DNA from: Ancylobacter novellus DSM 506
GTDB lineage: Bacteria > Pseudomonadota > Alphaproteobacteria > Rhizobiales > Xanthobacteraceae
Assembly (NCBI RefSeq): GCF_000092925.1
Contig: NC_014217.1
Span: forward strand, 1,054,001 to 1,118,000
DNA: 64,000 nt
Direction: 5' to 3'
The position numbers and the translations under genes are program-made. Under the pieces are notes generated by a model. That model did not search any database and was not told the DNA's origin. It saw only the letters and a list, made by a program, of their open reading frames with translations. This document shows positions 1 through 64,000 of the stretch, piece after piece (the stretch's first letter is position 1; the number at the start of each line of letters is the position of its first letter).

Positions 1-1
1 C

Positions 2-1252
2 CACCCCTTCATCACCGGGCGGATGCTGTCGGAACGGTTGGGGCGCTGGTCGTTCTGGCTGATGTTCGCCGGCTTCAATATCGCCTTCCTGCCGATGCAC
101 ATTACCGGCCTGCGCGGCATGCCGCGGCGGGTCTTCACTTATCCCGACGGGCTCGGCTGGGACTGGCTGAACCTGATCTCGACGTTCGGCGCATTCACCA
201 TGGCGGCGGGCATCGCCGTGCTGGTGGTCGACGTGCTGCGGCCGGGCAAGAAGCGCGCGCCGCAAAACCCATGGAACGCCGGCACGCTGGAATGGGCGGC
301 GGGCGATCCTTCCGAACCCTGGGGCATACGCTCGGTGCCGCCGGTCTCCAGCCGCTACCCACTCTGGGACCAGAAGGGGCTGATGGAGGACATCGCCGCC
401 GGCCGCTTCTACCTGCCGGGCGCCCCGGAGGGGAAACGCGAGACACTGGTCACCGACGTGCTCGACGCCACGCCCGAACAGGTGCTGCGCGTGCCTGGCG
501 ACAGCTTCAAGCCGCTGATCGCCGCCGTCCTCATCGGCGGCAGCTTCATTGCCACCACCTTCCATTGGTGGATCACGGCGCTGGTGTCGGGTGCGCTCGG
601 CATCGCCGCGATCATGATCTGGCTGTGGACCGGCACGGCCCGCATCCCTTCGACGCTGACCACCGATGCTGGCATGGGGCTGGAGCTGCCGCTCTACGCC
701 TCCGGCTCCGCCTCGGTCGGCTGGTGGGCCATGTTCATCACCATGGTCGGCGACGGCACCGCCTTCCTCAGCCTGGTCTTCGCCTATTTCTACTACTGGA
801 CCATCCATGCCGCCTTCCCGCCCGAGGGCATGGCGATGCCCGATGCCGGGCTGGCGCTGGGTGCCGGCGCGGCGACGCTCATCGCCTGGCTGCTGATGCT
901 GCTCGCCCGGCGGGAGAATTGGCGCAACCGTCCCGGCATGGTGCGCGCATCGCTCGCTCTCTCGCTCCTGCTGGCACTCGCCGGGGCGGCGCTGCTGCTC
1001 CTCGCGTCCTGGCAGCTGGATCCGACGGAGCATGTCTACCCGGCGACGGTGTGGGTGCTGGCACTGTGGACGGCGCTGCACCTCGTCGTCGGCGTACTGA
1101 TGCAAGGCTACTGCCTGGCCGGGAGCTTCGCCGGCAAATTGACCGGAGCACACGACATCGACCTGCGCAACGTCGTGCTCTACTGGCACTTCGCCGCCCT
1201 CACCATGGCGACCACCCTGGCGGTGATCGTCCTCGCCCCGCTCGCGAGGTGA
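2..1252 (+). CDS. Fused cytochrome c oxidase subunit I/III, 5'-truncated by window edge
   Basis: The reading frame is open to the left edge, so only the C-terminal part is visible (about 416 codons). The visible N-terminus (GRMLSERLGRWSFW, then LPMHITGLRGMPRR) is the end of a haem-copper oxidase subunit I. After a polar linker of about 100 residues, a second block of helices containing SVGWWAMFITMVGDGTAF and a late YWHF motif matches subunit III. Subunit I-III fusions are known in caa3-type oxidases. It would sit in the inner membrane, reducing O2 and pumping protons. A small membrane protein and a ctaG-like gene follow directly, as in an oxidase operon. Subunit II, if present, lies upstream and outside the window. 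Confidence 0.88.
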   Translation, partial: HPFITGRMLSERLGRWSFWLMFAGFNIAFLPMHITGLRGMPRRVFTYPDGLGWDWLNLISTFGAFTMAAGIAVLVVDVLRPGKKRAPQNPWNAGTLEWAAGDPSEPWGIRSVPPVSSRYPLWDQKGLMEDIAAGRFYLPGAPEGKRETLVTDVLDATPEQVLRVPGDSFKPLIAAVLIGGSFIATTFHWWITALVSGALGIAAIMIWLWTGTARIPSTLTTDAGMGLELPLYASGSASVGWWAMFITMVGDGTAFLSLVFAYFYYWTIHAAFPPEGMAMPDAGLALGAGAATLIAWLLMLLARRENWRNRPGMVRASLALSLLLALAGAALLLLASWQLDPTEHVYPATVWVLALWTALHLVVGVLMQGYCLAGSFAGKLTGAHDIDLRNVVLYWHFAALTMATTLAVIVLAPLAR

Positions 1253-1261
1253 GGAGCCGCC

Positions 1262-1630
1262 ATGCTGTTCCGCCGCGAGACGCCGAACCTCTCGACGCTC
1301 CTCACTCCACCGGTGGTGTGGGCCTTCCACTTCCTGTTCTGCTACGTCGCCTCGGCCATCATCTGCGCCAAGGCGCCGGAGACACTCGGCACGCTGCGCC
1401 TCGCCATTGCCGCCGCGACTGCGCTTGCGCTGGGGCTGATCCTCCTCGCTGGCGTGCAGGCCTGGCGGCACTGGGGCTTCGGCTCCGACATGCCGCCACA
1501 CAACCAGGCGACGGACGAGGACCAGCAGCATTTCCTCGGCCTCGCCACACTGCTGCTCTGCGCGCTGAGCGCGGTCAGCGTGATCTTCGGCGCCCTGCCG
1601 GCGCTGTTCGTGACGGAGTGCGTGCGATGA
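1262..1630 (+). CDS. Small three-helix membrane protein of the oxidase operon
   Basis: This 122-residue protein has three predicted membrane segments (about residues 16-40, 43-68 and 91-118) and a short polar loop rich in D, E and Q between the second and third. It begins 9 bp after the oxidase stop codon with a GAGG ribosome site, and its stop overlaps the start of the next gene (ATGA). Position suggests a subunit IV-like or assembly role in the oxidase complex. I do not recognise a specific family, and the function is inferred from context only. Confidence 0.75.
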   Translation: MLFRRETPNLSTLLTPPVVWAFHFLFCYVASAIICAKAPETLGTLRLAIAAATALALGLILLAGVQAWRHWGFGSDMPPHNQATDEDQQHFLGLATLLLCALSAVSVIFGALPALFVTECVR

Positions 1631-2256
1631 AGCCGCTCGCGCTCGCCGCCGGCCTCGCCATCCTCGCTTTCGTCTGGGGTGGGCCTCTGCCAGGCATGGC
1701 CGGGCATGCCTTCAGCGCCCACATGACCATGCACATGGCCGTGGTGGCGCTGGCCGCACCGCTGATCGCCGTCGGGCTCGCCGGCACACGCTTCGAGCCT
1801 ACGGGACGGCTACCGCTGCTGTTCTCGCCGCTGCTGGCGGCGATGCTGGAATTCGTCGTGGTGTGGGGGTGGCATTTGCCGGCGTTGCATGGCGCAGCGC
1901 GGGCGGGAGGCTTGCTGTTCGTCGTCGAGCAGGGCAGCTTCCTCGCCGTGGGCCTGCTGCTCTGGCTCGCCTGCCTCGGCCGCGCGGCCGGCGGCACCAT
2001 GGCCGGCGCGCTGATCGGCACGCTCGGGCTGCTCGTCACCTCGATGCATATGACGCTGCTCGGCGCGCTGATCGCCTTCGCCGGCCGGCCGCTCTACGGC
2101 CATCTGCACGGCGACGATACCACGTCGGTGGTGGCCGACCAGCAGATGGGCGGGGTGATCATGCTGTTCGCCGGCGGCGCGGTCTATCTCGCCGGCGGGC
2201 TGTTCCTGATGGCGCGGGTGGTGCTTTCCGGGGAAACGCGGAGGACGGCGCCATGA
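1627..2256 (+). CDS. ctaG: CtaG-family cytochrome c oxidase assembly protein
   Basis: The protein is 209 residues and mostly hydrophobic, with six or seven predicted helices. Histidine- and methionine-rich stretches (HMTMHM near residue 37, SMHMTL near 139) and a WGWH motif resemble the caa3_CtaG membrane family. That family is implicated in assembly of the copper/haem centres of aa3 and caa3 oxidases and is distinct from the Cox11-type CtaG. Start and stop both overlap neighbours by 4 bp (ATGA), so it is translationally coupled in the oxidase operon. The chosen ATG is the one overlapping the upstream stop; an upstream extension of the frame is a shadow of the subunit I/III gene. Confidence 0.82.
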   Translation: MKPLALAAGLAILAFVWGGPLPGMAGHAFSAHMTMHMAVVALAAPLIAVGLAGTRFEPTGRLPLLFSPLLAAMLEFVVVWGWHLPALHGAARAGGLLFVVEQGSFLAVGLLLWLACLGRAAGGTMAGALIGTLGLLVTSMHMTLLGALIAFAGRPLYGHLHGDDTTSVVADQQMGGVIMLFAGGAVYLAGGLFLMARVVLSGETRRTAP

Positions 2257-3341
2257 GGTGGTCCCGGTTCTCCTTCCTCGTCACCCCGCGCCGCGCTCTC
2301 ATTACCCTCGTCGGCCTTGCCGCCGTGGGACTGCTGGTCGCGTGGTCCGGCGTGATCAATGTCGGCGCCAGCTCGGGCCATTGGCGGATCACCTACTGGG
2401 CGCTGCACTGGGTGATGCAGAACTCGACCCGCACTTATGCGCTGTTGGAACCCGAGCCGCCGGCAAACCTCGATACGCCGGCGCATGTGCGTCGCGCGGC
2501 CGGGCATTTCGAGACGTCCTGCGCCTTCTGCCACGGCTCGCCGCTGAGGGTGAACCCGGTTCTGCCCGTTCACATGACGCCGATGCCGCCGCCGCTCTCC
2601 AATGCCTCCGCCACATGGAGCCGGCGCGAACTCTCCCGCATCGTCAAGCACGGGGTGAAGTACACCGGCATGCCGGCATGGATCGCGCCCGAGCGCGACG
2701 ACGAGGTGTGGGCAATGGTGGCCTTCCTGCGCGCATTGCCCGGCCTGTCGGCGGCGGACTACGGCAGGCTCGCCTTCGGCCCGGCCGTGCCGCAGGACCG
2801 CGCGCTCGAAGGCTGCGCCCGCTGCCACGGCCTCGACGGCGGGTCCGGCGGGGGCGCCTTCCCGGTGATCGGCGGTCAAAGCGAAGCCTATCTCGACGCC
2901 ACGCTGCGGGCCTTCGCCAAGGGCGCCCGCCACAGCGGCTATATGCAGTTCGCGGTCGACGGCCTCACGGACGCCGACGTCCGGCGGCTGGCGGCGCACT
3001 ATGCGGCGCAGCCCGGCGTCAGCGACACGGTGCGGCCGGCGGAAGGTCCCGGCGCCGCCATCGCCCTGCGCGGCCTGCCGGAGGCGGACGTCCCCGCCTG
3101 CGAGAGCTGCCACGGCGCACCCTCGAAGCGCCGCCCGGACCGCCGCAACCGCGCCTATCCGCGCCTCGCCGGGCAGGATGCCGCCTACATCGCCGGCCAA
3201 CTGCGGCTGTTCAGGAAGGGCGCGCGCGGCGGCACCGACTACGCCCATATCATGCAGCGCATCGCCGAGCGGCTGCCGCCCGAGGCCATCGCTGCCGTCG
3301 CGACGTTCTATTCCGGTGCCGACGGCAACCCGCCGAAGTGA
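2253..3341 (+). CDS. Membrane-anchored triheme cytochrome c
   Basis: The protein has 362 residues. One N-terminal hydrophobic segment (about residues 15-32) should anchor it, with the rest in the periplasm. Three CxxCH haem sites are visible: C90-H94, C188-H192 and C283-H287. The second and third lie in tandem cytochrome c4/c553-like domains with GGQSEAYL and LAGQDAAYI repeats and similar spacing. The start overlaps the ctaG stop (ATGA). A cytochrome in an oxidase operon is a likely electron donor to the oxidase, perhaps replacing the cytochrome c domain that canonical caa3 enzymes carry on subunit II. That role is inferred. Confidence 0.88.
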   Translation: MRWSRFSFLVTPRRALITLVGLAAVGLLVAWSGVINVGASSGHWRITYWALHWVMQNSTRTYALLEPEPPANLDTPAHVRRAAGHFETSCAFCHGSPLRVNPVLPVHMTPMPPPLSNASATWSRRELSRIVKHGVKYTGMPAWIAPERDDEVWAMVAFLRALPGLSAADYGRLAFGPAVPQDRALEGCARCHGLDGGSGGGAFPVIGGQSEAYLDATLRAFAKGARHSGYMQFAVDGLTDADVRRLAAHYAAQPGVSDTVRPAEGPGAAIALRGLPEADVPACESCHGAPSKRRPDRRNRAYPRLAGQDAAYIAGQLRLFRKGARGGTDYAHIMQRIAERLPPEAIAAVATFYSGADGNPPK

Positions 3342-3465
3342 TTCCGCCACTATAGGAATTGAAGCCGGATGAGGTCACGGCGGGACGGTTCCCTGTGTGC
3401 TTTCGCCGGCGCGCCCGAAGGCATTTCGAGCTTGCACCACCTCACCTCTGGCAGATCCAGAGGCC

Positions 3466-6069
3466 TCAGATTGTGCGTCGCCGATGCGCTTCGAGGATCA
3501 GCGGCAGGATGCCGCCGGCCTTGAGGATGTCGACCTCCAGCGAGGTCTCGATGGCGGCGCGGGCGGTGAAGCTCTCGCGCCCGCCGTCGGCGCGGAGGAT
3601 GAGCACCGCGATTTCCGTGCGCGGCGCGATGGCCTCGGGCGCTGCATCGATGGCGATCAGGTCGCCCGGCCTGAGCGCTAGTCCCTCCGGCCGCAGCCCT
3701 TCCGGCAGGCGCAGCGGCAGCACGCCCATGCCGATGAGGTTGGAGCGGTGGATGCGCTCGAAACCCACCGCCAGCACCGCCCGCACGCCGAGCAGCGCCG
3801 CGCCCTTCGCCGCCCAGTCGCGCGAGGAGCCCATGCCGTAGCGCTCGCCGGCGACGATGACGGTGGAGGCGCCGCGCGTCCTGTAGCGTTCCGCCGCGCG
3901 CCAGAGCGGCAGTTCCTCGCCCGTGTCGGCGTCGATGGTCGAGCCGGGCGCGATGGACGGGCCGAGCAGGTTGCGCACATTGCGGTTGGTGAACAGCCCG
4001 CGCAGCATCGCCTCCCAATTGCCGCGTCGCGCGGCGAAGACATTGAGGTCGCGCGGGTTCTCGCCCCGCGCCGTGAGATACGCGGCTGTTTCGCTGCCGG
4101 GCAGCACGGCGCCGGCAGGCGAGATGTGGTCGGTGGTGATGTCGTCGCCGAGCACCAGCAGCGGGTGCGCCTGATAGGCGCCGAGCCGCGTGCCGCCGCC
4201 CGGCCCGGCAAAGGGCGGGCGGCGTATATAGGTCGAGATCTCGTCCCACGGGAATAGCGCGCCGGCAGGCGCTTCCAGCGCCGCCCAGGCGCGGCTCGCC
4301 TCGGCTTCCTCGTAGGCGGGGGCGTAATCGGCCGGATCGCCCGCCAGAGCCAGCGCCGCGTCGATCTCCGCGCCATCCGGCCAGAGGTCGGCGAGGTGGA
4401 TGGGCGCGCCGTTGGGCGCATGACTGATGGGCTCTTTGAGGATGTCGCGATTGACGTCGCCGGCCAGCGCAAAGGCGACGACCAAAGGCGGCGAGGCGAG
4501 GAAGCCGGCCTCCAGCCGCGGATGTACCCGGCCGGGGAAGTTGCGGTTGCCCGAGAGCACCGCCACCGGGACGATGCCGTGCTCCTCCATCGCCCGCTCG
4601 ACGGCCGGGGTGAGGGCGCCGGAATTGCCGATGCAGGTGGTGCAGCCATAGCCGACGATGCCGAAGCCGACCGCTTCGAGGTCCTCCAGCAGCCCCGCGC
4701 GCCGCAAATAACGTTCGGCGGTGGGCGAACCGGGCGCGAGGGAGGTCTTCACCCAGGAGGGCGGCTTCAGCCCGAGCCGGCGCGCCTTGCGGGCCAGTAG
4801 GCCGGCGGCGACGACAAGGCGCGGGTCGGAAGTGTTGGTGCAGCTAGTGATGGCGGCAATCGCCACCGACCCGTCGCCCGGCTCGCCGGCGACGCACGGG
4901 GAGGGCGCCGTTATGAGGGCGCGCATCGCCTCGATCGTGGCGCCGGCGGGAATGCGATCCTGCGGCCGGCGCGGCCCCGCAAGGCTGACCTCGATTGCGC
5001 TCAGATCGATCTCGATCGTCTCAGTGTAGCGCGGCGTCACGGCGGGGTCGAACCACAGGCCTTGCCGCTTGGTGTACGCCTCGACAAGGCGGACCTGTTC
5101 GCCGCTGCGCCCGGTACTGTGCAAATAGCGCAGCGTCTGGCCATCGACCGGGAAGAAGCCGGAATTGCCGCCGAATTCCGGGGCCATATTGGCGATGGTG
5201 GCGCGCTCGCCGGCGGTGAGCGCTGCGACGCCCGGTCCGGTGAACTCGACGAAGCGGTCGGAGAGGTCGACGCGGCGCAGCCGCTCGGTGACGGTGAGCG
5301 CGATGTCGGTGCCGAGCACGCCGGGCTTCGGGGCGCCGGTAAGCCGCACGCCGACCACATCAGGCACGCGCAGCATCACCGGCATGCCGAACATCACGCT
5401 CTCGGCCTCCAGCCCGCCGACGCCCCAGCCGAGCACGCCGATGCCGTTGATCATCGGCGTGTGGCTGTCGGTGCCGATCAGCGTGTCCGGCACCGCCCAG
5501 AGCTCGCCGTCGCGCTCGACAGGCTGCACGACGGTGGCGAGGCGCTCCAGGTTGAGCGTGTGCATGATGCCGGTGCCGGGCGGGTGGACGCGAAAGCCTT
5601 TCAGCGCCCGCGTTGCCCATTTCATGAAGCGGTAGCGCTCGGCGTTGCGCTCCAGCTCGCGCGCCATGTTGGCGCCGAGCGCCCCGGCGCCGCCGAAGGC
5701 GTCCACCGCCACCGAGTGGTCGGTCGAGACCTCGACCGGCAACACGGGGTTGAGCATCGACGGATCGCCGCCCATCTCGGCCAGCGCCGCGCGCAGGCCG
5801 GCTATGTCGACCAGCGCCGGGCCGCAGGTCGTGTCGTGCATCAGCACGCGGCCGGGCAGAAAGGGGATTTCCTCTTCACTGCGGCCGGCGTCGAGCCAGC
5901 GCAGGATGGCGGCGGCAGCGCCCACACCGTCCTCGGCGGTGCGCAGCACGTTCTCCATCAGCAGGCGGTGGATATAGGGGAGGCGGAGAAGATCTGCGCC
6001 GGCGGCGGCCGGCAGGTCGACGACGCGGTAGCGGCGGCCGTCCGAGTTCAGCGAGGTAAAGGGCGGCAT
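3466..6069 (-). CDS. acnA: Aconitate hydratase, AcnA/IRP1 type
   Basis: The 867-residue protein carries the aconitase signatures: a DTLIGTDSHT motif, the cluster cysteine in ITSCTNTSDP, the pair in YGCTTCIGNSG, and the C-terminal swivel domain with ITTDHISPAG and GERYGMGSSRDWA. It interconverts citrate, cis-aconitate and isocitrate in the cytoplasm using a 4Fe-4S cluster. It is somewhat shorter than the usual ~890-residue AcnA. It is divergent from a GntR regulator, next to an isocitrate/isopropylmalate-type dehydrogenase, a transporter and tam. It may therefore be a second, catabolic aconitase rather than the TCA enzyme; this is inferred from context. Confidence 0.9.
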   Translation of the reverse strand: MPPFTSLNSDGRRYRVVDLPAAAGADLLRLPYIHRLLMENVLRTAEDGVGAAAAILRWLDAGRSEEEIPFLPGRVLMHDTTCGPALVDIAGLRAALAEMGGDPSMLNPVLPVEVSTDHSVAVDAFGGAGALGANMARELERNAERYRFMKWATRALKGFRVHPPGTGIMHTLNLERLATVVQPVERDGELWAVPDTLIGTDSHTPMINGIGVLGWGVGGLEAESVMFGMPVMLRVPDVVGVRLTGAPKPGVLGTDIALTVTERLRRVDLSDRFVEFTGPGVAALTAGERATIANMAPEFGGNSGFFPVDGQTLRYLHSTGRSGEQVRLVEAYTKRQGLWFDPAVTPRYTETIEIDLSAIEVSLAGPRRPQDRIPAGATIEAMRALITAPSPCVAGEPGDGSVAIAAITSCTNTSDPRLVVAAGLLARKARRLGLKPPSWVKTSLAPGSPTAERYLRRAGLLEDLEAVGFGIVGYGCTTCIGNSGALTPAVERAMEEHGIVPVAVLSGNRNFPGRVHPRLEAGFLASPPLVVAFALAGDVNRDILKEPISHAPNGAPIHLADLWPDGAEIDAALALAGDPADYAPAYEEAEASRAWAALEAPAGALFPWDEISTYIRRPPFAGPGGGTRLGAYQAHPLLVLGDDITTDHISPAGAVLPGSETAAYLTARGENPRDLNVFAARRGNWEAMLRGLFTNRNVRNLLGPSIAPGSTIDADTGEELPLWRAAERYRTRGASTVIVAGERYGMGSSRDWAAKGAALLGVRAVLAVGFERIHRSNLIGMGVLPLRLPEGLRPEGLALRPGDLIAIDAAPEAIAPRTEIAVLILRADGGRESFTARAAIETSLEVDILKAGGILPLILEAHRRRTI

Positions 6070-6122
6070 GCGGGCGACATTCCTCGGTCCGCCGGGGAAG
6101 ACGGCGATGCTTGTCGCGATGA

Positions 6123-6150
6123 ATTACATTTATAGATATAAAAATGCAAT
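6123..6150. promoter_or_regulatory. Candidate GntR operator, inverted repeat upstream of acnA
   Basis: The left half ATTACATTTATA (6123-6134) and right half TATAAAAATGCAAT (6137-6150) form an imperfect inverted repeat about a 2-bp centre. Related halves occur upstream of gntR and of the dehydrogenase, which suggests a shared regulator. Sequence similarity is direct observation; the operator role is inferred. Confidence 0.45.
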
Positions 6151-6281
6151 CAAATCGACAGAGATGATCCGTCGTTCCGATGCCCGAGGAGAGTCGGGTG
6201 TCGCGAGTTTTGCAATAAGATCAATGAATAATCTAGCTCGCCGCTCGTGCTTCCGCGATGGATAATTGATCGAAGTGAGTG

Positions 6282-6294
6282 TAAAATGCAATGT
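6282..6294. promoter_or_regulatory. Candidate GntR half-site upstream of gntR
   Basis: TAAAATGCAATGT is the reverse complement of ACATTGCATTTTA and matches the right half of the acnA inverted repeat. No good second half is visible. It could mediate autoregulation. Confidence 0.35.
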
Positions 6295-6395
6295 TATCAG
6301 ACTGGAGCGCAGTGCCGCCGGCTTTAGCCCGGCTACAGGCCGGCGCGTGCCGGTGGCATAATGCGCGTCCGCTTTCCGTATTCCGAGTTGATGAC

Positions 6396-7322
6396 ATGCC
6401 CGCCAGCCCGCTCGCCCTGCGCATCGCCGACGAGATCAAGGACCTGATCCGCGCCGGGCGCCCGCCCCTCGGCGGGCACCTCAGTACGCAGAAGCTGGCC
6501 GACCAGTTCGGCGTCTCGCGCTCGCCGGTGCGTGAGGCGTTGCAGGTGCTGGCCGAGGAGGGGGTGCTGGAGCAGCAGACCAATCGCGGCTTCTTCGTCC
6601 GGGCGCTGCCCCCTGCGCGGGCGCGCGCCGGCGACACGGCGGACGACCTCGCTGAGTTTCCCGACAGTTCGGACGAATATCGCCGGCTCGCCGACGATTG
6701 GCTCACCGACCAGATTCCCGCAGAGGTTACGGAGCAGTTCCTGCGCGACCGCTACCGGCTGACCAAGGCGCAGCTCACCGACATCCTGATGCGCGCCGTC
6801 CGGGAGGGCTGGCTGGAGCGCAAGCAGGGCTATGGCTGGCGCTTCCTGCCCGTCGCCAAGACACCCGAGGCTTTCGAGCAGATCTACCGCTTCCGCATGC
6901 TGGTGGAGCCCGCCGCCATGCTGGAGCCGGGCTTCCGCCTCGACCGGCAGATCCTCGCCGAGCAGAGGGCGATCCAGGAGGCGATGCTCGCCACCGACAT
7001 CCTCACCCAGTCCGCCGAGCGACTGCTGCACAACGGCTCGCTGTTCCACGAAGAGCTGATCAAGATGTCCGGCAACGTGTTCTTCCACCAGGCGCTGGTG
7101 CGGGTGAACCGCATGCGCCGGCTGCTGGAATACCGGGCCAAGCTCGACCGCGAGCGGCTGCGGGTGCAGTGCACCGACCATCTGGAAATCCTGACGCTGC
7201 TGGAGAAGGGCGAGGTGTTCGAAGCTTCCTATCTCATGCGCCGGCACCTCGGCGGCGCGCTGGCGCGCAAGTCGCCCGTCGTGCTGCCGGTGGCTCCGGC
7301 GAAATCGACGGCAGCGGAATAG
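6396..7322 (+). CDS. GntR-family regulator with two winged-helix domains and an FCD-like domain
   Basis: From the ATG at 6396 the protein has 308 residues. Residues 3-70 are a typical GntR winged helix (LADQFGVSRSPVREALQVLAEEGVL). Residues 98-152 look like a second winged helix (LRDRYRLTKAQLTDILMRAVREGWLERKQGYGWRF). Residues 158-290 are helical with conserved H/E/R positions, like an FCD ligand-binding domain. The frame extends 35 codons upstream, but that part has no domain match and would overlap a candidate operator. It lies between acnA and the dehydrogenase/transporter genes and probably controls both. The effector may be a di- or tricarboxylate, by analogy with FCD regulators. Confidence 0.85.
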   Translation: MPASPLALRIADEIKDLIRAGRPPLGGHLSTQKLADQFGVSRSPVREALQVLAEEGVLEQQTNRGFFVRALPPARARAGDTADDLAEFPDSSDEYRRLADDWLTDQIPAEVTEQFLRDRYRLTKAQLTDILMRAVREGWLERKQGYGWRFLPVAKTPEAFEQIYRFRMLVEPAAMLEPGFRLDRQILAEQRAIQEAMLATDILTQSAERLLHNGSLFHEELIKMSGNVFFHQALVRVNRMRRLLEYRAKLDRERLRVQCTDHLEILTLLEKGEVFEASYLMRRHLGGALARKSPVVLPVAPAKSTAAE

Positions 7323-7333
7323 CCAATTTAAGT

Positions 7334-7361
7334 ATTGCTTTTATATCCGTAAAAATCCAAT
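7334..7361. promoter_or_regulatory. Candidate GntR operator, inverted repeat upstream of the dehydrogenase gene
   Basis: ATTGCTTTTATAT (7334-7346) and TAAAAATCCAAT (7350-7361) form an inverted repeat similar to the one at 6123-6150. It lies about 60 bp upstream of the next start codon, in an AT-rich patch. Operator function is inferred. Confidence 0.45.
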
Positions 7362-7422
7362 AGTGCTGTCCATAACGGTCAGTGCCGGCGCGGTGCCGCG
7401 TCCGGCCACGGGAGGAGGCTCT

Positions 7423-8514
7423 ATGCGGATCATCGTCTTGCCGGCTGACGGCATCGGCCCCGAGATCACCGAGGCCACCATGGCCGTGCTGCAGGCGGCC
7501 GACCGCGCCTACGGCCTCGGCCTCAGCTTCGACTTCGACGATGTCGGCTTCGCCAGCCTGGAGAAATACGGCACGACGCTGCGCCCCGAGACGCTCGAGA
7601 AGTCGCGCACCTATGACGGCATCATCCTCGGGCCGCAGTCGCACATGGACTATCCCCCGCGCGACAAGGGCGGGCCGAACGTCTCCGCCGGCTTCCGCGT
7701 CGGCCTCGACCTCTATGCCAATGTCCGCCCGGCCCGCACGCGGCCCTTCCTCGGCACCGGCGCCAAGCCGATGGACCTCGTGATCATGCGCGAGGCGACG
7801 GAGGGCTTCTATCCGGACCGCAACATGTTCAAGGGCCTGGGCGAGTTCATGCCGACGCCGGACGTGGCGATGTCGGTGCGCAAGCTCACCGCCCATGCCT
7901 GCGAGCGCATTGCCCGCGCCGCCTTCGTGCTGGCCCGCAAGCGCCGCGGCAAAGTGACGGCGGTGCACAAGGCCAACAACTTCGTCATCACCGACGGCTT
8001 CTTCCTCGAGAAGGTCCGCAAGGTCCACGAGGAATTCCCGGACGTTCAACTGAACGACGTCATCATCGACGCCATGTGCGCGCATCTGGTGCGCGACCCC
8101 TCGCGCTTCGACGTGATCGTCGCGACCAACTTCTATTCCGACATCCTGTCCGACCTCGCCAGCGAGCTGTCGGGTAGCCTCGGGCTCGCCGGCTCGATCA
8201 ACGCCAATGCCGAAACCGGCCTCGTCTGCGCCCAGGCACAGCACGGCTCGGCACCGGACATCGAGGGCCAGAACAAGGCCAACCCGACCTCGCTCATCCT
8301 GTCGGCGGCGATGATGCTGAGCTGGCTCGGCGAGCAGCGCGGCATGCCCAAGCTGGGGGCCGCCGGCGCCGCCATCGAGCGGGCGGTGGACGAGGTGCTG
8401 GCCGACCCGGCCGCGCGCACCCGCGACCTCGGCGGCACGGCCAACACCGACACTTTCGGTCGCCGCGTCGCCGAACAGGTCGTCGCGGGGCAGCGCGCCA
8501 CCTCCGCCGCCTGA
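7423..8514 (+). CDS. Isocitrate/isopropylmalate dehydrogenase family protein
   Basis: The protein has 363 residues from the ATG at 7423, preceded by GGAGGA at 7411-7416. Family motifs are PADGIGPEI (nucleotide site), YANVRPARTR and MREATEGFY (substrate arginines), the catalytic lysine in HKANNF, the metal-binding aspartates in NFYSDILSDLASEL, and HGSAPDIEGQNKANP near the C-terminus. The family oxidatively decarboxylates 2-hydroxy acids such as isocitrate, 3-isopropylmalate, tartrate or D-malate with NAD(P). Substrate cannot be read from sequence. Being followed by an ABC importer and placed near aconitase, it probably acts in catabolism of an imported carboxylate rather than in leucine synthesis. 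Confidence 0.85.
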   Translation: MRIIVLPADGIGPEITEATMAVLQAADRAYGLGLSFDFDDVGFASLEKYGTTLRPETLEKSRTYDGIILGPQSHMDYPPRDKGGPNVSAGFRVGLDLYANVRPARTRPFLGTGAKPMDLVIMREATEGFYPDRNMFKGLGEFMPTPDVAMSVRKLTAHACERIARAAFVLARKRRGKVTAVHKANNFVITDGFFLEKVRKVHEEFPDVQLNDVIIDAMCAHLVRDPSRFDVIVATNFYSDILSDLASELSGSLGLAGSINANAETGLVCAQAQHGSAPDIEGQNKANPTSLILSAAMMLSWLGEQRGMPKLGAAGAAIERAVDEVLADPAARTRDLGGTANTDTFGRRVAEQVVAGQRATSAA

Positions 8515-8682
8515 ACGGCAGGGGCTTTCGGCTTGAGACAAACTGGTTTTTAAAGTATCAAAGTACATTAGAGGTGTTTCCCCGCCGGAACGGCCGGCAG
8601 GCGCCTCCAACGATCCAGGGCCGGTTCACGGCCCGGACTCCGGCCGCCAAAACGCGCGGCCGGTCACAAAGGGAGGAATTTC

Positions 8683-9780
8683 ATGCGCATGATCTGCACG
8701 CGTGCGATCGCGGCTGCCGTTCTGTCGGCCGCGGCTCTGGGTGGTGCCTTCGCCCAGGACGTTCCGGCCGGCTACCCGGCCAATTATGCCGACCTCGTCA
8801 AGCAGGCGAAGTCGGAAGGCAAGCTGGTGATCTACACCTCGACCGACGGTGCTCAAGCCAAGGGGCTGCTCGACGCCTTCGCCGCCAAATATCCCGGCAT
8901 CGCCATCGAGTACAACGACCTCGGCACCAACGGCGTCTACAACCGGGTGATCTCGGAAGCCGCGGCCAACCAGACCGGCGCGGACATCATCTGGAGCTCC
9001 GCCATGGACCTGCAGATGGCGCTGGCGACCGACGGCTACACCGACACCTACGTCACCGCCGAGACCAAGTCGCTGCCGTCGTGGGCGACCTACAAGGACA
9101 CGCTGTTCGCCACCACGGTGGAGCCCATCGGCATCATCTACAACACCAAGGCACTGCCGGACGGCGTGCCGAAGACCCGCCCCGAACTGATCAAGTGGCT
9201 CGGCGACAACAAGGACAAGCTCAAGGGCAAGGTCGCGACCTTCGACCCTGAGAAGAGCGGCTCGGGCTTCCTTCACCACACCAATGATGCCCGCCAGCGC
9301 AAGGACTTCTGGGACCTCGCCAAGGCCTTCGGCGCTGACGCCGGCCGTACCTATTCCTCGACCGGCGCGATGAAGGAGACCGTGGTCTCCGGCGAGAACC
9401 TGCTCGCCTTCAACGCGATCGGCTCCTACGCCTTCCTGTGGATCAAGGAGAGCCCGAACCTCGGCCTCGCCTTCGGCGACGACTACACCGCCGCCTTCTC
9501 GCGCGTGGCGGCTATCGCCAAGGGCGCGCCGCACCCGGCGGCGGCCAAGCTGTTCATCGACTTCATGCTGTCGAAGCCCGGTCAGGAGGCGCTTGCCGCC
9601 GCCGGCCTGCCCTCGGTGCGCACCGACGTCGAGAAGGGCTTCAACCTCACCACGCTGAACCAGCGCGTCGGCGGCAACCTCAAGCCGATAGCGCTCGATG
9701 AGGGGCTGCTCTTCTACATGCAGCCGCAGAACCGCGTCGAGTTCTTCAAGCAGTGGAAGGCCTCGCTCTCCGGCTCCTGA
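8683..9780 (+). CDS. ABC transporter periplasmic binding protein, Fe(III)/AfuA-like fold
   Basis: The protein has 365 residues with a cleavable signal peptide ending near AFAQD. The mature start, with SEGKLVIYTSTDGAQAKGLLDAFAAKYPGI, is typical of the type-2 periplasmic binding proteins that serve FbpABC/AfuABC-type importers. These bind ferric ion, phosphorylated sugars, phosphonates or carboxylates. A strong GGGAGGA site precedes the ATG. It is the first gene of a binding protein-permease-ATPase set. The neighbouring aconitase and dehydrogenase suggest an organic acid, or a metal-carboxylate complex, as ligand; this is not shown by the sequence. Confidence 0.88.
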   Translation: MRMICTRAIAAAVLSAAALGGAFAQDVPAGYPANYADLVKQAKSEGKLVIYTSTDGAQAKGLLDAFAAKYPGIAIEYNDLGTNGVYNRVISEAAANQTGADIIWSSAMDLQMALATDGYTDTYVTAETKSLPSWATYKDTLFATTVEPIGIIYNTKALPDGVPKTRPELIKWLGDNKDKLKGKVATFDPEKSGSGFLHHTNDARQRKDFWDLAKAFGADAGRTYSSTGAMKETVVSGENLLAFNAIGSYAFLWIKESPNLGLAFGDDYTAAFSRVAAIAKGAPHPAAAKLFIDFMLSKPGQEALAAAGLPSVRTDVEKGFNLTTLNQRVGGNLKPIALDEGLLFYMQPQNRVEFFKQWKASLSGS

Positions 9781-9882
9781 GCTGCCGCGAGAGAATCCTC
9801 GTCGACCGGGCGGTCTCGCCCGGTCAGGCCGGCGCCGCGCCGGAATCCCCGCGCGGCGCCCGTTCCTCAGGATTGATTGGGA

Positions 9883-11646
9883 ATGGCCATGCAGGTCGAC
9901 AACAGCGCGGCGACGGCGCCGGGCGCGCTTGCGGACGACGGCCTCCGCCCCGCCCCGCGTCTAAGGCGCCGGCTCGATGCCGCGCCGTTCCGCATCGGCG
10001 TCATCGCGACGCTCGCCGTGTGCGTGCTCGGGCCGGTCGGGCTCATCGTCTACCAGAGCTTCCTCAACGGGCCGTTCTTCAGCGCGCGCAGCAGGCTGAG
10101 CCTCGATGCCTATGCCTACGTGCTGTCGGACCCGTCCTTCTATCAGGCGCTCGGCACCACGGTGCTGTTCGCTGCCGGCATGGTGGCGGTGGCGGTGCCG
10201 CTCGGCGGCGTGCTCGCTTTCCTGCTGACCCGCACGGACATCCGGGCCCGCAAATGGCTCGAGATCCTCGTGCTGATGCCGATGTTCATCTCGTCCATCG
10301 TGCTGGCCTTCGGCTACACCGTCTCGGTCGGCCCGTCCGGCTTCGTGGCGATGTTCTTCCGCGAGACCTTCGGCTTCGTGCCGTGGAACATCTACTCGCT
10401 GGGCGGGATGATCGTCATCGCCGGCCTCAGCCATGTGCCGCACGTCTATCTCTACGTCTCGTCGGCCATGCGCAACCTGCCCTCGGACCTCGAGGAGGCG
10501 GCGCGCTGCTCGGGCGCGGGCATCTGGCGCGTCTCGCTCGACGTGACGCTGCCCATGGTGCTGCCGGCGCTGGTCTTCGCCGCGGCGCTGAATATCCTGC
10601 TGGGTTTCGAGACCTTCGGCATCCCGCTGGTGCTGGGTGATCCCAACGGGATCATGGTGCTCACCACCTATATCTACAAGCTGACCACGCTGTTCGGCGT
10701 GCCGACCTATCAGCTCATGGCCGTCGTCGCGATGGTGCTGGTGCTGCTGACCCTGCCGCTGGTCTATTTCCAGCGCCGGCTGCTGCGCCATTCCCGCCGC
10801 TTCGCCGCGCTCGGCGGCAAGGGCGGGCGCTCGACCCCGCTCAAGCTCGGCCGCGGCGGACAGCTGATCGCCCTGTCGATCATCGGCCTGTGGCTGTTCG
10901 TCTCCGTCGTGCTGCCGATCGGCGGCATCACGCTGCGTGCCTTCGTCAATGCCTGGGGACTTGGCATCAATCTCTTCGACCACTTCACCTTCGCGAACTT
11001 CGCCAACCTCTATTCGGTGCCGCAGCTCTTCCGCGGCATCGTCAACACGGTGGTGCTGGCTGTGGTGGGCGGCGCGCTGGCGGTGGTGATCTATCTGCTG
11101 ATCGGGCTTGCCGGCCACCGCAATACCGGCATGTCGAACACTGTGCTCGACTACATCGTGCTGCTGCCGCGGGCGCTGCCAGGCCTCATCGTCGGCCTCG
11201 CCTTCTTCTGGGTATTCCTGTTCGTGCCGCTGCTCACCCCGCTGCGGCCGACGCTGGTCAGCCTGTTCGTCGCCTATGCGGTGGTCGGCCTGTCCTACGG
11301 CCTGCGCCTCCTGCAGGGCACGCTGATCCAGGTCGGGCCGGAACTGGAGGAGGCGGCGCGCACCACCGGCGCCACCATCGGGCGCACCTGGCGCGACGTC
11401 GTCATCCCGATCATCCGGCCGGGCGTCGTCGGCGCCTGGGCGCTGATCATGATCATCTTCCTGCGTGAATACGCTACCGGCGTCTATCTGATGGGCGCCG
11501 GAACCGAGGTGATCGGCTCGCTCATGGTGTCGCTCCTGCAGACCGGCGCCATGGATACGATCGCCGCGCTCGCCTTCATCAGCATCGCATTGACCGCGGG
11601 CGGCCTTGCCCTCGCGCTGCGCCTGGGAGCCAGGGTCCATGACTGA
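9883..11646 (+). CDS. ABC transporter permease, FbpB-like double-domain
   Basis: From the ATG at 9883 (another ATG is two codons on) the protein has about 587 residues. It contains two copies of the permease module in one chain. EAA-loop motifs are visible in each half: LEEAARCSGAGIWRVSLDVTLP and LEEAARTTGATIGRTWRDVVIP. About twelve membrane helices are expected. Fused double permeases are standard for the Fe(III)-type family. The gene overlaps the following ATPase gene by 8 bp. It would form the inner-membrane channel of the importer whose binding protein is upstream. Confidence 0.9.
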   Translation: MAMQVDNSAATAPGALADDGLRPAPRLRRRLDAAPFRIGVIATLAVCVLGPVGLIVYQSFLNGPFFSARSRLSLDAYAYVLSDPSFYQALGTTVLFAAGMVAVAVPLGGVLAFLLTRTDIRARKWLEILVLMPMFISSIVLAFGYTVSVGPSGFVAMFFRETFGFVPWNIYSLGGMIVIAGLSHVPHVYLYVSSAMRNLPSDLEEAARCSGAGIWRVSLDVTLPMVLPALVFAAALNILLGFETFGIPLVLGDPNGIMVLTTYIYKLTTLFGVPTYQLMAVVAMVLVLLTLPLVYFQRRLLRHSRRFAALGGKGGRSTPLKLGRGGQLIALSIIGLWLFVSVVLPIGGITLRAFVNAWGLGINLFDHFTFANFANLYSVPQLFRGIVNTVVLAVVGGALAVVIYLLIGLAGHRNTGMSNTVLDYIVLLPRALPGLIVGLAFFWVFLFVPLLTPLRPTLVSLFVAYAVVGLSYGLRLLQGTLIQVGPELEEAARTTGATIGRTWRDVVIPIIRPGVVGAWALIMIIFLREYATGVYLMGAGTEVIGSLMVSLLQTGAMDTIAALAFISIALTAGGLALALRLGARVHD

Positions 11647-12721
11647 ACTCGTCGTCAACAACGTCCAGAAATGGCTCGGTGGGCTGCAGATCCTGAAAGG
11701 GGCGAGCTTCACCGCCAGTCGCGGCGCCATCGTCGCCCTGCTCGGCGCCTCGGGCAGCGGCAAGACAACGCTGCTGCGCTGCATCGCCGGACTGGAGCAG
11801 CCGGAGATCGGCTACATCAAGATCGGCGATAGGGTCGCGCTCGACAGCGAGAAGAAGATCGCGCTGGCCCCCGAGCAACGCAATATCGGCCTCGTCTTCC
11901 AGTCCTACGCGCTGTGGCCGCACCGTAGCGTGCGCGAGAATGTCGGCTATGGCCTGAAGCTGCGCGGGGTGAGCTCGGCGGACCTCGCCGCGCGGGTGCA
12001 GATCATCCTCGACCGCATGGGCCTCGGCCATCTCGCCGACCGCTACCCGCACCAGCTCTCCGGCGGCCAGCAGCAGCGCGTCGCGATTTGTCGGGCCTTG
12101 ATTTATGAACCCCGCGTGCTCCTCCTCGACGAGCCGCTCTCCAACCTCGACGCCAAGCTGCGCGAGGAGGCCCGCTACTGGATTCGCAAGCTGATTCTCG
12201 ACCTCGAGATCTGCGCCATCCTCGTCACCCACGACCAGACCGAGGCGCTGGCGGCGGCTGACCACATCCTGCTGCTTAAGGACGGGCGCATCGTGCAGGA
12301 GGGGCCGCCGCACGACATCTACTCCAATCCGAACAGCTTCTATTCCGCCGACTTCCTAGGCGCCAACAACGTGGCGCGCGGGGCGATCACCGAGATCGCC
12401 GGCGACCGCGCGGTGATCGCCGGCGAGGGCTGGTCGCTGGAGGGCATCGTGAAGGAGGGCCGTGGGCTCGCCGCCGCCGAGCCGGCGCAGGCGGTGATCC
12501 GCGTCGAGCAGCTCAAGGTCTCCGACGCGCCCGGCCTGCACCGCATCGAGATGGAGCTCGATGACAGCCTCTATCTCGGCGACAAGTGGGAATACCGCCT
12601 GCGGTGCGGCACCTTCACGGCCAAGGCGCACGGCACCAGGCCACTTCCCCCCGGCGCGGTGTGGTGCGAGATCCCACCGGAGAGCGTCTGGGTCTTCCCG
12701 GCTTCCTCCGCCTCCACCTGA
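11639..12721 (+). CDS. ABC transporter ATP-binding protein, FbpC/PotA-like
   Basis: The 360-residue protein has a Walker A motif GASGSGKTT, signature LSGGQQQRVA, Walker B VLLLDEPLSNLDA and H-loop VTHDQ. A C-terminal TOBE-like domain follows after about residue 240. The start at 11639 overlaps the permease stop and leads directly into the domain; an upstream extension is a shadow. It energises the importer of the two preceding genes. Confidence 0.92.
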   Translation: MTELVVNNVQKWLGGLQILKGASFTASRGAIVALLGASGSGKTTLLRCIAGLEQPEIGYIKIGDRVALDSEKKIALAPEQRNIGLVFQSYALWPHRSVRENVGYGLKLRGVSSADLAARVQIILDRMGLGHLADRYPHQLSGGQQQRVAICRALIYEPRVLLLDEPLSNLDAKLREEARYWIRKLILDLEICAILVTHDQTEALAAADHILLLKDGRIVQEGPPHDIYSNPNSFYSADFLGANNVARGAITEIAGDRAVIAGEGWSLEGIVKEGRGLAAAEPAQAVIRVEQLKVSDAPGLHRIEMELDDSLYLGDKWEYRLRCGTFTAKAHGTRPLPPGAVWCEIPPESVWVFPASSAST

Positions 12722-12847
12722 GCCCGGCGCCGTCGGCTAGCCTCTCCAGCGCCGCCAAAGGGCGGCGCCGCTCTATTGAAAAAGACCGCCTCTTTCCTCC
12801 ATAAGGTGACCGGCGGCTCGGCAGTCCGCGTCACGCAGGATCGCGAC

Positions 12848-13633
12848 ATGACCTCGACCGTCGACTGGAGCGCCGCGCAGTATCTCAAATTCGAGGACCA
12901 GCGCACGCGTCCCTCGGTCGACTTGCTGGCGCGGGTGCCGCTCGACGATCCCCGCGCCTGCATGGACATAGGTTGCGGGCCGGGCAACAGCACCGAGCTC
13001 ATCGCCAGATGCTATCGGCGTGCCGAGGTCGAGGGCATGGACTCCTCGCCCAACATGCTGGCCAAGGCGCGCGAGCGCCTGCCGGGCCTTCATTTCGAGC
13101 AGGCCGACATCGCCACCTGGCAGCCGCGCCGGCCCTATGACCTGATGTTCGCCAATGCCGTGCTGCAATGGCTGCCGGACCATGAGCGGCTGTTCACCCG
13201 CCTCGTGGGACTGCTGCCGGTGGGCGGCGTGCTGGCGGTGCAGGTGCCGGACAATTACGACGAGCCTTCGCACACCTCCATGCGCGAGGTGGCGAGCGCC
13301 GGTCCGTGGGCGGAAAAGCTCACCAAGGCGGACGAGGCCAAGGCCGACATCGGTTCCTTCGACGACTATTACCGCTGGCTGCGCGCGGCCGGCTGCGACG
13401 TCGACATCTGGCGCACCACCTATGTGCACGAGATGGAAGGCGCCGGCGCCATCGTCGAATGGTTCAAGAGCACCGGGCTGCGGCCCTATATGGAGCCGCT
13501 CTCCGCCGAGGAGCGCGCCGAGTTCCTTATCCGCTATCAGGAGCTGATCGCCGCGCGCTATCAGCGCCATGACGACGGCACGCTGCTGCTGCGCTTCCCG
13601 CGGCTGTTCATCGTGGCGCGGCGGATATCCTGA
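12848..13633 (+). CDS. tam: Trans-aconitate 2-methyltransferase
   Basis: From ATG 12848 the protein has 261 residues. The SAM-binding motif DIGCGPGNSTELI begins at residue 40. Family features include the N-terminal DWSAAQYLKFEDQRTRP, FANAVLQWLPDHERLF, and the C-terminal GRP-type region here reading STGLRPYMEPL. Tam methylates trans-aconitate, a spontaneous isomer of cis-aconitate that inhibits aconitase. It follows the ABC ATPase by about 125 bp in the same direction. Its presence beside acnA supports a tricarboxylate theme for the locus. An in-frame start 24 codons upstream exists but lacks domain support. Confidence 0.88.
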   Translation: MTSTVDWSAAQYLKFEDQRTRPSVDLLARVPLDDPRACMDIGCGPGNSTELIARCYRRAEVEGMDSSPNMLAKARERLPGLHFEQADIATWQPRRPYDLMFANAVLQWLPDHERLFTRLVGLLPVGGVLAVQVPDNYDEPSHTSMREVASAGPWAEKLTKADEAKADIGSFDDYYRWLRAAGCDVDIWRTTYVHEMEGAGAIVEWFKSTGLRPYMEPLSAEERAEFLIRYQELIAARYQRHDDGTLLLRFPRLFIVARRIS

Positions 13634-13654
13634 CCCCCAAGAGGAGAGTGGACG

Positions 13655-13954
13655 ATGTTCATCGAAGTGGCCGAGCTGCGCATCAAGCCGGGTGACGAAG
13701 AAGCATTCGAGGCCGGCGTCGCGCAGGCGGTGCCGCTGTTCCGGCGCGCCAAGGGCTGCCACAGCATCAACCTGCACCGGGTCGTGGAGACGCCGAACGT
13801 CTACAAGCTCGTGGTGGAGTGGGCGACGCTGGAGGATCATATGGTCAGCTTCCGTGAATCGGAGGACTTCCATACGTGGCGCTCCCTTGTTTCCCCCTAT
13901 TTCGAGGCGCCGCCGAACATGAAGCATGAGCGCGTCGTCGCGCTCGCGGTCTGA
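13655..13954 (+). CDS. Antibiotic biosynthesis monooxygenase (ABM) domain protein
   Basis: The 99-residue protein has one ferredoxin-like ABM domain: a strand-rich start MFIEVAELRIKPG, a central GCHSINLHRVVETPNVYKLVVEWATLEDH, and FRESEDFHTW. These small dimeric proteins include quinol monooxygenases and haem-degrading enzymes, but many have unknown substrates. A GAGGAG site precedes the ATG. It lies 21 bp after tam and may be co-transcribed. Its specific reaction is not known. Confidence 0.8.
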   Translation: MFIEVAELRIKPGDEEAFEAGVAQAVPLFRRAKGCHSINLHRVVETPNVYKLVVEWATLEDHMVSFRESEDFHTWRSLVSPYFEAPPNMKHERVVALAV

Positions 13955-13970
13955 GCCCGGAGCGGCGGGG

Positions 13971-14678
13971 ATGCGGGGCCGGCTCGCCTTTGCCGCGTTT
14001 CTCGCGCTCGCCGCCCCGGCGGCGGCGCAGCCGGCTCCCGGCGCGCTGGTCGCGCCGGCGCAGCAGCCGGTCAATGTCGGCGATGCCAAGTTCGCGGCCG
14101 CCGTCTATCACGATTCAGGCGCCTATCAGCGCGAGATCGCCGTCATTGCCGAAAAGGCATCGGCGTGGATCGCTGAGCGCGCGCCGCAGGTGACGCGGCC
14201 GGCGCTGGTGCTCGACATCGATGAGACGGCGCTGTCCAACTGGGACATCATCAAGCGCGACGATTTTGGCCGCATCATCCCCGGGCCGTGCAGCCTCGGG
14301 CAGGATGGTCCCTGCGGCTGGGCGGCGTGGGACCTGCTCGGCGTCGACCCGGCGATCGAGCCGGTGCGCGAGGTGTTCGCCAAGGCGCGGGCGCTCGGCG
14401 TCGCCGTGTTCTTCATCTCCGGTCGGCCGGAGAGCCAGCGCGAGGCGACCGACAGGAACCTCGTCGCCGCCGGCTATGGCGGCTACGAGAAGCTCTATTT
14501 GCCGGCGGACGGGGCGAACTTCGCCTCGCTCGCCGATTATAAGATGCCGATCCGGACGCAGATCGAGGCGGAGGGCTACGCCATCATCGCCAATATGGGC
14601 GACCAGCCCTCCGACCTGTTCGGCGGTCATGGCGAGAAGCTGTTCCAGCTGCCCAACCCGTTCTATCGGATCCCGTAA
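13971..14678 (+). CDS. Exported HAD-superfamily acid phosphatase
   Basis: The protein has 235 residues from ATG 13971, beginning with a signal peptide (cleavage near AAAQP). The HAD nucleophile motif LDIDETALSN places D82 and D84 at the active site. The later motifs FFISGRP and NMGDQPSDLFGG complete the fold. It resembles plant-type/class B acid phosphatases and lipoprotein e(P4), which remove phosphate from nucleotides in the periplasm. An upstream extension overlaps the ABM gene and would bury the signal peptide, so the internal ATG is preferred. Confidence 0.82.
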   Translation: MRGRLAFAAFLALAAPAAAQPAPGALVAPAQQPVNVGDAKFAAAVYHDSGAYQREIAVIAEKASAWIAERAPQVTRPALVLDIDETALSNWDIIKRDDFGRIIPGPCSLGQDGPCGWAAWDLLGVDPAIEPVREVFAKARALGVAVFFISGRPESQREATDRNLVAAGYGGYEKLYLPADGANFASLADYKMPIRTQIEAEGYAIIANMGDQPSDLFGGHGEKLFQLPNPFYRIP

Positions 14679-14701
14679 GGTCGCGACCTCGGCTCGGCCG
14701 C

Positions 14702-15196
14702 TCAGGCCGGGACGGCACCGGACTTGATATAGTCCACCATCTGCGACGCCACCGTGCCCCAGCCGTCGTGGAAGCCCATCTTCTCGTGATTCTCGCGCGT
14801 CGCCTCGTCGCCATGGATGGCGTAGGCGACATAGCGCGTGCCGGTCGCGCCCAGCGGGCTGAGCAGCAGCGCGCCGGTGAAGAAGGGCTTCGGCGCCGGG
14901 CGGTAGCCGGGCAGCAGCGTGTCGGTGAAGATCAGCCGCTCGTTCGGCACCACGTCGAGATAGCAGCCGGAATTGTCGTATTCCTCGCCCTCGGGCGAGC
15001 GCATCACCGTGCGGAAGATACCACCCGGCCGCAGGTCCAGCTCGCAGGAGGCGATGGTCCAGGGCTTGGGCACGAACCATTGCTTCAGATGCGCCGGCGT
15101 GGTCCACGCCTTCCAGACGAGATGCACGGGGACGTCGATCTCGCGTTCCAGCTTGAGATCGAGCTTCGGGTCGAACTTGGCGAGCGGCATAGTCAT
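14702..15196 (-). CDS. SRPBCC (AHSA1-like) domain protein
   Basis: The 164-residue protein shows the START/SRPBCC pattern: EREIDVPVHLVWKAWTTPAHLKQWF, an R-P-G-G segment (LRPGGIFRTVM), LIFTDTLLPG, and a C-terminal helix ending GWGTVASQMVDYI. The start overlaps the stop of an ArsR-type regulator by 4 bp (ATGA). ArsR plus SRPBCC pairs are widespread. The ligand of the SRPBCC domain is unknown. Confidence 0.85.
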   Translation of the reverse strand: MTMPLAKFDPKLDLKLEREIDVPVHLVWKAWTTPAHLKQWFVPKPWTIASCELDLRPGGIFRTVMRSPEGEEYDNSGCYLDVVPNERLIFTDTLLPGYRPAPKPFFTGALLLSPLGATGTRYVAYAIHGDEATRENHEKMGFHDGWGTVASQMVDYIKSGAVPA

Positions 15197-15549
15197 TCCG
15201 GCGTCTCCTCCTTCATGGACAAAAGATAGCTGTCGAGCCGGTCGAGGCGCTGCTCCCACAGCGTGCGCTGGCGGCCGAGCCAGTCCTCGGCGAGCTTCAG
15301 CTGCGCGGTCTCGAGCTGATAGGTCCGCACCCGCCCGACCTTGCGCGAGCGCACCAGGCCGCATCCTTCCAGCACCTTCATGTGTTCCAGGAAGGAGGGC
15401 AGGGCCATGCGGTAGGGCGCGGCGAGCTCGCTCATCGAGGCCTGCTTGGCTGTCAGCCGCTCCACCACGTCGCGCCGCGTCGGGTCCGCGAGGGCACGGA
15501 AGATGCCGTCGACGATCGCGGCGGGCGGGGCGGTGGCGGCAGGCATCAT
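15193..15549 (-). CDS. ArsR-family transcriptional regulator
   Basis: The 118-residue protein is a winged helix with IFRALADPTRRDVVERL, MSELAAPYRMALPSFLEHMKVLEGCGLVRSRKVGRVRTYQL, and a C-terminal helix with several W and R residues. No metal-binding Cys pair (CVCDL type) is visible, so it is probably not a metal sensor. It is coupled to the downstream SRPBCC gene. Upstream, 15605-15645 holds an AT-rich stretch with the direct motif ACTTACCGGAAGGATATACTT that could be its promoter. Confidence 0.87.
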   Translation of the reverse strand: MMPAATAPPAAIVDGIFRALADPTRRDVVERLTAKQASMSELAAPYRMALPSFLEHMKVLEGCGLVRSRKVGRVRTYQLETAQLKLAEDWLGRQRTLWEQRLDRLDSYLLSMKEETPE

Positions 15550-15734
15550 GGCGGCGGCTCTCGGCGACAGGCGCCGGAGGGATGTTCCCGTCCGGCGGGA
15601 GGTTACTTACCGGAAGGATATACTTAGGTCAATTCCTAAGTAATGAGCCGCGCGAAATGCCGGCAGCGGCGAGCCGGCCGGCAGTCTCGCGCAGGGGAGG
15701 GGGCGGACCGGCCCAGGCGGCCGGTCCGGGAATG

Positions 15735-16460
15735 TCAGATCACCGTGACCTTGCCGCTGGCAAGATCGTAGAGGCCGCCGACGACCTTGATCTTGCCGCT
15801 TGTGGCGAACTCCGAGATGACCGGAGTGGCGTCCTGCAGTTCCTTCACGTTGAGACGGACGTTCTCGACGATGGCGGCGTCGAGCGGGTTGTCGGGCTTG
15901 GTCTTGAGCGCCGCCTCTGCCGCCGGGGTGATGTTGGCGACGAGTTCGTCGAGATGGCCGGGGAGGGTGATCTTGTCCCTCACCACCTTGATGGCGGCGT
16001 CGACCGCTCCGCAATTCGTGTGGCCCAGCACCATCAGCAGCGGAACGCCGAGGAACTTCACGCCATATTCGAGGCTGGCAAGGCCGTCATCGTCGAGGAA
16101 GTTGCCGGCGACGCGCACCACGAACAGGTCGCCCGGCTCCTGGTCGAAGGCGAGCTCGGGGGAGACACGCGAATCGGCGCAGCTCAGCAGGCCGACGATC
16201 GGATATTGTCCCTTGGTCCGTGCCGCCCGGCCGGCGGAGAAATCCTTCACGGACGGGGTGTTCGCCACGTAGCGGGCGTTGCCTTCCATGATCTGTGCCA
16301 GCGCGGCATCGGGGCTGATCGCGTTCTGCGGCGGCGCAGGCTCGGCGGTCTGGGCGAAGGCCGGCAGGGCGAAGCCGCCGAGGAACGTTGCCGAGGCCGC
16401 GCCGATGCCGGCACCGAACAGCCGGCGCCGGGACAGCATGAAGGGGTGCTGGTTACACAT
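15735..16460 (-). CDS. Exported beta-class carbonic anhydrase
   Basis: From the ATG at 16460 (preceded by GGGAGAGA) the protein has 241 residues. The N-terminus carries a twin-arginine-like signal (SRRRLFGAGIGAAS, then ALPAFAQ). The zinc site of beta carbonic anhydrases is complete: C94-A-D96-S-R98, and H147-T-N-C150 in GHTNCGA. The enzyme interconverts CO2 and bicarbonate. Export is the odd point, since most bacterial beta enzymes are cytosolic, although exported ones exist. It is divergent from an uncharacterised regulator. Confidence 0.88.
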   Translation of the reverse strand: MCNQHPFMLSRRRLFGAGIGAASATFLGGFALPAFAQTAEPAPPQNAISPDAALAQIMEGNARYVANTPSVKDFSAGRAARTKGQYPIVGLLSCADSRVSPELAFDQEPGDLFVVRVAGNFLDDDGLASLEYGVKFLGVPLLMVLGHTNCGAVDAAIKVVRDKITLPGHLDELVANITPAAEAALKTKPDNPLDAAIVENVRLNVKELQDATPVISEFATSGKIKVVGGLYDLASGKVTVI

Positions 16461-16695
16461 GAAAGGTTCTCTCCCGCTCATTCTTGGCGGCCGCGGTGCA
16501 TCTGTGCGTGTATCGGCGATCGCATGCCACGCGACAGTCGGTTCCCGGCCTTCCCCGACGGCAGTATTTCTGCGTAGGTAATTCGCGCCAGTCCAAACTT
16601 TGCAGGTATCGACCTTGCCCAGGCGGCGACTGATCGACGGAGTGGATGAGCCGACGCAACGCCCCGCAGCGGTGCTCCCGGAAGGATTTGGTGCA

Positions 16696-17556
16696 ATGGC
16701 CGAGCGGCTGCTGTGCCATCCGCGCTTCCGTCCGGCGCTCGCCGCCTATTGCCGCGGCATGTCCCGGGCGGCACCGATCCGCTGGCCCTACTATAAGCTG
16801 TTCGACCAGCTCGGCCGCTATCTCGTCTGCTTCATGATGATCCACAATTACTACGTGTGGCGGAACCGTGGCGGACCGCCGCCGACCCTCTCCGCCCTGC
16901 AAGGCGTCGCCGGGGTGAGCGCGCGGCAGACCGCCGGCTTCGTCGCCGCGCTGAAGGCGGGGCATCTGGTGGCGGTGGAGCGCGATCCGGCGGACCGGCG
17001 CGCCACGCTGCTGAGGCCGATGCCGAGGGTGATGTTCGAGATCGGGCGCTCGATGCGCCTCTTCGTCGCCGCGACCGATACGATCGAGGAACCTCGCCCC
17101 GGCCGTGCCGCGTTGCTGGAGGATCCGGACATGCTCGGCGACATGATCGCCCGTTCTGGCGCCTATGTGCTCGCCAACGGCACGCTACTGCACGCTTTTC
17201 CCGGCGTGCTGCATTTCACCCTGAGGGACAGCGGCTATCCGCTGCTGACGGCGGTGATGGCAAGTCACTATGACGACCGGCTCGGGGATACGCCGTCGGC
17301 CGAGCCATTGGGCCGACGAGCGCTTGCCGAGCGATTCCAGGTCTCGCTCGCCCATGTCGCCAGCCTGCTGACGGAGGCGGAGGCGAGAGGCTGGTTCGCA
17401 CTTGGTCCCGGCGGTCGCGTCGCCTGGGTGGCCGACGCCTTCCTTGCCGAGTTCGAGCAGTGGGCGGCCTGGCAGATGGCGCATTTCGAGGGGCTGTGGG
17501 AGCCCGGCGACGTCGCCGCAAGCGTGACACGCGAAGCGCCCGTCGCGGCTTGCTGA
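16696..17556 (+). CDS. Putative transcriptional regulator with two helix-turn-helix segments
   Basis: From ATG 16696 (GGAAGGA nearby) the protein has 286 residues; a TTG start 32 codons upstream is possible. Residues about 65-108 read like a MarR-type winged helix (TLSALQGVAGVSARQTAGFVAALKAGHLVAVERDPADRRA). Residues about 206-240 contain another helix-turn-helix-like stretch (GRRALAERFQVSLAHVASLLTEAEARGW). I do not recognise a named family. It faces away from the carbonic anhydrase gene and may control it. No effector can be proposed. Confidence 0.7.
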   Translation: MAERLLCHPRFRPALAAYCRGMSRAAPIRWPYYKLFDQLGRYLVCFMMIHNYYVWRNRGGPPPTLSALQGVAGVSARQTAGFVAALKAGHLVAVERDPADRRATLLRPMPRVMFEIGRSMRLFVAATDTIEEPRPGRAALLEDPDMLGDMIARSGAYVLANGTLLHAFPGVLHFTLRDSGYPLLTAVMASHYDDRLGDTPSAEPLGRRALAERFQVSLAHVASLLTEAEARGWFALGPGGRVAWVADAFLAEFEQWAAWQMAHFEGLWEPGDVAASVTREAPVAAC

Positions 17557-17814
17557 GGACGGGGGTGGGGTATTTCGCCGCAAGCGTGACATGGGGAGTG
17601 GTCGTGCGGCAGATCGGAAATGTCCGGCATCTTCAACGGCTTGAGCCGCCGGCACTGCTCTTCCCGCGACGAATCGACCGCTGCCGCGCCAGGCCTCGCG
17701 CACTGGACCTTTCGTCGTCTAGGATCATTCTAACCGTGGCGCTATTGTCGGCGCCGCGCCACAAGCGCCGCAGGTGACGGCGCCGGTCAACGATATAAGC
17801 CCTGGAAGGACGCC

Positions 17815-18219
17815 ATGAATCGCTTCGCCATCTCCTTCGCCCTGCTCGCGCTGGGTTCCACCGCCGCGCTGGCCCAGAGCCCGGCCGGCGATCCCGCCAA
17901 GGGCGCCAACGTCTTCAAGAAGTGCATGGCCTGCCACGCCGTGGGCGAGGGCGCCAAGAACAAGGTCGGTCCCGAGCTCAACGGCATCATCGGCCGCAAG
18001 ATGGGGTCGATCGAGGGCTTCAACTATTCCGACACGCTGAAGGAGCACAACGCCAAGGGCGATGTGTGGACTGCGGAGATCCTCAGCCAGTATCTGGCCA
18101 ATCCGAAGGGCTACATGCCCGGCGTGAAGATGGTGTTCGCTGGCCTGCCCAAGGAGACCGACCGCGCCGATCTCGAGGCGTATCTCGGCACGTTCAACGC
18201 CGACGGCACCAAGAAGTAG
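17815..18219 (+). CDS. Cytochrome c2-type class I cytochrome c
   Basis: The 134-residue protein has a signal peptide (cleaved near ALAQS), one haem site C37-M-A-C40-H41 and a likely Met ligand in GVKMVFAGL. The layout (AKGANVFKKCMACHAVGEGAKNKVGPELNGIIGRK) is that of alphaproteobacterial cytochrome c2/c550. It is a small soluble periplasmic electron carrier. Lying just upstream of the relay metallohydrolase and xoxF, it is a plausible acceptor of electrons from XoxG and donor to the terminal oxidase; this link is inferred. Confidence 0.92.
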   Translation: MNRFAISFALLALGSTAALAQSPAGDPAKGANVFKKCMACHAVGEGAKNKVGPELNGIIGRKMGSIEGFNYSDTLKEHNAKGDVWTAEILSQYLANPKGYMPGVKMVFAGLPKETDRADLEAYLGTFNADGTKK

Positions 18220-18265
18220 TCCGGCCGCCGCGCCGGCTAAGGCGCGGCGTCTAACGGAGCCCGCC

Positions 18266-19222
18266 ATGCCGGCCGCTCCCCGACTGGATCGCCGCAGCAT
18301 CCTCGGCCTCGGCGCCGCCCTTGCGGCGGCCGGGAGCCTGGGACGCGCCCGGGCGGCTCCCGTCGCGGCGCCATTGGCGCTGGAGCGTGTGGCGGACGGT
18401 GTCTTCGTCTACCGTGCGCCCTACGAGATCATCGCGCCCGACAATGACGGGGCGATCGCCAACATGACGCTCATCGTCGGCGGCGAGGCGGCGGCGGTGA
18501 TCGACACCGGCAATAGCCGGCTCGCCGGGGAGCGATTCCTCGCCGCAGCGAAGGCGGCGACCGACCGGCCGCTGCGCTACATCATCAACACTCACATGCA
18601 TCCCGACCACACGCTGGGCAATGCCGCCTTCGCGGGGGACGGGGTGCGCTTCGTTGGCCACCACAAGTTGCCGCGCGCGCTGTCGCAGCGCGCCGAGACC
18701 TACCTTGCCCAGGCGCAACGCCTGCTCGGGCCGGAGGCCGAGGGCACGCGTATCGTACTGCCCGACCTCGTGGTCGAGCAGCGGCTGGAGCTCGACCTCG
18801 GCGGCCGGATCCTGCAGCTGGAAGCGCATTCGACCGCCCATACCGACAACGACCTTACGGTGCTCGATCCGGCCACCGGGACGTGGGTGATGGGCGACCT
18901 CCTTTTCGTCGGCCATGTGCCGACGCTGGACGGCAGCCTGCTCGGCTGGCTGAAGCTCCTCGACGCGCTCACCGCCCGCCCGGCGGCGCGGGCCGTGCCG
19001 GGTCACGGCCCGGCTAGCGTCCAATGGCCGCAGGCGGCGGGGGCCGAGCGCGGCTACCTCGAAACCCTGCGCGCCGATGTGCAGCGCAGCATAGAGGAGG
19101 GGCGGCCGATGGGCGACGCCCCGGCGCTGGCTGCGACCGCGCAACGCGGCGAGTGGGCGTTGTTCGACGAGTTCAATCCGCGCAACGCGATTGCCGCCTA
19201 TCACGAGCTGGAATGGCAGTAG
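18266..19222 (+). CDS. Quinoprotein relay system zinc metallohydrolase (MBL fold)
   Basis: The 318-residue protein begins with a Tat-like leader (RRSILGLGAALAAAGSLGRARA). The metallo-beta-lactamase metal motif is intact: H110-M-H112-P-D114-H115, followed by EAHSTAHTDND, MGDLLFVGH and PGHGP. This subgroup of the fold recurs next to PQQ-dependent alcohol dehydrogenases, together with a SoxYZ-like carrier. That carrier is also in this window at 41574-42428. The reaction is not known. It is 46 bp downstream of cytochrome c2 and just upstream of xoxF. Confidence 0.85.
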   Translation: MPAAPRLDRRSILGLGAALAAAGSLGRARAAPVAAPLALERVADGVFVYRAPYEIIAPDNDGAIANMTLIVGGEAAAVIDTGNSRLAGERFLAAAKAATDRPLRYIINTHMHPDHTLGNAAFAGDGVRFVGHHKLPRALSQRAETYLAQAQRLLGPEAEGTRIVLPDLVVEQRLELDLGGRILQLEAHSTAHTDNDLTVLDPATGTWVMGDLLFVGHVPTLDGSLLGWLKLLDALTARPAARAVPGHGPASVQWPQAAGAERGYLETLRADVQRSIEEGRPMGDAPALAATAQRGEWALFDEFNPRNAIAAYHELEWQ

Positions 19223-19230
19223 TGTTGACG

Positions 19231-19246
19231 CAACTCGCACGAGTTG
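19231..19246. promoter_or_regulatory. 16-bp palindrome upstream of xoxF
   Basis: CAACTCG-CA-CGAGTTG is a perfect inverted repeat with a 2-bp centre. No T-run follows, so an operator is more likely than a terminator. Its partner protein is unknown. Confidence 0.35.
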
Positions 19247-19333
19247 TGCGCGTTTTACGAGCGCTTTGAAGTATTATTCTCTGGTATATTGTATATCAAT
19301 TCGCAGTCGCAGCAAAATCATAATAAGACATTT

Positions 19334-19353
19334 TTCTCATAAGAGTTCTTATT
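19334..19353 (+). promoter_or_regulatory. Degenerate TTCTTATG-type repeat upstream of xoxF
   Basis: TTCTCATA and TTCTTATT start 12 bp apart. They resemble the exact TTCTTATG pair upstream of pqqA and the near-exact pair upstream of the lut-like operon, where the period is 11 bp. The match is weaker here, so shared regulation is tentative. Confidence 0.3.
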
Positions 19354-19597
19354 GCGCGGCCCCGGGATTCGGATTAGCCTCGCTTTCGTCTTCGGCTTCA
19401 ACGGCTTTCGGGGGGTAACCCTCGATCCCGGTTCGTAGGCCAGCTTGGGGCGGCGCGCCCCCGTGAGATCCGGCTGCTTTCTCCCCCAGCCGGTCGTGAC
19501 ACGCTGTCGAAGACAAAACGGCCAGAACGGCAAACAAGCCGCGGCGGATCGCCCGTGACGGTCGATCCCGGAGGATCGTTCAGGAGGAGAATAAGCA

Positions 19598-21403
19598 ATG
19601 CGCAAGTTAATTGCGGCAGCAGTGATGAGTGCTGCAGCGGTCTATGCTTGGCCGGCGTCGGCCAATGATGGGCTGACCAATATCATCAAGGACCCCAAGC
19701 AGTGGGGTATCCAGACGGGTGACTACGCCAATACACGCTATTCCAAGCTCGATCAGATCAACGCCGGGAACGTCGGCAAGCTCCAGGTAGCCTGGACCTT
19801 CTCGACCGGCGTGCTGCGTGGCCATGAGGGCGGTCCGCTCATCATCGGCGACGTGATGTACGTGCATACGCCGTTCCCGAACATCGTCTATGCGCTCGAC
19901 CTGAACAATGATGGTCGTATTCTTTGGAAATACGAGCCGAAGCAGGATCCGAACGTCATCCCGGTGATGTGCTGCGACACGGTCAATCGTGGCCTTGCCT
20001 ATTCCGACGGCACGATCTTCCTGCATCAGGCCGACACCACCCTCGTCGCGCTCGACGCCAAGACCGGCCAGAAGAAGTGGTCGGTGGTCAACGGCGACCC
20101 GAAGAAGGGTGAGACCAACACCGCCACCGTCCTGCCGGTGAAGGACAAGGTCATCGTCGGCATCTCCGGCGGCGAGTTCGGCGTGCGCTGCCACGTCACC
20201 GCCTATGACACCAAGACCGGCAAGCAGGTCTGGCGCGGCTATTCGATGGGTCCCGACAGCGAGATGCTCGTCGACCCGCAGAAGACCACCGCGCTCGGCA
20301 AGCCGATCGGCGCCGATTCCTCGCTGAAGAGCTGGGAAGGCGACCAGTGGAAGATCGGCGGCGGCTGCACCTGGGGCTGGTACTCCTACGACCCCGAGAC
20401 CAACCTGGTCTATTACGGCTCGGGCAACCCCTCGACCTGGAACCCGAAGCAGCGTCCCGGCGACAACAAGTGGTCGATGACCGTCTGGGCGCGCGACGCC
20501 GACACGGGCATGGCCAAGTGGGTCTACCAGATGACCCCCCACGACGAGTGGGACTATGACGGCGTGAACGAAATGATCCTCACGGATCAGCAGTTCAACG
20601 GCGCGCCGCGCAAGCTGCTCACCCATTTCGACCGCAACGGCTTCGGCTATACGCTGGACCGCGTGTCGGGCGAGCTTCTCGTCGCCGAGAAGTACGACCC
20701 GGCGGTGAACTGGGCCACCAAGGTCGACATGGACAAGAACAGCCCGACCTATGGTCGTCCGCTGGTCGTGGCCAAGTACTCGACCGAGCAGAACGGCGAG
20801 GACGTGAACTCCAAGGGCATCTGCCCGGCGGCCCTTGGTACCAAGGACCAGCAGCCGGCGGCCTTCTCGCCCAAGACCAACCTGTTCTACGTGCCGACCA
20901 ACCACGTCTGCATGGACTATGAGCCGTTCCGCGTGAGCTACACTGCGGGCCAGCCCTATGTCGGTGCGACCCTGTCGATGTTCCCCGCGCCGAACAGCCA
21001 TGGCGGCATGGGCAACTTCATCGCCTGGGACAACACCAAGGGCAAGATCGTGTGGTCGCTCAAGGAGCCCTTCTCGGTGTGGTCGGGCGCCCTCGCCACC
21101 GCTGGTGACGTGGTGTTCTATGGCACGCTGGAAGGCTACCTGAAGGCGGTCGACTCCAAGACGGGCAAGGAACTCTACAAGTTCAAGACCCCGTCGGGCA
21201 TCATCGGCAACGTCACCACCTATGAGCACGGTGGCAAGCAGTACATCGCCATCCTGTCGGGTGTCGGTGGCTGGGCGGGCATCGGCCTTGCGGCCGGCCT
21301 GACTGATCCGAATGCCGGCTTGGGTGCGGTGGGCGGCTATGCTGCGCTGTCCAACTACACCAACCTCGGCGGTCAGCTCACGGTGTTCGCGCTGCCGAAC
21401 TGA
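19598..21403 (+). CDS. xoxF: Lanthanide-dependent methanol dehydrogenase XoxF
   Basis: The 601-residue pre-protein has a signal peptide (cleaved near ASAND) and an eight-bladed quinoprotein propeller with tryptophan-docking repeats. The vicinal disulfide that stacks on PQQ is C125-C126. Expected metal ligands are E193 (SGGEFG), N277 (GSGNPS) and catalytic D319, and the extra aspartate D321 two residues on (DEWDYDG) marks lanthanide enzymes against calcium MxaF. It oxidises methanol to formaldehyde or formate in the periplasm and passes electrons to the cytochrome encoded by the next gene. No MxaI small-subunit gene is visible. Overall similarity looks like the XoxF5 clade, judged by eye. Confidence 0.96.
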
Positions 21404-21414
21404 GTCACTGGAGA

Positions 21415-21437
21415 CAGGCCCTCGGGCCTGCCTTTCC
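21415..21437 (+). terminator. Hairpin after xoxF
   Basis: CAGGCCC and GGGCCTG (7-bp stem, 2-bp centre) lie 11 bp after the xoxF stop, followed by CCTTTCC. The T-run is weak, so it may only reduce read-through or protect the xoxF mRNA 3' end. Confidence 0.4.
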
Positions 21438-21448
21438 GGGAGTAACGG

Positions 21449-21488
21449 GGGGCCTGGCCGCCGGCATTTGTCCGGTGCGCCAGGCCCC
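21449..21488 (+). terminator. Second hairpin between xoxF and xoxG
   Basis: GGGGCCTGG (21449-21457) pairs with CCAGGCCCC (21480-21488), with an inner CCGG/CCGG pairing. No U-tract follows. It could set different transcript levels for xoxF and xoxGJ. Confidence 0.4.
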
Positions 21489-21618
21489 AACGTCTCGGAA
21501 CGGTGCACCTTATGAAACTCTTAGAACAATTCCGAACCATGAGGCGCGGGCACGACCCCGAAGCGCCTGTCACGGCCGCCCCCGGCCTCTGTCGCGGCGC
21601 CTCTGAGGAGACCTGCTC

Positions 21619-22239
21619 ATGAAGAAAACTATTCGCGGATGGCTTGTTTCCGGCGCGCTGCCGGCGTCCGCTGGCCGCCTGGCCTTCGTTCTCCCGGCCC
21701 TTCTGGCGCTGACGCTCGCCGCGCCGACCCTGGTGCGTGCGCAGGATGCGACGGCGCCTGCCGCAACGGCTGGGGCGACGCCTGCCGCGCCCGCCGAGGC
21801 CAAGGAGAAGGACGAGCTCGGCAAGTACACCACGCCCGACGGGGACCCGACCTACAACATCCAGGCCGACGGCACGATGGACTGGTACACCTATTCGGGC
21901 TACCGCCGCTATCACGCCGAGTGCCACGTCTGCCACGGCCCTGACGGTATGGGCTCGACCTACGCTCCGGCGCTCGCCACCTCGTTGAAGACCATGACCT
22001 ATGCGCAGTTCATGGAAACCGTGGTCAACGGCAAGAAGACCGTCGGCGTCGGCACGGCCGACCAGGTGATGCCGGCCTTCGGCGAGAACAAGAACGTCAT
22101 GTGCTACCTCGACGACATCTATGTCTATCTGAAGGCCCGCGCCGACGGCGCGCTGGACCGCACGCGCCCGAGCAAGCGCGAGGACAAGACGAAGGCGTAC
22201 ACTGACAATGAGAACCAGTGCTTCGGAAGGCCGAGCTGA
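21619..22239 (+). CDS. xoxG: XoxG, cytochrome c acceptor of XoxF
   Basis: The 206-residue protein has a long signal peptide, an alanine/proline-rich spacer (about residues 43-62) and one haem site C102-H-V-C105-H106. The Met-containing segment DQVMPAFGENKNV and the C-terminal YLDDIYVYLKARADGAL are typical of cytochrome cL-type proteins. It is the expected periplasmic electron acceptor of the methanol dehydrogenase. GAGGAG lies just before the ATG. The stop is followed after one base by the xoxJ start. Confidence 0.93.
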   Translation: MKKTIRGWLVSGALPASAGRLAFVLPALLALTLAAPTLVRAQDATAPAATAGATPAAPAEAKEKDELGKYTTPDGDPTYNIQADGTMDWYTYSGYRRYHAECHVCHGPDGMGSTYAPALATSLKTMTYAQFMETVVNGKKTVGVGTADQVMPAFGENKNVMCYLDDIYVYLKARADGALDRTRPSKREDKTKAYTDNENQCFGRPS

Positions 22240-22240
22240 G

Positions 22241-23074
22241 ATGAGGCGGCGGCTCGCCGGCGCGGCGGCCTTCGCGCTCGCCGCGTTCGCGCTCGCCCCG
22301 CCCGCGTCGGCGCAGGTCTCGGACCTCGTCGACCGCTCCACACTGCGCGTCTGCGCCGATCCGGCCAACATGCCCTTCACCGACGAGGAAGGGCAGGGCT
22401 TCGAGAACAAGATCGCCGAGCTGATGGCGCAGAAGCTCGACCTGCCGCTGGACTACACCTGGTTCCCGCAGGCGACCGGCTTCTACCGCATGACGCTCGG
22501 CACCAAGCGCTGCGACGTGGTGATGGGCTATGTCGCCGGCGGCGATCCGGTGCTCAACACCAATGCCTATTACCGCTCGGCCTGGGTGTTGATCACCAAG
22601 AAGGACGGTGACCTGGCCGATGTCGACACGCTGGAGGATCCACGGCTCAAGGGGCGCCGCATCGGGGTGATCGCCGGCTCGCCGCCGGGCGACTTCCTGA
22701 TGCGCAATGGCCTCATGGCGATGGCGCGGCCCTACGCGCTTATGGTCGACCGCCGCTATGAGAGTCCGGCTGAGACGATGATCGCCGACATCGATTCCGG
22801 CGCCGTCGACGCCGGCATCCTCTGGGGGCCGATCGGCGGCTACTACGCCAAGAAGTCGGGCATCCCGCTCAACGTGACGCCGCTGGTGAAGGAGAAGGGC
22901 GATCCCTCGCTCGTCTACCGCATCACCTTCGGCATCCGCCCCGGCGAACTGAACTGGAAGCACCAGCTCAACCAGTTCATCACCGACGAGCAGGGCGCCA
23001 TAAACCGCATCCTGCTCGATTATGGCGTGCCGCTGCTCGACGGGCAGGACCGGCCGATCGAACAGGCGCCCTGA
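22241..23074 (+). CDS. xoxJ: XoxJ, MxaJ-like periplasmic binding protein
   Basis: From ATG 22241 the protein has 277 residues with a signal peptide (cleaved near ASAQV). It has a solute-binding fold: STLRVCADPANMPFTDEEGQGFENKIAELMA, then CDVVMGYVAGGDPVLNTNAYYRSAWVL. MxaJ/XoxJ proteins resemble family-3 binding proteins but work with methanol dehydrogenase rather than a transporter, possibly in enzyme maturation or activation. The frame runs 11 codons further upstream into xoxG. The ATG 1 bp after the xoxG stop is preferred. Confidence 0.92.
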   Translation: MRRRLAGAAAFALAAFALAPPASAQVSDLVDRSTLRVCADPANMPFTDEEGQGFENKIAELMAQKLDLPLDYTWFPQATGFYRMTLGTKRCDVVMGYVAGGDPVLNTNAYYRSAWVLITKKDGDLADVDTLEDPRLKGRRIGVIAGSPPGDFLMRNGLMAMARPYALMVDRRYESPAETMIADIDSGAVDAGILWGPIGGYYAKKSGIPLNVTPLVKEKGDPSLVYRITFGIRPGELNWKHQLNQFITDEQGAINRILLDYGVPLLDGQDRPIEQAP

Positions 23075-23098
23075 CGGGACGGCGGGAGACGCGAGGAC

Positions 23099-23686
23099 AT
23101 GACGAGCCCCCGCCCCGAACCGCCGCTCACCCGCCTCGCCTGGCTCGGCATTGCCGGGCTAGCCGTTGCGCTCCTGGCGCTCTCACCTTCCAGCGGCCGC
23201 GGCGATCCGGCGGTTCCGGAGCCCTCCGGCTACCGCATGGACGACTATCGCGCGCCGACGCCCGCGAGCCTCAACGGTGCCCGCGTCATCGACACGAATG
23301 AGGCCGAGCGGCTGTGGCGCGGCAAGGCAGCGCTGTTCGTCGACGTCATGCCGCGCGACGTGAAGCCGGCGAACCTTCCGCCCGGCACGATCTGGCGCGA
23401 CAAGAAGCGCGATCATCTGCCGGGCAGCGTCTGGCTGCCCAATGTCGGCTACGGCGCGCTCAGCGCCGGCATGGACGCCTATTTCCGTCGGGGGCTCGGC
23501 ACGCTGACCGAAGGCCGCCACGATGCCGCGCTGGCCTTCTACTGCCAGACCGACTGCTGGATGAGCTGGAATGCCGCCAAGCGCGCGCTGGAGTACGGCT
23601 ATACCAACATCCTCTGGTATCCCGGCGGCAGCGATGGCTGGGCCAAGGCGGGCCTGCCGCTGGAGGCGGCGACACCGCTGGACTGA
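23099..23686 (+). CDS. PQQ-catabolism-associated CxxxCW protein (rhodanese-like)
   Basis: The 195-residue protein has an N-terminal hydrophobic segment (residues 12-30) and a rhodanese-like region: RVIDTNEAERLWRGKAALFVDV, LPGSVWLPN, then FYC149QTDC153W154MSWNAAKRALEYGYTNILWYPGG. The C-x3-C-W motif defines a family that co-occurs with PQQ-dependent alcohol oxidation. A redox or sulfur-transfer role in the periplasm is possible but not established. It follows xoxJ by 24 bp in the same direction. Confidence 0.87.
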   Translation: MTSPRPEPPLTRLAWLGIAGLAVALLALSPSSGRGDPAVPEPSGYRMDDYRAPTPASLNGARVIDTNEAERLWRGKAALFVDVMPRDVKPANLPPGTIWRDKKRDHLPGSVWLPNVGYGALSAGMDAYFRRGLGTLTEGRHDAALAFYCQTDCWMSWNAAKRALEYGYTNILWYPGGSDGWAKAGLPLEAATPLD

Positions 23687-23709
23687 CGCGAATCGCCTAT
23701 ACTCGCCTC

Positions 23710-24300
23710 ATGCGCGAACGCTTGGAATGGCTCAGGGACTGGCTCGCCGACCACTGGGTGGCTGGCGCCGGCTTCATGGCGGCGGCGCTGCTGGCGACGG
23801 CCCCGCTGCTGGGAGCCGAGGCGTCGCTGGCGCTGCTGCTTATCTTCCTGCACAGCCCCGGCTACATGATCCACCAGGTGGAGGAGCACACCGGCGACCG
23901 CTTCCGCCTGTTCGCCAACCATGTGGTGTTCGGCGGGCGCGAGGCGCTGACCACGCCGGCGGTGCTGGTCATCAATGTCGGCGCGGTGTGGGCGTTGAAC
24001 CTCGGCGCCCTCTATGCCGTGCTGCTGTGGGGGCCGGGCTACGGGCTCGTCGCTCCCTACGCCATGCTGGTGAACGGCATCACCCATATCGGCGCGCGCG
24101 TCCGGCTCGGCGTCTACAATCCCGGGCTGGTGACGTCCTTGGCGCTGTTCCTGCCGCTCAGCCTCATCACCATCGGCGCGATCGGCGTCGAGCCGGAGGT
24201 CGGCTGGCGCTTCCATGCCGCGGGGCTGGCGGGTGCGGTCCTGCTGCACCTCGCCATCGTCGCCTATGTCGCGCTGCGGCTGAGACGGCTGCGCGCCTGA
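23710..24300 (+). CDS. HXXEE-domain membrane protein
   Basis: From ATG 23710 the protein has 196 residues. The motif HSPGYMIHQVEEHTGDRF near residues 50-68 matches the HXXEE signature, and five or six hydrophobic segments follow. The function of this family is unknown; the conserved His and Glu residues may bind a metal. It ends the xox run and converges with the lut-like operon (2-bp gap). Longer in-frame starts overlap the CxxxCW gene and are not favoured. Confidence 0.8.
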   Translation: MRERLEWLRDWLADHWVAGAGFMAAALLATAPLLGAEASLALLLIFLHSPGYMIHQVEEHTGDRFRLFANHVVFGGREALTTPAVLVINVGAVWALNLGALYAVLLWGPGYGLVAPYAMLVNGITHIGARVRLGVYNPGLVTSLALFLPLSLITIGAIGVEPEVGWRFHAAGLAGAVLLHLAIVAYVALRLRRLRA

Positions 24301-24302
24301 GC

Positions 24303-24923
24303 TCACTCCATCACGTTCTGGATGGCGCGGGCGATGGAGAAGGCGCGCTGCTCCAGCAACACCGGGCTCTCGCACACGGCCGTCACCGCCTGGGTGCGCG
24401 CGTCGTAGATGCGGGTGTCCCAGAGCAGGTGCTCCTCGAGCTCGGCGGCCTTGGCCTTCTCCTCGTCGGTCTGCGCCGCCTTCTTCGCCTTGGCGAGCGC
24501 CAGGCTCTCGTCCTTGATGCGCTTGGACAATTCGATCTGGTGCTGCGAGTAGCGCTCGATGCCGTTGATGATGTGGCTGCGGCGGGTGTTGATCTGGTCG
24601 AACACGCCGGCGAAGAGCAGGGTCAGGCGCTGCTTCTTGTCCGGGCCGGCCTTGCCGGCGAATTCCTCGACCTGCTTGGTCGCGTCGTCGATGGGGGTGC
24701 GCTGCGCCACCAGCACGGGCACGAGCGCGGCCACGCCCTCGTCAGCCTGCCAGTTGAGATTGTCGAGCGCAGGGCCGGACCACATCTGGCCATAGGCGAG
24801 CGTCGGCACCTTGCGCTGGATGCAGGGCCACAACGTGCCGGCGGGGGCGGCCGCGAAAGCGGGCGTCGTGCCCGCCAGCAGCGCAAGCGATAGGGCGAGG
24901 CGGAGGAGGCGGCGTGACGGCAT
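24303..24923 (-). CDS. Exported protein of unknown function, last gene of lut-like operon
   Basis: From the ATG at 24923 (GAGGAAAC upstream) the protein has 206 residues with a signal peptide ending near TTPAFAA. The mature protein contains WPCIQRKVPTLAYGQMWSGP, a Q/K-rich helical middle (ERYSQHQIELSKRIKDESLALAKAKKAAQTDEEKAKAAELEEHLL) with coiled-coil character, and AVCESPVLLEQRAF near the end. Two cysteines could form a disulfide. An exported protein of unknown function is also present downstream of the ABC genes in the Methylorubrum lut cluster; correspondence is inferred from position. Confidence 0.78.
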   Translation of the reverse strand: MPSRRLLRLALSLALLAGTTPAFAAAPAGTLWPCIQRKVPTLAYGQMWSGPALDNLNWQADEGVAALVPVLVAQRTPIDDATKQVEEFAGKAGPDKKQRLTLLFAGVFDQINTRRSHIINGIERYSQHQIELSKRIKDESLALAKAKKAAQTDEEKAKAAELEEHLLWDTRIYDARTQAVTAVCESPVLLEQRAFSIARAIQNVME

Positions 24924-24976
24924 AGGCGTTTCCTCGAGGGTATCGGGCCTCTGCGGACCCTGTGTGTATGGCCGGC

Positions 24977-25815
24977 TCATCGGGCATTCTCCGGCCCGCC
25001 GCGGCGGGCCATGACGCCGGCGGAAGGATCATACGCCAGTATCGAGGCGCCAAGGAACACAACGGCGCAACCGGCGACGACGAGGGCGGAGAGCGGCTCG
25101 AACTGGCCGTAGAGGGCGAAGCGGATCAGCTCCACCGCATAGGTGAAGGGGTTCAGCGTACAGATCCACCAGAGGACGAGGCTGCTCTCCTGCACCCGCC
25201 AGAGCGGGTAGAGCGCGGAAGAGGCGAAGAACATTGGGAAGATGACGAAGTTCATCACGCTGGCGAAATTCTCCATCTGGCGGAAGACGGAGGACATCAG
25301 CAGCCCCATGGCGCCCAGCATGAGCCCGGTGAGCAGCAGCGCCGGCAGCACGGCGATGTAGCCGATGGGCGGCAGCTCGACCTCCCAGAACCAGGCGACG
25401 GCCAGGAACGCATAGACCTGCAGCAGCGAGACGCAGATGCCGGCGAGAAGCTTGGAGACCAGCAGGAACCAGCGCGGATAGGGGCTGACCAGCAATATGC
25501 GCATCGCCCCGACTTCGCGGTCATAGACCATGGAGAGCGAGGATTGCAGCCCGTTGAACAACTGGATCATCGCCACGAGGCCCGGCGTCACATAGACCTC
25601 GTAGAGCACGTAGGTCTCGTAAGGCGGAATGATCGAGACGCCGAGCACCGAGCGGAAGCCGGCGGCGAAGATGAACAGCCAGACCAGCGGGCGCACCAGC
25701 GCCGAAAGGAAGCGGCCGCGTTGGTTGAGGAAGCGCAGCGCCTCGCGCCAGCATATGCCGGCGAGGACGACGAGATAGCCGCCGAGCGGCAGGCGGAAGC
25801 GCGGGGAGGGAGAAT

Positions 25816-25819
<4 letters not shown>
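24977..25819 (-). CDS. ABC-2 type permease, PQQ-alcohol-dehydrogenase/lut-associated (LutF-like)
   Basis: The 280-residue protein has six predicted helices and ABC-2 signatures: GLQSSLSMVYDREVGAMRILLVSPYPRWFLLVSKLLAG and a late NPFTYAVELIRFALYG. The start overlaps the ATPase stop by 4 bp (ATGA). ABC-2 permeases are usually exporters, yet this subfamily occurs with a periplasmic binding protein beside PQQ dehydrogenases. In Methylorubrum extorquens the homologous lut system is needed for lanthanide uptake. Lanthanide transport is therefore the favoured role by homology of the whole cassette. Confidence 0.85.
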
Positions 25820-26601
<782 letters not shown>

Positions 26602-26628
26602 GGCGTCTCCCGGAAGCGGCCAGACACA

Positions 26629-26661
26629 GAGAAGAAAATGTCCCCGGCCATGGCCGGGGAC
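26629..26661 (-). terminator. Intra-operon hairpin (attenuator-like) before the ABC ATPase gene
   Basis: A perfect inverted repeat with GTCCCCGGCCA as one arm (26640-26661) is followed on the minus strand by ATTTTCTTCT. This looks like a factor-independent terminator inside the operon. It would let the exported proteins be made in excess over the ATPase and permease. Confidence 0.5.
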
Positions 26662-26689
26662 AGTCTACGAGGAGAACAAGTCCGCGTCG

Positions 26690-27115
26690 TCACTTCACGA
26701 TGAATTCGCCCTTCATGCCCCGCTCCTCCATGCCCTTGCAGTACCAGGCATAGTTGCCGGGCTTGACAGGCACGAAGAACATCTCGGCCTCGCCCTCTTC
26801 CTCGAACTCAAGCTCGGTGAGGTGGATGGCCTTGATCTCCATGCCGCCGGCCTCGACCTTGCGCAGGAAGATGTTCTGGAACAGCCCCGGCGACTGCCAG
26901 GCGCATTCCTTCTTGCCGGTCGACTTGACGGTCAGCGAGTAGGCCTTGCCGGTCTCCAGCTCATACTTCTGCTGGGAGACGCCGAAGCCGGAATCACCGA
27001 GGCCGACGGTGAGTTCTTCGAGCTCCACCGGCTTCAGGGTCATGTCGCCCTTGGCATAGGCGAGGCCGGAGAGGGCGAGGGTAGTCGCGAGCACGGCGGC
27101 AATATGCGTCTTCAT
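26690..27115 (-). CDS. Exported cupredoxin-like protein with atypical metal ligands
   Basis: The 141-residue protein has a signal peptide (cleaved near AYAKG). The strand pattern and the end GNYAWYC126KGMEERGMKGEFIVK recall small blue-copper proteins, where C-x(n)-H-x(n)-M supplies copper ligands. Here the C-terminal loop has C126, M129 and M134 but no histidine, and the usual early His position reads KKEC71AWQS. The only internal His outside the leader is H98. It may bind another metal, or none. It lies in the lut-like operon between the propeller and ATPase genes, so a metal-handling role is plausible but unproven. Confidence 0.75.
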   Translation of the reverse strand: MKTHIAAVLATTLALSGLAYAKGDMTLKPVELEELTVGLGDSGFGVSQQKYELETGKAYSLTVKSTGKKECAWQSPGLFQNIFLRKVEAGGMEIKAIHLTELEFEEEGEAEMFFVPVKPGNYAWYCKGMEERGMKGEFIVK

Positions 27116-27159
27116 GGCAAAATCCTCCGAATGATGTTTCTTGGCTGATCGTTCAGGGC

Positions 27160-28143
27160 TTACGGCACCACCACCACGCCCCAGGGCGAGCGGCCGACGG
27201 TGACGGATTTGGTGACCTTCTCGTTCGCGACGTCGATGACCGAGATGTCGTTCGAGTTGCCGTTGGTGGTGACGAGGAACTTCTCGTCCGGCGTGAAGCC
27301 GAGCTGCCAGACGCGCTGGCCGACCAGCAGGTACTTCTCGACTTCAAGCGTCTTGGCGTCGATCACCGCCACGCGGTTGGCCGGGCCGAGGGCGACGAAC
27401 GCCTTGGAGCCGTCCTTGGAGATGCGCACGCCGACCGGCTGGATGGCGTCATCGGTCACGCCGGGGATCTTGAAGGAGATCTTCTTGACGATCTTCCACG
27501 TCGCGGGGTCGATCACCGCCACCGTGCCGCCGACCTCGGCCGAGACCCAGAGCTGCTTGCCGTCCTTGGAGAATTCGGCGATGCGCGGGCGGGAATCGAC
27601 GAGGATGTTCTCGATGATCTCGTTGGTCTTCGTGTCCACCACATGCGCCATGTTGGTGGTCTCGGAGGTGTTGACCATGTACTTGCCGTCCGGGCTGATG
27701 CCCATGCCCTCCGGCTCCACGCCCACCGGGATCTCGACGACGAGGTCGTTGTTCTCGACGTTCACCACCGTGACCATGTTGTCGTCTTCGTTGGCGATGT
27801 AGAGCGGGTTGCCCGAGGGGTGCAGCACGAACAGCTCCGGATCGGGACCGGAGCGCAGCGTCTTCACCAGCTTCAGCGTCGCCGCGTCATAGACCTCGAC
27901 GCGGTTGTCGTCCGAGGCGCACAGATAGACCAGCTTGCCGTCCGGGCTGGCGATGATGCCGCGCGGGCGCCGGCCGGTCTTGATGGTCTCGATGACCTTC
28001 AGCGTGTCCATGTCGACCACGCTCATCGTGTGGTCGCGCTCATTGGAGACGAAGGCACGGGGACCGGCCGCGGCCGGCAGGGCATCGACCAGCAGCAGCC
28101 CGGCGATGGCGGCGGCGCTGGACAGCAGGATCTGGCGTCTCAT
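27160..28143 (-). CDS. YVTN-type beta-propeller protein, PQQ-catabolism associated
   Basis: The 327-residue protein has a signal peptide (RRQILLSSAAAIAGLLLVDALPAAAG). It then carries about seven repeats of roughly 42 residues with TIKTGRRPRGIIASPDGKLVY-like units. The repeats resemble the beta-propeller family found with PQQ-linked ABC systems. It is periplasmic and probably a binding or scaffold component. It sits between the binding protein and the cupredoxin-like gene, spaced 27-44 bp, in one operon. Confidence 0.87.
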   Translation of the reverse strand: MRRQILLSSAAAIAGLLLVDALPAAAGPRAFVSNERDHTMSVVDMDTLKVIETIKTGRRPRGIIASPDGKLVYLCASDDNRVEVYDAATLKLVKTLRSGPDPELFVLHPSGNPLYIANEDDNMVTVVNVENNDLVVEIPVGVEPEGMGISPDGKYMVNTSETTNMAHVVDTKTNEIIENILVDSRPRIAEFSKDGKQLWVSAEVGGTVAVIDPATWKIVKKISFKIPGVTDDAIQPVGVRISKDGSKAFVALGPANRVAVIDAKTLEVEKYLLVGQRVWQLGFTPDEKFLVTTNGNSNDISVIDVANEKVTKSVTVGRSPWGVVVVP

Positions 28144-28170
28144 TCGTTTCCTCCTGGCAATGGCTTGATT

Positions 28171-29418
28171 TTATTGGAACTTGCAGGCCGTCTCGGGCCG
28201 GTCGAAGCCGAGCGTGTCGAGCGGCGTGACCTGGTGCAGGAAGCCGGCCTGCGGCGAGAGCGTCACCGTGTTGGTGGCGTGGGTGAGCAGGATCGGCTGG
28301 CGAAGCTGGTGGTCCCAGTCGCGGAACGAGGCGGCGACGCCCTTGAACACCGGCAGGTCGTAATCCGGCGCGAGCATCTGCGCCTTCACCTTGGTGGGAT
28401 CGTTGTTGCGGGTCTTCAGGCTGGCCGAACCGATGGAGAAGACGCCTTCCCACATCTGGAAGTCGAGCGGCAGCATCATCCGCTTCGACTGCTTGAAGAA
28501 GCGGCTCTGAAGCTGCGAGGCGCCCCAGTTCTCCATGGTGGGGTGCCAGGAGAGCGGCATCAGCCCCTGCGTGCCGGCGGTGGGGCGGGCGAGCCAAGTG
28601 TTGTAGGGCAGGATGTCGCCGAACTCGCCCAGCTCGTCGGCGACGACGAGGATGTCGTACTCGCCGACCTGCGTGCCGCGCGGCACCTCCGACTGTGCGG
28701 TGGCGCGGGCATCCGGGCCATAATCCCACTGCTTCTCGGCGACGATCTTGGCGCCGAACTTCTTCGCTGAGCGGCGCACCGCCTCGGCATAGAGCTTGTC
28801 GGCGTCGGTGCGGCCGACCATGAGGAACCAGTTGCGCCAGCGCTTGGTGACGAGGAACTGCGCCAGCGCGTCGGTCAGCATCGCCCGGTTGGGAGCGATG
28901 TGGAACACGTTGGCGCGGCAGTCCTGCTGGCGCAGCCGGTCATCGGTGGCGCCGACATTGATGATGAGGACGTTCTTGTCCTTCAGCGCGTCGGCGATGC
29001 GGATGAGCTGGTCGGCGGGAACATCGAGCAGGATGAAGCTGTTGCCGGCCTCGACAAGCTTCTGCGCCGCCGGCAGCGGATCGCCGTCGGTCGGCACGAT
29101 CTCGGTGGAGAGCTTGTAGTCGAGCTTGAGGAAGCGGCCGCTGGTGAGGTTGTCGCGGATACCGAGCTCGGCGCCGGCGATGCCGAGGTCGTTCGGCGGC
29201 ATCTGCAGCGGCGCGATCCATGGCGGCGGCTCGGGGATCTGCCGCACCAGGCCGATGCGAAATGTCTGCTCGGGCGGTATGGCCGCCGCTGGCTTGGCTG
29301 CGAGCGGCGGCGAGGAAGGGGCAGGGGAGGTGGCCTCCTGCGCGCCCGCCGCAGTCATCGCGCACAATGCTGCAATCAGCGCCGCGCCAGTGACGCTCGC
29401 CATCCTTTTCATCGGCAT
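28171..29418 (-). CDS. ABC transporter binding protein, PQQ-alcohol-dehydrogenase system (LutA-like)
   Basis: The protein has about 415 residues with a signal peptide (cleaved near AAGAQE) and a P/A-rich linker. The mature part begins FRIGLVRQIPEPPPWIAPLQMPPNDLGIAGAELGIRDN and continues in a type-1 periplasmic binding fold (DILVVADELGEFGDILPYNTW, RPTAGTQGL). This family is named for its link with PQQ-dependent alcohol dehydrogenases, and the Methylorubrum homologue LutA is part of the lanthanide uptake system. Starts at 29418, 29412 or a TTG at 29433 are possible. It leads the minus-strand operon and is divergent from the next ABC operon. Confidence 0.86.
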   Translation of the reverse strand: MPMKRMASVTGAALIAALCAMTAAGAQEATSPAPSSPPLAAKPAAAIPPEQTFRIGLVRQIPEPPPWIAPLQMPPNDLGIAGAELGIRDNLTSGRFLKLDYKLSTEIVPTDGDPLPAAQKLVEAGNSFILLDVPADQLIRIADALKDKNVLIINVGATDDRLRQQDCRANVFHIAPNRAMLTDALAQFLVTKRWRNWFLMVGRTDADKLYAEAVRRSAKKFGAKIVAEKQWDYGPDARATAQSEVPRGTQVGEYDILVVADELGEFGDILPYNTWLARPTAGTQGLMPLSWHPTMENWGASQLQSRFFKQSKRMMLPLDFQMWEGVFSIGSASLKTRNNDPTKVKAQMLAPDYDLPVFKGVAASFRDWDHQLRQPILLTHATNTVTLSPQAGFLHQVTPLDTLGFDRPETACKFQ

Positions 29419-29531
29419 TTCATCCCACGGCAATGTGTTTGCTGGTTCTCGACAAGTGTCTTTGGAACTTTTCTCGGTCGCCGTGGCAAAACTCTACGCA
29501 ATCGAGCTCAAGCATTCAATAAAATAGCGTG

Positions 29532-29550
29532 CATAAGAAACTAATAAGAA
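29532..29550. promoter_or_regulatory. TTCTTATG direct repeat between lut-like operon and second ABC operon
   Basis: On the plus strand CATAAGAA and AATAAGAA start 11 bp apart. On the minus strand, toward the LutA-like gene, this reads TTCTTATTAGTTTCTTATG. The site is almost the same as TTCTTATGATCTTCTTATG upstream of pqqA. An 11-bp period of direct half-sites is typical for OmpR-family regulators. It lies about 115 bp upstream of the lut-like start and about 140 bp from the opposite start. Confidence 0.55.
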
Positions 29551-29688
29551 AATGTAACGCTGCCGTTATCCAAAGCATATAGCAAATATTAAAATCGGGA
29601 ACTTTTTCCCGGTCGCTTGCAGGAGCATATCTCCGCGTTATGATTGCCGGGCGGCAGGAACAAGTCCGGCCCAGGGAGGGAGAACTGG

Positions 29689-30213
29689 ATGAATGCTTTC
29701 AGCTACCTCGGTGCAACTGCCGCGCTCGTTCTCGGTCTCGCCGCCGCCGATGCCCAGGCCGCGACGCGCGTCGCCGTGTTCGACTTCGAGCTGTTCGACA
29801 CCAGCGGCGAGGCGGGCCCCAGCGGGCCGAAGCCGGAGGAGGCGAGGCGCCTCGCCCTCATCACTGACGATCTGCGCGAGCGGCTGAAGAAAGCCGGCTA
29901 TGAAGTGGTCGACCTGTCGCCGAAAAAGGCCGAGATTACCGAGGCTTCGCCCTTCCGCAACTGCAATAGCTGCGAGCTCGAGATCGCCCGCTCCCTCGGT
30001 GCGCAGATCGAGGTGATCGGGCTGGTGCAGAAAGTCTCGAATCTCATCCTCAACATCAACTTCCAGCTGCGGGATGTTGCGACGGGGGAGGTGCTGCGCG
30101 CGGGCAGCGCCGACATCCGCAACAACACGGACGAATCCTGGCTGCGCGGCGTCTCCTATCTCATCCGCAATCGTCTGCTCGATCCGCCGCTTACTGGGAA
30201 AGCCGCGCCATGA
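29689..30213 (+). CDS. Exported DUF2380/DUF3280-like protein
   Basis: From ATG 29689 (GGGAGGGAG upstream) the protein has 174 residues with a signal peptide (cleaved near AQAAT). It reads TRVAVFDFELFDTSGEAGP, then ARRLALITDDLRERLKKAGYEVVDL, and ends with a beta-strand-rich QLRDVATGEVLRAGSADIRNNTDESWLRG. CNSC near residue 100 is a possible disulfide or metal pair. Proteins of this type occur in methylotroph dehydrogenase loci; their function is unknown. The stop overlaps the start of an ABC binding-protein gene (ATGA), so the two are probably linked in function. Confidence 0.78.
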   Translation: MNAFSYLGATAALVLGLAAADAQAATRVAVFDFELFDTSGEAGPSGPKPEEARRLALITDDLRERLKKAGYEVVDLSPKKAEITEASPFRNCNSCELEIARSLGAQIEVIGLVQKVSNLILNINFQLRDVATGEVLRAGSADIRNNTDESWLRGVSYLIRNRLLDPPLTGKAAP

Positions 30214-31202
30214 TTCTCACCCGCCGCGCCTTGCTGGCATCGGCTGCCATCACGCTGGTTCCGCTGCTGCCTCTGCCGACCCATGCGCAGGATGCAGCGA
30301 TGAAGCTGCGGATCGGCTCGCTGAAATTCGGCACGCTGAACTGGCTGGTGGAGACCATCCGCACGGAAGGCTTCGACAAGCAGCAGGGCCTCACCCTCGA
30401 CGCCGTCGACTTCGCCAGCGGACAGGCGACGACCGTTGCCCTCCAGGCGGGCGACATCGACCTCATCGTCAGCGACTGGCTGTGGGCGCTACGCCGCACC
30501 CAGGATGGCGAGCGCATGCGCTTCGCGCCTTTCTCCAACACGCTCGGCGCGCTGATGGTGGCGACGGACGGGCCGGTGAAGAGCCTCGCCGACCTGAAGG
30601 GCAAAAAGATCGGCGTCGCCGGCGGCGCGCTCGACAAAAGCTGGCTGCTTCTGCGCGCCTACGGCAAGGCGCAGCTCGGCGTTGATCTCACTGAAGTCGC
30701 CGAGCCGGTGTTCGGCGCCGCGCCGCTGGTCAGCGAGCAACTGGTGCTCGGCCGCGTCGACGCGGTGCTGACCTTCTGGCCCTATGCCGCGCGGCTCGAC
30801 GCCAAGGGTTTCCGGCGCTTCCTCGACATGAAGGAGGTCGTCAAGGGGCTCGGCATCGATCCTGCCCCGCCGCTGGTCGGCTTCGTCTGGCGCAACGCCG
30901 TCATGACCGACAAGGGCGCGGCGATCTCCGCCTTCCTGCGCGCGGCGGCGTCCGCCAACCGGGTGCTGGCGACGAATGATGCCGCCTGGGAGCGCATTCG
31001 CCCGCTTATGCAGGCGGCGGACGACGCCGAATTCGCCCGGCTGCGCGACTATTACCGTGCCGGCATTCCGGGCAGCTTCGGCGAGGCCGAGCGGCAGTCC
31101 TGCGCCAAGCTCTACGAGGTGCTGGCGCAGACCGGTGGGCCGGAGCTGGTCGGGCCGAATCCGGGCTTCGAGCGCAGCCTGTTCGGGCCGGTGGGCGAGT
31201 GA
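30210..31202 (+). CDS. ABC transporter binding protein, NMT1/SsuA (nitrate/taurate) type
   Basis: The 330-residue protein begins with a Tat-like leader (TRRALLASAAITLVPLLPLPTHAQ). The mature part KLRIGSLKFGTLNWLVETI, QATTVALQAGDIDLIVSDWLWA and SLADLKGKKIGVAGG is typical of the NMT1/SsuA-type binding proteins for taurate, sulfonates, nitrate or thiamine precursors. The ligand cannot be read from the sequence. Placement beside xox and lut-like genes suggests a substrate relevant to methylotrophy. Confidence 0.88.
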   Translation: MILTRRALLASAAITLVPLLPLPTHAQDAAMKLRIGSLKFGTLNWLVETIRTEGFDKQQGLTLDAVDFASGQATTVALQAGDIDLIVSDWLWALRRTQDGERMRFAPFSNTLGALMVATDGPVKSLADLKGKKIGVAGGALDKSWLLLRAYGKAQLGVDLTEVAEPVFGAAPLVSEQLVLGRVDAVLTFWPYAARLDAKGFRRFLDMKEVVKGLGIDPAPPLVGFVWRNAVMTDKGAAISAFLRAAASANRVLATNDAAWERIRPLMQAADDAEFARLRDYYRAGIPGSFGEAERQSCAKLYEVLAQTGGPELVGPNPGFERSLFGPVGE

Positions 31203-31209
31203 GGGGAAG

Positions 31210-31959
31210 GTGTCCACTGCGACGCGCCTGCTGCTGACCGCCGCCTCGCTCGCCGGGCTCGTGCTCGTGTGGCAGATCGCCGCTCTGATCGCCGCTTCGC
31301 CGCTGCTGCCCGGCCCCGCCGCCGTCGTCGCGGCGATGGCGCGAGCGGCGGAGAGCGGCGCCTTGCAGGCCAACATCGCCATCACGCTCGCTCGCGTCGC
31401 CGCCAGCTTCCTCATCGCCATGGCGATCGGCTCGGCCATTGGCATCGCGCTCGGCCGCTCCGTTCAGCTCAACGAGCTGTTCGGCCCGTGGGTGGTGGTG
31501 CTGCTCAACCTGCCGGCGCTGGTGGTGATCATCCTCTGCTATGTCTGGTTCGGGCTGACCGAGGCGGCGGCGATCACCGCGGTGGCGATCAACAAGATCC
31601 CCAACGTCGCCGTCACCATGCGCGAGGGCGCCGCGGCGCTGTCGCGGGACCTCGACGAGATGGCGCGCGTCTACCGCCTGCCGCGGCTCAAGGCGCTGCG
31701 CGAGGTCACCCTGCCGCAGCTCGTGCCGTTCTTCGCCGCCAGCGCCCGCTCGGGGCTCGCGCTCACCTGGAAGATCGTGCTCGTGGTGGAACTGCTCGGC
31801 CGCTCCAACGGCGTCGGCTTTGAATTGCAGACGGCGTTCCAGCTCTTCGACGTCGCCACCATCCTCGCCTATGCACTGGCCTTCACCGCGGTGGTGCAAC
31901 TCATCGAGCTCGGCCTTTTGCAACCTTGGGAGCGGCGGGCCAACCGATGGCGGCGATGA
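31210..31959 (+). CDS. ABC transporter permease, SsuC/TauC type
   Basis: Starting at GTG 31210 (GAGGGGAAG upstream) the protein has 249 residues. It has about six helices and the EAA-type loop LDEMARVYRLPRLKALREVTLPQLVPFF. The longer frame upstream is a shadow of the binding-protein gene. The stop overlaps the ATPase start region. It is the channel of the second ABC importer. Confidence 0.87.
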   Translation: MSTATRLLLTAASLAGLVLVWQIAALIAASPLLPGPAAVVAAMARAAESGALQANIAITLARVAASFLIAMAIGSAIGIALGRSVQLNELFGPWVVVLLNLPALVVIILCYVWFGLTEAAAITAVAINKIPNVAVTMREGAAALSRDLDEMARVYRLPRLKALREVTLPQLVPFFAASARSGLALTWKIVLVVELLGRSNGVGFELQTAFQLFDVATILAYALAFTAVVQLIELGLLQPWERRANRWRR

Positions 31960-32672
31960 GCGCGATCCATATCGACATCGCCGAGAAGCGCTATCCGGCG
32001 GTCGCCGGCGCGCCCGCGCGGGACGTCTTCCGCGATTTCCGGCTGGAGGTGGCAGCGAACGAGTTCCTTGTGCTGCTCGGGGCCTCGGGGCTCGGCAAGA
32101 CGACGCTGCTCAACATCATCGCCGGGCTCGACACCGCCTATTCCGGCAAGGTGAGCTTCGGTGCGGGCACGCCGTGCATCGCCTATGCCTTTCAGAGCCC
32201 GCGGCTCCTGCCATGGCGCACCGTGCTGGGCAATGTTGCCTTGCCGTTGCCGTCCGGTGAGGAGGCGAGGGGCCGGGCCATGGCGATGCTGGGGGAGGTC
32301 GGCCTCGCCGATCTCGCCAGTGCCTATCCCGAGCGGCTCTCGCTCGGCCAGCAGCGTCGGGTCGCGCTGGCGCGGGCCTTCGTCATCGAACCGGACGTGC
32401 TGTTGATGGACGAGCCCTTCGTCTCGCTCGACGAGGCCGGCGCCGCGCGGTTGCGCGAATTGCTGCGCCGCCTGCTAGCGAAGCGGCCGGCGACGGTGCT
32501 GTTCGTCACCCATGACAGCCGCGAGGCGGTGGAACTGGCGAGCCGCGTCGTGGTGCTGGAAGGCGAGCCCGCGCGCATCGTTCGTGACGCGCCGGTGGGC
32601 CTGTCGCGCGAGGAACGCGCCGCGCCGGCGCGGATCGACGAGCTGCGCCGGGCGATCGGCATCGGCGGGTGA
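31947..32672 (+). CDS. ABC transporter ATP-binding protein, SsuB/TauB type
   Basis: The protein has about 241 residues with Walker A GASGLGKTTLLNII, Q-loop FQSPRLLPWRTV, Walker B VLLMDEPFVSLDEA and H-loop VTHDSREAVEL. The signature is LSLGQQRRVALA rather than LSGGQ, a change also seen in some NitT/TauT-type ATPases. The start may be ATG 31947 or ATG 31956; the latter gives a 4-bp ATGA overlap with the permease stop. It completes the second ABC importer. Confidence 0.88.
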   Translation: MAAMSAIHIDIAEKRYPAVAGAPARDVFRDFRLEVAANEFLVLLGASGLGKTTLLNIIAGLDTAYSGKVSFGAGTPCIAYAFQSPRLLPWRTVLGNVALPLPSGEEARGRAMAMLGEVGLADLASAYPERLSLGQQRRVALARAFVIEPDVLLMDEPFVSLDEAGAARLRELLRRLLAKRPATVLFVTHDSREAVELASRVVVLEGEPARIVRDAPVGLSREERAAPARIDELRRAIGIGG

Positions 32673-32744
32673 GGACAGCTCCCTCTCCCTGACGAGGAGA
32701 GGGAAGTAGAGACCAGCACTCAGGACCACAGCGGTCCAGTGCCG

Positions 32745-32838
32745 CGTCATGGCCGGGCTTGGTCCGGCCATCCACGACTTCGGTTCAGCCTGGCGCCGGG
32801 TAAGGCGTGAATCCCCGGGCCAAGCCCGGGGATGACGG
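32745..32838. repeat. Palindromic intergenic repeat, family A
   Basis: A run CGTCATGGCCGGGCTTGGTC, its inverted partner GGCCATCCACG and a second hairpin around CCCCGGGCCAAGCCCGGGG form a compound repeat. A related copy lies at 41477-41560 with the same order (GTCATG-CCCGGGCT-CGTCCCGGGCATTCACG-CTTCGG). It resembles REP/RIME-like elements of Rhizobiales. Confidence 0.55.
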
Positions 32839-32876
32839 ACGCGAAATCCTCCTCGGAGCCCAATTCCACACCACCC

Positions 32877-32980
32877 CCTCATCCTGAGGTGCTCGCGCCG
32901 CGAGCCTCGAAGGATGGTCGTTCAGGCGCACCCGGACGAGCCTCCTTCGAGGCCGCCGGCGGCGGCACCTCAGGATGAGG
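32877..32980. repeat. 104-bp element with 16-bp terminal inverted repeats (MITE-like), family B
   Basis: CCTCATCCTGAGGTGC (32877-32892) and GCACCTCAGGATGAGG (32965-32980) are perfect inverted copies. Inner motifs GAGCCTCGAAGGATG and CCTTCGAGGC are also inverted. Related halves occur at 48884-48999. It carries no gene and no transposase is nearby, so it would be moved, if at all, by an enzyme elsewhere. Confidence 0.65.
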
Positions 32981-33006
32981 TTCATGGGAAGTCGGCGAAG
33001 GCCGCC

Positions 33007-33037
33007 AAAGAAAAAGGCCCGGAGCGTGCTCCGGGCC
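33007..33037 (-). terminator. Terminator downstream of fae
   Basis: GGCCCGGAGC and GCTCCGGGCC form a perfect 10-bp stem at 33016-33037, followed on the minus strand by TTTTTCTTT. It lies about 175 bp after the fae stop and points in the fae direction. Confidence 0.75.
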
Positions 33038-33212
33038 TCGAGAAGTGGGATTGTGGGCAATGAGAAGGCGGCTCACCCGCCGTCTCAGTGGCGCAAGCGA
33101 CGCCGGCGAACCGCCGTCACTTGTTCAGGAAAATCGCCGCCAACCGCTGGAGCAGGCCCTTCGGATACTGGGCCGCGGGCGGTGGTGTTGTCTGCCCAGG
33201 GTTGCTTCCGAT

Positions 33213-33719
33213 CTAAGCGGCGAAGGGATGCTTGGCCGAAGCGGCCTGAGAGAGGACCTCGCGGACCTTCGGCTCGCCGTCGACGGCGCGCTTGAGGGCC
33301 TGCTTGGTGGCCTCGTAGTTGAACTGCTGGATCTTGGCGTCGTCCGCCGCTTCCCAGTGGATGAACACGCCGACCGAGATGAACAGGTCGTCGGCTTCTT
33401 CCTCGGGGATCACGCCTTCGGCCACGCTGTCGACGACCGCCTTGGCGACCGCGTACTGCGCAGGGCCGAACATCTGGACGGCCTGGCGGGCGTCCTTGAT
33501 CGTCACCTTGTTGAACAGGATGGTGTTCGGCTTGGCGAGCAGGTTCGGCGTGACGACGGCGAGCAGCGAGGTGAAGCCGTCCTTGTTGTTCGTCAGGGCG
33601 TTGACGAAGGCGCTTTCCGCCGCGCTGCCGCGCGGGCCGATGATGAGGTCGATATGAGCGACCTCGTTGCCGTCACCCACCAGCGATTCGCCGATGAGCA
33701 CCTTGTTGATCTTGGCCAT
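33213..33719 (-). CDS. fae: Formaldehyde-activating enzyme
   Basis: The 168-residue protein matches Fae along its length: [62 protein letters not shown], and [26 protein letters not shown]22 is the expected catalytic histidine. Fae condenses formaldehyde with tetrahydromethanopterin in the cytoplasm, the first step of formaldehyde oxidation in many methylotrophs. GGGAGGA precedes the ATG. No other H4MPT pathway gene is in the window, so the rest must lie elsewhere. Confidence 0.95.
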
Positions 33720-34205
33720 CTAATCCTCCCACACGGGGTTGCATGACAAGGGACGGGAACTGTCCCCCGATGTCCCGGCTATCTTTGTTGCAGCGTTTGG
33801 AACACCAAACCGGTTGGCCCGATAGCGCGACCAGACACGTTACGGGGGAGAGACTAGGCCCGCTTCGCCTTTATCCGCAAGGGATTCTTCGCCCGTGTGA
33901 CGCTCGGGCACGGGCTTGACAAGACGTTTGTCTAAGCTTGAGGGAATCGATGGTCGCTATTGCGGATTATGGCGGCATGGTCAAAACTACGGCAGACGGC
34001 TCTGTCCGGTGATCGGGCAGGCGCCGGGCCGGCCCGAAGCGGCGTCGGCGCCGGCTTCCCGGATGTGTCGGCGTGCCCATTGGCCCGCTTCTTGCTCCGG
34101 TACGTTGCAAGCTTGAGGCGATCCGGCCGCCGTGTGCGGCGAGATTAGGCCCGGGGATTGGAGGGACACTCGGACGGGCTTGGATCCACGCCTCGAGGAC
34201 TTTTT
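33720..34205. other. Non-coding gap upstream of fae and of a small protein gene
   Basis: This 486-bp gap contains the divergent promoters for fae and for the small protein at 34206. A TTGACA at 33916-33921 has no convincing -10 at the usual distance. The half of the gap nearest 34206 is GC-rich with inverted repeats (around 34019-34060). A 66-codon frame at 33916-34116 has no supporting start site or composition. Confidence 0.4.
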
Positions 34206-34415
34206 ATGGAGCTCATTCTGTCGATCTGCCTTTTCGCCAGCCCAGGCACCTGCCGCGAGGAGATTGTCTCGGTCGGGCTGGAGCAGACACCCGCGCCGGT
34301 GCAGTGCATGATGGGCGCACCGCCGGTCATCGCCGAATGGAGCGAGACGCATCCCAAGTGGAAAGTGACCAAATGGCGCTGCGGGCGGGCGGGGTCGGCC
34401 GGGCGCGACATCTGA
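34206..34415 (+). CDS. Small cysteine-containing protein of unknown function
   Basis: The 69-residue protein starts at ATG 34206 with GAGGAC 6 bp upstream. It begins with a short hydrophobic stretch (MELILSICLF) and contains four cysteines (residues 8, 14, 34 and 59), then SETHPKWKVTKWRC. Length and composition are like small conserved proteins of Hyphomicrobiales. Export is possible but the leader is short. No function is assigned. It lies 114 bp upstream of the sensor kinase gene. Confidence 0.6.
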   Translation: MELILSICLFASPGTCREEIVSVGLEQTPAPVQCMMGAPPVIAEWSETHPKWKVTKWRCGRAGSAGRDI

Positions 34416-34529
34416 GCTTTCCTTCACCTTAAATCAGGAATCCTGCTGCGCCGCAGCGTGCGCCTGCACGCCGTCCGTGGAATCATCGCGTTGCCATCGA
34501 TGTGAGGTGGCGCAATCCCGGTCGGATGC

Positions 34530-36158
34530 ATGACGCGTGGCTTGTTTTCGTCGCTCAGGGCGCGCATGGCGCTGCTGCTCGCCGTCGCCGTTCTGGTGAC
34601 GGCCGCATCGACGCTCGCGCTCGTCTTCGGCCTTGGGGCGGCCAATGCACAGCTCGACCGGCTGGTGTCGGCGCAGAGCCGGCTGGAGCTGCTCTCCGCC
34701 ATCTCCGGGCGCATCGGCGACTACGCGCTGGTGGCGCTGCAGGCCGGGCACGAAGACCCCGCCGCCGGGCAGGCGCCGATGCATGCCGGCCGCTTCGCCG
34801 CCGCCGACCGGGCGCGCGCCGCCTTCGCGCGGCTGGAGGACGCGCTCGCCACCGAGGTCGGACGCCTCTCCGGCGAGGAGCAGCGTACGCTGATGGCGGC
34901 GCGCAGCCGCACCCTCGCCCGGATGCGGGCGCAGTTCGACGTGCTCGACCGCCAGATCGACACCGCGCTCGCGGCGGAGGAGCCGGCGACGGCGGTGCGG
35001 GTCGCTCTCGACGTCTTCGCCGCCGGCTTCAGCGGACCGCTCGGCCAGGCGATGGAGGAGGAGCGGATCGCGGCCCATGACGCGCAGGCCGCGGTGCGCG
35101 ACCTGCGCGAGCGCACCATTCGCTGGGGGCTGATCGGCGTCGCGCTCGCCTGCCTGATCGCCGTCGTGCTGTATCATCGGCTCGGCCGCTCGCTGGTCAA
35201 TCGCGTCGCCGACGTCGCCGCCGCGGCGGCGGCCATCGCGCGGGGCCGCTCGGACACCCGCATCGCCGTCACCGGCCATGATGAGCTGAGCCTTGCCATG
35301 GCGCGCTTCAACCGCATGGCGGCGCATCTCGCCCGCCGCGAGGGGCGACTTGTGGCGGCGCAGAAGCAGCTGCAGGAGACGGTCGACGCGCGTACCGCCG
35401 AATTGCGCGCGGCCAATACGCGGCTGGAGAATGTCGACCTCGCCCGCCGGCGCTTCTTCACCGATGTCAGCCACGAATTGCGCACGCCGCTCACCGTCAT
35501 CCTCGGCGAGGCGGAGATCACGCTGCGTCCGGCGCAGCCGCGCGAGGAGGACCTGCGGGCGGCGCTGCTCACCATCCAGTCGCGCGCCCGCCGGCTGCAC
35601 CGCCGCGTCGAGGACCTTTTGCGTATCGCGCGTTCCGAGAGCGGGCAGATCGAGCTCGATCGCTCGTTCTTCCTCGTCTGCGACCTGATCACCGACTTGC
35701 GCGAGAGCATGCAGCCGGTGGCGCGCGCCGCCGGGCTGACGCTGGAGACCGCCTGCATGCCGGACGACCTCGTCATCGATGCCGACCGCGACTGGCTGCG
35801 CCAGACCTTCGACGGGCTGATCGCCAATGCGGTGCGCCATTCGCCGCCCGGCGAGACGGTGCGCGTCGAGGCCGCACGCGAGGCGGGCGATGTGGTGATA
35901 AGAGTGAGCGACCACGGCACGGGAATCCCGTCGGACGACCTGCCGCACGTCTTCGAGCGCTTCTGGCGCGGCGCCGCCCGCGAGGGTACCGGCTTCGGCA
36001 TCGGCCTCGCCCTGGCGAAGTGGATCGTCGACCGCCATGGCGGGCGCATCGAGATCGACAGCCGTGTCGCCGATGGCGAAGGGCGGCGCGGGGGGACCTG
36101 CGTCACCGTCCGCCTGCCCACGCCGGTGCCCGACATCACATTGGAGGCCGCCCAATGA
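34530..36158 (+). CDS. Sensor histidine kinase
   Basis: The 542-residue protein has a membrane segment at residues 13-36 and another at about 200-217, enclosing a helical periplasmic sensor domain of about 160 residues. A HAMP domain follows (218-270), then a coiled-coil, the phosphoacceptor H315 (DVSHELRTPLTVI) and ATP-binding boxes (NAVRHSPPGE, DHGTGIP, GTGFGIGLALAKWIVDRHGG). The signal is unknown. It is coupled to the response regulator by a 4-bp overlap and is followed by pqqA. Control of PQQ or methanol-oxidation genes is therefore plausible. Confidence 0.92.
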   Translation: MTRGLFSSLRARMALLLAVAVLVTAASTLALVFGLGAANAQLDRLVSAQSRLELLSAISGRIGDYALVALQAGHEDPAAGQAPMHAGRFAAADRARAAFARLEDALATEVGRLSGEEQRTLMAARSRTLARMRAQFDVLDRQIDTALAAEEPATAVRVALDVFAAGFSGPLGQAMEEERIAAHDAQAAVRDLRERTIRWGLIGVALACLIAVVLYHRLGRSLVNRVADVAAAAAAIARGRSDTRIAVTGHDELSLAMARFNRMAAHLARREGRLVAAQKQLQETVDARTAELRAANTRLENVDLARRRFFTDVSHELRTPLTVILGEAEITLRPAQPREEDLRAALLTIQSRARRLHRRVEDLLRIARSESGQIELDRSFFLVCDLITDLRESMQPVARAAGLTLETACMPDDLVIDADRDWLRQTFDGLIANAVRHSPPGETVRVEAAREAGDVVIRVSDHGTGIPSDDLPHVFERFWRGAAREGTGFGIGLALAKWIVDRHGGRIEIDSRVADGEGRRGGTCVTVRLPTPVPDITLEAAQ

Positions 36159-36844
36159 CCATTCTCATCGTCGAGGACGATCCGGACATCGGTTCCCTGC
36201 TGCGGCGCGGCTTCTCCTCGGAGAGCTACCAGGTCGAGCTCGTCGGCGACGGCGAGGAGGCGCTGCGCGCGGCCAATGGCAAGGCGTGGGAGGCGATCAT
36301 CCTCGACGTCATGCTGCCCGGCCGCTCCGGCATCGAGGTGTGCAAGGCGCTGCGCGCCGGCGGACAGACCGCGCCGATCATCATGCTCTCGGCCCGTTCC
36401 AGCGTGAACGAGCGCACCGAGGGGCTGATGGCCGGGGCGGACGACTACATCATCAAGCCCTTCGCCTTCGAGGAATTGCTGGCGCGGCTGAAGGTGCAGG
36501 CACTGCGCCGCTCCAATGCCGACAGTGAGCCGCGCGTGCTGACCGCCGGCCCGCTCAGCCTCGACCTCGACACGCGGCAGGCCCAGCTTGCCGGTACCCG
36601 CGTGCGCCTCACCGAGCGCGAGGTGGAGCTGCTGGCGCTCTTGATGCGCCATCCGAGCGAGCCGCTGGCGCGTGCCGACATCTTTGCCGCGCTATGGGCG
36701 GGCCACGGCGGCGCCTCGCTCAATGTGGTGGATGTCTATGTCGGCTATCTCCGCCACAAGCTGGCGGAGGCGCTGCCCGATGGCGGCCACATGATCGTGA
36801 CCGTGCGCGGGCGCGGCTTCATGTTCGATCCGGAACCGGGCTGA
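36155..36844 (+). CDS. OmpR-family response regulator
   Basis: The 229-residue protein has a receiver domain with D51 (IILDVMLPG) and the conserved lysine in DDYIIKPFAF. The OmpR-type winged helix (TEREVELLALLMRHPSEPLARADIFAALW, then VVDVYVGYLRHKL and TVRGRGFMF) covers about residues 130-229. The start overlaps the kinase stop. OmpR regulators commonly bind direct repeats with a 10-11 bp period. Such a repeat (TTCTTATG twice, 11 bp apart) lies 130 bp downstream in front of pqqA. Confidence 0.92.
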   Translation: MTILIVEDDPDIGSLLRRGFSSESYQVELVGDGEEALRAANGKAWEAIILDVMLPGRSGIEVCKALRAGGQTAPIIMLSARSSVNERTEGLMAGADDYIIKPFAFEELLARLKVQALRRSNADSEPRVLTAGPLSLDLDTRQAQLAGTRVRLTEREVELLALLMRHPSEPLARADIFAALWAGHGGASLNVVDVYVGYLRHKLAEALPDGGHMIVTVRGRGFMFDPEPG

Positions 36845-36969
36845 TATACCGGCATCGACGCAAGGGTGCTGGTATAATGTGCGCCTAGAGGATTATCGGC
36901 ATAGTCTTTCTTGACGAAGTGGGAATTCATCACCACACTACTAAGGCGGTGTAATAACCGCAAATCAAC

Positions 36970-37010
36970 TTGGCTTCTTATGATCTTCTTATGAAGTAAA
37001 GAGAAGCCAA
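36970..37010 (+). promoter_or_regulatory. Inverted repeat enclosing the TTCTTATG pair upstream of pqqA
   Basis: TTGGCTTCT (36970-36978) and AGAAGCCAA (37002-37010) are perfect inverted arms flanking 23 bp. A smaller CTTC-TTAT-GAAG inverted repeat lies inside. If transcribed, it would form a hairpin just before the pqqA ribosome site. If not, it may be part of the operator. Confidence 0.4.
36975..36993 (+). promoter_or_regulatory. TTCTTATG direct repeat upstream of pqqA
   Basis: TTCTTATG at 36975-36982 is repeated exactly at 36986-36993, an 11-bp period. The near-identical pair at 29532-29550 faces the lut-like operon. It lies about 35 bp before the pqqA start. Candidate binding site of the OmpR-type regulator encoded just upstream; inferred. 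Confidence 0.55.
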
Positions 37011-37027
37011 ATATCGAGGAGGAAGAT

Positions 37028-37105
37028 ATGGCCTGGACCACTCCGCACATTGTCGAAGTCTGCGTCGGCATGGAAGTCAACGCCTACTATCCGGCTGACT
37101 TCTGA
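37028..37105 (+). CDS. pqqA: PQQ precursor peptide PqqA
   Basis: This 25-residue peptide starts at ATG 37028 after GAGGAGGAAG. It has the diagnostic core E10-V-C-V-G-M-E16-V-N-A-Y20. E16 and Y20 are the residues that PqqE cross-links and that become the PQQ skeleton. It is too short for ordinary gene calling but lies exactly where expected, 38 bp before pqqB. The peptide is bound by PqqD and processed in the cytoplasm. Confidence 0.95.
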   Translation: MAWTTPHIVEVCVGMEVNAYYPADF

Positions 37106-37143
37106 GCCTAAAGGGGCGGGTTGGCGCGATAGTCGGTTATCCG

Positions 37144-38082
37144 GTGCTCACGTCCCCGTCCCGCTTCAGGCTCGTCGTCCTCGGCTCGGCGGCGGGCGGC
37201 GGATTTCCGCAGTGGAACTGCCGATGCCCCGTCTGCTCGCTTGCCTGGGCCGGCGATGAGCGTGTGCGCCGGCGCACCCAGGCGTCGATCGCCGTCAGCG
37301 CCGACGGGTTGAACTGGGCGCTGATCAACTGCGCCCCCGAGATCCTGTCGCAGATACAGGCCGTGCCGGCCCTGCATCCGCGCGAGGGAAGCCGGCACTC
37401 GCCGGTGAACGCCGTGCTGCTCACCAATGCCGATATCGACCATGTCGCCGGGCTGCTGAGCCTGCGCGAGGCGCAGCCCTTCACGCTGCTGGCGACGCCC
37501 GCCGTCCATGAGGTGCTGCGTTCCAGCAGCGCCTTCGACGTGCTGGCGGAAGGCGTGGTGACGCGCCGCCCGGTCGCGCTCGGCGAGAGCTTCGAGCTGG
37601 TGGAGGGCGTGACGGCGACGATCTTTCCGGTTCCCGGCAAGATCGCGCTCTATCTCGAGGCGCGCGAGGAGGCGGAGACCGGTAGCCTCGCCACGGACAT
37701 CGAGGGCGAGCAGACCATCGGTGTCGAATTGCGTGCCGGCGATGTCCGCGTCCTCTACATTCCCGGCTGCGCGGCGATGACCGATGCGCTGCGCGACCGA
37801 CTCGAAGGCGCCGACGTCGTGCTGTTCGACGGCACTCTGTGGCAGGACGACGAGATGATCATCTCCGGCGTCGGCACCAAGACCGGCGCGCGCATGGGCC
37901 ACATGTCGATATCGGGCGAGAATGGTTCGATCGAAGCTTTGCGCCAAGTCAATGTGGGCCGAAAAATCTATGTTCACATCAACAACACCAATCCGGTGCT
38001 TGTTGATGGCTCGAAAGAGCGGATCACGGCAAATAAAGCCGGATGGGAGATCGCTCAAGATGGGATGGAGATCGCCCTATGA
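37144..38082 (+). CDS. pqqB: PqqB, metallo-hydrolase-fold PQQ biosynthesis protein
   Basis: The 312-residue protein starts at GTG 37144. It has a metallo-beta-lactamase-like fold with VLGSAAGGGFPQWNCRCPVC near the N-terminus, LTNADIDHVAGLL, and FDGTLWQDDEMI. PqqB acts late in the pathway as a hydroxylase of the tyrosine-derived intermediate. The N-terminal cysteine cluster is typical. The stop overlaps the pqqC start (ATGA). Confidence 0.93.
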   Translation: MLTSPSRFRLVVLGSAAGGGFPQWNCRCPVCSLAWAGDERVRRRTQASIAVSADGLNWALINCAPEILSQIQAVPALHPREGSRHSPVNAVLLTNADIDHVAGLLSLREAQPFTLLATPAVHEVLRSSSAFDVLAEGVVTRRPVALGESFELVEGVTATIFPVPGKIALYLEAREEAETGSLATDIEGEQTIGVELRAGDVRVLYIPGCAAMTDALRDRLEGADVVLFDGTLWQDDEMIISGVGTKTGARMGHMSISGENGSIEALRQVNVGRKIYVHINNTNPVLVDGSKERITANKAGWEIAQDGMEIAL

Positions 38083-38816
38083 CTACGCTGCTTTTGCCGA
38101 ATGAACTCGAAGAACGCCTGCGCGACGTAGGCAATCGCCGCTATCACAGTCTGCACCCCTTCCATAAGCTGCTGCATGGCGGCGAGCTGGATTTCGGTCA
38201 GGTGCAGGCCTGGGCGCTGAATCGCTACTACTATCAGGCGATGATCCCGGTGAAGGATTCCTCGATCCTCGCCCGCATGGAGGACGCCGACCTGCGCCGT
38301 GTCTGGCGCCAGCGCATCATCGACCATGATGGCGACCATGAAGGGGAGGGCGGCATCGCCCGCTGGCTGAAGCTCACCGACGGGCTCGGTCTCGACCAGG
38401 ACTATGTCACCTCGCTGCGCGGCCTCTTGCCCGCCACCCGCTTCGCGGTGGACGCCTATGTGCATTTCGTGCGGGAGAAGAGCCTCCTGGAGGCCATCGC
38501 CTCCTCGCTCACGGAGATGTTCTCGCCCGGCATCATCGGCGAGCGTGTCGCCGGCATGCTGAAGAACTATGATTTCGTCTCGAAGGAGACGCTCGCCTAT
38601 TTCGACAAGCGCCTGACGCAGGCGCCGCGAGATGCAGACTTCGCGCTCGACTACGTCAAGCGGCATGCTCGCACGCCGGAGCAGCAGGAAGCGGCGATCC
38701 GCGCGCTGGAATTCAAGTGCGACGTGCTCTGGGTGCAGCTCGACGCGCTCTATTTCGCCTATGTCGAGCCGAAGATGGCTTATCCCGGCGCCTTCGTGCC
38801 GAAGGAGACGCGATGA
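38079..38816 (+). CDS. pqqC: PqqC, pyrroloquinoline-quinone synthase
   Basis: From ATG 38079 the protein has 245 residues, the usual length. It is all-helical with [55 protein letters not shown] and [18 protein letters not shown]. It carries out the final cofactor-less oxidation and ring closure giving PQQ. It overlaps both neighbours by 4 bp; a 12-codon upstream extension is unlikely. Confidence 0.96.
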
Positions 38817-39124
38817 CCGAGACCCTCGCCACGACCGGAATTCCGAGGCTCGCGCGCGGCGTGCGCCTGCGCAACGACGAGGCGCGCGGGCAGTGGGTGC
38901 TGCTCGCGCCCGAGCGCGTGCTCAGCCCGGACCCGGTCGCGGTGGAGATTCTCAAGAAGGTCGATGGAGTCCGCTCCATCGACACCATCGTAGACGAGCT
39001 GGCGAGCGCCTTCACCGTCGACCGCGCGCGTGTCGCCACCGATGTCGACGCCTTCCTCGCCGGACTGGTGGAGAAGGGCATGATCGAGGTGACGAACCCG
39101 GTAATAGGGGATGCGGCGTCATGA
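38813..39124 (+). CDS. pqqD: PqqD, peptide chaperone
   Basis: From ATG 38813 the protein has 103 residues. It shows the PqqD/RiPP-recognition winged-helix pattern: [28 protein letters not shown], then [23 protein letters not shown]. It binds PqqA and presents it to PqqE. It overlaps pqqC and pqqE by 4 bp each. The longer frame upstream is a shadow of pqqC. Confidence 0.94.
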
Positions 39125-40263
39125 ACGTTGTCGCCCAGCCGCTGACCACCCCGCTGGTCCGCCCGGCACCGCCCGCGCCTTATGGCATGCTGGCGGAGCT
39201 GACCCATCGCTGCCCGCTGCAATGCCCCTATTGCTCCAACCCGGTCGAGCTCGACCGGCGCAATGTCGAGCTCGATCTCGACACCTGGAAGCGGGTGTTC
39301 TCCGAAGCTGCCAAGCTCGGCGTGCTGCAGGTTCATCTGTCCGGTGGCGAGCCCACGGCTCGCCGCGACCTGGAGGATATGGTCCGCCACTGCGTCGAGG
39401 TCGGCATCTACACCAACCTGATCACCGCCGGCGTCGGCGTGACGCCGGAGCGGCTCCAGGCGATTTCCGATGCCGGCATCGACCATGTGCAACTCTCCTT
39501 CCAGGGCGCGACGGCGGAGGTGACCGACAAGGTGTCGAACTTCCGCGGCGCGCATGAGAGGAAGCTCGCCGTGGCCCGCGAGGTGCGCCGGCTCGGCCTG
39601 CCGCTGACCATCAATTCGGTGGTGCACCGGGCGAATATCCACCAGATCCCGGCCTTTATCGAGCTCGCGCTCGAGCTCGATGCCAAGCGCATCGAGATCG
39701 CCCATTCGCAATATTACGGCTGGGCCCTGCGCAACCGCGGCGCGCTGATGCCGACGCGCGAGCAGGTGTTCTGGGCGCTCGACGTGGTGGAGGAGGCCCG
39801 CGCGCGCCTCAAGGGCCGGCTCACCATCGACGCGGTGGTGCCCGACTATTACGCCAAGTACCCCAAGCCCTGCATGAATGGCTGGGGCCGGCAGTCGCTC
39901 AACGTGACACCCTCCGGCAAGGTGCTGCCCTGCCACGCGGCCGAGACCATCCCGAACCTCGACTTCTGGAACGTGCGCGAGCATTCGCTGAGCGATGTCT
40001 GGCTGAATTCGCCTGCCTTCAACGCCTTCCGCGGCACCGACTGGATGCCGGATCTGTGCAAGAGCTGCGAGCGCAAGGAGATCGACTGGGGCGGCTGCCG
40101 CTGCCAGGCGATGGCCATCGCCGGCGATGCCGCTGCCACCGATCCCGCCTGCCACAAGTCGCCGCTGCACGCCCACATGCTGGCGCTGGCCGAGGCGGAT
40201 GCCGCCACCGGCGAGGCGGAATATGATTACCGGCGCTATCTGACGCCGGACCGGAACAACTGA
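39121..40263 (+). CDS. pqqE: PqqE, radical SAM enzyme
   Basis: From ATG 39121 the protein has 380 residues. The radical-SAM cluster motif is C31-P-L-Q-C35-P-Y-C38. The C-terminal SPASM region with auxiliary cluster cysteines is visible ([39 protein letters not shown]). It forms the carbon-carbon bond between Glu and Tyr of PqqA. It is the last of the overlapping pqqBCDE genes. No pqqF/G protease gene follows. Confidence 0.96.
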
Positions 40264-40277
40264 CGGGAGCACGGCTC

Positions 40278-40946
40278 ATGTTGCGTATGGCGGGCGCGCT
40301 CGCGGCCATCTTCTTTACCACCGCGGCCTTTGCCGCGCCGACGGCGACCGAGCTGTTCTTCGACACGCCCTATCTCATGCGCGTGGCGCCGGGAACGACG
40401 CTGAACTACGTCTACAAGCACACGACCAGCAAGAAGGAGCTCGGCGAGGGCTTCGACGAGACCATGACGATGCAGGTGGCCGCGGCGCCGGAGGATGCGG
40501 CCAAGCGCGTCGCCGACGTCGTCATCCATCGCGGCGACAAGGAGGGCGAGGCCGGGCCGTTCCCGACGCAGAACGGCAATCCAATCTCGTTGGTGCTGCT
40601 GGAGCGCGACGTGAAGGAGATGGCGCAGCTCAGCAAGGGCAGCCCGTTCTACATCCGCAACCGCGTGCGCGAGCACCTCGCCGGCGGCACGGTGGAGCCG
40701 GCGCGCTTCACCTATGACGGCCGCGAGATCGAGGGCTGGAAGCTCACCATGCAGCCCTTCGCCACCGACCCGAACAAGGACAAGCTGCAGGAACTGGCGG
40801 GCCGCAGCTACGAGTTCCTGTTCTCGGATCAGGTCCCGGGCGGGCTCTACGCTATCCGCGTGGTCACGCCGGCCAAGGACGGGGCATCGAACATCATCGA
40901 GACCAGCCTAACGCTGACTGGCGCTGCTGCGCCCGCAGTGAAATAG
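40278..40946 (+). CDS. Exported protein of unknown function downstream of pqqE
   Basis: The 222-residue protein has a signal peptide (cleaved near AFAAP). The mature part reads LFFDTPYLMRVAPGTTLNYVYKHTTSKKELGEGFDETMTMQV and, later, VEPARFTYDGREIEGWKLTMQPFATDPN. It is probably a beta-rich periplasmic protein with one domain. No family is recognised. It starts 14 bp after pqqE, so it is probably in the pqq transcript and may serve PQQ export or methanol oxidation. Confidence 0.75.
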   Translation: MLRMAGALAAIFFTTAAFAAPTATELFFDTPYLMRVAPGTTLNYVYKHTTSKKELGEGFDETMTMQVAAAPEDAAKRVADVVIHRGDKEGEAGPFPTQNGNPISLVLLERDVKEMAQLSKGSPFYIRNRVREHLAGGTVEPARFTYDGREIEGWKLTMQPFATDPNKDKLQELAGRSYEFLFSDQVPGGLYAIRVVTPAKDGASNIIETSLTLTGAAAPAVK

Positions 40947-40969
40947 GCGGCCGCACGGGAGGATCGCCA

Positions 40970-41422
40970 ATGAGCAAAGCCACGCGGAACGCCGCGCGTA
41001 CCCTGGTTGCGGGCCTGATGACGCTGGCGCTGGCCGGCGCGGCCCTGGCGCAGGACGGGGGCCAGACGCCGGGGCTCGGCATCGCGCCGGGCGTGACGCC
41101 GGGCGTCACCAAGGCGGCGCCGCAGGCGCCCACGGCCGGGCTGATCAACGACTATCCGACCGTCGCCCGTGCCGACTACATCTTCGGCTGCATGGCGGCG
41201 AATGGCCAGAGCCGGCCGGCGCTGGAAAAGTGCTCCTGCTCCATCGACACCATCGCCACCATCCTGCCTTACGAGAAGTACCAGGAGGCCGAGACCATCC
41301 TGCGCATGGTGCAGGTGCCGGGGCAGGCCTCGGAAGTGTTCCGCTCCACCGGCATGTTCCGCGACATCGTCGCCGAGATGCGCCGGGCGCAGGCCGAGGC
41401 CGAGGTGACCTGCTTCTATTGA
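40970..41422 (+). CDS. Exported protein of unknown function with conserved cysteines
   Basis: The 150-residue protein has a signal peptide (cleaved near ALAQD) and a G/T/P-rich linker. A compact helical domain follows with IFGCMAANGQSRPALEKCSCSIDTIATILPYEKYQEAETILRM and a final EVTCFY. Four cysteines suggest two disulfides. It follows the previous unknown gene by 23 bp with GGAGGA. I know no function. Proteins of this kind recur near methanol oxidation genes, as far as I recall, which is not checked here. Confidence 0.74.
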   Translation: MSKATRNAARTLVAGLMTLALAGAALAQDGGQTPGLGIAPGVTPGVTKAAPQAPTAGLINDYPTVARADYIFGCMAANGQSRPALEKCSCSIDTIATILPYEKYQEAETILRMVQVPGQASEVFRSTGMFRDIVAEMRRAQAEAEVTCFY

Positions 41423-41476
41423 GAAGGGGGCGCCGGCGAGGCGCCATGGCGACATGAACATCGCCACACGAACATC

Positions 41477-41560
41477 GTCATGCCCGGGCTCGTCCCGGGC
41501 ATTCACGTCTTCGGAGACGGAAAGTGGTGGATGACCTGGCCAAGGCCGGCCATGACGGCG
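41477..41560. repeat. Palindromic intergenic repeat, family A copy
   Basis: ATGCCCGGGCT, CGTCCCGGGCAT and GTCTTCGGAGAC form two hairpins, followed by a second block with AAGGCCGGCCATGACG. It is related to the element at 32745-32838. It fills the gap between two convergent genes. Confidence 0.5.
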
Positions 41561-41573
41561 TACTTGCAGGGCG

Positions 41574-42428
41574 CTACCCCGCCGGCTTGATTCCGCCCTC
41601 GAACTTGCGCCCGTCGGTGTCGGCGGCGTCGACATGGATCTCCTTGCCGGTCGGCTCGTAGGAGAACTGGATCGCCGGGTCCTCGCTCAGCGAGATGCCG
41701 CCCACCATCGAGAACACCAGATCGTCGCCCTGCTTCACGTCGATGGCGTCGACGAACTTCGCCGGGATGTAGAGGCGGGTGACCTGGTCCATCTGCAGGC
41801 CGGAATAGTTCGGGTGCCGGATCATCAGCTGCAATTGCGAGATGCGGTTCGCCTTGGTGGCGTCGCCGATCTTCTCGCCCGCTTTGGCAGCGTCGACGAC
41901 GCGCAGCTTCATCTGGCCGATGTTCTTCAGCGCCGTCTCCTCGTCCTTCAGCGCCGGCGCCGAGCAGCCGCCCGACGCCTTCACATAGCGTGCCGCCATG
42001 TGCAACTCGCCGTCGCTGGTCTCGGCGATGGCGCGGATGAAGGAATAGGAATTCACCCGCAGCCGCGTGCCGAGCGTCAGGTCGCGTCGTTCGCCGCCGA
42101 ACGAGAAGGTGGCGGCGACCGGCGCCGGGTTCTCGTCGACGATGAGGGTGAGCTTCTTCACCGTGCGCGGATCGCCAACGGGCAGTATCACCTCGACCTC
42201 GATCGGCACCATGGCGGCGTCTTCGGCGCGGACCGGCGCGGTGAGCCGCACCAGCGGGCTCTTCTCGTCGATGCGCCGCTCGCCGAACACGTCGGGCTTG
42301 AGCGATTGCCAGCTGGCGTCGGCGTTTGCCTCCTGCGCCTGCACTTCGGCGGCGGCCGAGATGGCGATGGCAGAGAAGACGACGACCGCGAAGATCAGGC
42401 GGATACGGCGATGGATGGCACGATGCAT
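41574..42428 (-). CDS. Quinoprotein dehydrogenase-associated SoxYZ-like carrier
   Basis: The 284-residue protein has a signal peptide (cleaved near VQAQE). An N-terminal SoxY-like domain (about 36-170) ends with G-G-C155-S-A-P, which matches the swinging-arm cysteine of SoxY. A SoxZ-like domain follows (about 185-284: LQLMIRHPNYSGLQMDQVTRLYIPAKFVDAI). Such fusions co-occur with PQQ dehydrogenases and with the relay metallohydrolase encoded at 18266-19222. The cargo carried on the cysteine is unknown. It converges with the genes downstream of pqqE. Confidence 0.88.
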   Translation of the reverse strand: MHRAIHRRIRLIFAVVVFSAIAISAAAEVQAQEANADASWQSLKPDVFGERRIDEKSPLVRLTAPVRAEDAAMVPIEVEVILPVGDPRTVKKLTLIVDENPAPVAATFSFGGERRDLTLGTRLRVNSYSFIRAIAETSDGELHMAARYVKASGGCSAPALKDEETALKNIGQMKLRVVDAAKAGEKIGDATKANRISQLQLMIRHPNYSGLQMDQVTRLYIPAKFVDAIDVKQGDDLVFSMVGGISLSEDPAIQFSYEPTGKEIHVDAADTDGRKFEGGIKPAG

Positions 42429-42599
42429 GGGAGCCTCCCGGGCGGCCCGCCGGATCGTTCTGCGTCCTGCGGTTGGCCGACATCATACGCTCTCCCGGCG
42501 TGAATTGCAGGCACGATCATGCGAGTACCGGCGATGGTGCGATTGTAGGTCGCGATAGGGGAAGATATGGTGCCCGGGATTCAACTGGGGGAGTACCCG

Positions 42600-42821
42600 A
42601 TGTCCAAGTCCGTCACCGTCAAAGTCGCCGCCGTCGCCGTCATCGCATTGGTCGCGGCCGGCTGCACCACCACCCAGCGCAGCGCCGGCACCGGCGCGCT
42701 GATCGGCGCGGGCACCGGCGCGGTGATCGGTGGCATCGCGGGCGGCGGCACGGGTGCGGCCTGGGGCGCGGGCGCCGGCGCCGTGGCGGGCGGCGTCATC
42801 GGCGCCGCCGTCGCCAACTGA
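42600..42821 (+). CDS. Small glycine-zipper lipoprotein
   Basis: The 73-residue protein starts at ATG 42600 (GGGGGAG upstream). The lipobox is VAAGC at residues 18-22, followed by a threonine-rich tether and a glycine-zipper stretch (GALIGAGTGAVIGGIAGGG). Such proteins sit in the outer membrane and may help envelope stability. The exact role is unknown. Confidence 0.8.
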   Translation: MSKSVTVKVAAVAVIALVAAGCTTTQRSAGTGALIGAGTGAVIGGIAGGGTGAAWGAGAGAVAGGVIGAAVAN

Positions 42822-42907
42822 CCCTCCGACGTTAGACATTCCGAGCTATCGCAGCCATCGCGCCGGCGTTATGACCGGCGCGATTTGCGTTGCGAGCGGA
42901 GAATGGC

Positions 42908-43255
42908 GTGACGGTCACCATCTACGGCATCAAGAACTGCGACACGATGAAGAAGGCGCGCGCCTGGCTGGACGCGCACGGCATCGCCTATGCCTTCCAT
43001 GACTATAAGGCTTCGAGCGTCGACGCGGCGCATCTGAAGGCATGGGCCGGCAAGGTCGGCTGGGAAGTCCTGCTCAACCGCGCCGGCACCACCTTCCGCG
43101 GCCTGCCCGATGCCGACAAGGCGAATATCGACGAGGCCAAGGCCCTGAAGCTGATGCAGGCCAACACCTCCGTCATCAAGCGGCCGGTGCTCGACGTCGA
43201 CGGCACGCTGCTGGTCGGCTTCAAGCCGGAAATCTACGAGAAGCAGTTCGCCTGA
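42908..43255 (+). CDS. ArsC/Spx-family (YffB-like) protein
   Basis: From GTG 42908 (GGAG upstream) the protein has 115 residues. It is thioredoxin-like: TIYGIKNCDTMKKARAWLDAHGIAYAFHDYK, then VLLNRAGTTFRGL and VIKRPVLDVDG. It has a single N-terminal cysteine, as in the YffB subgroup, rather than the resistance-type arsenate reductase. It may be a glutathione-dependent reductase. No arsenic genes are nearby. Confidence 0.85.
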   Translation: MTVTIYGIKNCDTMKKARAWLDAHGIAYAFHDYKASSVDAAHLKAWAGKVGWEVLLNRAGTTFRGLPDADKANIDEAKALKLMQANTSVIKRPVLDVDGTLLVGFKPEIYEKQFA

Positions 43256-43264
43256 GACGGCCGC

Positions 43265-43555
43265 CTAGAGCCCGATGCCACCCACCGGCTCGGTCTCGCT
43301 GCGGCTGTCGAAGCCGGCGATGAGCGGGCGGGCCCTGGCGATGGTCGCCTGCACGGAGGGCAAGCCGAGCGAGGCCTTGTGGCTCTCCGCGCTGTCCCAC
43401 ACCTCGGTAATCCAGATGCCTTCGGCATGAGCGGGATCGCGGGCGATCACATAGCTGATGCAGCCGGGCATGAAGTCGATGCCCTCCAGCATGATGTCGA
43501 GCAGTTCCTCCCGCTTGCCGGGGGTGGCGATCATCCTGCCGATTAGGCCGTACAT
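43265..43555 (-). CDS. ABM-domain (quinol monooxygenase-like) protein
   Basis: The 96-residue protein is one ABM domain: MYGLIGRMIATPGKREELLDIML, MPGCISYVIARDPAHAEGIWITEVWDSAESHKASLGLPSVQATIARARPLIAGFD. This is close to the YgiN-type pattern. It converges with the ArsC-like gene and is divergent from prfC. Substrate unknown. Confidence 0.85.
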   Translation of the reverse strand: MYGLIGRMIATPGKREELLDIMLEGIDFMPGCISYVIARDPAHAEGIWITEVWDSAESHKASLGLPSVQATIARARPLIAGFDSRSETEPVGGIGL

Positions 43556-43671
43556 GGGCGGTTCCTCTGTGCCGGGGGAGGGCGGTGGCGGCGGATATTA
43601 CACGCGACGCAGCGCAGGACGCAGCCCGCCGCCCCTTGATCCGCGGCGCCTTCCCTGCCACATCCGCCGGC

Positions 43672-45291
43672 ATGGACCAGATCAGCAAGCCCGCCTCCAA
43701 TTCGGCGGCGTCTCCCATCGCGCTTGAGGTCGCCCGCCGGCGCACCTTCGCGATCATCTCGCACCCGGACGCGGGCAAGACCACGCTGACCGAGAAGCTG
43801 CTGCTGTTCGGCGGCGCGATCCAGCTCGCCGGTCAGGTGCGCGCCAAGAAGGACCGCCGCTCGACCCGCTCCGACTGGATGGCGATCGAGCGCGAGCGCG
43901 GCATCTCGGTCGCCACCTCGGTGATGACCTTCGAGTTCGGTGGCCATGTGTTCAACCTGCTCGACACGCCGGGCCATGAGGACTTCTCGGAAGACACCTA
44001 CCGCACGCTCACCGCCGTCGACGCGGCGGTGATGGTGATCGACGCCGCCAAGGGCATCGAGGCGCGCACCCGCAAGCTGCTGGAAGTGTGCCGCCTGCGC
44101 GACATCCCGATCATCACCTTCATCAACAAGATGGACCGCGAGAGCCGCGACCCGTTCGAACTGCTCGACGAGATCGAGAAGACGCTGGCGCTCGACACCA
44201 CGCCGATGACCTGGCCGGTCGGGCGTGGGCGCGATTTCGTCGGCACCATGGACGTCGCGACCGGAGGCATGCGCCTGCTCGACGGCGACGAGGGCAAGAC
44301 CGGCCCGCTGCGGCAGATGAGCATGGCCGAGATCGCCGCACTCAACATCACGCTGGACGAGGGCGCGCTTGAGGAGGAGCTGACCCTCGTGCGCGAGGGC
44401 TGCAACCCGTTCGATCTCGATTCCTTCCTCGAAGGCCATCTGACGCCGGTGTTCTTCGGCTCGGCGCTGCGCAATTTCGGCGTCGGCGACCTGCTGGAGG
44501 GCCTCGGCCGCTACGCCCCGCCGCCGCGCGCCCAGCAGGCGGACGCGCGCCGGGTGGAGGCCGAGGAGCCGCGCATGACGGCCTTCGTCTTCAAGATCCA
44601 GGCGAACATGGACCCGAACCACCGGGACCGCATCGCTTTCGCGCGGCTGTGCTCTGGCAAGCTCCAGCGCGGCATGAAGGCGAAGCTCGTGCGCACCGGC
44701 AAGCCGATGAGCCTCGCGACGCCGCAATTCTTCTTCGCGCAGGACCGCCAGCTCGCCGAGGAAGCCTATGCCGGCGACGTGGTGGGCATACCCAACCACG
44801 GCAACCTGCGCATCGGCGACACGCTGACCGAGGGCGAGGAGATCAACTTCGTTGGCGTGCCAAGCTTCGCGCCGGAGATTCTGCGTCGGGTGAAGCTGCC
44901 CGACGCGATGAAGGCGAAGAAGCTGAAGCAGGCGTTGCAGGAGATGGCGGAGGAGGGCGTCGTTCAGGTGTTCCGCCCGACCGACGGCTCGCCGGCCCTC
45001 GTCGGCGTGGTGGGTCCGCTCCAGCTCGACGTGCTGAAGAACCGGCTGGAGGCGGAATACGGCCTGGAAGTCGGCTTCGACATGTCGGAGTTCCAGCTTG
45101 CCCGCTGGGTGTCCTCGGAGGACCCGAAGCGCGTCGACGAATTCGCCGCCGGCAACCGGCTCTCCACGGCCGAGGACCTCGACGGCGACCTCGTCTTCCT
45201 CAGCCCCTCGGCCTTCATGATCGGCTACACGGGCGACCGCTGGCCGGGCATCGTCTTCACCGACGTGAAGGACGTTAAGAAGGCCGCCTGA
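43672..45291 (+). CDS. prfC: Peptide chain release factor 3
   Basis: From ATG 43672 the protein has 539 residues, the usual RF3 length. The GTPase G1 motif is SHPDAGKTTLTEKLL; G3 is DTPGHEDF and G4 NKMD. RF3-type features include KKDRRSTRSDWMAIERERGISVATSVM and a C-terminal VGVVGPLQLDVLKNRLEAEYGLEV. RF3 recycles RF1/RF2 from the ribosome. A frame extends upstream to 43585, but the domain begins shortly after M43672. Confidence 0.95.
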   Translation: MDQISKPASNSAASPIALEVARRRTFAIISHPDAGKTTLTEKLLLFGGAIQLAGQVRAKKDRRSTRSDWMAIERERGISVATSVMTFEFGGHVFNLLDTPGHEDFSEDTYRTLTAVDAAVMVIDAAKGIEARTRKLLEVCRLRDIPIITFINKMDRESRDPFELLDEIEKTLALDTTPMTWPVGRGRDFVGTMDVATGGMRLLDGDEGKTGPLRQMSMAEIAALNITLDEGALEEELTLVREGCNPFDLDSFLEGHLTPVFFGSALRNFGVGDLLEGLGRYAPPPRAQQADARRVEAEEPRMTAFVFKIQANMDPNHRDRIAFARLCSGKLQRGMKAKLVRTGKPMSLATPQFFFAQDRQLAEEAYAGDVVGIPNHGNLRIGDTLTEGEEINFVGVPSFAPEILRRVKLPDAMKAKKLKQALQEMAEEGVVQVFRPTDGSPALVGVVGPLQLDVLKNRLEAEYGLEVGFDMSEFQLARWVSSEDPKRVDEFAAGNRLSTAEDLDGDLVFLSPSAFMIGYTGDRWPGIVFTDVKDVKKAA

Positions 45292-45295
45292 CGCC

Positions 45296-46468
45296 TCACA
45301 GCGACAGCAGGCGGGCGGTGGTGGCGATGCGCGGCTCGGCGGTGAAGACGCGGTTGCGGCCGGCATTCTTGGCGGCGTAAAGCGCCGCGTCGGCCTCGTT
45401 CAGCACCTGCTCGAAGGTGCGGCCATGGGTGACGCCGAAGGCGATGCCGGCGCTGGCCGAGCAGGCGAGGTCGGCAATGTCGAGTTCGGCGGTCAGGGTG
45501 CAGAAGCTGCGCCGCACCTGCTCGGCGATGCGCAGCGAGCCTTCGGCCGTCGCTGCCGGCAGGACCAGCGCGAATTCCTCGCCGCCGAGCCGGGCGGCAT
45601 GGGCGGCGGCGGGGCGCTGTTCCTCCAGCGCGCGGGCGAACACCGCGATCACCCGGTCGCCCACCGCATGGCCGTGCCGGTCGTTGATGCTCTTGAAGTG
45701 GTCGATGTCGAACACCAGCACCGCCGTGCGCTCGGCGATGGGGCGCTCGCCGACCGCATCGAACAAGGCGCGCCGGTTGAGCAGGCCGGTGAGCGGATCG
45801 GTCATGGCGTCGAGCCGGTGCTTGCTGGCGATGCGCGCCTGGTTCAGCGCCAGCGTCACCGCGCCGATGCCGGGCACGCAGGCGATCATGACGAGCAGCG
45901 ATAGGTCCTCCGCCCAGCCATGCGGTGCCGTTTCGATTACGGGGTTGCCATGCCGCAGCAGCATGAAGGCGCACAGCACAAAGCTGGCGGCGATCGCCGT
46001 GTAGAGCCCGCACAAGCCGGCGATGGCGAATGGCGCGTGCCGCCGTGTACCCCAGTATTGAGCGGCGGTGGCAAGCATCAGCGCGGCCATGGCGAGGTTG
46101 ATCGGCACGAAACCGAGCCCGGTATAGCCGAGCGCGAGGGCCGGTAGCGCGACGGCGCAGCTGCCCGCGCCGAGCGCGATGACGAGGTTGCGCGGCGATC
46201 GGTCGGTGCGGAAGCGGTAGCCGGCGCCGACCAGCATCGACAATCCCCACAGCACGACGGCGAAGGCGGAGACGCCGATGATGGGGATCGGACTGACGAC
46301 ATAGAAGCCGTAGACGAGCAGGCCGATGCCGGCGAGCCCGCCGCCGAGCGAGCAGGTGAGGAGATAGCTGTCCTTCGGCGCCATCAGCCAGCCCATGAAG
46401 ATCATGATGGACAGGCAGGCTGCCGAGATGCCGACGGCCGTCAGAAGCGTGACGTAATCAAGCAGCAT
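45296..46468 (-). CDS. Membrane-bound diguanylate cyclase
   Basis: The 390-residue protein has six or seven membrane helices in its first ~215 residues, in place of a known sensor domain. A GGDEF domain follows with DPLTGLLNRRALFD and VLVFDIDHFKSINDRHGHAVGDRVI, and the active-site motif is RLGGEEFAL (GGEEF, active form). It should make cyclic di-GMP. No EAL domain is present. It converges with prfC. Confidence 0.92.
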   Translation of the reverse strand: MLLDYVTLLTAVGISAACLSIMIFMGWLMAPKDSYLLTCSLGGGLAGIGLLVYGFYVVSPIPIIGVSAFAVVLWGLSMLVGAGYRFRTDRSPRNLVIALGAGSCAVALPALALGYTGLGFVPINLAMAALMLATAAQYWGTRRHAPFAIAGLCGLYTAIAASFVLCAFMLLRHGNPVIETAPHGWAEDLSLLVMIACVPGIGAVTLALNQARIASKHRLDAMTDPLTGLLNRRALFDAVGERPIAERTAVLVFDIDHFKSINDRHGHAVGDRVIAVFARALEEQRPAAAHAARLGGEEFALVLPAATAEGSLRIAEQVRRSFCTLTAELDIADLACSASAGIAFGVTHGRTFEQVLNEADAALYAAKNAGRNRVFTAEPRIATTARLLSL

Positions 46469-46559
46469 GAAGCGTTCTCCTGCCCCATGTTGCCAACCCG
46501 CGCGCGGATTCGCAAACCGCTTTGCAGCCGAAGGTTGCGATTGTTTCTAATGGTCGCGG

Positions 46560-47228
46560 CTAGCGGGTGACGATGATCCGTGTATTGCCGGCGCCATATT
46601 CCTTTACCAGCGCGAACAGGGTCGCCGCATTGCTCGGGTGCAGGCGCACGCAGCCATGCGAGGCCGGCCGGCCGAGGCGCTTGAGATCGGTGGTGCCGTG
46701 GATGGCGTAGCCGCCGTTGAAGAAGATCGAGTAAGGCATTGGCGCGTTGTCGTATTTGCGCGAGAAATAGCGCCTGTACATGCGCTGCGGCCGGTAGCTG
46801 CCGACCGGCGTGCGGTAGCCGCGGCGGGCGGTCGAGATCGGCCAGCTGTAGCGCGGCACGCCGTCGACCGTGACCTCCATGCGCTGCCTCGACAGGTTGA
46901 TCTGCGCCACGATGCTGCGCGGGATGACGACGGGCTCCGGCAACGGCACGACGATGGGCGCGATGCCGGCCGGCATGAGCGCGCTTTGCGTGGCCGCGTC
47001 CTGCGGCTTGGCATCCGGCGCCTTCATGTCCGGCATTTCGAGGCCGGCAGAGGTTCCCTGCGAAGCCGGCTGCGTCGCCGCGGCGGGCGTCCCGACGCCC
47101 GGCGCGACCAAGTTCTGCGGCGTGGCCGTCGGCGCGCCCGCCCCGGTCTCGACCACGGTCTCGGCGCGGGCCGGCGCCGCAAGGCCGAGCGACATCGCCA
47201 GCGCGAGCGCAAGAAGGGCCTGCCTCAT
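46560..47228 (-). CDS. L,D-transpeptidase (YkuD family), exported
   Basis: From ATG 47228 (GGGGAGAG upstream) the protein has 222 residues with a signal peptide (cleaved near ARAET). A disordered A/P/T-rich segment covers about residues 25-95. The YkuD catalytic region includes VAQINLSRQRMEV, HGTTDLKRLGRPASHGCVRLHPSNAATLF with the active cysteine in SHGCVR. It forms L,D cross-links in peptidoglycan or attaches proteins to it. A longer frame at the N-terminus is not favoured because it would move the signal peptide inward. Confidence 0.9.
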   Translation of the reverse strand: MRQALLALALAMSLGLAAPARAETVVETGAGAPTATPQNLVAPGVGTPAAATQPASQGTSAGLEMPDMKAPDAKPQDAATQSALMPAGIAPIVVPLPEPVVIPRSIVAQINLSRQRMEVTVDGVPRYSWPISTARRGYRTPVGSYRPQRMYRRYFSRKYDNAPMPYSIFFNGGYAIHGTTDLKRLGRPASHGCVRLHPSNAATLFALVKEYGAGNTRIIVTR

Positions 47229-47438
47229 CCGGGCTCTCCCCAACCCATCCCCATTGTGGCGACATTCTGGCACGCTCCGCGTGCGGGCGGGAGCGCCGAT
47301 GCGTCCTATGGTTTACACATCCGCATGATCGGGCTCGCTTATTGCCGCCGAGACGCCTCGGCGGATCGCCGCAGACGGATGGCGCGCAGGCTGGAAACGC
47401 TCTAGCGTCGCCCCGGATTCCATCCGGGAGCGCGTTCC

Positions 47439-48008
47439 ATGATCCTGATGCTGGCCGGCCTCGTGCTGTTCATCGCCGTGCATGTCTTCACGACCCTGCG
47501 CGGGGCGCGCGATGCCACCATCGCGCAGCTTGGGCTTCTTCCCTATCGCGCCGTTTATTCCCTGCTCTCCGTCGCCGGTGTGCTGATGATCGCCTATGGC
47601 TATGCCGACTGGCGCGCTGCCGGCCCGGCCCAGCTCTGGGAGCCGCCGGTCGCCATGCGCCACGTCGCGGCGACGCTGATGCTCATCGCCTGCATCGCGC
47701 TGGGCGCCTATTTCGCGCCGAGCCATATCCGCGCCTGGCTCAAGCATCCGATGCTGGTGGCGGTGAAGATCTGGGCTCTGGCGCATCTCCTCGCCAATGG
47801 CGACGCGGCCACCATGACGCTCGCCGCCGCCATCCTCGCGTGGGCGGTCTATGACCGCATCGCGGTGAAGCGGCGCGGCACGCCGCTGCCCGTGGCGCCC
47901 GCCGGCTGGGGCGGCGACATCGTTGCGGTCGTCGCCGGGCTCGTGCTTTATGCCGTCCTCGCCTTCTGGTTCCACCCCTATGTCGTCGGGGTGCCGGTGA
48001 TGGGCTGA
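47439..48008 (+). CDS. NnrU family membrane protein
   Basis: The 189-residue protein has about five or six hydrophobic segments and the NnrU pattern: LFIAVHVFTTLRGARDATIAQLGLLPYRAVYSLLSVAGVLMIAYGY, IRAWLKHPMLVAVKIWALAHLLANGD. NnrU occurs with nitrogen-oxide metabolism and has carotenoid-isomerase relatives, but its role in most genomes is unknown. No denitrification gene is nearby. Confidence 0.88.
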   Translation: MILMLAGLVLFIAVHVFTTLRGARDATIAQLGLLPYRAVYSLLSVAGVLMIAYGYADWRAAGPAQLWEPPVAMRHVAATLMLIACIALGAYFAPSHIRAWLKHPMLVAVKIWALAHLLANGDAATMTLAAAILAWAVYDRIAVKRRGTPLPVAPAGWGGDIVAVVAGLVLYAVLAFWFHPYVVGVPVMG

Positions 48009-48044
48009 CCAAGCCCCTAAAAGAACACGAGGAAACCGTCCGAC

Positions 48045-48866
48045 ATGTCCGTCCAGTCCACTGTGCGCCGCCTCACCGCACCGGATATCCGCGCGAAGAA
48101 GGGCGGCGAGCCGATCGTCTCGCTCACCTCCTACCACGCCCATACCGCCCGCCTCATCGACCCACATGTCGACTTCATGCTGGTGGGCGATTCGCTGGGC
48201 ATGGTGATGCACGGCATGGAGACCACCGTGCCGGTGACGGTGGAGATGATGATCCTGCAGGGCCAGGCGGTGATGCGCGGCTCCTCGCATGCGCTGGTGG
48301 TGGTCGACCTGCCCTTCGGCTCCTATGAGGGCTCGCCGCAACAGGCCTTCGCCACTGCCTCGAAGGTGCTGAAGGAGACCGGCGCCGGAGCGATCAAGCT
48401 GGAAGGTGGGCGCCGCATGGCCGAGACGGTGCGCTTCCTCGCCGACCGCGGCGTGCCGGTGATGGGCCATGTCGGCCTGACCCCGCAGGCGATCAACACG
48501 CTCGGCTCCTTCCGTGCGCTCGGCCGCGACGAGGCGAGCGCCGAGCTCATCCGTGATGATGCCCGCTCCATCGCCGATGCCGGCGCCTTCGCCATCGTGA
48601 TCGAGGCGGTGGCCGAGCCGCTGGCTCGGCAGATCACCGCCGAGGTGGCGCCGCCCACCATTGGCATCGGCGGCTCGTCCGCCTGCGACGGGCAGATCCT
48701 GGTGCTGGAGGACATGCTCGGCCTGTCCGACCGGGTGCCGCGCTTCGTCAAGAAGTTCGCCGATATCGGCCCGTCCATCGGCGCGGCGGTGGAGGCCTAT
48801 GCCTCCGAGGTGCGCGCGCGCTCCTTCCCCGGCCCCGAGCACGTCTACGCGCCGAAGAAGGGGTGA
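48045..48866 (+). CDS. panB: 3-methyl-2-oxobutanoate hydroxymethyltransferase
   Basis: The 273-residue protein matches Pan[60 protein letters not shown] and MGHVGLTPQ. It transfers a hydroxymethyl group from methylene-THF to ketoisovalerate, the first step of pantothenate synthesis. panC is not adjacent here. Confidence 0.96.
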
Positions 48867-48883
48867 GCCTTCTGGCCTGCGTG

Positions 48884-48999
48884 CTTCGAGGCTCGGGCTT
48901 CGCCCGAGCACTTCAGCATGAGGTCGGTTGCTCCCACACCAAGCAGCCTCATCCTGAGGTGCGAGCCGAAGGCGAGCCTCGAAGGATGCTCGTTCTGGC
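48884..48999. repeat. Two half-copies of the family B repeat in inverted order
   Basis: The segment at about 48884-48922 (CTTCGAGGCTCG ... CTTCAGCATGAGG) resembles the right half of the 104-bp element at 32877-32980. CCTCATCCTGAGGTGC at 48947-48962 with GCGAGCCTCGAAGGATG repeats its left half exactly at the terminus. They lie between panB and the YfgM-like gene. Confidence 0.55.
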
Positions 49000-49121
49000 G
49001 AGGCGGTGGAGAACCTTCCCGCGATTTGCCTTGTTGAAGCCGCATCGCTAGTTTACGCGGCCTTTCAGATACCGCCCGGCGCCCGCGTGCCGGTGCCTTG
49101 CGACGAGTTCCACGGACCGAC

Positions 49122-49829
49122 ATGGCTGACATCTTCCACGAGATCGACGAGGACCTGCGTCGCGAACGGTTCAACCGCCTTTGGACCCGCTACGGCGCCT
49201 ATGTGATCGGCCTTGCCGTGCTGATCGTCCTCGCCGTTGCCGGCTGGCGCGGCTACGAGTGGTGGAAGCTCCAGCGCGACCAGGCCGCCGGCGCCAAGTT
49301 CGAGGCGGCCCTGCAGCTCGCCGCCGACGGCAAGGCCGCCGAGGCGGAGGCCGCGTTCCAGGCGCTGGAGAAGGACGGCACGAGCGGCTATCGCGTGCTG
49401 TCGCGCTTCCGCGCCGCCACCGAGCTCGCCAAGACCGACGCGGCCAAGGCCGTCGCCGAATACGACTCGCTGGCCAAGGATCCCTCGATCAGCCCGCTGA
49501 TGCAGAACGTCGCGCAGGTGCGCGCCGCGCTGTTGCTGGTCGACACCGCCCCGCTCGCCGATGTCGAGGGCCGCATGAAGCCGCTCGACACGCCGGAAGG
49601 GGCGTTCCGCCACTCCGCGCGCGAGATCATCGGCCTCGCCCAGTACAAGGCCGGCGACTTCAAGGCGGCGACCGACACGTTCAGCGCCATCCTCAACGAC
49701 GGGCAGACTCCGCCCGGCCTGCGCCGCCGCGCCGAGCTTATGCGCACGCTCGCTGCCGCTTCCATGCCGGTTCCCGCCCCAGCCGCTCCCGCGACGCCGC
49801 CGGCCGCCGCGGCGCCCGCCGTGCAGTGA
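49122..49829 (+). CDS. YfgM-like tetratricopeptide membrane protein
   Basis: From ATG 49122 the protein has 235 residues. A cytoplasmic N-terminus (MADIFHEIDEDLRRERFNRLWTRYG) precedes one membrane helix (about 23-43). A helical TPR-like domain follows and an A/P-rich tail of about 25 residues ends it. The N-terminal pattern is that of the DUF2133/TPR_21 group, which includes the SecYEG-associated YfgM. It lies upstream of a lipoprotein gene and der, an arrangement reminiscent of yfgM-bamB-der. Confidence 0.82.
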   Translation: MADIFHEIDEDLRRERFNRLWTRYGAYVIGLAVLIVLAVAGWRGYEWWKLQRDQAAGAKFEAALQLAADGKAAEAEAAFQALEKDGTSGYRVLSRFRAATELAKTDAAKAVAEYDSLAKDPSISPLMQNVAQVRAALLLVDTAPLADVEGRMKPLDTPEGAFRHSAREIIGLAQYKAGDFKAATDTFSAILNDGQTPPGLRRRAELMRTLAAASMPVPAPAAPATPPAAAAPAVQ

Positions 49830-49839
49830 GGTGAGCCTG

Positions 49840-50127
49840 ATGCGCCCTGCGAAATCGCGGCTGCGCCGCACGCTGCTTCTGCTTCCCGTGCTCGGGCTGA
49901 CACTCGCTGCCGCCGGATGCGAGACGCTTGAATCGCTGAACCCGTTCAACGAGCGCGAGAAGCCGTTGCCGGGCGCGCGTACGCCGGTATTCCCCGAGGG
50001 CGTGCCGGGCGTAGACTACAATCAGGCGCCGCCGCAGCCGGCGAACTCGACCTACGGCATGCCGTCGTCCGAGCCGACTCCGTCCACTCCCGCCCCCGCG
50101 GGTGCGGCTGCCACCCCGGCCCAGTGA
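49840..50127 (+). CDS. Small proline-rich lipoprotein upstream of der
   Basis: From ATG 49840 (GAGGTGAG upstream) the protein has 95 residues. Lipobox LAAAGC is followed by [35 protein letters not shown] and a disordered P/S/T/A-rich tail. It occupies the place where bamB lies in many bacteria but has no propeller. The role is unknown. It overlaps nothing and ends 26 bp before der. Confidence 0.78.
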
Positions 50128-50153
50128 CGCTCGGCGCGGAGGCGCCACGCCCC

Positions 50154-51503
50154 ATGACGATGACCGTCGCAATCGTCGGCCGGCCCAATGTCGGCAAGTC
50201 GACGCTGTTCAACCGCCTCGTCGGCAAGCGCCTCGCGCTGGTCGACGACCGGCCGGGCGTCACGCGCGACCGCCGCGAGGGCGACGGCCGGCTCGGCCAT
50301 CTCTCCTTCCGCGTCATCGACACGGCGGGCCTCGAGGAGGCCAAGGCCGAGTCGCTCGAAGGACGCATGCGCGCACAGACCGAGGCGGCGATCGACGACG
50401 CTGACGTGCTGCTGTTCCTGATCGACGCCAAGGCCGGCGTCACGCCTTCCGACCGCGCCTTCGCCGATCTCGCCCGCCGCTCCGGTAAGCACACCATCCT
50501 TATCGCCAACAAGGCCGAGGCGCGGGGATCGGAAGGCGGCACGCTCGACGCCTATGCGCTCGGCCTCGGCGATCCGGTGGAGCTTTCCGCCGAGCATGGC
50601 GACGGCATGGCCGATCTCGTGCGCGCGCTCGCCGAATGCCTGCCGGACGACGCTGACGAGGAAGAGGACGAGACCACCTCCGAAGGCGGCCGACGCATCC
50701 GCGTCGCCGTGCTCGGCCGCCCGAATGCCGGCAAGTCGACCCTGATCAATGCCTTGCTGGGCGAGGACCGGTTGCTGACCGGGCCTGAGGCCGGCATCAC
50801 GCGAGACTCCATCGCCGTCGATATCGAGCGGCATGGCGTGGCGCTGCGCGTCTTCGACACCGCCGGAATGCGCAAGCGCGCCCGCATCGACGACAAGCTG
50901 GAAAAGCTCTCAGTCGCCGACGGCCTGCGCGCCGCACGTTTCGCCGAGGTGGTGGTGGTGCTGATGGATGCCACCCATCCGTTCGAGGAGCAGGACCTGC
51001 GCATTGCCGACCTCGCCGAGCGCGAGGGCAGGGCGGTGGTGCTGGCGCTCTCCAAGGCCGACCTCGTCAAGGACCAACCCGGCATTGTCAAGCGCATGCG
51101 CGAGGAAGCCGACCACTGGCTGCCGCAGCTCAGGGGCGCGCCGGTGGTTCTCGTCTCCGGCCTGACCGGGGAGGGGCTCGATCGTCTCGTGCGGGCGGTC
51201 AGCGAGGCGCATCAGGTGTGGAACCGCCGCGTCGCCACCAACCCGCTGAACCGCTGGCTCAACGACACGACGAGCGAGCATCCGCCGCCGGCCGTGTCCG
51301 GCCGGCGCATCAAGCTGCGCTACATCACCCAGCCCAAGGCGCGCCCGCCGAGCTTCGTGCTGTTCTGCTCGCGCGCCGACGCGCTGCCGGAGAGCTATGT
51401 GCGCTATCTGGTGAACAATCTGCGCGCCAGCTTCGACCTGCCCGGTGTGCCGATAAGGCTCACGCTGCGCGAGAAGGACAATCCCTACGCCGAGAAGGAT
51501 TAG
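50154..51503 (+). CDS. der: Ribosome biogenesis GTPase Der
   Basis: From ATG 50154 the protein has 449 residues. Two tandem GTPase domains have G1 motifs [14 protein letters not shown] and [14 protein letters not shown], and the C-terminal KH-like domain ([21 protein letters not shown]) is present. Der is needed for 50S subunit maturation. The frame opens 10 codons upstream over the lipoprotein stop, but the internal ATG leads directly into the first strand. Confidence 0.96.
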
Positions 51504-51531
51504 GGCGGCGTCGGGATCGGAAGGGCGGAAT

Positions 51532-51566
51532 CAAAAAAAGGGGACGGCATGGGCCGTCCCCTTTTT
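51532..51566. terminator. Bidirectional terminator between der and the SDR gene
   Basis: GGGGACGGC (51540-51548) pairs with GCCGTCCCC (51553-51561) across ATGG. A 7-A run precedes and TTTTT follows, so it can end transcription from both convergent genes. Confidence 0.85.
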
Positions 51567-51594
51567 CATGCGGTGAGTTTCAAGCGTGAGGCTG

Positions 51595-52359
51595 TCACAC
51601 CGGAACCGGGAATTCCTTCAGCCCGCGGCTGGGGAAGTCGTAGAGCTTGCCGGTCTCCTCGAAGCTCGGCAGGCAGAGCGACAGGATCGCCGCGGCTACT
51701 TCCTCCGGGGCGGGGAGCGTCTCCGGATCCTCGCTCGGGAACGCCTTGGCGCGCATGCGGGTGCGGATCGGGCCGGGATTGATCAGGTTCACCTTGAGGC
51801 TGGAGATGTTCATCACCTCGGTGGCCCAGGTGCGGGCGAGCACTTCCACCGCCGCCTTGCTGACGGAATAGGCCCCCCAGAAGGCCCGCGCCTTGTGCGC
51901 TGCGCCGGAAGAAACAAGCACCGCGCGGCCGGCGGTGGAGAGCCGCAGCAGCGGGTCGAGCGAGCGGATCAGCCGCCAGTTGGCGGTGAGGTTCACCGCG
52001 ATGGCGTCGTCCCACTCGTTCGGCTCGACCTGGGCGAGGGGAGTGATCGGCCCGAGCACGCCGGCATTGCCGACGAAGACGTCGAGCTTGCCGAAGCGCT
52101 CGAACAGCGCGCCACCGAGCCGGTCGATGCCGGCGCCGTCCTTCATGTCGAGCGGCACCAGCGTGGCGGTCGAGCCGGCCTTCACGATCGCGTCGTCCAG
52201 CTCCTCCAGCGCGCCGGCGGTGCGGCCGACGGCGACCACATGCGCGCCGGCCTCGGCAAGGGCGAGGGCGGTGGCACGGCCGATGCCACGGGTGGCGCCT
52301 GTCACGAGGGCGATGCGCCCGGCGAGCGGGCGGGTCTCCGCCGCGGAGATGTCCGACAT
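51595..52359 (-). CDS. SDR-family oxidoreductase
   Basis: The 254-residue protein has the Rossmann motif TGATRGIGRA, NAGVLGPI and the catalytic S-YSVSKAA set. It is a classical short-chain dehydrogenase using NAD(P). The substrate is unknown. It is conserved next to purF in some Hyphomicrobiales, which I recall but have not checked. It follows the VOC gene on the same strand. Confidence 0.92.
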   Translation of the reverse strand: MSDISAAETRPLAGRIALVTGATRGIGRATALALAEAGAHVVAVGRTAGALEELDDAIVKAGSTATLVPLDMKDGAGIDRLGGALFERFGKLDVFVGNAGVLGPITPLAQVEPNEWDDAIAVNLTANWRLIRSLDPLLRLSTAGRAVLVSSGAAHKARAFWGAYSVSKAAVEVLARTWATEVMNISSLKVNLINPGPIRTRMRAKAFPSEDPETLPAPEEVAAAILSLCLPSFEETGKLYDFPSRGLKEFPVPV

Positions 52360-52377
52360 GGGTTTCCTCGAAGTTTC

Positions 52378-52794
52378 TTACGACGCGTCGGTCATCACCA
52401 CCGACGGCGCGGAGCGTTTGGCCGGGCCGTGGAAGACCGCCTCGATATTGTTGCCCTCGGGATCGAGCACGAAGGCGGCGTAATAGCCGGGATGGTAGTC
52501 GCGCAGTCCCGGCGCGCCGTTGTCGCGCCCGCCGGCGCGCAGTGCAGCGGCATAGAAGCGCTGTACCGTCTCCTCGTCCGGCGCCTGGAAGGCGATATGG
52601 GCCCGCCCGGTGAGCGGTTCGCCCGGGAAGACGCACAGCTCGTCGGCGAAGAAGAAGCCGTCACAGTCGATGATCGGCACGCCGATCACTTCGAGCACGG
52701 CGCCGTAGAAGCGGCGGCAGGCGTCGAAGTCACGCACCACCAGCTGGATATGGTCGATGAGGCGCCCGCGATGCCATTCGTGGAGCTCGACCAT
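52378..52794 (-). CDS. VOC-family (glyoxalase/dioxygenase-like) protein
   Basis: The 138-residue protein reads GRLIDHIQLVVRDFDACRRFYGAVLEVIGVPI and, in its second half, HIAFQAPDEETVQRFYAAAL, GLRDYHPGYYAAFVLDPEGNNIEAVFHG. Conserved H and E residues fit a metal site of the VOC fold. Specific activity unknown. It lies 6 bp after the purF stop on the same strand and is probably in the purF transcript. Confidence 0.88.
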   Translation of the reverse strand: MVELHEWHRGRLIDHIQLVVRDFDACRRFYGAVLEVIGVPIIDCDGFFFADELCVFPGEPLTGRAHIAFQAPDEETVQRFYAAALRAGGRDNGAPGLRDYHPGYYAAFVLDPEGNNIEAVFHGPAKRSAPSVVMTDAS

Positions 52795-52800
52795 GGCCGG

Positions 52801-54300
52801 TCAGCTCGCTTCGGCGAGCAGCGAGAGCTGCCGGGGGGCGACTTCGCCGACACGGTCAGTCAGCGGGGTCGGGTACTCGCCGGTGAAGCAGTGGTCGGTG
52901 AACTGCGGGCGCATCGGGTCGCGGCCCTCATAGCCCATCGACTTGTAGATGCCGTCGATGGAGAGGAAGGCGAGGCTGTCGGCGCCGATATAACGGCGCA
53001 TGCCTTCGAGGTCGTGCGTCGCGGCGAGCAGCTTGTCGCGGTCCGGCGTGTCGATGCCGTAATAGTCCGGGTGGGTGATCGGCGGCGAGGAGATGCGGAA
53101 ATGCACCTCGCGGGCGCCGGCCTCGCGCATCATGCGGACGATTTTGACCGAGGTGGTGCCACGGACCAGGCTGTCGTCGATCAGTACGATGCGCTTGCCC
53201 TCGACCACGGAGCGGTTTGCCGAGTGCTTCATGCGCACGCCCTGGTCGCGGATCGACTGGGTCGGCTGGATGAAGGTACGGCCCACATAGTGGTTGCGGA
53301 TGATGCCGAGCTCGTAGGGGATGCCCGAGGCCTGCGCATAGCCGATGGCGGCGGGCACGCCGGAATCCGGCACCGGCACCACCACGTCGGCATCCGCCGG
53401 CGCCTCGGCGGCCAGCTGCATGCCCATGGTCTTGCGCACCTGGTACACCGGACGGCCGCCGACGATGGAGTCCGGGCGGGCGAAATAGATGTACTCGAAG
53501 ATGCAGGGGCGCGGCGGCACCATGCCGAAGGGACGCAGCGTCTCCACCTTGTCGGAGGAGAAGACGATGACCTCGCCGGGCTCGATGTCACGCACGTGGC
53601 GCGCACCAATTATGTCGAGGGCGCAGGTCTCGGAGGTCAGGATCGGGTGGCCGTCGAGCTCGCCGAGCACCAGAGGGCGGATGCCGAGCGGGTCGCGGGC
53701 GCCGACCAACTTCTTGTTGGTGAGGCCGACGAAGGCATAGGCGCCCTCGATGGCGCGCAACGCCTCGACGAAACGCTCGGTGAAGCGGGCGCGGTTGGAG
53801 CGGGCGACGAGGTGCAGCATCACCTCGGTATCGGAGGTCGACTGGCAGATGGCGCCGTCGCGGATGAGCTGGCGGCGCAGCGTTAGGCCGTTGGTCAGGT
53901 TGCCGTTGTGGGCGATGGCGAAGCCGCCGCCGTCGAGCTCGGCGAAGAGCGGCTGCACGTTGCGCAGGATGGTCTCGCCGGTCGTCGAGTAGCGGACGTG
54001 GCCCACCGCGATATGGCCCGGCAGACGCTTGATCGCCTCGCCGTCGGAGAAGGCGTCGCCGACCAGGCCGAGGCGGCGCTCGGAGTGGAAACGGTTGCCG
54101 TCATAAGTGGTTATGCCGGCGGCTTCCTGTCCGCGGTGCTGCAAGGCGTGCAGGCCGAGGGCGGTGATGGCGGCGGCGTCGGGGTGCCCGAAGATGCCGA
54201 ACACGCCGCATTCCTCACGCAGCGTGTCGCCGTAATCGTCGTAAAAATCGTCGGCTACTGCCGATTTGGACACCACCTCGTCAACGGCTATGTCGGCCAT
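52801..54300 (-). CDS. purF: Amidophosphoribosyltransferase
   Basis: From ATG 54300 the protein has 499 residues. The N-terminal nucleophile is expected to be C31 in REECGVFGIFGH after removal of a ~30-residue propeptide. Gln-amidotransferase motifs (HRGQEAAGI, GHVRYSTTG, HNGNLTN) come first, and the phosphoribosyltransferase signature VLIDDSLVRGTTS is in the C-terminal half. It makes 5-phosphoribosylamine, the first committed purine step. A longer upstream frame lacks domain support. Confidence 0.96.
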   Translation of the reverse strand: MADIAVDEVVSKSAVADDFYDDYGDTLREECGVFGIFGHPDAAAITALGLHALQHRGQEAAGITTYDGNRFHSERRLGLVGDAFSDGEAIKRLPGHIAVGHVRYSTTGETILRNVQPLFAELDGGGFAIAHNGNLTNGLTLRRQLIRDGAICQSTSDTEVMLHLVARSNRARFTERFVEALRAIEGAYAFVGLTNKKLVGARDPLGIRPLVLGELDGHPILTSETCALDIIGARHVRDIEPGEVIVFSSDKVETLRPFGMVPPRPCIFEYIYFARPDSIVGGRPVYQVRKTMGMQLAAEAPADADVVVPVPDSGVPAAIGYAQASGIPYELGIIRNHYVGRTFIQPTQSIRDQGVRMKHSANRSVVEGKRIVLIDDSLVRGTTSVKIVRMMREAGAREVHFRISSPPITHPDYYGIDTPDRDKLLAATHDLEGMRRYIGADSLAFLSIDGIYKSMGYEGRDPMRPQFTDHCFTGEYPTPLTDRVGEVAPRQLSLLAEAS

Positions 54301-54400
54301 GGACTCTTCGCTCCGCTCCGCGCAGTCGAGGCTGCGCCCGCTCTCATGCTGAAATGCAACTGCGCCCCGGGGACGCCTTTGTCCCATGGGCGCGGTCGAA

Positions 54401-55000
54401 TTATGGCGCCGGCGGCTTCGCCGGGCCGGGAGCAGCCGGCGCCGGTCCCGGATTGAACGGCTCGGGCGGCGGCTCCGTCGGCTCGGCCTCCCGCGAGTTG
54501 CGGATGTCGCGTATCAGCGTCTCGGGGTCTTCCGGCAATACGGAGATGAGCCAGTCACCCGCACTTTGCAAGACCACCTTGGACCGCGCGTCACGAATCC
54601 ACTCGGGCTGGCCCTGCTCGTTCTGGACCAGCCAGTTGAAGAACAGGAAGGCCACAACCATGATCAGAAAGCCGCGCGCCAGCCCGAACAGGAAGCCGAG
54701 CGTGCGGTCGAGCGCGCCGATGCGGCTGTCGAGCACGAGGTCGGAGATGCGCACGGTGATGATCGAGACGATCAGCAGCGTGACGAGGAAGACGCCGCCC
54801 ACGCTCGCCGCCATCGCGAAGGTGTCGTTCGCGATGTATTGCTTCGCGAGCGGCAGGACGTGCGGGTAAGCATAGAGCGTGACGACCGCCGCGATCACCC
54901 ATGAGGCGATGGCGAAGACCTCGCGGACGAAGCCGCGGACCATGGCCAGAAGGCCGGAGATCACCATCACGGCGACGAGGATGATGTCGAGCAGCGTCAA
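54401..55000 (-). CDS. cvpA: CvpA family protein
   Basis: The 199-residue protein has four predicted helices, beginning MTLLDIILVAVMVISGLLAMVRGFVREVFAI, with the CvpA motif DRTLGFLFGLARGFLI. A proline-rich tail ends in PGPAPAAPGPAKPP. CvpA is linked with colicin V production and with envelope stress. It lies between radA and purF, its usual place in alphaproteobacteria. Confidence 0.92.
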   Translation of the reverse strand: MTLLDIILVAVMVISGLLAMVRGFVREVFAIASWVIAAVVTLYAYPHVLPLAKQYIANDTFAMAASVGGVFLVTLLIVSIITVRISDLVLDSRIGALDRTLGFLFGLARGFLIMVVAFLFFNWLVQNEQGQPEWIRDARSKVVLQSAGDWLISVLPEDPETLIRDIRNSREAEPTEPPPEPFNPGPAPAAPGPAKPPAP

Positions 55001-55126
55001 GACTATCGCACCGTGACTGTGGTGGCTTCCGGCGAAGGCGGAGCGAATCTTTCGCGATTCGAGCCCAGAAGAGGGCCGCGCGAGCTATAGCGCGACCTGC
55101 CGCTTCCGTCATCCCTCTCGCGCCGG

Positions 55127-56554
55127 TTATCCCTCCTGACGTTCGCGCGCCGGGCGCCGGGCGCCTCTCGCGGCGATACCGGCGACGATGTCGCCGAGCG
55201 AGGAGACACTCTCGACGGCCAGCGGCGCCTCTTCCTTGGCGCCGTTCCCATTCCCCTTGGCAGAACCTTTGGCTTCCGGCGCGACGGCGCGGGTGAAGCC
55301 GAGCTTGGCCGCTTCCTTCAGCCGCGCCATGGCGTGGGGCACGGCGCGCACCGCGCCGGTGAGGCTGACCTCGCCGAAATACACGCCGTCCGGCGGCAAA
55401 ACGGCGCCGGAGAGCGAGGAGACCAGCGCCGCGGCGACGGCGAGGTCGGCCGCCGGCTCGGTGATGCGGAAGCCGCCGGCGACGTTGAGATGTACGTCAT
55501 GCGCGCCGAGCTTCACCCCGCAGCGGGCTTCCAGCACCGCCAGCACCATGGACAGCCGGCTCGGGTCCCAGCCGACCACGGCGCGGCGCGGCGTGCCGAG
55601 GCTGGTCGGCACGACGAGAGCCTGGATCTCCACCAGCACCGGGCGGGTGCCCTCCATGCCGGCATAGACGGCGGTGCCGGGTGCGCCGCGGTCACGGTTC
55701 GACAGGAAGAGTTCGGAAGGATTCGCCACCTCGGCGAGGCCGAGGCCGGTCATCTCGAACACGCCGATCTCGTCGGTCGGCCCGAAGCGGTTCTTCTGCG
55801 CCCGCAGGATGCGGAAATGATGCGCGCCGTCGCCCTCGAAGGAGAGCACGGCGTCCACCATATGCTCGACCACGCGCGGGCCGGCGATCTGCCCGTCCTT
55901 GGTGACGTGCCCGACGAGGATGACGGCCGCACCTGCGCGCTTGGCGAAGCGGATCAGTATCTGCGCCGAGGAGCGGACCTGCGTCACCGTGCCGGGGGCC
56001 GATTCCACCGTGTCCGTCCACATGGTCTGGATCGAATCGATCACGACCAAAGCGGGGCGCCTGCCCTCTGCCAGTGTAGCGACGATGTCCTCGACATTGG
56101 TCTCGGCGGCGAGCTCGACTGCCGCGCCGGCAAGGCCGAGGCGCTCGGCACGCAGGCGCACCTGCGCCACCGCCTCCTCGCCCGAGACATAGATGATGCG
56201 GTGGCCGGCTTCCGCCAGCGCCGCCGAGGCCTGGATCAGCAGGGTCGACTTGCCGATGCCGGGATCGCCGCCGATCAGCAGCACCGAGCCCGGCACCAGG
56301 CCGCCGCCGGCGACGCGGTCGAGCTCGGAAATGCCGACGCGGATGCGGGGTGCGTCTTCGGAGGTGCCGGACAGGCTTTCCAGCGCGATCAACCGGCCCT
56401 TGCGCCCGCCGCGTAGCGTCGCCGGCAGGGTGTCACCGGGCGGGGCTTCCTCGGCGATGGAGTTCCAGGCGCCGCAGGCGTCGCACTTGCCCTGCCAGCG
56501 CGTATGCGCGGCGCCGCAGACCTGGCAGATGAAGGAGGCGGTGCGCTTGGCCAT
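55127..56554 (-). CDS. radA: DNA repair protein RadA
   Basis: The 475-residue protein has an N-terminal zinc motif (CQVCG ... CDACG), Walker A GGDPGIGKSTLLIQ, the RadA-specific KNRFGPTDEIGVFEM and a C-terminal Lon-protease-like domain (GGFRITEPAADLAVAAALVSS). RadA promotes branch migration in recombination. It is followed by a K/G/E-rich tail. Confidence 0.95.
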   Translation of the reverse strand: MAKRTASFICQVCGAAHTRWQGKCDACGAWNSIAEEAPPGDTLPATLRGGRKGRLIALESLSGTSEDAPRIRVGISELDRVAGGGLVPGSVLLIGGDPGIGKSTLLIQASAALAEAGHRIIYVSGEEAVAQVRLRAERLGLAGAAVELAAETNVEDIVATLAEGRRPALVVIDSIQTMWTDTVESAPGTVTQVRSSAQILIRFAKRAGAAVILVGHVTKDGQIAGPRVVEHMVDAVLSFEGDGAHHFRILRAQKNRFGPTDEIGVFEMTGLGLAEVANPSELFLSNRDRGAPGTAVYAGMEGTRPVLVEIQALVVPTSLGTPRRAVVGWDPSRLSMVLAVLEARCGVKLGAHDVHLNVAGGFRITEPAADLAVAAALVSSLSGAVLPPDGVYFGEVSLTGAVRAVPHAMARLKEAAKLGFTRAVAPEAKGSAKGNGNGAKEEAPLAVESVSSLGDIVAGIAARGARRPARERQEG

Positions 56555-56626
56555 GGCGGATCAGCAGCCCGAACGTGAATCGACCAGCGAGGTTCTAGCG
56601 CCATTCTGCGCGAGAACAAACAGGGA

Positions 56627-57751
56627 TCAAGCGCCCTGCACCCAGCGGCGATGATAGCGCCGGCCGAGGCTGGTCAGAATCTCGTAGTCGATGGTGGCGG
56701 AATGGCGCGCGAGGTCCTCAAGGGCCAGCCCGTCGCCGAGCAGGGTGGCAAAGTCGCCCGCCGCCACCGCGTCCTCGTCGACATCGGTGATGTCGACGGC
56801 CAAGAGGTCCATGGAGATGCGCCCGATCAGCGGGCAGCGATGGCCGCCCACCACCGCCTCCGCCCCGGGACGCAGGTCCGAGGCGCTGGCGAGTCGCGGG
56901 ATGCCGTCGGCATAGCCGGCGGAGAGGATGGCGACGCGGGATTCGCGCTTCGCCGTGTGCGCGGCGCCGTAGCCGATGGTCTCGCCCTCATGGACGCGGC
57001 GTATCTGAACGATGCGCAGGTCGAGCCGCACCACCGGCTGCAGCGGGGCGACGTCGGCGCGCGGGCGGGCGCCATAGACGGCGATGCCGGGGCGCACGAG
57101 GTCGAAATGGAGCGAGGGGTCGCCGAGCGCGCCGGCGGAATTGGCCAGCGAGGCGCGCACATCCGGGAACAGCGCCACAATTGCCTGGAAATCCTCGAGC
57201 TGACGGTCGGTGAGCGGATGGCCCGGCTCGTCGGCGCAGGCGAGATGGCTCATCAGGAGCGCTAGCGGGAAGCCGAGTTCGTCGCGTCCCTCGGCGACGT
57301 TCACCGCCTCGGCGGCGCTCAGTCCCAGCCGGTTCATCCCTGTGTCGACATGCAGAGCCGCCGGCAACGGTTCCCCGGTGCGCTCGCAGAATTGCTGCCA
57401 GCGCTCGATCTCCGGCACGCTGCCGAGGACCGGGAGCAGGGCGTGTTGCTGGTAGGTCGCTTCGGTGCCGGGGAAGAGGCCGTTGAGCACGAAGATCTCG
57501 GCGTCTGGCAGCAGTTCGCGCAGCTTGCGCGCCTCGCTCAACAGGGCGACGAAGAAGGTGCGCGCGCCCGCGTGCCACAGCGTCGAGGCGGTGGGGACGA
57601 GGCCGAGGCCATAGGCGTCGCCCTTCACCACGGCGGCGCATTTGGCCGGGGCGACGCGGGCGGCGACGTCCCGGAAATTCGCGGCGAGGGCGGAGAGGTC
57701 GATGGTGAGGACGCCGCCGGCCTCGTTCAGCGGGATGTCGCGGTCGGTCAC
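56627..57751 (-). CDS. alr: Alanine racemase
   Basis: The 374-residue protein has the PLP lysine K43 in VVKGDAYGLG, the barrel features VDTGMNRLGL and VRPGIAVYG, and the C-terminal catalytic region IGRISMDLLAVDI. It makes D-alanine for peptidoglycan. It follows dnaB by 10 bp on the same strand. Confidence 0.95.
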   Translation of the reverse strand: MTDRDIPLNEAGGVLTIDLSALAANFRDVAARVAPAKCAAVVKGDAYGLGLVPTASTLWHAGARTFFVALLSEARKLRELLPDAEIFVLNGLFPGTEATYQQHALLPVLGSVPEIERWQQFCERTGEPLPAALHVDTGMNRLGLSAAEAVNVAEGRDELGFPLALLMSHLACADEPGHPLTDRQLEDFQAIVALFPDVRASLANSAGALGDPSLHFDLVRPGIAVYGARPRADVAPLQPVVRLDLRIVQIRRVHEGETIGYGAAHTAKRESRVAILSAGYADGIPRLASASDLRPGAEAVVGGHRCPLIGRISMDLLAVDITDVDEDAVAAGDFATLLGDGLALEDLARHSATIDYEILTSLGRRYHRRWVQGA

Positions 57752-57761
57752 GATGGCGAAC

Positions 57762-59246
57762 TCAATGCTCGGGCAGACGGTCGTTCTGGGCCAGCGTCGT
57801 GAAGCGGGTGTACTGGGCCTCGAAGGCGACCTTCACCGTGCCGGTGGGGCCGTGGCGCTGCTTGCCGATGATGATCTCGGCGATGCCCTGCGCCGCCTTC
57901 ATGTCCTGGTCCCACTTGAACCATTCCTCCGTGCCTTCCTTCGGCTCGCGGCTCTTGAGGTAATATTCCTCGCGGAAGACGAACATCACCACGTCGGCAT
58001 CCTGCTCGATGGAGCCGGATTCGCGAAGGTCGGACAATTGCGGACGCTTGTCGTCGCGGCTTTCCACCTGACGCGAGAGCTGGGACAGCGCCATGATCGG
58101 CACGCCGAGCTCCTTGGCGAGCGCCTTCAGGCCGGTGGTGATCTCGGTGATCTCCTGCACGCGGCCCTGCGAGGAGCTCTTGGAGGAGCCGGTGAGCAGC
58201 TGGAGATAGTCCACCACCATGAAGTCGAGGCCGCGCTGGCGCTTGAGACGCCGCGCGCGGGCGCGCAACTGGGCGATGGAGATGCCGCCGGTGTCGTCGA
58301 TATAGAGCGGGATCGTCTGCATCATCTGGGCGCAGCTGGCGAGCTTGTCGAACTCGTGCTCGGAGATGTCGCCGCGACGGATCTTGTAGGAGGCGATCTC
58401 GGCCTGCTCGGCGAGGATACGGGTGGCGAGCTGCTCGGCCGACATTTCCAGCGAGAAGAAGCCGACCACGCCGCCGTTGAGCGCCCGGATCGAGCCGTCC
58501 GGCAGCGTCTCCGACTGGTAGGCGGCGGCCACGTTGAAGGCGATGTTGGTGGCGAGCGACGTCTTGCCCATGGCGGGGCGGCCGGCGAGGATGATCAGGT
58601 CGGAGGGCTGTAGGCCGCCCATCATGTGGTCGAGGTCGTCGAGCCCCGAGGCGGTGCCGGACAGGTGCCCGTCGCGCTGGAAGGCGCGACTCGCCATGTC
58701 GACCGCTTCCTTGAGCGCATCGTTGAATTTCAGGAAGCCGCCATCGTAGCGGCCGGTCTCGGCGAGCTCGTAGAGCCGCTTCTCGGCGTCCTCGATCTGG
58801 TCCTGCGGCGTGGCGTCGATCGCCGCGTCATAGGCTTCGTTGACGATCTCCTCGCCGATCGCGATCAGGTCGCGGCGCACCGACAGGTCGTAAATGGTGC
58901 GGCCATAGTCCTCGGCGTTGATGATCGTCGTCGCCTCGGCGGCGAGGCGCGCGAGATATTGCGGCGCGGTCAGTCCGGCGACATCGAAATCCGCCGGAAG
59001 GAAGGTCTTCAGCGTCACCGGCGTCGCCACCTTGCCGGCGCGGATCAGCGCCGCCGCGGTCTCGTAGATGGCGATGTGGACCGGCTCGAAGAAATGCCGC
59101 GGCTCCAGGAAGTCCGAGACCCGGTAGAACGCCTCGTTGTTGACGAGGATGGCGCCGAGCAGCGCCTGCTCCGCCTCGATGTTGTGCGGGGCGCTGCGAT
59201 AATTGGTGTCGGGCGCCGCCTGAGGGCGGGCAGGAGAATCGAGCAT
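57762..59246 (-). CDS. dnaB: Replicative DNA helicase
   Basis: The 494-residue protein has the N-terminal dimerisation domain (NIEAEQALLGAILVNNEAF), the Walker A motif GRPAMGKTSLATNIA, GFFSLEMSAEQLATRIL and VVDYLQLL. It unwinds DNA ahead of the replication fork. It is in the conserved rplI-dnaB-alr-radA order with cfa inserted after rplI. Confidence 0.97.
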   Translation of the reverse strand: MLDSPARPQAAPDTNYRSAPHNIEAEQALLGAILVNNEAFYRVSDFLEPRHFFEPVHIAIYETAAALIRAGKVATPVTLKTFLPADFDVAGLTAPQYLARLAAEATTIINAEDYGRTIYDLSVRRDLIAIGEEIVNEAYDAAIDATPQDQIEDAEKRLYELAETGRYDGGFLKFNDALKEAVDMASRAFQRDGHLSGTASGLDDLDHMMGGLQPSDLIILAGRPAMGKTSLATNIAFNVAAAYQSETLPDGSIRALNGGVVGFFSLEMSAEQLATRILAEQAEIASYKIRRGDISEHEFDKLASCAQMMQTIPLYIDDTGGISIAQLRARARRLKRQRGLDFMVVDYLQLLTGSSKSSSQGRVQEITEITTGLKALAKELGVPIMALSQLSRQVESRDDKRPQLSDLRESGSIEQDADVVMFVFREEYYLKSREPKEGTEEWFKWDQDMKAAQGIAEIIIGKQRHGPTGTVKVAFEAQYTRFTTLAQNDRLPEH

Positions 59247-59417
59247 TTCGGTTCCGGCCTTGGACTGACCCGATAGGCCTATCGCACCTTCCCCCGCAGG
59301 GGAACGATTCGCAGAGCCAATGATCGGCCGGAAAGGTCCGGTGGAGAAGTGCGGGAACTGCGGGGATAAGTCCCGCTCGCGCTGGTGGTGGGCCGGCCGC
59401 GCTACACGGCCATACCG

Positions 59418-60680
59418 CTACTCCCCCGCCAGCCGCAGACCCGGCCGGCTCTCCTTCTCCATCCGCTTCAGCGCCGCCTCGCCCTCGGCGATGTAGCTGC
59501 GGGTGAGCGGCACCACGCCCTCGCGCTTGGCCAGCTGCACCTGGAAGATCATCATCCCCTGGTGGCGGAAGGCCATCTCGGAGGAGGCGAGGTAGAACTC
59601 GAACATCCGCACGAATCGCTGGTCGTAGAGCCGCTCCACCTCCTCGCGATGGGCGAGGAAGCGTTCGCGCCAGGCCTTCAGCGTCTCGGCATAGTGCAGG
59701 CGCAGGATTTCGATGTCGGTGACGAACAGGCCCGCGCGCTCGATGGCGGGCAGCACCTCCGACAAGGCCGGGATGTAGCCGCCGGGGAAGATGTATTTGG
59801 CGATCCATGGATTGGTGATGCCCGGGCCTTCCGAGCGGCCGATGGAGTGGATCAGGGCCACGCCGTCGTCCTTCAGAAGCTGCGCCACCTTGCCGAAATA
59901 CTCGTCGTAATGGCCGATCCCGACATGCTCGAACATGCCGACCGAGACGATGCGGTCGAACGGGCCGGGCACGTCGCGATAATCCTGCAGGCGGAAATCG
60001 GCGCGGTCGGCAAGCCCGCGTTCCTCGGCGCGGCACCGGGCGACGCCGTGCTGTTCCTGGGAGAGGGTGACGCCGGTCACCTTCGCCCCGGCATTGCCCG
60101 CGAGATAGAGCCCCATGCCGCCCCAGCCGCAGCCGATGTCGAGCGCGGTGAGGTCCGGCTTGTCGAATTTCAGCTTGGCGGCGATGTGGCGCTTCTTGGC
60201 GAGCTGGGCGTCGTCCAGCGACTGGCCCGGATGCTCGAAATAGGCGCAGGAATATTGCCGGTCGGCGTCGAGGAACAGCGAGTAGAGCCGCCCGTCGAGG
60301 TCGTAGTGATGGGCGACGTTCTTCTGCGCCCGCGCCCTGTGATTGAACTGCGCCAGACGCCGGAAGGCGAAGCGCAGCTTCATCAAGAGCTTGGCGCTGG
60401 TGCTCGGAACGGTGCCGAGGCCGACATGGGCCATCAGCAAGGCGAGCACGCCGGCCATGTCGCCTTCCTCGATGACGAGGCCGCCTTCCATATAGGCCTC
60501 GCCGAACTTCAGCTCGGGATCGAGGACGATCTGGCGCTGCCAGGCTTCGGAGGTGAAGCGCACGACGAGCGGCTCGCCCGTGCCGTCTCCGAAGACGGCG
60601 CGCGCGCCGGACGCAAAGATGACGGTGAGGGAACCGTGGCGCACGAGGCGCCCGAGGACCTGCGAGAGCAACCGTTCCAT
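59418..60680 (-). CDS. cfa: Cyclopropane-fatty-acid-phospholipid synthase
   Basis: From ATG 60680 the protein has 420 residues. An N-terminal lipid-binding domain (to ~110) precedes a SAM methyltransferase: NVAHHYDLDGRLYSLFLDADRQYSCAYF, DIGCGWGGMGLYLA, SVGMFEHVGIGHYDEYF and KYIFPGGYIP. It methylenates unsaturated phospholipid chains in the membrane. The frame extends 26 codons upstream but the preferred ATG leads directly into the domain. It breaks the usual rplI-dnaB adjacency. Confidence 0.92.
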   Translation of the reverse strand: MERLLSQVLGRLVRHGSLTVIFASGARAVFGDGTGEPLVVRFTSEAWQRQIVLDPELKFGEAYMEGGLVIEEGDMAGVLALLMAHVGLGTVPSTSAKLLMKLRFAFRRLAQFNHRARAQKNVAHHYDLDGRLYSLFLDADRQYSCAYFEHPGQSLDDAQLAKKRHIAAKLKFDKPDLTALDIGCGWGGMGLYLAGNAGAKVTGVTLSQEQHGVARCRAEERGLADRADFRLQDYRDVPGPFDRIVSVGMFEHVGIGHYDEYFGKVAQLLKDDGVALIHSIGRSEGPGITNPWIAKYIFPGGYIPALSEVLPAIERAGLFVTDIEILRLHYAETLKAWRERFLAHREEVERLYDQRFVRMFEFYLASSEMAFRHQGMMIFQVQLAKREGVVPLTRSYIAEGEAALKRMEKESRPGLRLAGE

Positions 60681-60860
60681 CGGCCAACTCCAACGGTACG
60701 AGCGGCTCCGGACGCCAACCACCAGCGGCTTCATCCAGCCGCCAGGGCTCTTCTTCAAGCGCGCAGACCGCCTGCCCAGCCCCTGGGCATGTCATTGATG
60801 CTGCATATCATTGCATCACATCTATCGCGTCGCAACATTCCCTGTATTTCAAACGCATGC

Positions 60861-60888
60861 AAAAAAGCCCGGCCGCGAACGGCCGGGC
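60861..60888 (-). terminator. Terminator downstream of rplI
   Basis: GCCCGGCCG and CGGCCGGGC form a 9-bp stem with loop CGAA, followed on the minus strand by TTTTTTGC. It ends the rpsF-rpsR-rplI transcript, 35 bp after the rplI stop. Confidence 0.85.
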
Positions 60889-60922
60889 TACGCAATTCGA
60901 CGTATTACGTTGGGTAAATGCT

Positions 60923-61492
60923 TCAGGCCTGCTCGGCTTCAGCCTCGTCGCCGGCCTCGGCCGGAGCTTCCTCCAAGTATTCGTCCTCTTCCTCGTCGTC
61001 GCGCACGACGGTGAGGTCTTCACCACGCGACTGGCGGGCGGCTTCCTCGGGGCTGCGGGCGACGTTGGCGCGGACGGTCACCTCGACCTCCGGGTGCAGC
61101 GTCACCGGCACCTCGTGCAGGCCGATGGTCTTGATCGGGTGGTTGAGCACGATCTGGTGACGGGCGACCGAGAAGCCAGCCGCAGTCAGCGCCTCGGCGA
61201 TGTCGCGGGTCGACACCGAGCCGTAGAGCTGGCCGGTCTCGCCAGCCTGGCGCACCAGCACCACCTCGGTGCCGTTGAGCTTCTCGCCGACCTTGGCGGC
61301 CTCGGTCTTGAGCTCGAGATTGCGGGTCTCAAGCTGGGCCTTCATGGTCTCGAAGCGGGTCTTGTTCTCCTTGGTGGCGCGCAGCGCCTTGCCCGAGGGC
61401 AGGAGGAAGTTGCGGGCGAAACCGTCCTTGACGCGGACGACTTCACCCATCTGGCCGAGCTTGGCCACGCGTTCCAGCAGAATGACTTCCAT
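60923..61492 (-). CDS. rplI: 50S ribosomal protein L9
   Basis: The 189-residue protein starts with [40 protein letters not shown], the L9 N-terminal domain, then a long helix and the C-terminal domain. An acidic tail ([26 protein letters not shown]) extends it beyond the ~150 residues of most bacteria; long L9 proteins are common in alphaproteobacteria. It is the last gene of the ribosomal operon. Confidence 0.97.
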
Positions 61493-61534
61493 TTCAGTTC
61501 TCCGTTCGATTCGTCAGTTTCTTGGAATTCGGCA

Positions 61535-62491
61535 TCAGCCGTCATTGGCCGCGGGCGGCCCCTTGGGCGGGCTCCCGCGCTTGAAGCGGCCGCGAAGGCC
61601 GAAGAGGGTCTCGGCGAGGCCGAGCAAAGCGAGGGCGGCGAAGGGCCAGCCCAGCGCCAGCGCCGCGATCCACACCGTGGCGATGACCAGCGTGCGCCCC
61701 GCCGCGCCGCGGGTGATCCAGTGGATCGTCGCAAGGCCGATGAAGGCGAATGCCATGACCAGCGTCGCGCCGAGCAGTTCCGCGAGCAGGCCGACGAAGC
61801 CGTCGTCGAGGCTGGCGGCGATGAGGGCGCCGATCAGCAGCGCCACGCTGGCGCGGGGCACGGATATGGCGGCGAGGTCCGGCCAGGGCCGCATCAGCCG
61901 GCCGGAAAGGCGTGCGGCATGGGCGGCGAGCCAGAGATTGGCGAGCTGCGTCACCATGGTGACGACGGCGGCGGCCGGCGGCATGACGATGACCAGGAGG
62001 TCGACCAGCCGGCCGGTATCGGCGCCGGGAACGCCGGGGTGTTCCTCGAACATCGCCTGGAACATCTCGCGCAGCGCCGCCTGGTAGCCCTCGACGCTGC
62101 CGGCCACCAGCGGGATCAGCGCGGCGACCGCAAGGCAGCCGAGGATGGCGGCGGCAAGCACGACGCGACCGACAGGAAACCATTCGAGCGGGCCGTCCGG
62201 CTGCGCCTGCCGCGCCATCAGCGCGAGATAGGCGAGCGCATAGGCCGGCAGGCCGACGCCGGCGACATAGGCGGTCAGCAGCTCGAGGCCGAAGAAGACG
62301 CCGATACCGACCGCAGCGGTCGAGGCGGCCACCAGCGCCGAGAGATGCGACCAGCCGAGGCCGACGATGAGGACGGGCAGGGGAGCGAGGTAGAACAGCG
62401 GCAAGGCGAGGGCACTGCCGGTCGCGACGGTGGCGACCAGGAGGGCTGACGCCACGCCGGCGCCGAAGGCTATGAGCCAGTTCTGAACCAT
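61535..62491 (-). CDS. DUF2232 membrane protein
   Basis: From ATG 62491 the protein has 318 residues with eight or more predicted helices. The pattern (LVATVATGSALALPLFYLAPLPVLIVGLGW at the N-terminus) is that of the DUF2232 family, which in alphaproteobacteria lies between rpsR and rplI. The function is unknown. The frame extends 44 codons upstream, but the first hydrophobic segment begins after M62491. Confidence 0.88.
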   Translation of the reverse strand: MVQNWLIAFGAGVASALLVATVATGSALALPLFYLAPLPVLIVGLGWSHLSALVAASTAAVGIGVFFGLELLTAYVAGVGLPAYALAYLALMARQAQPDGPLEWFPVGRVVLAAAILGCLAVAALIPLVAGSVEGYQAALREMFQAMFEEHPGVPGADTGRLVDLLVIVMPPAAAVVTMVTQLANLWLAAHAARLSGRLMRPWPDLAAISVPRASVALLIGALIAASLDDGFVGLLAELLGATLVMAFAFIGLATIHWITRGAAGRTLVIATVWIAALALGWPFAALALLGLAETLFGLRGRFKRGSPPKGPPAANDG

Positions 62492-62635
62492 CGACGAGCT
62501 GTCCCGCTCCGAGCGGTTAGAGGCGGATCCATGTCCGCCCCAGCTGAAGGACCGCCGGGACCATCCCGCGGGCCTGTCGCAAAATCTGAAAGTCGGCGTC
62601 CCCGGCCTTGGCCGAGGACGCAAAACGTCACGCGA

Positions 62636-62902
62636 TCAGCGGATCACGAAGGGCAGCAGGCCGAGGAAGCGGGCGCGCTTGATCGCCTGGGCGAGCTCGC
62701 GCTGCTTCTTGGCGGAGACCGCCGTGATGCGCGAGGGGACGATCTTGCCGCGCTCGGAGATGTAGCGCTGCAGCAGCCGCACGTCCTTGTAGTCGATCTT
62801 CGGGGCGTTGGCGCCGGAGAACGGGCAGGTCTTGCGACGACGGAAGAAGGGGCGACGCGCGCCCGTGTTGGCGGAAGGACCGCCGGTGCCACCGAAAGCC
62901 AT
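62636..62902 (-). CDS. rpsR: 30S ribosomal protein S18
   Basis: From ATG 62902 the protein has 88 residues. It contains [65 protein letters not shown]. The ATG shares one base with the rpsF stop (TGATG), so the two are coupled. A GTG one codon upstream is less likely. Confidence 0.97.
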
Positions 62903-63396
62903 CACTCAGTCTCCACGCTGGCCGGAGCCTCATCACGATCACGGCGCGGGCCGCGATCACCACGGTCGCCGCCGAAGCCGCGATCGCCGCCGCCGAAGCT
63001 GCGCCCGCCGCCAAAGCCGCGGTCACCACCGAAGCCACGGTCGCCGAAGCCGCGCTCGCCGCGGTCGTCGCGGTCGCGCTTCTGCAGCATGACCGACTGA
63101 CCCTCCTCCAGCTCCTCGACGCGGATGGTCAGGAAACGCAGGACGTCCTCGTCGATGCGCTGCTGACGCTCCAGCTCGGCGATCGCCGCCGCCGGGGCGT
63201 CGACGTTGAGCAGGGAGAAGTGGGCCTTGCGGTTCTTGCGGATGCGGTAGGTGAGCGTCTTCACGCCCCAATACTCGGCCTTGGTGACCGAGCCGCCATT
63301 CGCCTCGATGATGCCCTTGAAGCGGGCGGTGAGTTCCTCGACCTGCTGCGCCGTCACATCCTGGCGCGCGAGGAACACGTGCTCGTAGAGAGCCAT
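62902..63396 (-). CDS. rpsF: 30S ribosomal protein S6 with glycine/arginine-rich tail
   Basis: From ATG 63396 the protein has 164 residues. Residues 1-104 are S6 ([57 protein letters not shown]). Residues 105-164 form a low-complexity tail with repeated RGFGGD-like units and acidic end [11 protein letters not shown]6 normally has 95-135 residues. The tail is probably disordered and may bind RNA. It is the first gene of the ribosomal operon. Confidence 0.96.
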
Positions 63397-63802
63397 GTCT
63401 CGTGCCTTTCCTTTTGATTCCCGCACGATTGCGGGCCATCATCCCGGCGCCGAGCCCTTCGAGCCCCGGAAAGGCTCGAACAATCTCGAAGGCGGGGACA
63501 CGGGACGACGCGGACCCTCGGGTCCGCTGCCGCGCAAGGCAAAAGCCAAAGCACAGCCGTCCGTTCAGCCCCCGGCCGGGACCGACAGTGCGCGCGCTTA
63601 TACGCGAAAATGCCCGGAAATCAAGCCGCCGCAGCCAGCCGGCGACCGCGGCGCGGTCTCGACGCCCGCGCGTGCGGCCCAATGATATAAAGGCGTTGAG
63701 AAGCCTGCCGCCTCGGCCACATCCCCGCCCCGCAACTTGACAGGAAGCGCTCGGCAGTGTTCCTGCCGCCGCTAATTCTTAACAGGCAGGTTTCGTCACG
63801 TC
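63397..63802. other. Divergent promoter region between rpsF and fabD
   Basis: This 406-bp gap holds several GC-rich inverted repeats (for example CGGACCCTCGGGTCCG near 63509-63524) and a TTGACA at 63737-63742 about 65 bp before fabD. No convincing -10 follows at 16-18 bp. No RNA gene or protein gene is recognised here. Confidence 0.4.
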
Positions 63803-64000
63803 ATGAGCAGCGCCTTCGTGTTCCCCGGGCAGGGCAGCCAGGCGGTCGGCATGGGCAAGGCCCTCGCCGATGAGTTCGCCGTCGCCCGCGCCGTGTTCGA
63901 GGAAGTCGACGAGGCGCTGGGCGAGAAGCTGTCTTCCGTCATGTGGGACGGGCCGATCGAGACGCTGACGCTCACCGCCAACACCCAGCCGGCGCTGATG
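63803..64000 (+). CDS. fabD: Malonyl-CoA:ACP transacylase, 3'-truncated by window edge
   Basis: Sixty-six codons are visible: MSSAFVFPGQGSQAVGMGKA, then EEVDEALGEKLSSVMWDGP and LTLTANTQPALM. The FPGQGSQ motif and TANTQPA are characteristic of FabD N-termini. It moves malonyl groups to acyl carrier protein at the start of fatty acid synthesis. The gene continues past the right edge. It is divergent from rpsF. Confidence 0.93.
   Translation, partial: MSSAFVFPGQGSQAVGMGKALADEFAVARAVFEEVDEALGEKLSSVMWDGPIETLTLTANTQPALM

Follow-up and report, generated by a model that had tools for sequence, protein, structure and literature searches.

An 11-bp direct repeat, TCTTAT-N5-TCTTA(T), precedes pqqA and a PQQ-linked ABC operon in the 64-kb stretch of Ancylobacter novellus DNA analysed here (the window), and recurs at the same genes throughout the genus and in a second one. 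Sequence comparison makes it highly likely that the OmpR/PhoB-type response regulator encoded at 36155-36844, which is probably the MxbM of a local MxbDM system, recognizes the repeat as its DNA operator. mxaF, located outside the window and beyond the view of the sequence-only reading that first described the repeat, is a further predicted target.

A rare direct repeat at PQQ and methanol genes

Two copies had been reported, TTCTTATGATCTTCTTATG at 36975-36993 on the plus strand and TTCTTATTAGTTTCTTATG at 29532-29550 on the minus strand, and both were found as described, with an exact 11-bp period. They and the genes that they precede are:

36975-36993, plus strand: operator-like direct repeat at pqqA, TTCTTAT-GATC-TTCTTATG, 11-bp period, 34 nt 5' of the start codon
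37028-37105, plus strand: pqqA, 25 aa, MAWTTPHIVEVCVGMEVNAYYPADF, read from the sequence
29532-29550, minus strand: operator-like direct repeat upstream of the PQQ-ABC operon, TTCTTAT-TAGT-TTCTTATG, centred about -57 from the predicted start
29491-29519, minus strand: predicted PQQ-ABC promoter, TTGAAT-N17-TAGAGT, predicted start near 29484
24977-29418, minus strand: PQQ-ABC ('lut-like') operon, with binding protein (TIGR03863), beta-propeller (TIGR03866), weak plastocyanin-like protein, ATPase (TIGR03864) and permease (TIGR03861)

The models matched by the 'lut-like' operon are those of a PQQ-alcohol-dehydrogenase ABC system, lanthanide uptake, assigned to it in the sequence-only reading, being only a possible role. 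The TTGAA of its predicted promoter is invariant across the window and 20 aligned loci, the -10 box being less conserved. With two mismatches or fewer allowed, these two repeats were the sole matches in the window; 100 dinucleotide shuffles gave none. Across the whole genome (4,765,023 bases), the same threshold returned three matches, against two for a reversed control pattern. The third match, TACTTATGAACTTCTTATG, falls between mxaF and mxaZYX, some 430 bp upstream of the former; its half-site reads TACTTAT, and a divergent operon of mxaYX-type genes starts from it. All three are located at PQQ or methanol genes; a genome-wide scan had been proposed in the sequence-only reading, and this one reveals a rare repeat biased towards such loci. 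Two like half-sites in one orientation, 11 bp apart, form the arrangement of a PhoB-like direct-repeat operator.

Conservation within and beyond the genus

In 30 same-genus genomes (Ancylobacter), relaxed matching gave 104 hits, 99 of them at PQQ or methanol loci and five unexplained; the reversed-pattern control gave 16. The pqqA repeat core (at most one mismatch) was present in 30/30 genomes, as was the repeat of the lut-like operon (29 via coordinates and one, G022, via gene content). mxaF is found in 27 genomes, with a distal repeat in 22, a proximal one in 11, and no distal match at the relaxed threshold in five. Other matches fell after xoxF (four) or at a recurrent site upstream of the kinase gene (two).

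Outside the genus, 16 of 352 family genomes contained the exact core. In 12 of these, it lies directly before pqqA, behind a kinase-regulator pair (11 genomes of genus g65 and one of g38), with pqqA located there by inspection of the sequence and by pqqB, and in the remaining four it lies elsewhere. The flanks in this second genus cannot be aligned with those of Ancylobacter, yet the repeat stands at the same three genes. Relaxed searches of 15 g65/g38 genomes yielded 31 matches in 12 genomes (control, 6), distributed between pqqA (12), the binding-protein gene (9), mxaF (6), the vicinity of a beta-propeller-like gene (3) and one unrelated locus; 3 of the 14 g65 genomes searched had no repeat match. 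In one genome, G109, the lut-like site was only degenerate, TCTTAGATTGCTCTTAG, with three mismatches. Across close relatives, then, the scan shows a repeat kept both within Ancylobacter and in another genus. Among Rhodobacterales relatives, a half-site pair was detected at PQQ genes in four of nine plasmid stretches, two as 11-bp direct repeats and two as TTCTTA-N5-TAAGAA, with none in shuffles; the other five relatives, which share the helix motif described below (L265, L267, L269, L272 and L273), displayed neither form in the stretch read.

xoxF as a candidate target

19598-21403, plus strand: xoxF-type PQQ methanol/ethanol dehydrogenase (TIGR03075)
19320-19328 and 19346-19353, no strand assigned: conserved blocks upstream of xoxF, ATAATAAGA and TTCTTATT, 17 nt apart
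21508-21523, plus strand: weak 11-bp direct repeat CCTTATGAAACTCTTA, candidate only, between xoxF and the cytochrome gene

A weaker repeat with a 12-bp period had also been noted before xoxF. This repeat, TTCTCATAAGAGTTCTTAT from 19334, is present, but only 14 of 29 relatives (29 anchored genus loci of 30 fetched) have it in exact form, and we rejected it as a site. In the same loci, TTCTTATT is kept in 28/29, ATAATAAGA in 25/29 and both in 24/29, separated by 17 nt in 23 loci and 16 nt in one. These blocks may be inverted half-sites or simply -35/-10 boxes; since a constant 17-nt spacing suits a promoter no less than inverted half-sites, xoxF is only a candidate target. The idea of inverted half-sites always kept at xoxF is weakened by the 24/29 count and the promoter-like gap; our earlier impression of this region had rested on 13/30 loci, the others having been omitted for strand. 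The weak repeat after xoxF has a match with at most one mismatch in 4/30 genus genomes.

A kinase-regulator pair beside pqqA

34530-36158, plus strand: sensor histidine kinase, MxbD-like, with HAMP (218-267), HisKA and HATPase_c domains
36155-36844, plus strand: 229-aa response regulator of OmpR/PhoB type, MxbM-like, proposed to read the repeat

Domain matches bear out the OmpR-type pair that the sequence-only reading had placed beside pqqA. The regulator comprises a receiver (PF00072) and a Trans_reg_C winged helix (PF00486), both above cut-off, while the PhoB equivalog model scored 173.4 bits, far below its 296.2 cut-off. The pair lies directly upstream of pqqA in 20/20 genus loci and 12 g65/g38 loci, and the regulator is present in all 30 genus genomes. 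Its recognition helix, with the motif NVVDVY(V/I/L)GYLR, is identical at 13 of 14 positions in the 12 g65/g38 orthologues, at 54-57% overall identity, and at 6-8 of 14 in seven paralogues. The repeat co-occurs with this OmpR-type helix across genera and, partly, orders. Confinement of the regulator to one genus was rejected, as a threshold of E <= 1e-75 had hidden the 54-57% orthologues. Synteny and domain layout indicate that the pair is probably MxbDM.

A predicted hairpin around the pqqA repeat

36911-36939, plus strand: predicted pqqA promoter, TTGACG-N17-CACACT, predicted start near 36946
36970-37010, plus strand: hairpin predicted in the leader around the pqqA repeat, with TTGGCTTC/GAAGCCAA as outer stem and, on the second half-site, CTTC-TTAT-GAAG as inner stem

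The TTGACG box is invariant in the window and 20 aligned loci. The repeat does precede pqqA, as had been claimed, but instead of standing upstream of the promoter it probably lies at about +29, in the transcribed leader and inside a covarying hairpin. For an alternative promoter beyond the site, with its -35 box in the repeat, the alignment showed no consistent -10 box. A site at +29 is unusual for an OmpR-type activator.

Of 20 sequences, 19 gave the outer-plus-inner fold, the exception being L015, which folds differently, and the mean MFE z of the hairpin was -2.8 (30 genomes), with the weakest duplexes in L013, L014 and L021, and z above -1 in L210 and L215. In a covariation alignment of 15/30 genomes, mostly of equal loop length and including one weak case (L201), 94.4% of outer-stem cells were paired; 20 cells were double-changed against 6.8 +- 2.0 after shuffling, a value reached in 0/500 shuffles, the permutation and shuffle tests being uncorrected for relatedness. 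Of five covariation measures, the two that count pairs altered on both sides and additional pair types showed no excess over shuffles, and an arm-swap test ranked the own 3' arm first, alone or tied, in just 7/28. The 12 second-genera pqqA leaders fold too, with other stems. Rfam gave no match in the window at gathering score; the xoxF leader and the pqqA leader each had a single match of low score, with E 0.48 and 3.5, respectively. No hairpin was seen at the PQQ-ABC repeat (mean z +0.35).

Alternative explanations

The covariation of the outer stem, the folding of the second-genera leaders and a promoter predicted upstream of the site would all be expected if the pqqA element were mainly RNA, a hairpin that controls translation or stability of the pqqA message and resembles the other sites partly by coincidence or because it descends from a DNA site. 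However, its loop words are identical to the PQQ-ABC site, which is hairpin-free and upstream of the predicted start, two covariation measures do not exceed shuffles, and a hairpin can coexist with a DNA site; we judge a mainly RNA role distinctly unlikely. Also rather improbable is a single pqqA element of about 41 nt, spanning three genera, that would combine an MxbM-type operator with a transcribed hairpin whose loops show half-site words, tuning both transcription and message fate, with a regulator that may contact RNA.

The repeat could also be read by another protein, MoxX (MxaX), a NarL/LuxR-type regulator encoded divergently from mxaF, with the OmpR-type pair doing something else. The NarL/LuxR family binds heptamers such as TACYYMT, which TACTTAT at mxaF fits; that site lies between mxaF and mxaZYX, and MoxX orthologues (at least 79% identity) are found in 28/30 genus genomes. 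Nevertheless, the two remaining genomes, G022 and G029, whose best MoxX matches reach 41% and 39% identity and which lack mxaF, retain the pqqA and lut sites. The site is thus found where MoxX is not, and we rejected MoxX as the reader on this ground. Tracking of the repeat with the OmpR-type helix, and a one-turn spacing typical of PhoB-like proteins, also argue against MoxX, making it very unlikely. Words alike by accident or as general promoter sequence would fit the AT-richness of the half-sites against a GC-rich genome, the other AT-rich blocks shared by the mxaF region, and xoxF blocks that could be no more than -35/-10 boxes. At pqqA, PQQ-ABC and mxaF, this explanation is already contradicted by the absence of matches in shuffles and by recurrence at the same genes, both in 30/30 genomes and in another genus whose flanks cannot be aligned, and its probability is negligible.

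Proposed mechanism and significance

PhoB binds head to tail on its pho box, and PhoB-like proteins typically use direct repeats spaced by one helical turn. For the OmpR/PhoB-type regulator, we infer a phosphorylated dimer whose subunits would sit head to tail on a pair of TTCTTAT half-sites with 11-bp spacing. The PQQ-ABC site, centred near -57 relative to a conserved sigma-70-like promoter, is placed as is normal for an activator. mxaF has a distal site, predicted to lie at about -260, and in 11/27 genomes a reverse-oriented proximal one near +25. At pqqA, the regulator bound at about +29 would modulate, and probably limit, transcription. The site there is also part of the covarying hairpin, which we take as a further constraint acting on the RNA, for instance by protecting the mRNA or controlling the ribosome site. 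From the earlier proposal of one OmpR-type regulator coordinating these genes, the shared repeat at pqqA and PQQ-ABC, rare, conserved and co-occurring with the recognition helix, stands, whereas the poorly conserved 12-bp repeat at xoxF does not.

The half-site TTCTTA(T), together with a matching conserved recognition helix, makes a direct regulon testable, with a single regulator predicted to act on PQQ synthesis, the PQQ-linked ABC system and mxaF, and perhaps on xoxF too. It also helps to read this regulon from sequence in other Alphaproteobacteria, and the covarying hairpin around the pqqA operator represents an unexpected extra layer.

Comparison with known systems

PhoB and its pho box share with the present system an OmpR/PhoB-type regulator and 7-bp half-sites with 4-bp spacers in an 11-bp direct repeat, but the half-site is CTGTCAT there and TTCTTAT here, and the targets differ. 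In the mox promoters of M. extorquens, a multiple A-tract upstream of mxaF, pqqA and other genes was reportedly described by Zhang in 2005. This too is a cis element common to mxaF and pqqA promoters, but an A-tract and not a TTCTTAT repeat. MxaXYZ (MoxXYZ) of Paracoccus denitrificans (PMC5018670) has its counterpart here in the divergent operon beside mxaF; the regulator here is NarL/LuxR-type and lacks an orthologue in two genomes where the pqqA and lut sites persist.

The closest parallel is with MxbDM of Methylobacterium/Methylorubrum, and a pair of this type is probably already known from there. Both systems have a kinase-regulator pair beside pqqA, mxbM adjoining pqqA in M. extorquens (PMC9320726). 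The HAMP domain occupies a similar place, 218-267 here and 215-262 in M. aquaticum MxbD (PMC7356819), the likeness being one of gene order and domain position. The literature searched contained no published MxbM binding site. MxbDM governs the lanthanide switch in Methylobacterium, the change between methanol dehydrogenases that use calcium and those that use lanthanides (PMC7356819). A pair of this kind would be expected to be needed for mxaF expression and xoxF repression.

An 11-bp direct repeat at pqqA and the PQQ-ABC operon

The direct repeat TCTTAT-N5-TCTTA(T) occurs in the window among the following features:

xoxF, with cytochrome, MoxJ-like and CXXCW genes
24977..29418, minus strand, operon for a PQQ-alcohol-dehydrogenase ABC system (TIGR03863, 03866, 03864, 03861)
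29532-29550, minus strand, repeat before the PQQ-ABC operon
34530..36158, plus strand, kinase gene
36155..36844, plus strand, gene of the OmpR/PhoB-type regulator
36975-36993, plus strand, repeat before pqqA
pqqA and pqqB, plus strand

The sequence-only reading had described these two repeats with an exact 11-bp period; both are present, and they are the window's only matches at ≤2 mismatches (0 in 100 shuffles). Its term "lut-like" is a mere label for the PQQ-ABC operon, for which lanthanide transport is putative. A genome-wide pattern scan at ≤2 mismatches found the repeat to be rare, with one match beyond the two in the window (reversed control, 2). This third match, TACTTATGAACTTCTTATG, lies ~430 bp 5' of mxaF and adjoins the start of a divergent operon whose products are a small protein resembling a lipoprotein, a kinase with a MoxY domain and a LuxR-type regulator.

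Conservation of the repeat within the genus

Scanning relatives, the other comparison proposed by that reading, found the repeat conserved across the genus, recurring at pqqA (30/30 genomes), the PQQ-ABC operon and mxaF. Among 80 pqqB loci, the regulator sits beside pqqA in 20; at ≤2 mismatches, 17 of these carry the pqqA repeat and 19 the PQQ-ABC repeat, and the repeat was found in 0 of the remaining 60. With ≤1 mismatch, the long pattern matched in 25 of the 30 genomes of the genus and in 2 of the 31 other genomes (4 control matches across the 61), and the shorter core in all 30 genus genomes, with 104 matches against 16 for its reversed control. By coordinates, these core matches lie at pqqA (30), at the PQQ-ABC operon (29; the thirtieth, in genome G022, lies past the distance cut-off and was assigned from gene content), at two mxaF positions (22 and 11; mxaF is present in 27 genomes), after xoxF (4) and at a recurrent place 5' of the kinase gene (2), leaving 5 unexplained. 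When the loci are aligned, the repeat forms an island of conservation within diverged intergenic sequence.

Some genus members carry an extra direct repeat of the same type 5' of the kinase gene, on the opposite strand (stretches L017 6023, L018 6210, L020 6253 and L023 6167; genomes G020 and G022). Separately, the palindrome GGGAAAAAGTTCCCG, a possible second shared element, lies 5' of the PQQ-ABC repeat (29596-29610, minus strand; kept in part of the genus) and near an mxaF promoter (L003 1696-1710).

The repeat and its regulator in other lineages

The exact core was searched in 382 family genomes (control, 7 matches) and found in 29 of 30 own-genus genomes and 16 of 352 others. Twelve of the 16 outside matches lie directly before pqqA, behind a kinase-regulator pair, in two other genera of the family (g65, n = 11; g38, n = 1), with flanks unlike the window's; the other four lie elsewhere. 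At ≤1 mismatch, 15 g65/g38 handles gave 31 matches in 12 genomes (control, 6). Of these, pqqA accounts for 12, the region preceding the ABC binding-protein gene for 9 and that preceding mxaF for 6; 3 more lie close to a beta-propeller-like gene and 1 is unrelated. Three g65 genomes (G219, G257, G264) had no site at this threshold. One word is therefore found at the same three genes, pqqA, the binding-protein gene and mxaF, in a second lineage. TCTTATGAACTTCTCA recurs near the beta-propeller-like gene, ~3.4 kb from the binding-protein site, in three g65 genomes (L256, L257, L261), and is possibly another target.

The OmpR-type regulator was found in all 30 genus genomes. Two of them, G022 and G029, are without mxaF and without an orthologue of MoxX, the NarL/LuxR-type regulator encoded divergently from mxaF, and retain the pqqA and PQQ-ABC sites. 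Between the window and g65/g38, overall identity of the regulator is 54-57%, with 13 of 14 recognition-helix residues the same in all 12; seven own-genome paralogues share 6-8 of 14. Taken on sequence, the repeat is most likely a real, conserved operator at PQQ and methanol-oxidation genes, read by an MxbM-type regulator.

Nine Rhodobacterales plasmid stretches retain the helix motif NVVDVY(I/L)GY(L/V)R, and three (Alloyangia, Mameliella, Salipiger sp.) the order kinase-regulator-pqqABCDE. Direct 11-bp repeats (1 mismatch) occur at the PQQ-dehydrogenase promoter in Paracoccus alcaliphilus and Haematobacter, and additionally at the binding-protein promoter in Haematobacter; in their place, Alloyangia has TTCTTA-N5-TAAGAA (≤1 mismatch) at pqqA, and Mameliella has it both at pqqA and at the binding-protein gene. 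Neither form appeared in shuffles of these stretches (100 for direct, 60 for inverted), reversing the direct pattern gave one match at 2 mismatches, in Haematobacter, and neither form was seen in five of the nine (L265, L267, L269, L272, L273). With the direct form in some plasmids and the inverted in others, the half-site TTCTTA(T) seems to stay the same across groups and its arrangement to vary. In P. alcaliphilus and Haematobacter (L270, L271), a same-type kinase-regulator pair adjoins the plasmid PQQ-ABC genes, with a PQQ dehydrogenase in the region.

Promoter geometry and the pqqA leader hairpin

The PQQ-ABC repeat is centred ~57 bp 5' of the start predicted from an invariant TTGAA and a TAGAGT element, an activator position relative to that predicted start. 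At pqqA, an invariant promoter-like TTGACG lies 5' of the repeat, which falls at about +29 to +47 of the predicted start; in g65, TTGCGG-N17-AATATT, read by eye, gives it a similar position.

The pqqA repeat sits within a predicted two-part hairpin (19 of 20 folds). Its own arms gave -8.5 kcal/mol versus -5.3 for arms swapped between species (28 distinct sequences of 30; p 5e-5 by permutation, a statistic that, like the shuffle values here, ignores relatedness), the own arm being best or tied-best in just 7 of 28. The same swap had a small effect at the PQQ-ABC site (-3.6 versus -2.9, p 0.01, 19 sequences) and gave no own-arm advantage at mxaF (p 0.98, 9 sequences); mean folding z was -2.8 (n = 30) at pqqA, +0.35 (n = 20) at the PQQ-ABC site and -1.3 (n = 9) at mxaF. 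Across 15 pqqA sequences, the inner stem is invariant, 94.4% of stem cells are paired and 20 are double-changed versus 6.8 in shuffles (0/500); two other covariation measures were not above shuffles. The 12 g65/g38 pqqA leaders fold too, with different stems. Rfam gave no family at gathering score in the window.

The xoxF upstream region

Upstream of xoxF, 29 of 30 genus loci were anchored. The weaker 12-bp direct repeat reported there is exact in 14 of the 29. Two blocks recur, TTCTTATT (28/29) and ATAATAAGA (25/29), together in 24, separated by 17 nt in 23 loci and 16 nt in one. Judged by sequence they are inverted half-sites; the fixed gap fits -35/-10 boxes also, and xoxF is therefore only a possible target. 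The xoxF leader (19360-19597, ~230 nt) is strongly conserved over 13 aligned genus loci, for instance at CCAGCTTGGGGCG and CCAGCCGGTCGTGACACGCTG, and may act as a structured RNA resembling a riboswitch; a single low-scoring Rfam match was returned for it.

Comparison with known systems

We found no published report of the repeat in the available portions of the open-licence literature. Starkeya novella is a relative of Ancylobacter. Its MxaF is among the five most abundant proteins in all conditions but fructose, according to the available part of PMC3797975; given this abundance, mxaF control may be shallow in the group. In M. extorquens DM4, mxbM is the gene adjoining pqqA (available part of PMC9320726), and the window's kinase has its HAMP domain at 218-267, close to the 215-262 given for M. 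aquaticum MxbD (PMC7356819); by this analogy, the pair is probably MxbDM. The predicted pqqA leader is 82 nt here, and the published AM1 leader 95 nt (PMC9320726). The divergent operon beside the mxaF site resembles the gene order of Paracoccus MxaZYX, as far as the available part of PMC5018670 describes it. The proposed operator is of a known kind, and the leader hairpin at pqqA is its least expected part.
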